Assembly: GCA_019417795.1 (NCBI GenBank)
Contig: DXUR01000151.1
Span: 1 to 6,531, forward strand
Origin: Clostridiales bacterium
Lineage (GTDB): Bacteria; Bacillota_A; Clostridia; Oscillospirales; Oscillospiraceae
Reading direction: 5' to 3'
Length of the DNA stretch: 6,531 nt
Part shown: positions 1 to 6,531 of the stretch, in pieces
Numbering within the stretch: the stretch's first letter is position 1
How the letters are laid out: the number at the start of each line of letters is the position of its first letter
Made by a program: the position numbers and the translations under genes
Notes under the pieces: model-generated
What the model was told of the DNA's origin: nothing
What the model saw: only the letters and a program-made list of their open reading frames with translations
Databases searched by the model: none

Positions 1-294
1 TTCATTTGGGAATAATTCAAGCTGGCGAATCATATAATGTGTACTTGGAATGTAATCAAAATAAAACAATAGTGCTAGATATAAACTCCATGGAATTGGG
101 CGTGTCCGATTTTCGTAGGCACTATAAGTTTGTCGTGAAATACCAACAGCCGAAGCAATTTCTTCTTGTGATGCACCAACTTTTCCTCTGAGTGCGGGTA
201 ACTCAATCGCCAATTGAGTGGCCAAGTTCTCTTTCTCATCTTTACTAAAATTCCAAAACTGCTTATAAGCATCTCGCCCTACAAATTGAATCAA
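1..294 (-). CDS. XRE-family helix-turn-helix regulator, partial (3' end beyond window)
   Basis: The 98 visible codons are open and run off the left edge, so the C-terminus is missing. Residues about 33-75 form a Cro/C1-type helix-turn-helix: SQEEIASAVGISRQTYSAYE is the helix 2-turn-helix 3 core, followed by NRTRPIPW. The start is a TTG at 294-292, chosen because a perfect AGGAGG (302-307) lies 7 nt upstream and no ATG or GTG start exists in frame further up. A DNA-binding transcriptional regulator is expected; its targets are unknown and may lie to the left. No convincing promoter lies between the gene and the integrase terminator at 342-388. The 25-bp inverted repeat at 319-343 sits in its leader, which suggests expression depends on inversion of the neighbouring segment. 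The domain call is firm; the regulatory role is inferred. Confidence 0.8.
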   Translation of the reverse strand, partial: MIQFVGRDAYKQFWNFSKDEKENLATQLAIELPALRGKVGASQEEIASAVGISRQTYSAYENRTRPIPWSLYLALLFYFDYIPSTHYMIRQLELFPNE

Positions 295-301
295 TAAATC
301 T

Positions 302-307
302 CCTCCT
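302..307 (-). promoter_or_regulatory. Ribosome binding site that fixes a TTG start
   Basis: On the minus strand this reads AGGAGG with a 7-nt spacer to the TTG at 294-292. It is the main evidence that the left-edge reading frame is a real gene despite the non-ATG start. Confidence 0.75.
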
Positions 308-318
308 GGGTATACTCT

Positions 319-343
319 TTCGTAGAGTACATTACTCCACGAA
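319..343 (-). repeat. Left inverted repeat (IRL) of the candidate inverton
   Basis: The 25-bp sequence is the exact reverse complement of 1705-1729, and identity stops abruptly on both sides. Each copy is itself an imperfect dyad: arms TTCGT-GAGTA and TACTC-ACGAA around a short asymmetric centre (ATG on one strand, CAT on the other). Such a core, with two inverted arms and an asymmetric spacer, is what a tyrosine recombinase crossover site looks like. It lies 24 nt upstream of the TTG start of the left XRE gene. Confidence 0.8.
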
Positions 344-388
344 AAAACACCGCCAAACACTGAAAACTCAGCATTATTTGACGGTGTT
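342..388 (-). terminator. Intrinsic terminator of the integrase gene
   Basis: The arms AACACCGCCAAA (346-357) and TTTGACGGTGTT (377-388) pair over 12 bp with one G-T wobble. An inner CTGA/TCAG stem (360-363, 368-371) caps the structure. On the minus strand the stem is followed by six T (342-347). It begins 7 bases past the integrase stop and would insulate the left XRE gene from integrase transcription. Confidence 0.8.
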
Positions 389-405
389 GACAATTTATTT
401 GACGG
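374..405 (+). repeat. Pair of 11-bp direct repeats TTATTTGACGG at the 3' end of the integrase
   Basis: TTATTTGACGG occurs at 374-384 and again at 395-405, 21 bp apart (two helical turns), overlapping the integrase stop and terminator. A related TGACGGC occurs at 1564-1570 near the other end of the segment. Tn916-family integrases bind arm-type direct repeats with their N-terminal domain, so these are candidate arm sites. That reading is inferred from spacing and place only; the first copy also serves as one arm of the terminator. Confidence 0.4.
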
Positions 406-1531
406 CTAATAAATCAGAAAGCCGTTGCATATTTTCTTTTTTTAAATCCATGGATGGGTGTACATAGCGATTCATTGTAATATTCACGCTGGCATGACCC
501 AATATCTCGCTGAGACTTTTTACATCGAATCCAAGCTCTATGCACCTTGTAGCAAATGTATGACGTAACGAGTGATAATTTGCGGAGTTGATTCCGCTGT
601 TTTTCAATACCTTCTTGAAATGATTTTGCATGGTTCTTGGTTCTAATGGATTCTGATCGCTATTGGTTAGAATGTAGCCAGTAGAAGAAGCTTTGTGTGC
701 TGTAAGAATAGTCATTAAGCCATGGGGTACTGGAATAGTACGGATGGAGCAAGCACTTTTGGGTGTGGTAACAACAATCCTTGTCTTGCATTCACTGTTG
801 GTTCTATCTTGGATTCTCTGGAGCGTTTGATGCACATGGATTGTGTAATCTGAGAATGAAACATCTTCCCATCGCAACGCACAAATTTCACCTACTCTGA
901 GACCAGTGAATAAACATACTAATATACCAATATTGCAGGAATCAAGATTAGAATACAAGTATTGGCATAATTTTTCCTGTTCAGCACGACTCAAAACTCT
1001 CATTTCCTTCGTTTGACGTTTTATCTGTATAGATCGTGCGTCACAAGAAATGGCTTTCCCGTTTCGGGTGGCAAATTGTAAGATATTTCGAATTAGAGAT
1101 AAAATATCTGAAACAGTTTTAGAGGAAAGTCCATTCTCCTTTAATCCACCAGAAACAAGGAAAAAATTACACTGCGTTTCAATAAACTCGTGTGTTATAT
1201 CACGCAATTGTTTGCTTCCGAACACAGGAAGTATATACGAGCTGAGAAGATTCCTATATTTGTTGCTTGTAGATTCCTTCACTTTAGGACATATAGCTTG
1301 AAACCATTCCATAGCAACCTGTTCAAATTGATCTGAGCTAATTTCTGGATCGACAGTGACAGAATTACTCGTGCACGAACTTTGACTGATAAGTTTTGCT
1401 TTGACTTCTCGATATGATTTTGCATAAACATAACCGTAATTGGCTTTGCCTGTAGAAGATCGGGACTTAATGTATCTTCCTTCCCATCTGCCGTCTTTCC
1501 TTTTGTAAATATTTTCTCCTTTTCGTGCCAT
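395..1531 (-). CDS. Tyrosine recombinase/integrase (Tn916-type, with arm-binding domain)
   Basis: This 378-aa site-specific recombinase has the usual three parts. Residues 1-50 (RKDGRWEGRYIKSRSSTGKA and following) form an AP2-like arm-binding domain. Residues about 65-155 form the SAM-like core-binding domain. Residues about 178-360 form the catalytic domain, with all expected residues visible: Arg212 in TGLRVGEICALRWED, Lys258 in TPKS, His320 and Arg323 in HSLRHTFATR, His346 in LGHAS, and the nucleophile Tyr356 in MNRYVHPS. The start at 1531 is preferred over an upstream in-frame ATG at 1549 because AAGGAGGTG lies 6 nt before it and overlaps that earlier ATG region. The gene sits wholly inside the 25-bp inverted repeats. 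Int followed by immA and immR in one direction also matches the left end of ICEBs1-like elements, so it could be the ICE integrase. Its own promoter is not clear. Confidence 0.93.
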   Translation of the reverse strand: MARKGENIYKRKDGRWEGRYIKSRSSTGKANYGYVYAKSYREVKAKLISQSSCTSNSVTVDPEISSDQFEQVAMEWFQAICPKVKESTSNKYRNLLSSYILPVFGSKQLRDITHEFIETQCNFFLVSGGLKENGLSSKTVSDILSLIRNILQFATRNGKAISCDARSIQIKRQTKEMRVLSRAEQEKLCQYLYSNLDSCNIGILVCLFTGLRVGEICALRWEDVSFSDYTIHVHQTLQRIQDRTNSECKTRIVVTTPKSACSIRTIPVPHGLMTILTAHKASSTGYILTNSDQNPLEPRTMQNHFKKVLKNSGINSANYHSLRHTFATRCIELGFDVKSLSEILGHASVNITMNRYVHPSMDLKKENMQRLSDLLAVK

Positions 1532-1639
1532 AAGGTACACCTCCTTCAATATGACTATAATTCTGACGGCAAATTGTGACTTTGGAACTTCCTAAGACGG
1601 ATTTTTGCGCAAAACCTCGTGTTTTATGTCCCTAACATA

Positions 1640-1668
1640 TTGACAAACAGTGCGACAACTTGTAAAAT
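1640..1668 (+). promoter_or_regulatory. Outward-facing near-consensus promoter inside the inverted-repeat segment
   Basis: TTGACA (1640-1645) and TAAAAT (1663-1668) are separated by exactly 17 bp, close to the sigma-A consensus; the start point would be near 1675. It points away from the integrase, through the right repeat (1705-1729). In the present orientation no gene lies before two successive terminator-like hairpins. In the inverted orientation it would serve the left XRE gene. Confidence 0.7.
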
Positions 1669-1704
1669 AGAGATGTAAATTAAAAAAAACAGAGAAGAAT
1701 GCGA

Positions 1705-1735
1705 TTCGTGGAGTAATGTACTCTACGAATTTTTT
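1705..1735 (+). repeat. Right inverted repeat (IRR), followed by a T-run that makes it terminator-like
   Basis: Bases 1705-1729 are the exact inverse of 319-343. On the plus strand the dyad (TTCGT-GAGTA/TACTC-ACGAA) is followed by six T (1730-1735), so a transcript from 1640-1668 would form a hairpin plus U-tract here. At the left copy the same strand of the repeat is followed by AGAGTATACC, with no T-run. The terminator-like property therefore comes from the flank and would depend on orientation. Confidence 0.7.
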
Positions 1736-1740
1736 ATTTT

Positions 1741-1784
1741 AAAGAACCTCAAGATAGCTCATATTGTCGTCTTGGGGTTCTTTT
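1741..1784 (+). terminator. Intrinsic terminator right of the inverton
   Basis: Arms AAAGAACCTCAAGA (1741-1754) and TCTTGGGGTTCTTT (1770-1783) pair over 14 bp with one wobble, ending in TTTT. It would stop rightward transcription before the next XRE gene. Confidence 0.7.
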
Positions 1785-1827
1785 CATTCTATCATTTAAT
1801 GCAATCTGCCTATAAAATTTTATCATA

Positions 1828-1851
1828 TTGCATTTATAAATGCAACTTGCA
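1828..1851. promoter_or_regulatory. Palindromic operator candidate upstream of the second XRE gene
   Basis: TTGCATTTATAAATGCAA (1828-1845) is a perfect 18-bp palindrome. It overlaps a second dyad, TGCAA-C-TTGCA (1841-1851), giving three TTGCA half-sites. It ends 12 bp before the -35 box at 1863, a fitting place for autoregulation by the XRE protein. No binding evidence exists. Confidence 0.45.
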
Positions 1852-1862
1852 CCCGATGTTGG

Positions 1863-1891
1863 TTGTTGAGATTTTTGGTACATTTTATAAT
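1863..1891 (+). promoter_or_regulatory. Promoter of the second XRE gene
   Basis: TTGTTG (1863-1868), a 17-bp spacer and a perfect TATAAT (1886-1891) predict a start point near 1898. That leaves a leader of only about 16 nt before the ATG at 1914 and rules out the longer reading frame that begins at 1863. Confidence 0.65.
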
Positions 1892-1913
1892 GTATAGCAG
1901 AATCATACACAGC

Positions 1914-2291
1914 ATGGAGGTGATTGAAACGCAACCGGAAATTGATTACGTTAAGATTGGTCAGCGCATTAGAGCTGCCCGACTGGAAAAGGGTTATAGT
2001 CAGGCTGATTTGGGTGCGTTGGTTGGTTGCTCGAACAATCATATGAGCCATGTTGAAGTTGGACAGACGAAAGTTTCTTTGGCAATGCTTCTAAAACTGG
2101 CATTCGTCTTGGAAAAGAACTTTGACTATTTTTTGCTGGATACCCCATATGCAAAATGCGACAGCATCATCGATGATGAGATTGCTGCAAAACTGAAAAA
2201 GTGTAATGTAACAACATTGATAACCGTAGGAAAGATGATTGATGTCTTGATTGACCAGCAAGAGATGATAAAAAAAGCGGAGCTTGATTGA
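1914..2291 (+). CDS. XRE-family helix-turn-helix regulator, 125 aa
   Basis: A single Cro/C1-type DNA-binding domain spans residues about 11-70: IGQRIRAARLEKGYSQADLG, then ALVGCSNNHMSHVEVGQTKV and LAMLLKLAFVLEKNFDYFLL. A helical tail of about 50 residues of unknown role ends IDQQEMIKKAELD. It is a likely transcriptional repressor, possibly of itself, given the palindrome at 1828-1845. The start is uncertain. ATG 1914 fits the promoter at 1863-1891, but no ribosome binding site precedes it; GGAGGTG (1917-1923) lies inside the first codons. Initiation may be leaderless-like, or at a nearby non-ATG codon. It is transcribed alone, has its own terminator, and faces the immA gene tail to tail. Its target is unknown. 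Confidence 0.85.
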   Translation: MEVIETQPEIDYVKIGQRIRAARLEKGYSQADLGALVGCSNNHMSHVEVGQTKVSLAMLLKLAFVLEKNFDYFLLDTPYAKCDSIIDDEIAAKLKKCNVTTLITVGKMIDVLIDQQEMIKKAELD

Positions 2292-2300
2292 TATAATGAA

Positions 2301-2347
2301 AAAGAAGCCCATTGACGGTTCTGAGTGAACTGCTGTGGGTTTCTTTT
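2301..2347 (+). terminator. Terminator of the second XRE gene
   Basis: Arms AAAGAAGCCCA (2301-2311) and TGGGTTTCTTT (2336-2346) pair over 11 bp with one wobble. An inner GGTTC/GAACT stem (2317-2321, 2327-2331) caps it, and the run ends in TTTT. It begins 9 nt after the stop codon. Confidence 0.75.
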
Positions 2348-2380
2348 GTTGCAATACAATATACTGATCCTTTAAGAAAC

Positions 2381-2430
2381 AAAAAGTCCACCAGTCATGA
2401 TGCACTACGCATCGTACTGGTGGACTTTTT
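2381..2430. terminator. Bidirectional terminator between the XRE gene and immA
   Basis: The perfect 15-bp arms AAAAAGTCCACCAGT (2381-2395) and ACTGGTGGACTTTTT (2416-2430) carry T5 at the 3' end on both strands. An inner GATGC/GCATC stem caps the loop. It lies 24 bases past the immA-like stop codon on the minus strand and after the XRE gene on the plus strand. Confidence 0.88.
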
Positions 2431-2454
2431 CTGTAAAGATATAAAAATAGATAT

Positions 2455-3009
2455 TCATATATCGCCATAACTAATGTCGTTATCGTAGGCATGAAGATCT
2501 TCTTTCAGGAAATCTGCTTTACGAATATACATCGAATTTACCAGCTCTCCTTTTTCGTGGAGCAGGCTGAATTTGTAGTCTAATAATGCTGCCGGTACAT
2601 AGAGCATTTTAGCCGTTTCAAAAAATGTGTGTTCCGAAAGGCATTCCAGGACTTTCCCATCTTCTAACAGAAGCTCCGCCGCAAAGAAGTTTGCTTCATT
2701 TTCTTCGATTGATCTATCATCAAAAACTTCCATTTCTTGAAAGCCGTGCATCATGGCGATTTTTGTATGCAGGACAGCGTGTCCTAATTCATGTGCGACT
2801 AAGATACGTTCCAGGATGCCGTTCACATTGTGATCTATCACGATATTCTTCTGTCTGGACTGGTAATAGAAGAAGCCCTTCAATTTCTTCTGTAAATCGT
2901 AATAGTGGATTTTGATACCTAACAGCTGACATAGTTCGTAAGGGTCTCTGGTGTGATATTTTCGCACAAGCTTATCGACAGTTTCAATGATATGCTCTGC
3001 CGTTTTCAT
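2455..3009 (-). CDS. immA: ImmA/IrrE-family metalloprotease, 184 aa
   Basis: The zinc-binding motif HELGH is at residues 73-77 (LVAHELGHAVLH), and a downstream ENEANFFAAELL places the likely third ligand at Glu105. This is the HExxH...E pattern of the ImmA/IrrE (DUF955) family. In ICEBs1 and phage phi105, ImmA cleaves the partner repressor ImmR after DNA damage or cell signalling and so releases the element; the same role is inferred here from the repressor gene directly upstream. The start at 3009 is chosen because GGAGGTGA lies 5 nt before it; an upstream ATG at 3042 lacks such a site. There is no signal peptide or membrane segment, so it is cytoplasmic. It follows immR by 51 nt and ends at the bidirectional terminator 2381-2430. 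Confidence 0.9.
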   Translation of the reverse strand: MKTAEHIIETVDKLVRKYHTRDPYELCQLLGIKIHYYDLQKKLKGFFYYQSRQKNIVIDHNVNGILERILVAHELGHAVLHTKIAMMHGFQEMEVFDDRSIEENEANFFAAELLLEDGKVLECLSEHTFFETAKMLYVPAALLDYKFSLLHEKGELVNSMYIRKADFLKEDLHAYDNDISYGDI

Positions 3010-3030
3010 TTGCTTCACCTCCGAATCGCA

Positions 3031-3050
3031 CACAGAAAACATATTCTGTG
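3031..3050 (-). other. Intercistronic hairpin between immR and immA
   Basis: CACAGAA (3031-3037) and TTCTGTG (3044-3050) form a perfect 7-bp stem with a 6-nt loop. It lies between the immR stop and the immA ribosome binding site and has no T-run. It could affect the relative output or stability of the two messages; this is inferred. Confidence 0.4.
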
Positions 3051-3060
3051 CTTGAGGATT

Positions 3061-3510
3061 TTACTCTTTATCTTTATGCTTTCTGTATTTCTTCGGAGTG
3101 TACTTTTCCCGTGCTGTTTTCTTAGAGTCCATATAAACTGACATAATCGCCTGGAAGAATACATCTTTTGCGTCCTCGTCCAATTCTCCACCGGCAAACA
3201 GAGAATTTACACGACCCAGCACTTCCTGAGCTTCTTTTGCTCCCTTTGAACCGAAGTTTTCCTTTGCCTCTAAAATAAACATATCCTGATCTATATGGCT
3301 CTGGCTGTCCGTTTCAGATTCATCCAAAAGATAGGACACAGAGATATGCAGCGCTTCAGCAAGTTTTCTGATGTTGCTTTTTCTGGGGAGTGTTCCGAGC
3401 TGCTCATAGGTGTAAAGGGATCTTTCGGAAATGCCGGTCATCTGGGCAAGCTCCGTTTGAGATAGGTTCATAGCCAAACGAGCTTCTTTAATTTTTTCTC
3501 CAAATGTCAT
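3061..3510 (-). CDS. immR: ImmR-like XRE-family repressor, 149 aa
   Basis: Residues about 4-62 form a Cro/C1-type helix-turn-helix: GEKIKEARLAMNLSQTELAQ, then MTGISERSLYTYEQLGTLPR and ISVSYLLDE. The remainder, about 85 residues, is charged and has a Lys/Arg-rich end (KKYRKHKDKE). The N-terminal DNA-binding domain, the longer C-terminal part and the immA gene just downstream match the ImmR repressors of ICEBs1-type elements. These bind operators between themselves and the divergent operon and are inactivated by ImmA. The start at 3510 has AAGGAAGG upstream with a slightly long spacer. A copy of the AACTTCCGAT-type motif (3546-3555) lies just upstream of the gene, consistent with autoregulation. 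The gene name rests on synteny and domain layout, not on a search. Confidence 0.85.
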   Translation of the reverse strand: MTFGEKIKEARLAMNLSQTELAQMTGISERSLYTYEQLGTLPRKSNIRKLAEALHISVSYLLDESETDSQSHIDQDMFILEAKENFGSKGAKEAQEVLGRVNSLFAGGELDEDAKDVFFQAIMSVYMDSKKTAREKYTPKKYRKHKDKE

Positions 3511-3545
3511 GGTACTGTCCTTCCTTTCAAAAAATATTTATTCGT

Positions 3546-3555
3546 AACTTCCGAT
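3546..3555 (+). promoter_or_regulatory. Operator candidate O1 (AACTTCCGAT)
   Basis: This copy lies between the immR start codon and the rightward -35 box (3562). A protein bound here could affect both the immR promoter and the divergent promoter. Confidence 0.55.
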
Positions 3556-3561
3556 TATTTG

Positions 3562-3589
3562 TTGACAAACTTCTGGAAAATGCTATAAT
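3562..3589 (+). promoter_or_regulatory. Strong rightward promoter opposite immR
   Basis: TTGACA (3562-3567) and TATAAT (3584-3589) are both perfect consensus with a 16-bp spacer, and TG at -15/-14 (3581-3582) makes it an extended -10 promoter. The start point is near 3596, giving a leader of about 200 nt before the gene at 3797. So strong a promoter next to an immR-like gene is expected to be repressed in the resting state. Confidence 0.82.
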
Positions 3590-3628
3590 GAGAATCAGAA
3601 CAGAAGTATTAGTTCCACTTAATTATAT

Positions 3629-3696
3629 ATCGGAACTTTTATAAAGTCAAGAACTTCCGATTTTGCTTCTGTTATTTTAATCAAATATCGGAAGTT
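3629..3696. promoter_or_regulatory. Operator candidates O2-O4 in the leader of the rightward operon
   Basis: ATCGGAACTT (3629-3638), AACTTCCGAT (3652-3661) and ATCGGAAGTT (3687-3696) repeat the O1 motif in alternating orientation, with O2 differing at one base. With O1 they form four copies within 151 bp. They lie downstream of the start point, so a bound protein could act as a roadblock or form loops with O1. ImmR-like repressor binding is the simplest explanation and is inferred. Confidence 0.55.
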
Positions 3697-3796
3697 ATAG
3701 TCATTCTTGTCCCATGGTATTTGTTTCCCTTTAGCCAAGTGACAGGAGTTAGAAAGGAATTCTTATTTTATGGATTAGGCTGAAAGGAGATTCTGA

Positions 3797-4360
3797 ATGA
3801 GCAGATATAATACACAGGTATTAAGCAATATTCGAATGCTTTGCCGGATGCAGAACATTGACGAAAAGGTTCTGTATGAAAGAGCAAAGCTGATTTTATC
3901 CATATATCGAGAGGTGTGCTGGTCTACTATTGATCGTGCGAATGATGTATGTGATACCCTTATTTGTACTTACGGTGACAGCTTAGATGGAGCATTGATT
4001 TATCTGGAGAACTTTGCTCCGGATGAAGCGAGAGAACGATTTGAAGAACGTATTCGAAGCTTATTCGAGACAAAGTGGATCATTGAACTGGTAGATATGG
4101 CGATGCTGAAAATCAGAGAATATCCGGATAAAGGCGCTCTGTACTGTGAGATTATCTCAAAGGCATATCTCAATCGCTTCAAGTACAAAGAATCAGAAAT
4201 GCTGGAGGTTCTGAATATGGAACGCAGCAGCTATTATGACCGAAAGAAAGAAGCGATACTGTTATTTGGTCTGTCACTTTGGGGAACAGCCATTCCTAAA
4301 TTGAAAGATTTCCTGGAAAGTGCCAGGGAGGAAGAAGCATTGTGTTATTGTGAGTGCTAA
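3797..4360 (+). CDS. Sigma-like/ArpU-like regulator of unknown function, 187 aa
   Basis: This is the first gene of the rightward operon, with AAAGGAG 8-10 nt before the ATG. I do not recognise an exact family. The first 120 residues are helical and charged, with no catalytic motif. Residues about 121-165 (YCEIISKAYLNRFKYKESEM, then LEVLNMERSSYYDRKKEAIL) resemble the sigma-70 region 4-type helix-turn-helix of phage late regulators such as ArpU/RinA: a helix, then NMERSSYYDRKKEA as recognition helix. After that come LFGLSLWGTAIPKL and a short Cys-containing tail (CYCEC). A DNA-binding activator or accessory transcription factor of the element is plausible. It has no membrane segment. It is followed by a perfect hairpin (4365-4387) and a terminator. 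Confidence 0.75.
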   Translation: MSRYNTQVLSNIRMLCRMQNIDEKVLYERAKLILSIYREVCWSTIDRANDVCDTLICTYGDSLDGALIYLENFAPDEARERFEERIRSLFETKWIIELVDMAMLKIREYPDKGALYCEIISKAYLNRFKYKESEMLEVLNMERSSYYDRKKEAILLFGLSLWGTAIPKLKDFLESAREEEALCYCEC

Positions 4361-4364
4361 GACA

Positions 4365-4387
4365 GGATTTTAGTCCGACTAAAATCC
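4365..4387. repeat. Perfect 10-bp inverted repeat after the sigma-like gene
   Basis: GGATTTTAGT (4365-4374) and ACTAAAATCC (4378-4387) are separated by CCG and lie 5 bases after the stop codon. The loop region AGTCCGACT (4372-4380) recurs exactly at 4417-4425. There is no T-run, so this is not a typical terminator. It may be a binding site for the preceding gene product or an RNA processing or stability element. Confidence 0.5.
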
Positions 4388-4487
4388 GATGAAAATACGA
4401 CGGTTTCCATACTGAAAGTCCGACTTGTCCAGTGTTAGAATGGCTATGCTGGGAGATAGCGGCATAAAATTGAATAGAGAGAGTTAC

Positions 4488-4521
4488 GCCTCGTGCCTGT
4501 AATGGGTACGGGGCTTTTTTT
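4488..4521 (+). terminator. Intrinsic terminator of the first rightward operon
   Basis: Arms GCCTCGTGCC (4488-4497) and GGTACGGGGC (4505-4514) pair over 10 bp with two G-T wobbles and are followed by seven T (4515-4521). It separates the sigma-like gene from the downstream XRE gene. Confidence 0.85.
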
Positions 4522-4564
4522 ATACCTGCCTATTTTCCCCCATAATTAACACAAAGGCATGAAC

Positions 4565-4599
4565 GAGAGCTTGGAGTAATTTACTCCGGCTCTTTTTTT
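4565..4599 (+). terminator. Second tandem terminator or attenuator before the small XRE gene
   Basis: GAGC (4567-4570) pairs with GCTC (4589-4592), and inner GGAGT (4573-4577) pairs with ACTCC (4583-4587); seven T follow (4593-4599). It ends only 24 nt before the ATG at 4623, leaving no room for a promoter afterwards. It is therefore probably an attenuator passed by read-through, unless a promoter lies inside the hairpin region. Confidence 0.7.
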
Positions 4600-4600
4600 A

Positions 4601-4621
4601 TGCCTGCAAGGAGGACAGGCA
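4601..4621 (+). other. Hairpin presenting a ribosome binding site in its loop
   Basis: TGCCTG (4601-4606) and CAGGCA (4616-4621) form a 6-bp stem whose 9-nt loop holds AAGGAGG. The ATG at 4623 follows directly. The hairpin could tune initiation at that upstream start. Confidence 0.45.
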
Positions 4622-4664
4622 GATGGCAAAGGGTATTGAGAATCGGGCACGATCTCCTCCCGCT

Positions 4665-4698
4665 GTTTTTGATTTTGCAACTTCACAAATTCAAAAAC
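4665..4698. repeat. 13-bp inverted repeat just upstream of the preferred XRE start
   Basis: GTTTTTGATTTTG (4665-4677) and CAAATTCAAAAAC (4686-4698) match at 12 of 13 positions around an 8-nt loop. The dyad ends 2 bases before the GGAGGA of the start at 4713. It could be an operator for autoregulation or an RNA hairpin affecting initiation. Confidence 0.5.
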
Positions 4699-4712
4699 AC
4701 GGAGGAACGAAA

Positions 4713-4928
4713 ATGTATTACGACTTGGTTGAAAGCGGAAAAAGAATTAAAGCATTGAGAAAGAAACATGGGCTTACACAGGAACAGCTTGCGGAGCAGT
4801 TGGGCGTTGCCGCAAACACCATTGCACGAATTGAAACCGGCAACAGAGGCATCTCTATTGATTTGGCAATCGAATTGGTCGTGCGCTTTGATACAACCCT
4901 TGATTACATATTTTTAGGTCGTGAATAA
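4713..4928 (+). CDS. Small XRE-family regulator (SinR-like), 71 aa
   Basis: The protein is nearly all helix-turn-helix: GKRIKALRKKHGLTQEQLAE, then QLGVAANTIARIETGNRGIS and LAIELVVRFDTTLDYIFLGRE. This length and layout are typical of the small single-domain repressors of clostridial ICEs. The start at 4713 follows GGAGGA with a 7-nt spacer, and the protein begins just before the domain. The frame stays open upstream to an ATG at 4623, which also has a strong AAGGAGG. That would add 30 residues with no domain character, encoded across a 13-bp inverted repeat. Both starts may be used; 4713 is preferred. The targets are unknown, but its position before the mazF operon suggests control of the element's downstream genes. 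Confidence 0.85.
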   Translation: MYYDLVESGKRIKALRKKHGLTQEQLAEQLGVAANTIARIETGNRGISIDLAIELVVRFDTTLDYIFLGRE

Positions 4929-5015
4929 CCTCAAAACTATACCTACGAGGCAATAAAAACTTGCATGAGGAACAGGTACAATTTAGATACAGCCAAAGAA
5001 AATCGGCTGCTTGAT

Positions 5016-5031
5016 CCTTGAAAACTGAATA
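5016..5031 (+). promoter_or_regulatory. boxA-like antitermination sequence
   Basis: CCTTGAAAACTGAATA closely resembles the boxA-containing stretch found in Firmicute rRNA leaders and spacers, where NusB/S10 bind nascent RNA to prevent termination. Here it precedes a long structured leader and an operon interrupted by a strong terminator (6154-6193). The match is by eye only. Confidence 0.4.
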
Positions 5032-5377
5032 CACAGTCATCGAATACGTTCCTGTTGCCGGTGCGAGAGCATCAGCCACATCAGCGGTACGCCGTGACGT
5101 ATCGGACAGAGAAACAGAACGACTTTCTTCTATAAATTAAGCAGTTGTCTCTCTCCCGATGCCAGCGATCAATACTGGCTTGTAAATATTGGGTTGCTCC
5201 CAATACGGCCATGAAAGCAACAGGATTAAAGATACTTCTCTACGGAGCTGGCGGAGAACCCGGCAGAGGTTAGATTCCTATGGAACTGATTCGCAATCAG
5301 TCGTTCGGTGATTCCCTGAGGGCGTAAGCCCTCTTTCCCAGGGGTGCGTGGCAAATATGGGACACATAGACTTTTGG

Positions 5378-5409
5378 ACTGACTGCCTGATTCATTTCAG
5401 GCAGTCAGT
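5378..5409 (+). other. Strong hairpin upstream of mazF
   Basis: ACTGACTGCCTGA (5378-5390) and TCAGGCAGTCAGT (5397-5409) are a perfect 13-bp inverted repeat with a 6-nt loop. It is followed by TATTACAT rather than a T-run, so it is probably not an efficient terminator. It ends 33 bases before the mazF start and could be an operator or an RNA element controlling toxin output. Confidence 0.6.
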
Positions 5410-5442
5410 TATTACATACCCAACGAAAGGAGGTCATGGCAA

Positions 5443-5850
5443 ATGATGAAAGAAAATTGGGTATATTGCCGTGGTGATATTTATTGCGCCAATCTGGACC
5501 CGGTAGTTGGGTCGGAACAAGGCGGCATCCGTCCGGTTATCGTCATTCAGAACGATACCGGTAATAAACACGCTCCCACATTGATTGTGGCAACGGTCAC
5601 CACCAGAATCCATAAGAAAGCGAATATGCCGACGCACTTTGTTATTTACGACAATCCTGCATTCAAAGAAGCGTCCGTTGTTCAGCTGGAACAGATTCGC
5701 ACCATTGATAAGAGCAGGATTGATAATTACTTAGGTAAGGTAACGCCCCGTGAAATGGTAGCGATTGAGAAAGCCTTATCCGTCAGCCTGGCAATGGAGC
5801 AGCTGAAAAAGCGTTCCACAAAACATAAAGCAAAGAAAACGAAGGAGTGA
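5443..5850 (+). CDS. mazF: MazF/PemK-family toxin (endoribonuclease), 135 aa
   Basis: The protein closely follows the Firmicute MazF/NdoA pattern: RGDIYCANLDPVVGSEQGG, then IRPVIVIQNDTGNKHAPTL, TLIVATVTTRI, and VVQLEQIRTIDKSRIDNYLG. These proteins cut single-stranded mRNA at short sequence motifs. Arg30 (in GGIRPV) and Thr53 (in ATVTT) correspond to the catalytic pair known in Bacillus MazF. It is about 15-20 residues longer than usual, with a Lys-rich tail (KKRSTKHKAKKTKE). The start at 5443 has AAAGGAGG 9 nt upstream; the adjacent ATG at 5446 is equally possible. No MazE-like antitoxin lies upstream. The next gene, 6 nt downstream, encodes an excisionase-like protein. In clostridial ICEs such lone PemK-like genes are common and may serve element maintenance or regulation. 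Confidence 0.92.
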   Translation: MMKENWVYCRGDIYCANLDPVVGSEQGGIRPVIVIQNDTGNKHAPTLIVATVTTRIHKKANMPTHFVIYDNPAFKEASVVQLEQIRTIDKSRIDNYLGKVTPREMVAIEKALSVSLAMEQLKKRSTKHKAKKTKE

Positions 5851-5856
5851 ACATAA

Positions 5857-6093
5857 ATGTTTGAAGAAAGAATCGCTGCCATGAATCAGCGCACCGAAGA
5901 AGCGATGGCTGCTAACGCAGTTCAGTTTGATAAGAGAACCTATACGGTTGATGAGATTCAGGATATTCTGGGCATCAGCAGAACCAGTGCATACAACCTT
6001 GTGAAAAAGAAGGTTTTTCATAGTGTCCGCATTGGCGGCAGCATCAGAATCTCCAAAAAGAGTTTTGATGAGTGGTTGGATCATCAAATGTAA
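5857..6093 (+). CDS. Excisionase-like helix-turn-helix protein (HTH_17 type), 78 aa
   Basis: Residues about 27-75 form a MerR-like/excisionase-type winged helix: YTVDEIQDILGISRTSAYNL, then VKKKVFHSVRIGGSIRISKK and SFDEWLDHQM. The first 25 residues (EERIAAMNQRTEEAMAANAV) look helical. Such proteins bind and bend DNA, either as recombination directionality factors with a tyrosine integrase or as small regulators. The AAGGAG ribosome binding site overlaps the mazF stop region and the gap is 6 nt, so the two are co-transcribed and probably translationally coupled. Being next to a MazF without MazE raises the possibility that it acts as antitoxin or autoregulator, but no antitoxin motif is visible. 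It could instead be the element's Xis. Confidence 0.85.
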   Translation: MFEERIAAMNQRTEEAMAANAVQFDKRTYTVDEIQDILGISRTSAYNLVKKKVFHSVRIGGSIRISKKSFDEWLDHQM

Positions 6094-6095
6094 GA

Positions 6096-6128
6096 TTTGT
6101 CAAGGGTGTCGTACAACCCGGCGACAAA
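6096..6128 (+). promoter_or_regulatory. Leader hairpin containing an anti-ribosome-binding-site segment
   Basis: TTTGTC (6096-6101) pairs with GACAAA (6123-6128), and inner GGGT (6104-6107) pairs with ACCC (6116-6119). Within it, TCGTACAACC (6109-6118) is the exact complement of GGTTGTACGA (6202-6211), which covers the end of the next gene's ribosome binding site and the first base of its ATG. The two pairings exclude each other, as in an RNA switch. Confidence 0.5.
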
Positions 6129-6129
6129 C

Positions 6130-6158
6130 TTCAAAACATATTGAGAGTTCGATAAAAT
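6130..6158 (+). promoter_or_regulatory. Weak promoter candidate inside the terminator leader
   Basis: TTCAAA (6130-6135), a 17-bp spacer and TAAAAT (6153-6158) would start transcription near 6165, inside the 5' arm of the terminator stem. Such a transcript could not form the full terminator. The -35 match is poor. Confidence 0.3.
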
Positions 6159-6193
6159 GTAGCCATGACAAGAAACACATGGCTACATTTTTT
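6154..6193 (+). terminator. Strong intrinsic terminator or attenuator between two operon genes
   Basis: AAAATGTAGCCATG (6154-6167) and CATGGCTACATTTT (6178-6191) form a perfect 14-bp stem with a 10-nt loop and a T-run to 6193. It ends 4 bases before the ribosome binding site of the gene at 6211, so transcripts from upstream must pass it to express that gene. Confidence 0.87.
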
Positions 6194-6210
6194 ACATAGG
6201 AGGTTGTACG

Positions 6211-6531
6211 ATGGCGGAAATGAGAAAACGCACGAGTATGTCTGTTCCGGAAATGGGCAGGATGCTTGGTCTTGGAAAAACGGAGTCATACTGGCTCATT
6301 AAGAAGAATTACTTCAAAACCATTCTTGTCGGCAACACCATGAGGGTGATGATCGACAGCTTTGAAGAATGGTATGCCAATCAGTTCAAATACCAGAAGG
6401 TCGATGGAACCCCTCCCGGTGAGGAACTGAAGAAAACTACATATTCAATGGAGGAGCTTGGACAGCGCCTTGGGCTGAAAGAAGCGACTGCTTACGAACT
6501 GGTTGCCAAAGGGCATTTTGATGTGGTCGAT
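6211..6531 (+). CDS. Protein with tandem excisionase-like helix-turn-helix domains, partial (3' end beyond window)
   Basis: The 107 visible codons begin at an ATG with AGGAGG 7 nt upstream (6198-6203), and the frame is open to the window edge. Residues about 9-55 form one excisionase-type domain (SVPEMGRMLGLGKTESYWLI, then KKNYFKTILVGNTMRVMIDS, FEEWYANQFKY). From residue 77 a second, similar one begins (YSMEELGQRLGLKEATAYEL, VAKGHFDVVD) and is cut off. The two repeats share the pattern of a hydrophobic helix, LGL+K/E, then YxLVxK. A DNA-binding role in excision or regulation of the element is likely; enzymatic function is not indicated. Expression would depend on read-through of the terminator just upstream and on access to its ribosome binding site. 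Confidence 0.8.
   Translation, partial: MAEMRKRTSMSVPEMGRMLGLGKTESYWLIKKNYFKTILVGNTMRVMIDSFEEWYANQFKYQKVDGTPPGEELKKTTYSMEELGQRLGLKEATAYELVAKGHFDVVD

What the first reader, a model, noticed from the sequence alone, without database searches (positions are those of the whole stretch)
319..1729. Hin-like promoter inverton built on a tyrosine recombinase, apparently switching an XRE regulator
A perfect 25-bp inverted repeat (319-343, 1705-1729) encloses a complete integrase, its terminator and an outward sigma-A promoter (TTGACA-17-TAAAAT, 1640-1668). Inverting the segment would join the promoter, a leader of about 79 nt and the AGGAGG/TTG start of the left XRE gene. In the orientation given, that gene has the integrase terminator upstream and no good promoter. 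Each repeat is an asymmetric dyad, as a crossover site should be. If real, this is a self-contained ON/OFF switch over a regulator at the edge of an ICE-like region.
Basis: partly seen in the sequence, partly recalled or inferred. Interest (0 to 1): 0.85.

Follow-up and report, generated by a model that had tools for sequence, protein, structure and literature searches.

The report
Self-flipping integrase switch before erm(B)
A gut-bacterial mobile element carries a DNA segment that encodes its own recombinase and an outward promoter between matching inverted repeats, one of a large family of such cassettes, and in this case the flip would turn on a regulator gene that is followed, in relatives of the element, by a macrolide-resistance gene.

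Summary
A perfect 25-bp inverted repeat (319-343/1705-1729) encloses a tyrosine recombinase, its terminator and an outward promoter. Related recombinases in Clostridia have matched flanking repeats in 44 of 59 loci (window copies counted once) and 34 of 40 more, against 0 of 25 other tyrosine recombinases from ten of these genomes. A strong promoter pointing away from the gene is conserved. Beside one shared operon the cassette occurs in both orientations, 4 against 3. The window copy lies in an ICE with its own separate integrase. In nine close copies the XRE gene is followed by erm(B), the ninth record ending inside it. All ten copies are OFF, so switching of this copy is inferred, not seen. 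A survey that found such resistance switches only in Bacteroidales removed invertible regions containing coding sequence, as this one does. It works like Hin but with a tyrosine recombinase: a new variant of a known kind, in a family I found undescribed.

The parts
319..343 (.). Left inverted repeat (recombination site), TTCGTRGAGTA-NNN-TACTCYACGAA type
   Evidence: perfect match to the right repeat; at up to 3 mismatches two site copies per genome in G001-G004, G006 and G007, three in G005 and in G008.
1705..1729 (.). Right inverted repeat; as RNA part of a hairpin (1703-1731) followed by U residues, so also a terminator in the orientation given
   Evidence: -15.6 kcal/mol.
395..1531 (-). Tyrosine recombinase, 378 aa from ATG 1531 (open frame reaches TTG 1549, 384 aa)
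   Evidence: PF00589 97.3 bits, PF14659, PF22022; best solved relatives are 'Int protein' chains 6en0, 6emy, 6emz.
346..388 (-). Intrinsic terminator of the recombinase gene, T run reaching the left repeat
   Evidence: -22.3 kcal/mol, z -5.3.
1640..1668 (+). Outward sigma-A-type promoter inside the segment, 36 bp from the right repeat
   Evidence: outward position conserved in relatives.
1741..1783 (+). Second terminator-like dyad just outside the right repeat
   Evidence: -21.9 kcal/mol, z -7.6.
1..294 (-). Left XRE-type regulator gene (TTG start 292-294, AGGAGG 302-307), cut by the window edge; followed by erm(B) in the nine other copies, one of which ends inside erm(B)
   Evidence: (HTH_31 38.2 bits).
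1914..2291 (+). Right XRE-type regulator gene (probable ATG 1914), beyond the terminators; probably not the target

Best explanation
Window 319-1729 is a self-contained invertible promoter cassette. The tyrosine recombinase encoded inside binds the two dyad repeats and flips the 1.4-kb segment. In the orientation seen (OFF) its outward promoter fires into the right repeat hairpin and a second terminator, while the recombinase terminator shields the left gene. In the other orientation (ON) the same promoter would read through the left repeat and about 80 nt of leader into the XRE gene and what follows it, which in the other copies is erm(B). Shown by sequence: all parts, the ICE context, and conservation of layout, matched repeats and outward promoter in the family. 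Shown by comparison, for relatives only: both orientations next to one operon. Inferred: that this copy recombines (about 0.8), that ON transcribes XRE (about 0.75), and that erm(B) expression follows the switch (about 0.6; more likely in the L005-type copies, where erm(B) follows the XRE gene closely and only a weak 9-of-12 promoter-like site was found between).
For: Perfect 25-bp repeats around the recombinase. Same layout in 44 of 59 relatives (window-type copies counted once) and 34 of 40 more; 0 of 25 control recombinases; the 95 family rows of the tree lie on one side of a branch against 21 controls, support 92. The two repeats of a locus match or nearly match, centre included, while centres differ between loci, e.g. 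CAT against AAA. Outward promoter score mean 16.6 against 12.5 shuffled and 12.6 inward in 44 cassettes; 17.4 / 12.4 / 12.6 in 31 more. A shared operon lies on the promoter side in L141-L144 and on the other side in L137, L139, L140. Contigs end within 100 bp of a repeat in 4 of 72 cassettes, 0.7 expected, Poisson P 0.006, two of them exactly at the repeat's first base. Two terminators face the promoter. The ICE has a separate integrase and an excisionase-like gene. XRE then Erm(B) (L001 protein 565.7 bits to NF012220, cut-off 525).
Against: All 10 window-type copies have the same orientation. Orthologous cassettes in sister genomes also agree: L229/L232/L233/L235, L227/L231/L234 and L239/L242, as do the two copies L240/L241 in one genome. 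Family members without a qualifying pair exist: 14 of 65 loci (of these L071 has a pair further apart, L036 a small inverted-repeat segment beside the gene, L079 was too short to test and in L010 the contig stops 35 bp after the gene) and 6 of 40. The outward promoter did no better than a tenth or more of its shuffles in 8 of 44 cassettes and 2 of 31. In the shared-operon set the other flank is not shared between the two orientation classes, so moving of cassette with operon is not excluded; for L144 the operon similarity is weaker (38-48%) and begins some 600 bp out. No reads or expression data were available. In L001-type copies 127 bp of other sequence with a TATAAT box (read) lies before erm(B) and may drive it independently.
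Confidence: 0.8

Rival explanations
1. The repeats are attachment sites and the recombinase moves the cassette or the ICE (integration and excision) rather than inverting a switch.
For: The recombinase has the domains of ICE and phage integrases and its best solved relatives are 'Int protein' chains; cassettes sit beside many unrelated genes.
Against: The ICE has its own integrase and excisionase-like gene at its end. In six of the seven named window-type genomes the only two site copies found at up to 3 mismatches are the inverted pair. Two inverted sites give inversion, not excision (established knowledge). The outward promoter is conserved.
Confidence: 0.1
2. The repeats are operators or terminators that regulate the recombinase gene; no recombination takes place.
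For: Each repeat is a dyad and the right one folds as a terminator; orientation is constant in the window-type copies.
Against: Centres match between the arms of a locus but differ between loci, which an operator would not need; opposite orientations beside one operon; 0 of 25 controls.
Confidence: 0.07
3. An either/or switch: the promoter alternates between the right XRE gene (present orientation) and the left XRE gene.
For: Both outer genes point away from the cassette; 8 of 38 cassettes with a nearby away-pointing frame have one on both sides (counted, a crude frame call).
Against: Two terminators lie between the promoter and the right XRE gene.
Confidence: 0.12
4. A former switch now fixed in the OFF position, kept as a passenger on the ICE.
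For: 10 of 10 copies in one orientation; the XRE gene looks cut short where the erm(B) module begins.
Against: Repeats are perfect, the recombinase frame is open and the promoter hexamers are unchanged between copies about 1.7% apart. OFF is also the usual state of the Bacteroidales resistance switches: ON in 4 of 96 cases (PMC8748976 section 5).
Confidence: 0.15

Closest known systems
Salmonella Hin flagellar switch (serine recombinase)
   Same: Recombinase gene and outward promoter lie inside the inverted segment; the flip connects or disconnects the promoter (general knowledge, recalled; Hin is named as a recombinase inside its segment in a PMC5903667 passage).
   Different: Tyrosine, not serine, recombinase; different sites; target here is an XRE gene, followed by erm(B) in the other copies of the ICE.
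Invertible promoters of resistance genes in Bacteroidales (IP-ARG-1 to -3; PMC8748976, section 5 and passages)
   Same: Invertible promoter before a resistance gene (IP-ARG-2 includes ermB) on an ICE, mostly OFF.
   Different: There the promoter lies downstream of the invertase gene, with another promoter consensus and in Bacteroidales hosts only; here the recombinase is inside the segment, the promoter is sigma-A type and the named hosts are Clostridia. That survey removed invertible regions that contain or overlap coding sequence.
Inverton group 139 with invertase group 35, gut Clostridia (PMC11892184, sections 8 and 14 and passages)
   Same: Clostridial invertons tied to a nearby tyrosine-type recombinase.
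   Different: The two group 139 invertons whose coordinates I saw have about 205 and 227 bp between repeats, too short to hold the recombinase. Whether group 35 is the same protein family could not be tested (supplements not readable here).
Putative Providencia stuartii fimbrial segment of 844 bp enclosing a recombinase (PMC5903667 passage)
   Same: Recombinase inside the invertible segment.
   Different: A single case with 14-bp imperfect repeats; no family described in the passage.
C. difficile RecV switches (PMC5903667 passages)
   Same: DNA inversion by a tyrosine recombinase in Clostridia.
   Different: RecV acts on several short segments (154-230 bp) that do not contain it.

Membership tests
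Self-contained (Hin-type) promoter inverton | Inverted repeats enclosing recombinase gene and outward promoter | tested here: met
Self-contained (Hin-type) promoter inverton | Both orientations occur | tested here: inconclusive
   Window-type copies 10 of 10 in one orientation; in one set of relatives both orientations, 4 and 3 of 8 loci read
Self-contained (Hin-type) promoter inverton | Inversion catalysed by the enclosed recombinase | not testable with these tools
   Needs an experiment or reads
Hin family proper | Serine recombinase | tested here: not met
   PF00589 tyrosine recombinase; so it works like Hin but is not a member of the Hin family
Tyrosine recombinase (PF00589) | Phage_integrase domain above the curated cut-off | tested here: met
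   97.3 bits against 27.1; the HxxR, GH and RY motifs (recalled as catalytic) can be read in the alignment
Bacteroidales-type IP-ARG | Invertible promoter without coding sequence, downstream of the invertase | tested here: not met
   The recombinase is inside the segment; definition from PMC8748976
Bacteroidales-type IP-ARG | Resistance gene in the operon downstream of the invertible promoter | tested here: inconclusive
   Erm(B) follows XRE in the nine other copies, whole in eight; the window ends before it, and co-transcription was not tested
ICE mobility integrase | Recombinase lies at the element end as its integrase | tested here: not met
   A separate integrase and excisionase-like gene lie at the ICE end
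C. difficile RecV-type switch | Recombinase acting on distant short segments | not tested
   RecV sequence was not fetched

The most novel reading that the evidence does not exclude
A large family of portable switches in gut Clostridia, each a tyrosine recombinase gene packaged with its own outward promoter between inverted repeats, has been set before many kinds of genes. One member, on an ICE found in at least seven named species, makes erm(B) macrolide resistance phase-variable, so that hosts carry the gene silently and a flipped minority survives treatment.
Probability: 0.5. Interest if true: 0.85.

Novelty: new variant of a known kind. Interest (0 to 1): 0.74.

Why it matters
If right, resistance genes under invertible promoters are not confined to Bacteroidales, and a search that discards invertible segments holding coding sequence misses a whole design. 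The family also gives a simple rule for finding candidate phase-variable genes in Clostridia: look for this recombinase clade and read the gene beside its repeats. Mixed macrolide susceptibility in commensals carrying this ICE becomes directly testable from existing reads.

Tried and rejected
Searching the window's own genome (none is held). Window DNA against plasmids (no match). The recombinase in viral contigs (none); the degenerate site pattern in viral contigs gave two contigs, L024 with only part of a recombinase and L025 with none. More window-type copies by DNA in 391 genomes of the class: only the centre genome. A genus-level search for the shared-operon locus held one genome. Close-spaced repeats in the 14 loci without a pair: one small segment (L036), one wider pair (L071); the other hits were weak, AT-rich or plain hairpins. 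A recombination breakpoint exactly at the left repeat was suspected because window 1-318 is identical to the relatives, but the first difference is at 438; dropped. Either/or switching to the right XRE gene is disfavoured by the terminators.

Limits. In one search all 30 returned loci were tested; three of the 25 controls (L197, L208, L220) may not be the recombinase frame, and they and one short frame were left out of the tree, where L045 and L071 were counted as having repeats. Of 46 away-pointing frames listed, 30 were scanned against Pfam. Only the 7999 best-sharing candidates were scored. The 40 loci were picked by me from the listed hits that had no locus, not drawn at random.

Full report
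OBSERVATION. The repeats 319-343 and 1705-1729 are perfect inverted copies, 1361 nt apart. Between them lie a tyrosine recombinase on the minus strand, its terminator (stem 346-388, -22.3 kcal/mol) and an outward TTGACA-17-TAAAAT promoter at 1640-1668. The left XRE gene starts at TTG 292-294 with AGGAGG in front. No promoter-like site of 9 of 12 or better lies between the left repeat and that start. As drawn, the promoter meets the right repeat, which folds as a hairpin with a U run (-15.6), then a second dyad (-21.9). This is an OFF state with two stops.

COPIES OF THE SAME ELEMENT. The recombinase is found at 99% identity in seven genomes of named species from seven genera: Butyricicoccus pullicaecorum, Blautia glucerasea, Agathobaculum massiliense, Negativibacillus massiliensis, Eisenbergiella porci, Brotaphodocola catenula and Clostridium fessum. 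These nine have both repeats intact and, like the window, the same orientation. At up to 3 mismatches the site occurs only as this pair in six of the seven named genomes and three times in the seventh. Beyond window position 1 eight copies hold a whole erm(B) frame (245 residues, or 262 with extra codons in front) in the same direction as the XRE gene, and the phage-filed record ends after its first 80 or so bases. The L001 protein scores 565.7 bits against the Erm(B) model, cut-off 525. Two junction forms exist. In one (L001-L004, L007) 127 bp of other sequence precedes erm(B); in the other (L005, L006, L012, L087) about 80 bp does, and the only promoter-like site found on the coding strand there is a weak one of 9 of 12 inside the XRE gene, present in both forms. 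The window ends exactly where the two forms part. A relative without erm(B), L095, has a longer XRE gene followed by a gene with a metallopeptidase-like HEIGH motif (motif reading mine; the Pfam scan of that gene failed), so the erm(B) module seems to have cut into the XRE gene.

THE ICE. Comparison of three genomes places the right end of the element near G001:C20:97,960, about 7.3 kb from the cassette. Near that end lie a second, different integrase and an excisionase-type protein. Relaxase, TraG-type and topoisomerase genes lie in the part that G007 shares with G742. The window recombinase is therefore unlikely to be the mobility integrase.

THE FAMILY. Order-level searches found related recombinases at E 1e-60 or better in 55 of 392 and 61 of 394 genomes. 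Looking for an inverted repeat between the 500 bp before and the 450 bp after each gene (score 15 or more and above the best of 20 shuffles), 50 of 65 loci were positive; six of these are extra copies of the window element, leaving 44 of 59. L045, which passes with repeats of over 200 bp, was not counted as positive; nor was L071, found later with a wider search. Of 40 further hits that I chose from those without loci, 34 were positive, two of them with long repeats. The arms lie mostly some 170-290 bp before the gene and 20-100 bp after it. The sequences differ between loci, including the centre, while the two arms of a locus match or nearly match. As a control, PF00589 recombinases were taken from ten of these genomes: 0 of 25 non-family genes and 5 of 5 family genes had such a pair. 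In a tree the 95 family rows (77 with repeats, 18 without) fall on one side of a branch against 21 controls (support 92), and rows without the pair are scattered.

THE PROMOTER. Scored with one simple matrix, the stretch between gene start and upstream repeat has a strong promoter pointing away from the gene: mean 16.6 against 12.5 shuffled and 12.6 in the other direction (44 cassettes). In the second set it is 17.4, 12.4 and 12.6 (31 cassettes; 34 positives less one near-duplicate and two with long repeats). In 8 of 44 and 2 of 31 cassettes a tenth or more of the shuffles did as well. This is what an invertible promoter needs and what a plain integrase gene does not.

BOTH ORIENTATIONS. Eight relatives around one clade (52-100% identity to the L110 recombinase) were read with long flanks. 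Seven share an operon beginning with a signal peptidase I (Pfam S26 in L108, L109 and L110; for L109 also TIGR02228 over its cut-off and the SipW model below its cut-off). It lies on the promoter side in L141, L142, L143 and L144 and on the far side in L137, L139 and L140; the eighth, L138, has other neighbours. The other flank is not shared between the two classes, and L144 is the weakest match, so relocation of cassette and operon together is not excluded. In close sister genomes the orientations agree. Over 38 cassettes with a nearby away-pointing frame (of 44), 21 have it only on the far side, 9 only on the promoter side, and 8 on both (counted). Contigs end within 100 bp of a repeat in 4 of 72 cassettes against 0.7 expected, two exactly on the repeat's first base, as expected if assemblers met both orientations.

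TARGETS. Of 46 away-pointing frames 30 were scanned. They are varied: NRPS, glycosyltransferase, signal peptidase, sigma factor, response regulator, SpoVT-like and TetR-type regulators, VWA protein, TnpB-like proteins and XRE regulators (some matches weak, some frames without match). The switch looks portable.

WHAT IS KNOWN. Passages of PMC5903667 name Hin as a case with the recombinase inside the segment and report one Providencia segment enclosing a recombinase. Section 5 and passages of PMC8748976 describe resistance genes under invertible promoters as found only in Bacteroidales, ON in 4 of 96 cases, and state that invertible regions containing or overlapping coding sequence were removed. 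Sections 8 and 14 and passages of PMC11892184 describe a clostridial inverton group tied to a tyrosine recombinase group; the two examples with coordinates that I saw are too short to hold the gene. Passages of PMC8138268 and PMC11868660 were also seen. The 2019 Science paper on invertible promoters is not held and I know it only by citation. In the listings of searches and the passages I opened I saw no recombinase-containing promoter inverton family in Clostridia and no switched erm(B) there; most subscription papers are outside that library. The review PMC11868660 cites a chromosome-scale flip affecting antibiotic resistance in lactococci (reference list seen), so inversion linked to resistance in Firmicutes is not new as such.

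VERDICT. Confirmed observation, interpretation well supported at family level, switching of this copy inferred. It works like Hin and is not a member of the Hin family. New variant of a known kind.

Noticed in passing
L101, L103, L104 (first gene outside the repeat): In three relatives the gene 15-52 bp outside the cassette and pointing away is a TnpB-like protein (PF07282), which would put a TnpB homologue under an invertible promoter.
   Followed up: no
L045; L162; L163: Family recombinases flanked by very long inverted repeats (IR scores 209, 133 and 208 against 15-36 in the others); perhaps coding-segment shufflers using the same recombinase family.
   Followed up: no
P0044 (2077-nt metagenome contig): A predicted protein joins the first part of this recombinase in frame to the last part of Erm(B): a deletion across the left repeat and XRE gene, or an assembly artefact. 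It fits the gene order of the OFF state.
   Followed up: partly
P0007, P0009, P0010: Three predicted relatives leave the recombinase sequence at or just after the same conserved YHSLRH motif and run on into unrelated sequence.
   Followed up: no
window 1 / L001:6549: The window begins exactly where two versions of the XRE-erm(B) junction part, as if the source assembly broke there because both were present.
   Followed up: partly
window 4572-4586: A terminator-like hairpin in the ICE resembles the inner part of the recombination site (14 of 15 bases); probably chance.
   Followed up: no
window 5443-5850: PemK/MazF-type toxin gene in the same ICE (110.3 bits), with small HTH_17 genes after it.
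   Followed up: no
L036:2714-2732 and 3108-3126: A family recombinase without flanking repeats has an inverted-repeat segment of 375 bp just after it, a possible link to the short clostridial invertons in the literature.
   Followed up: no
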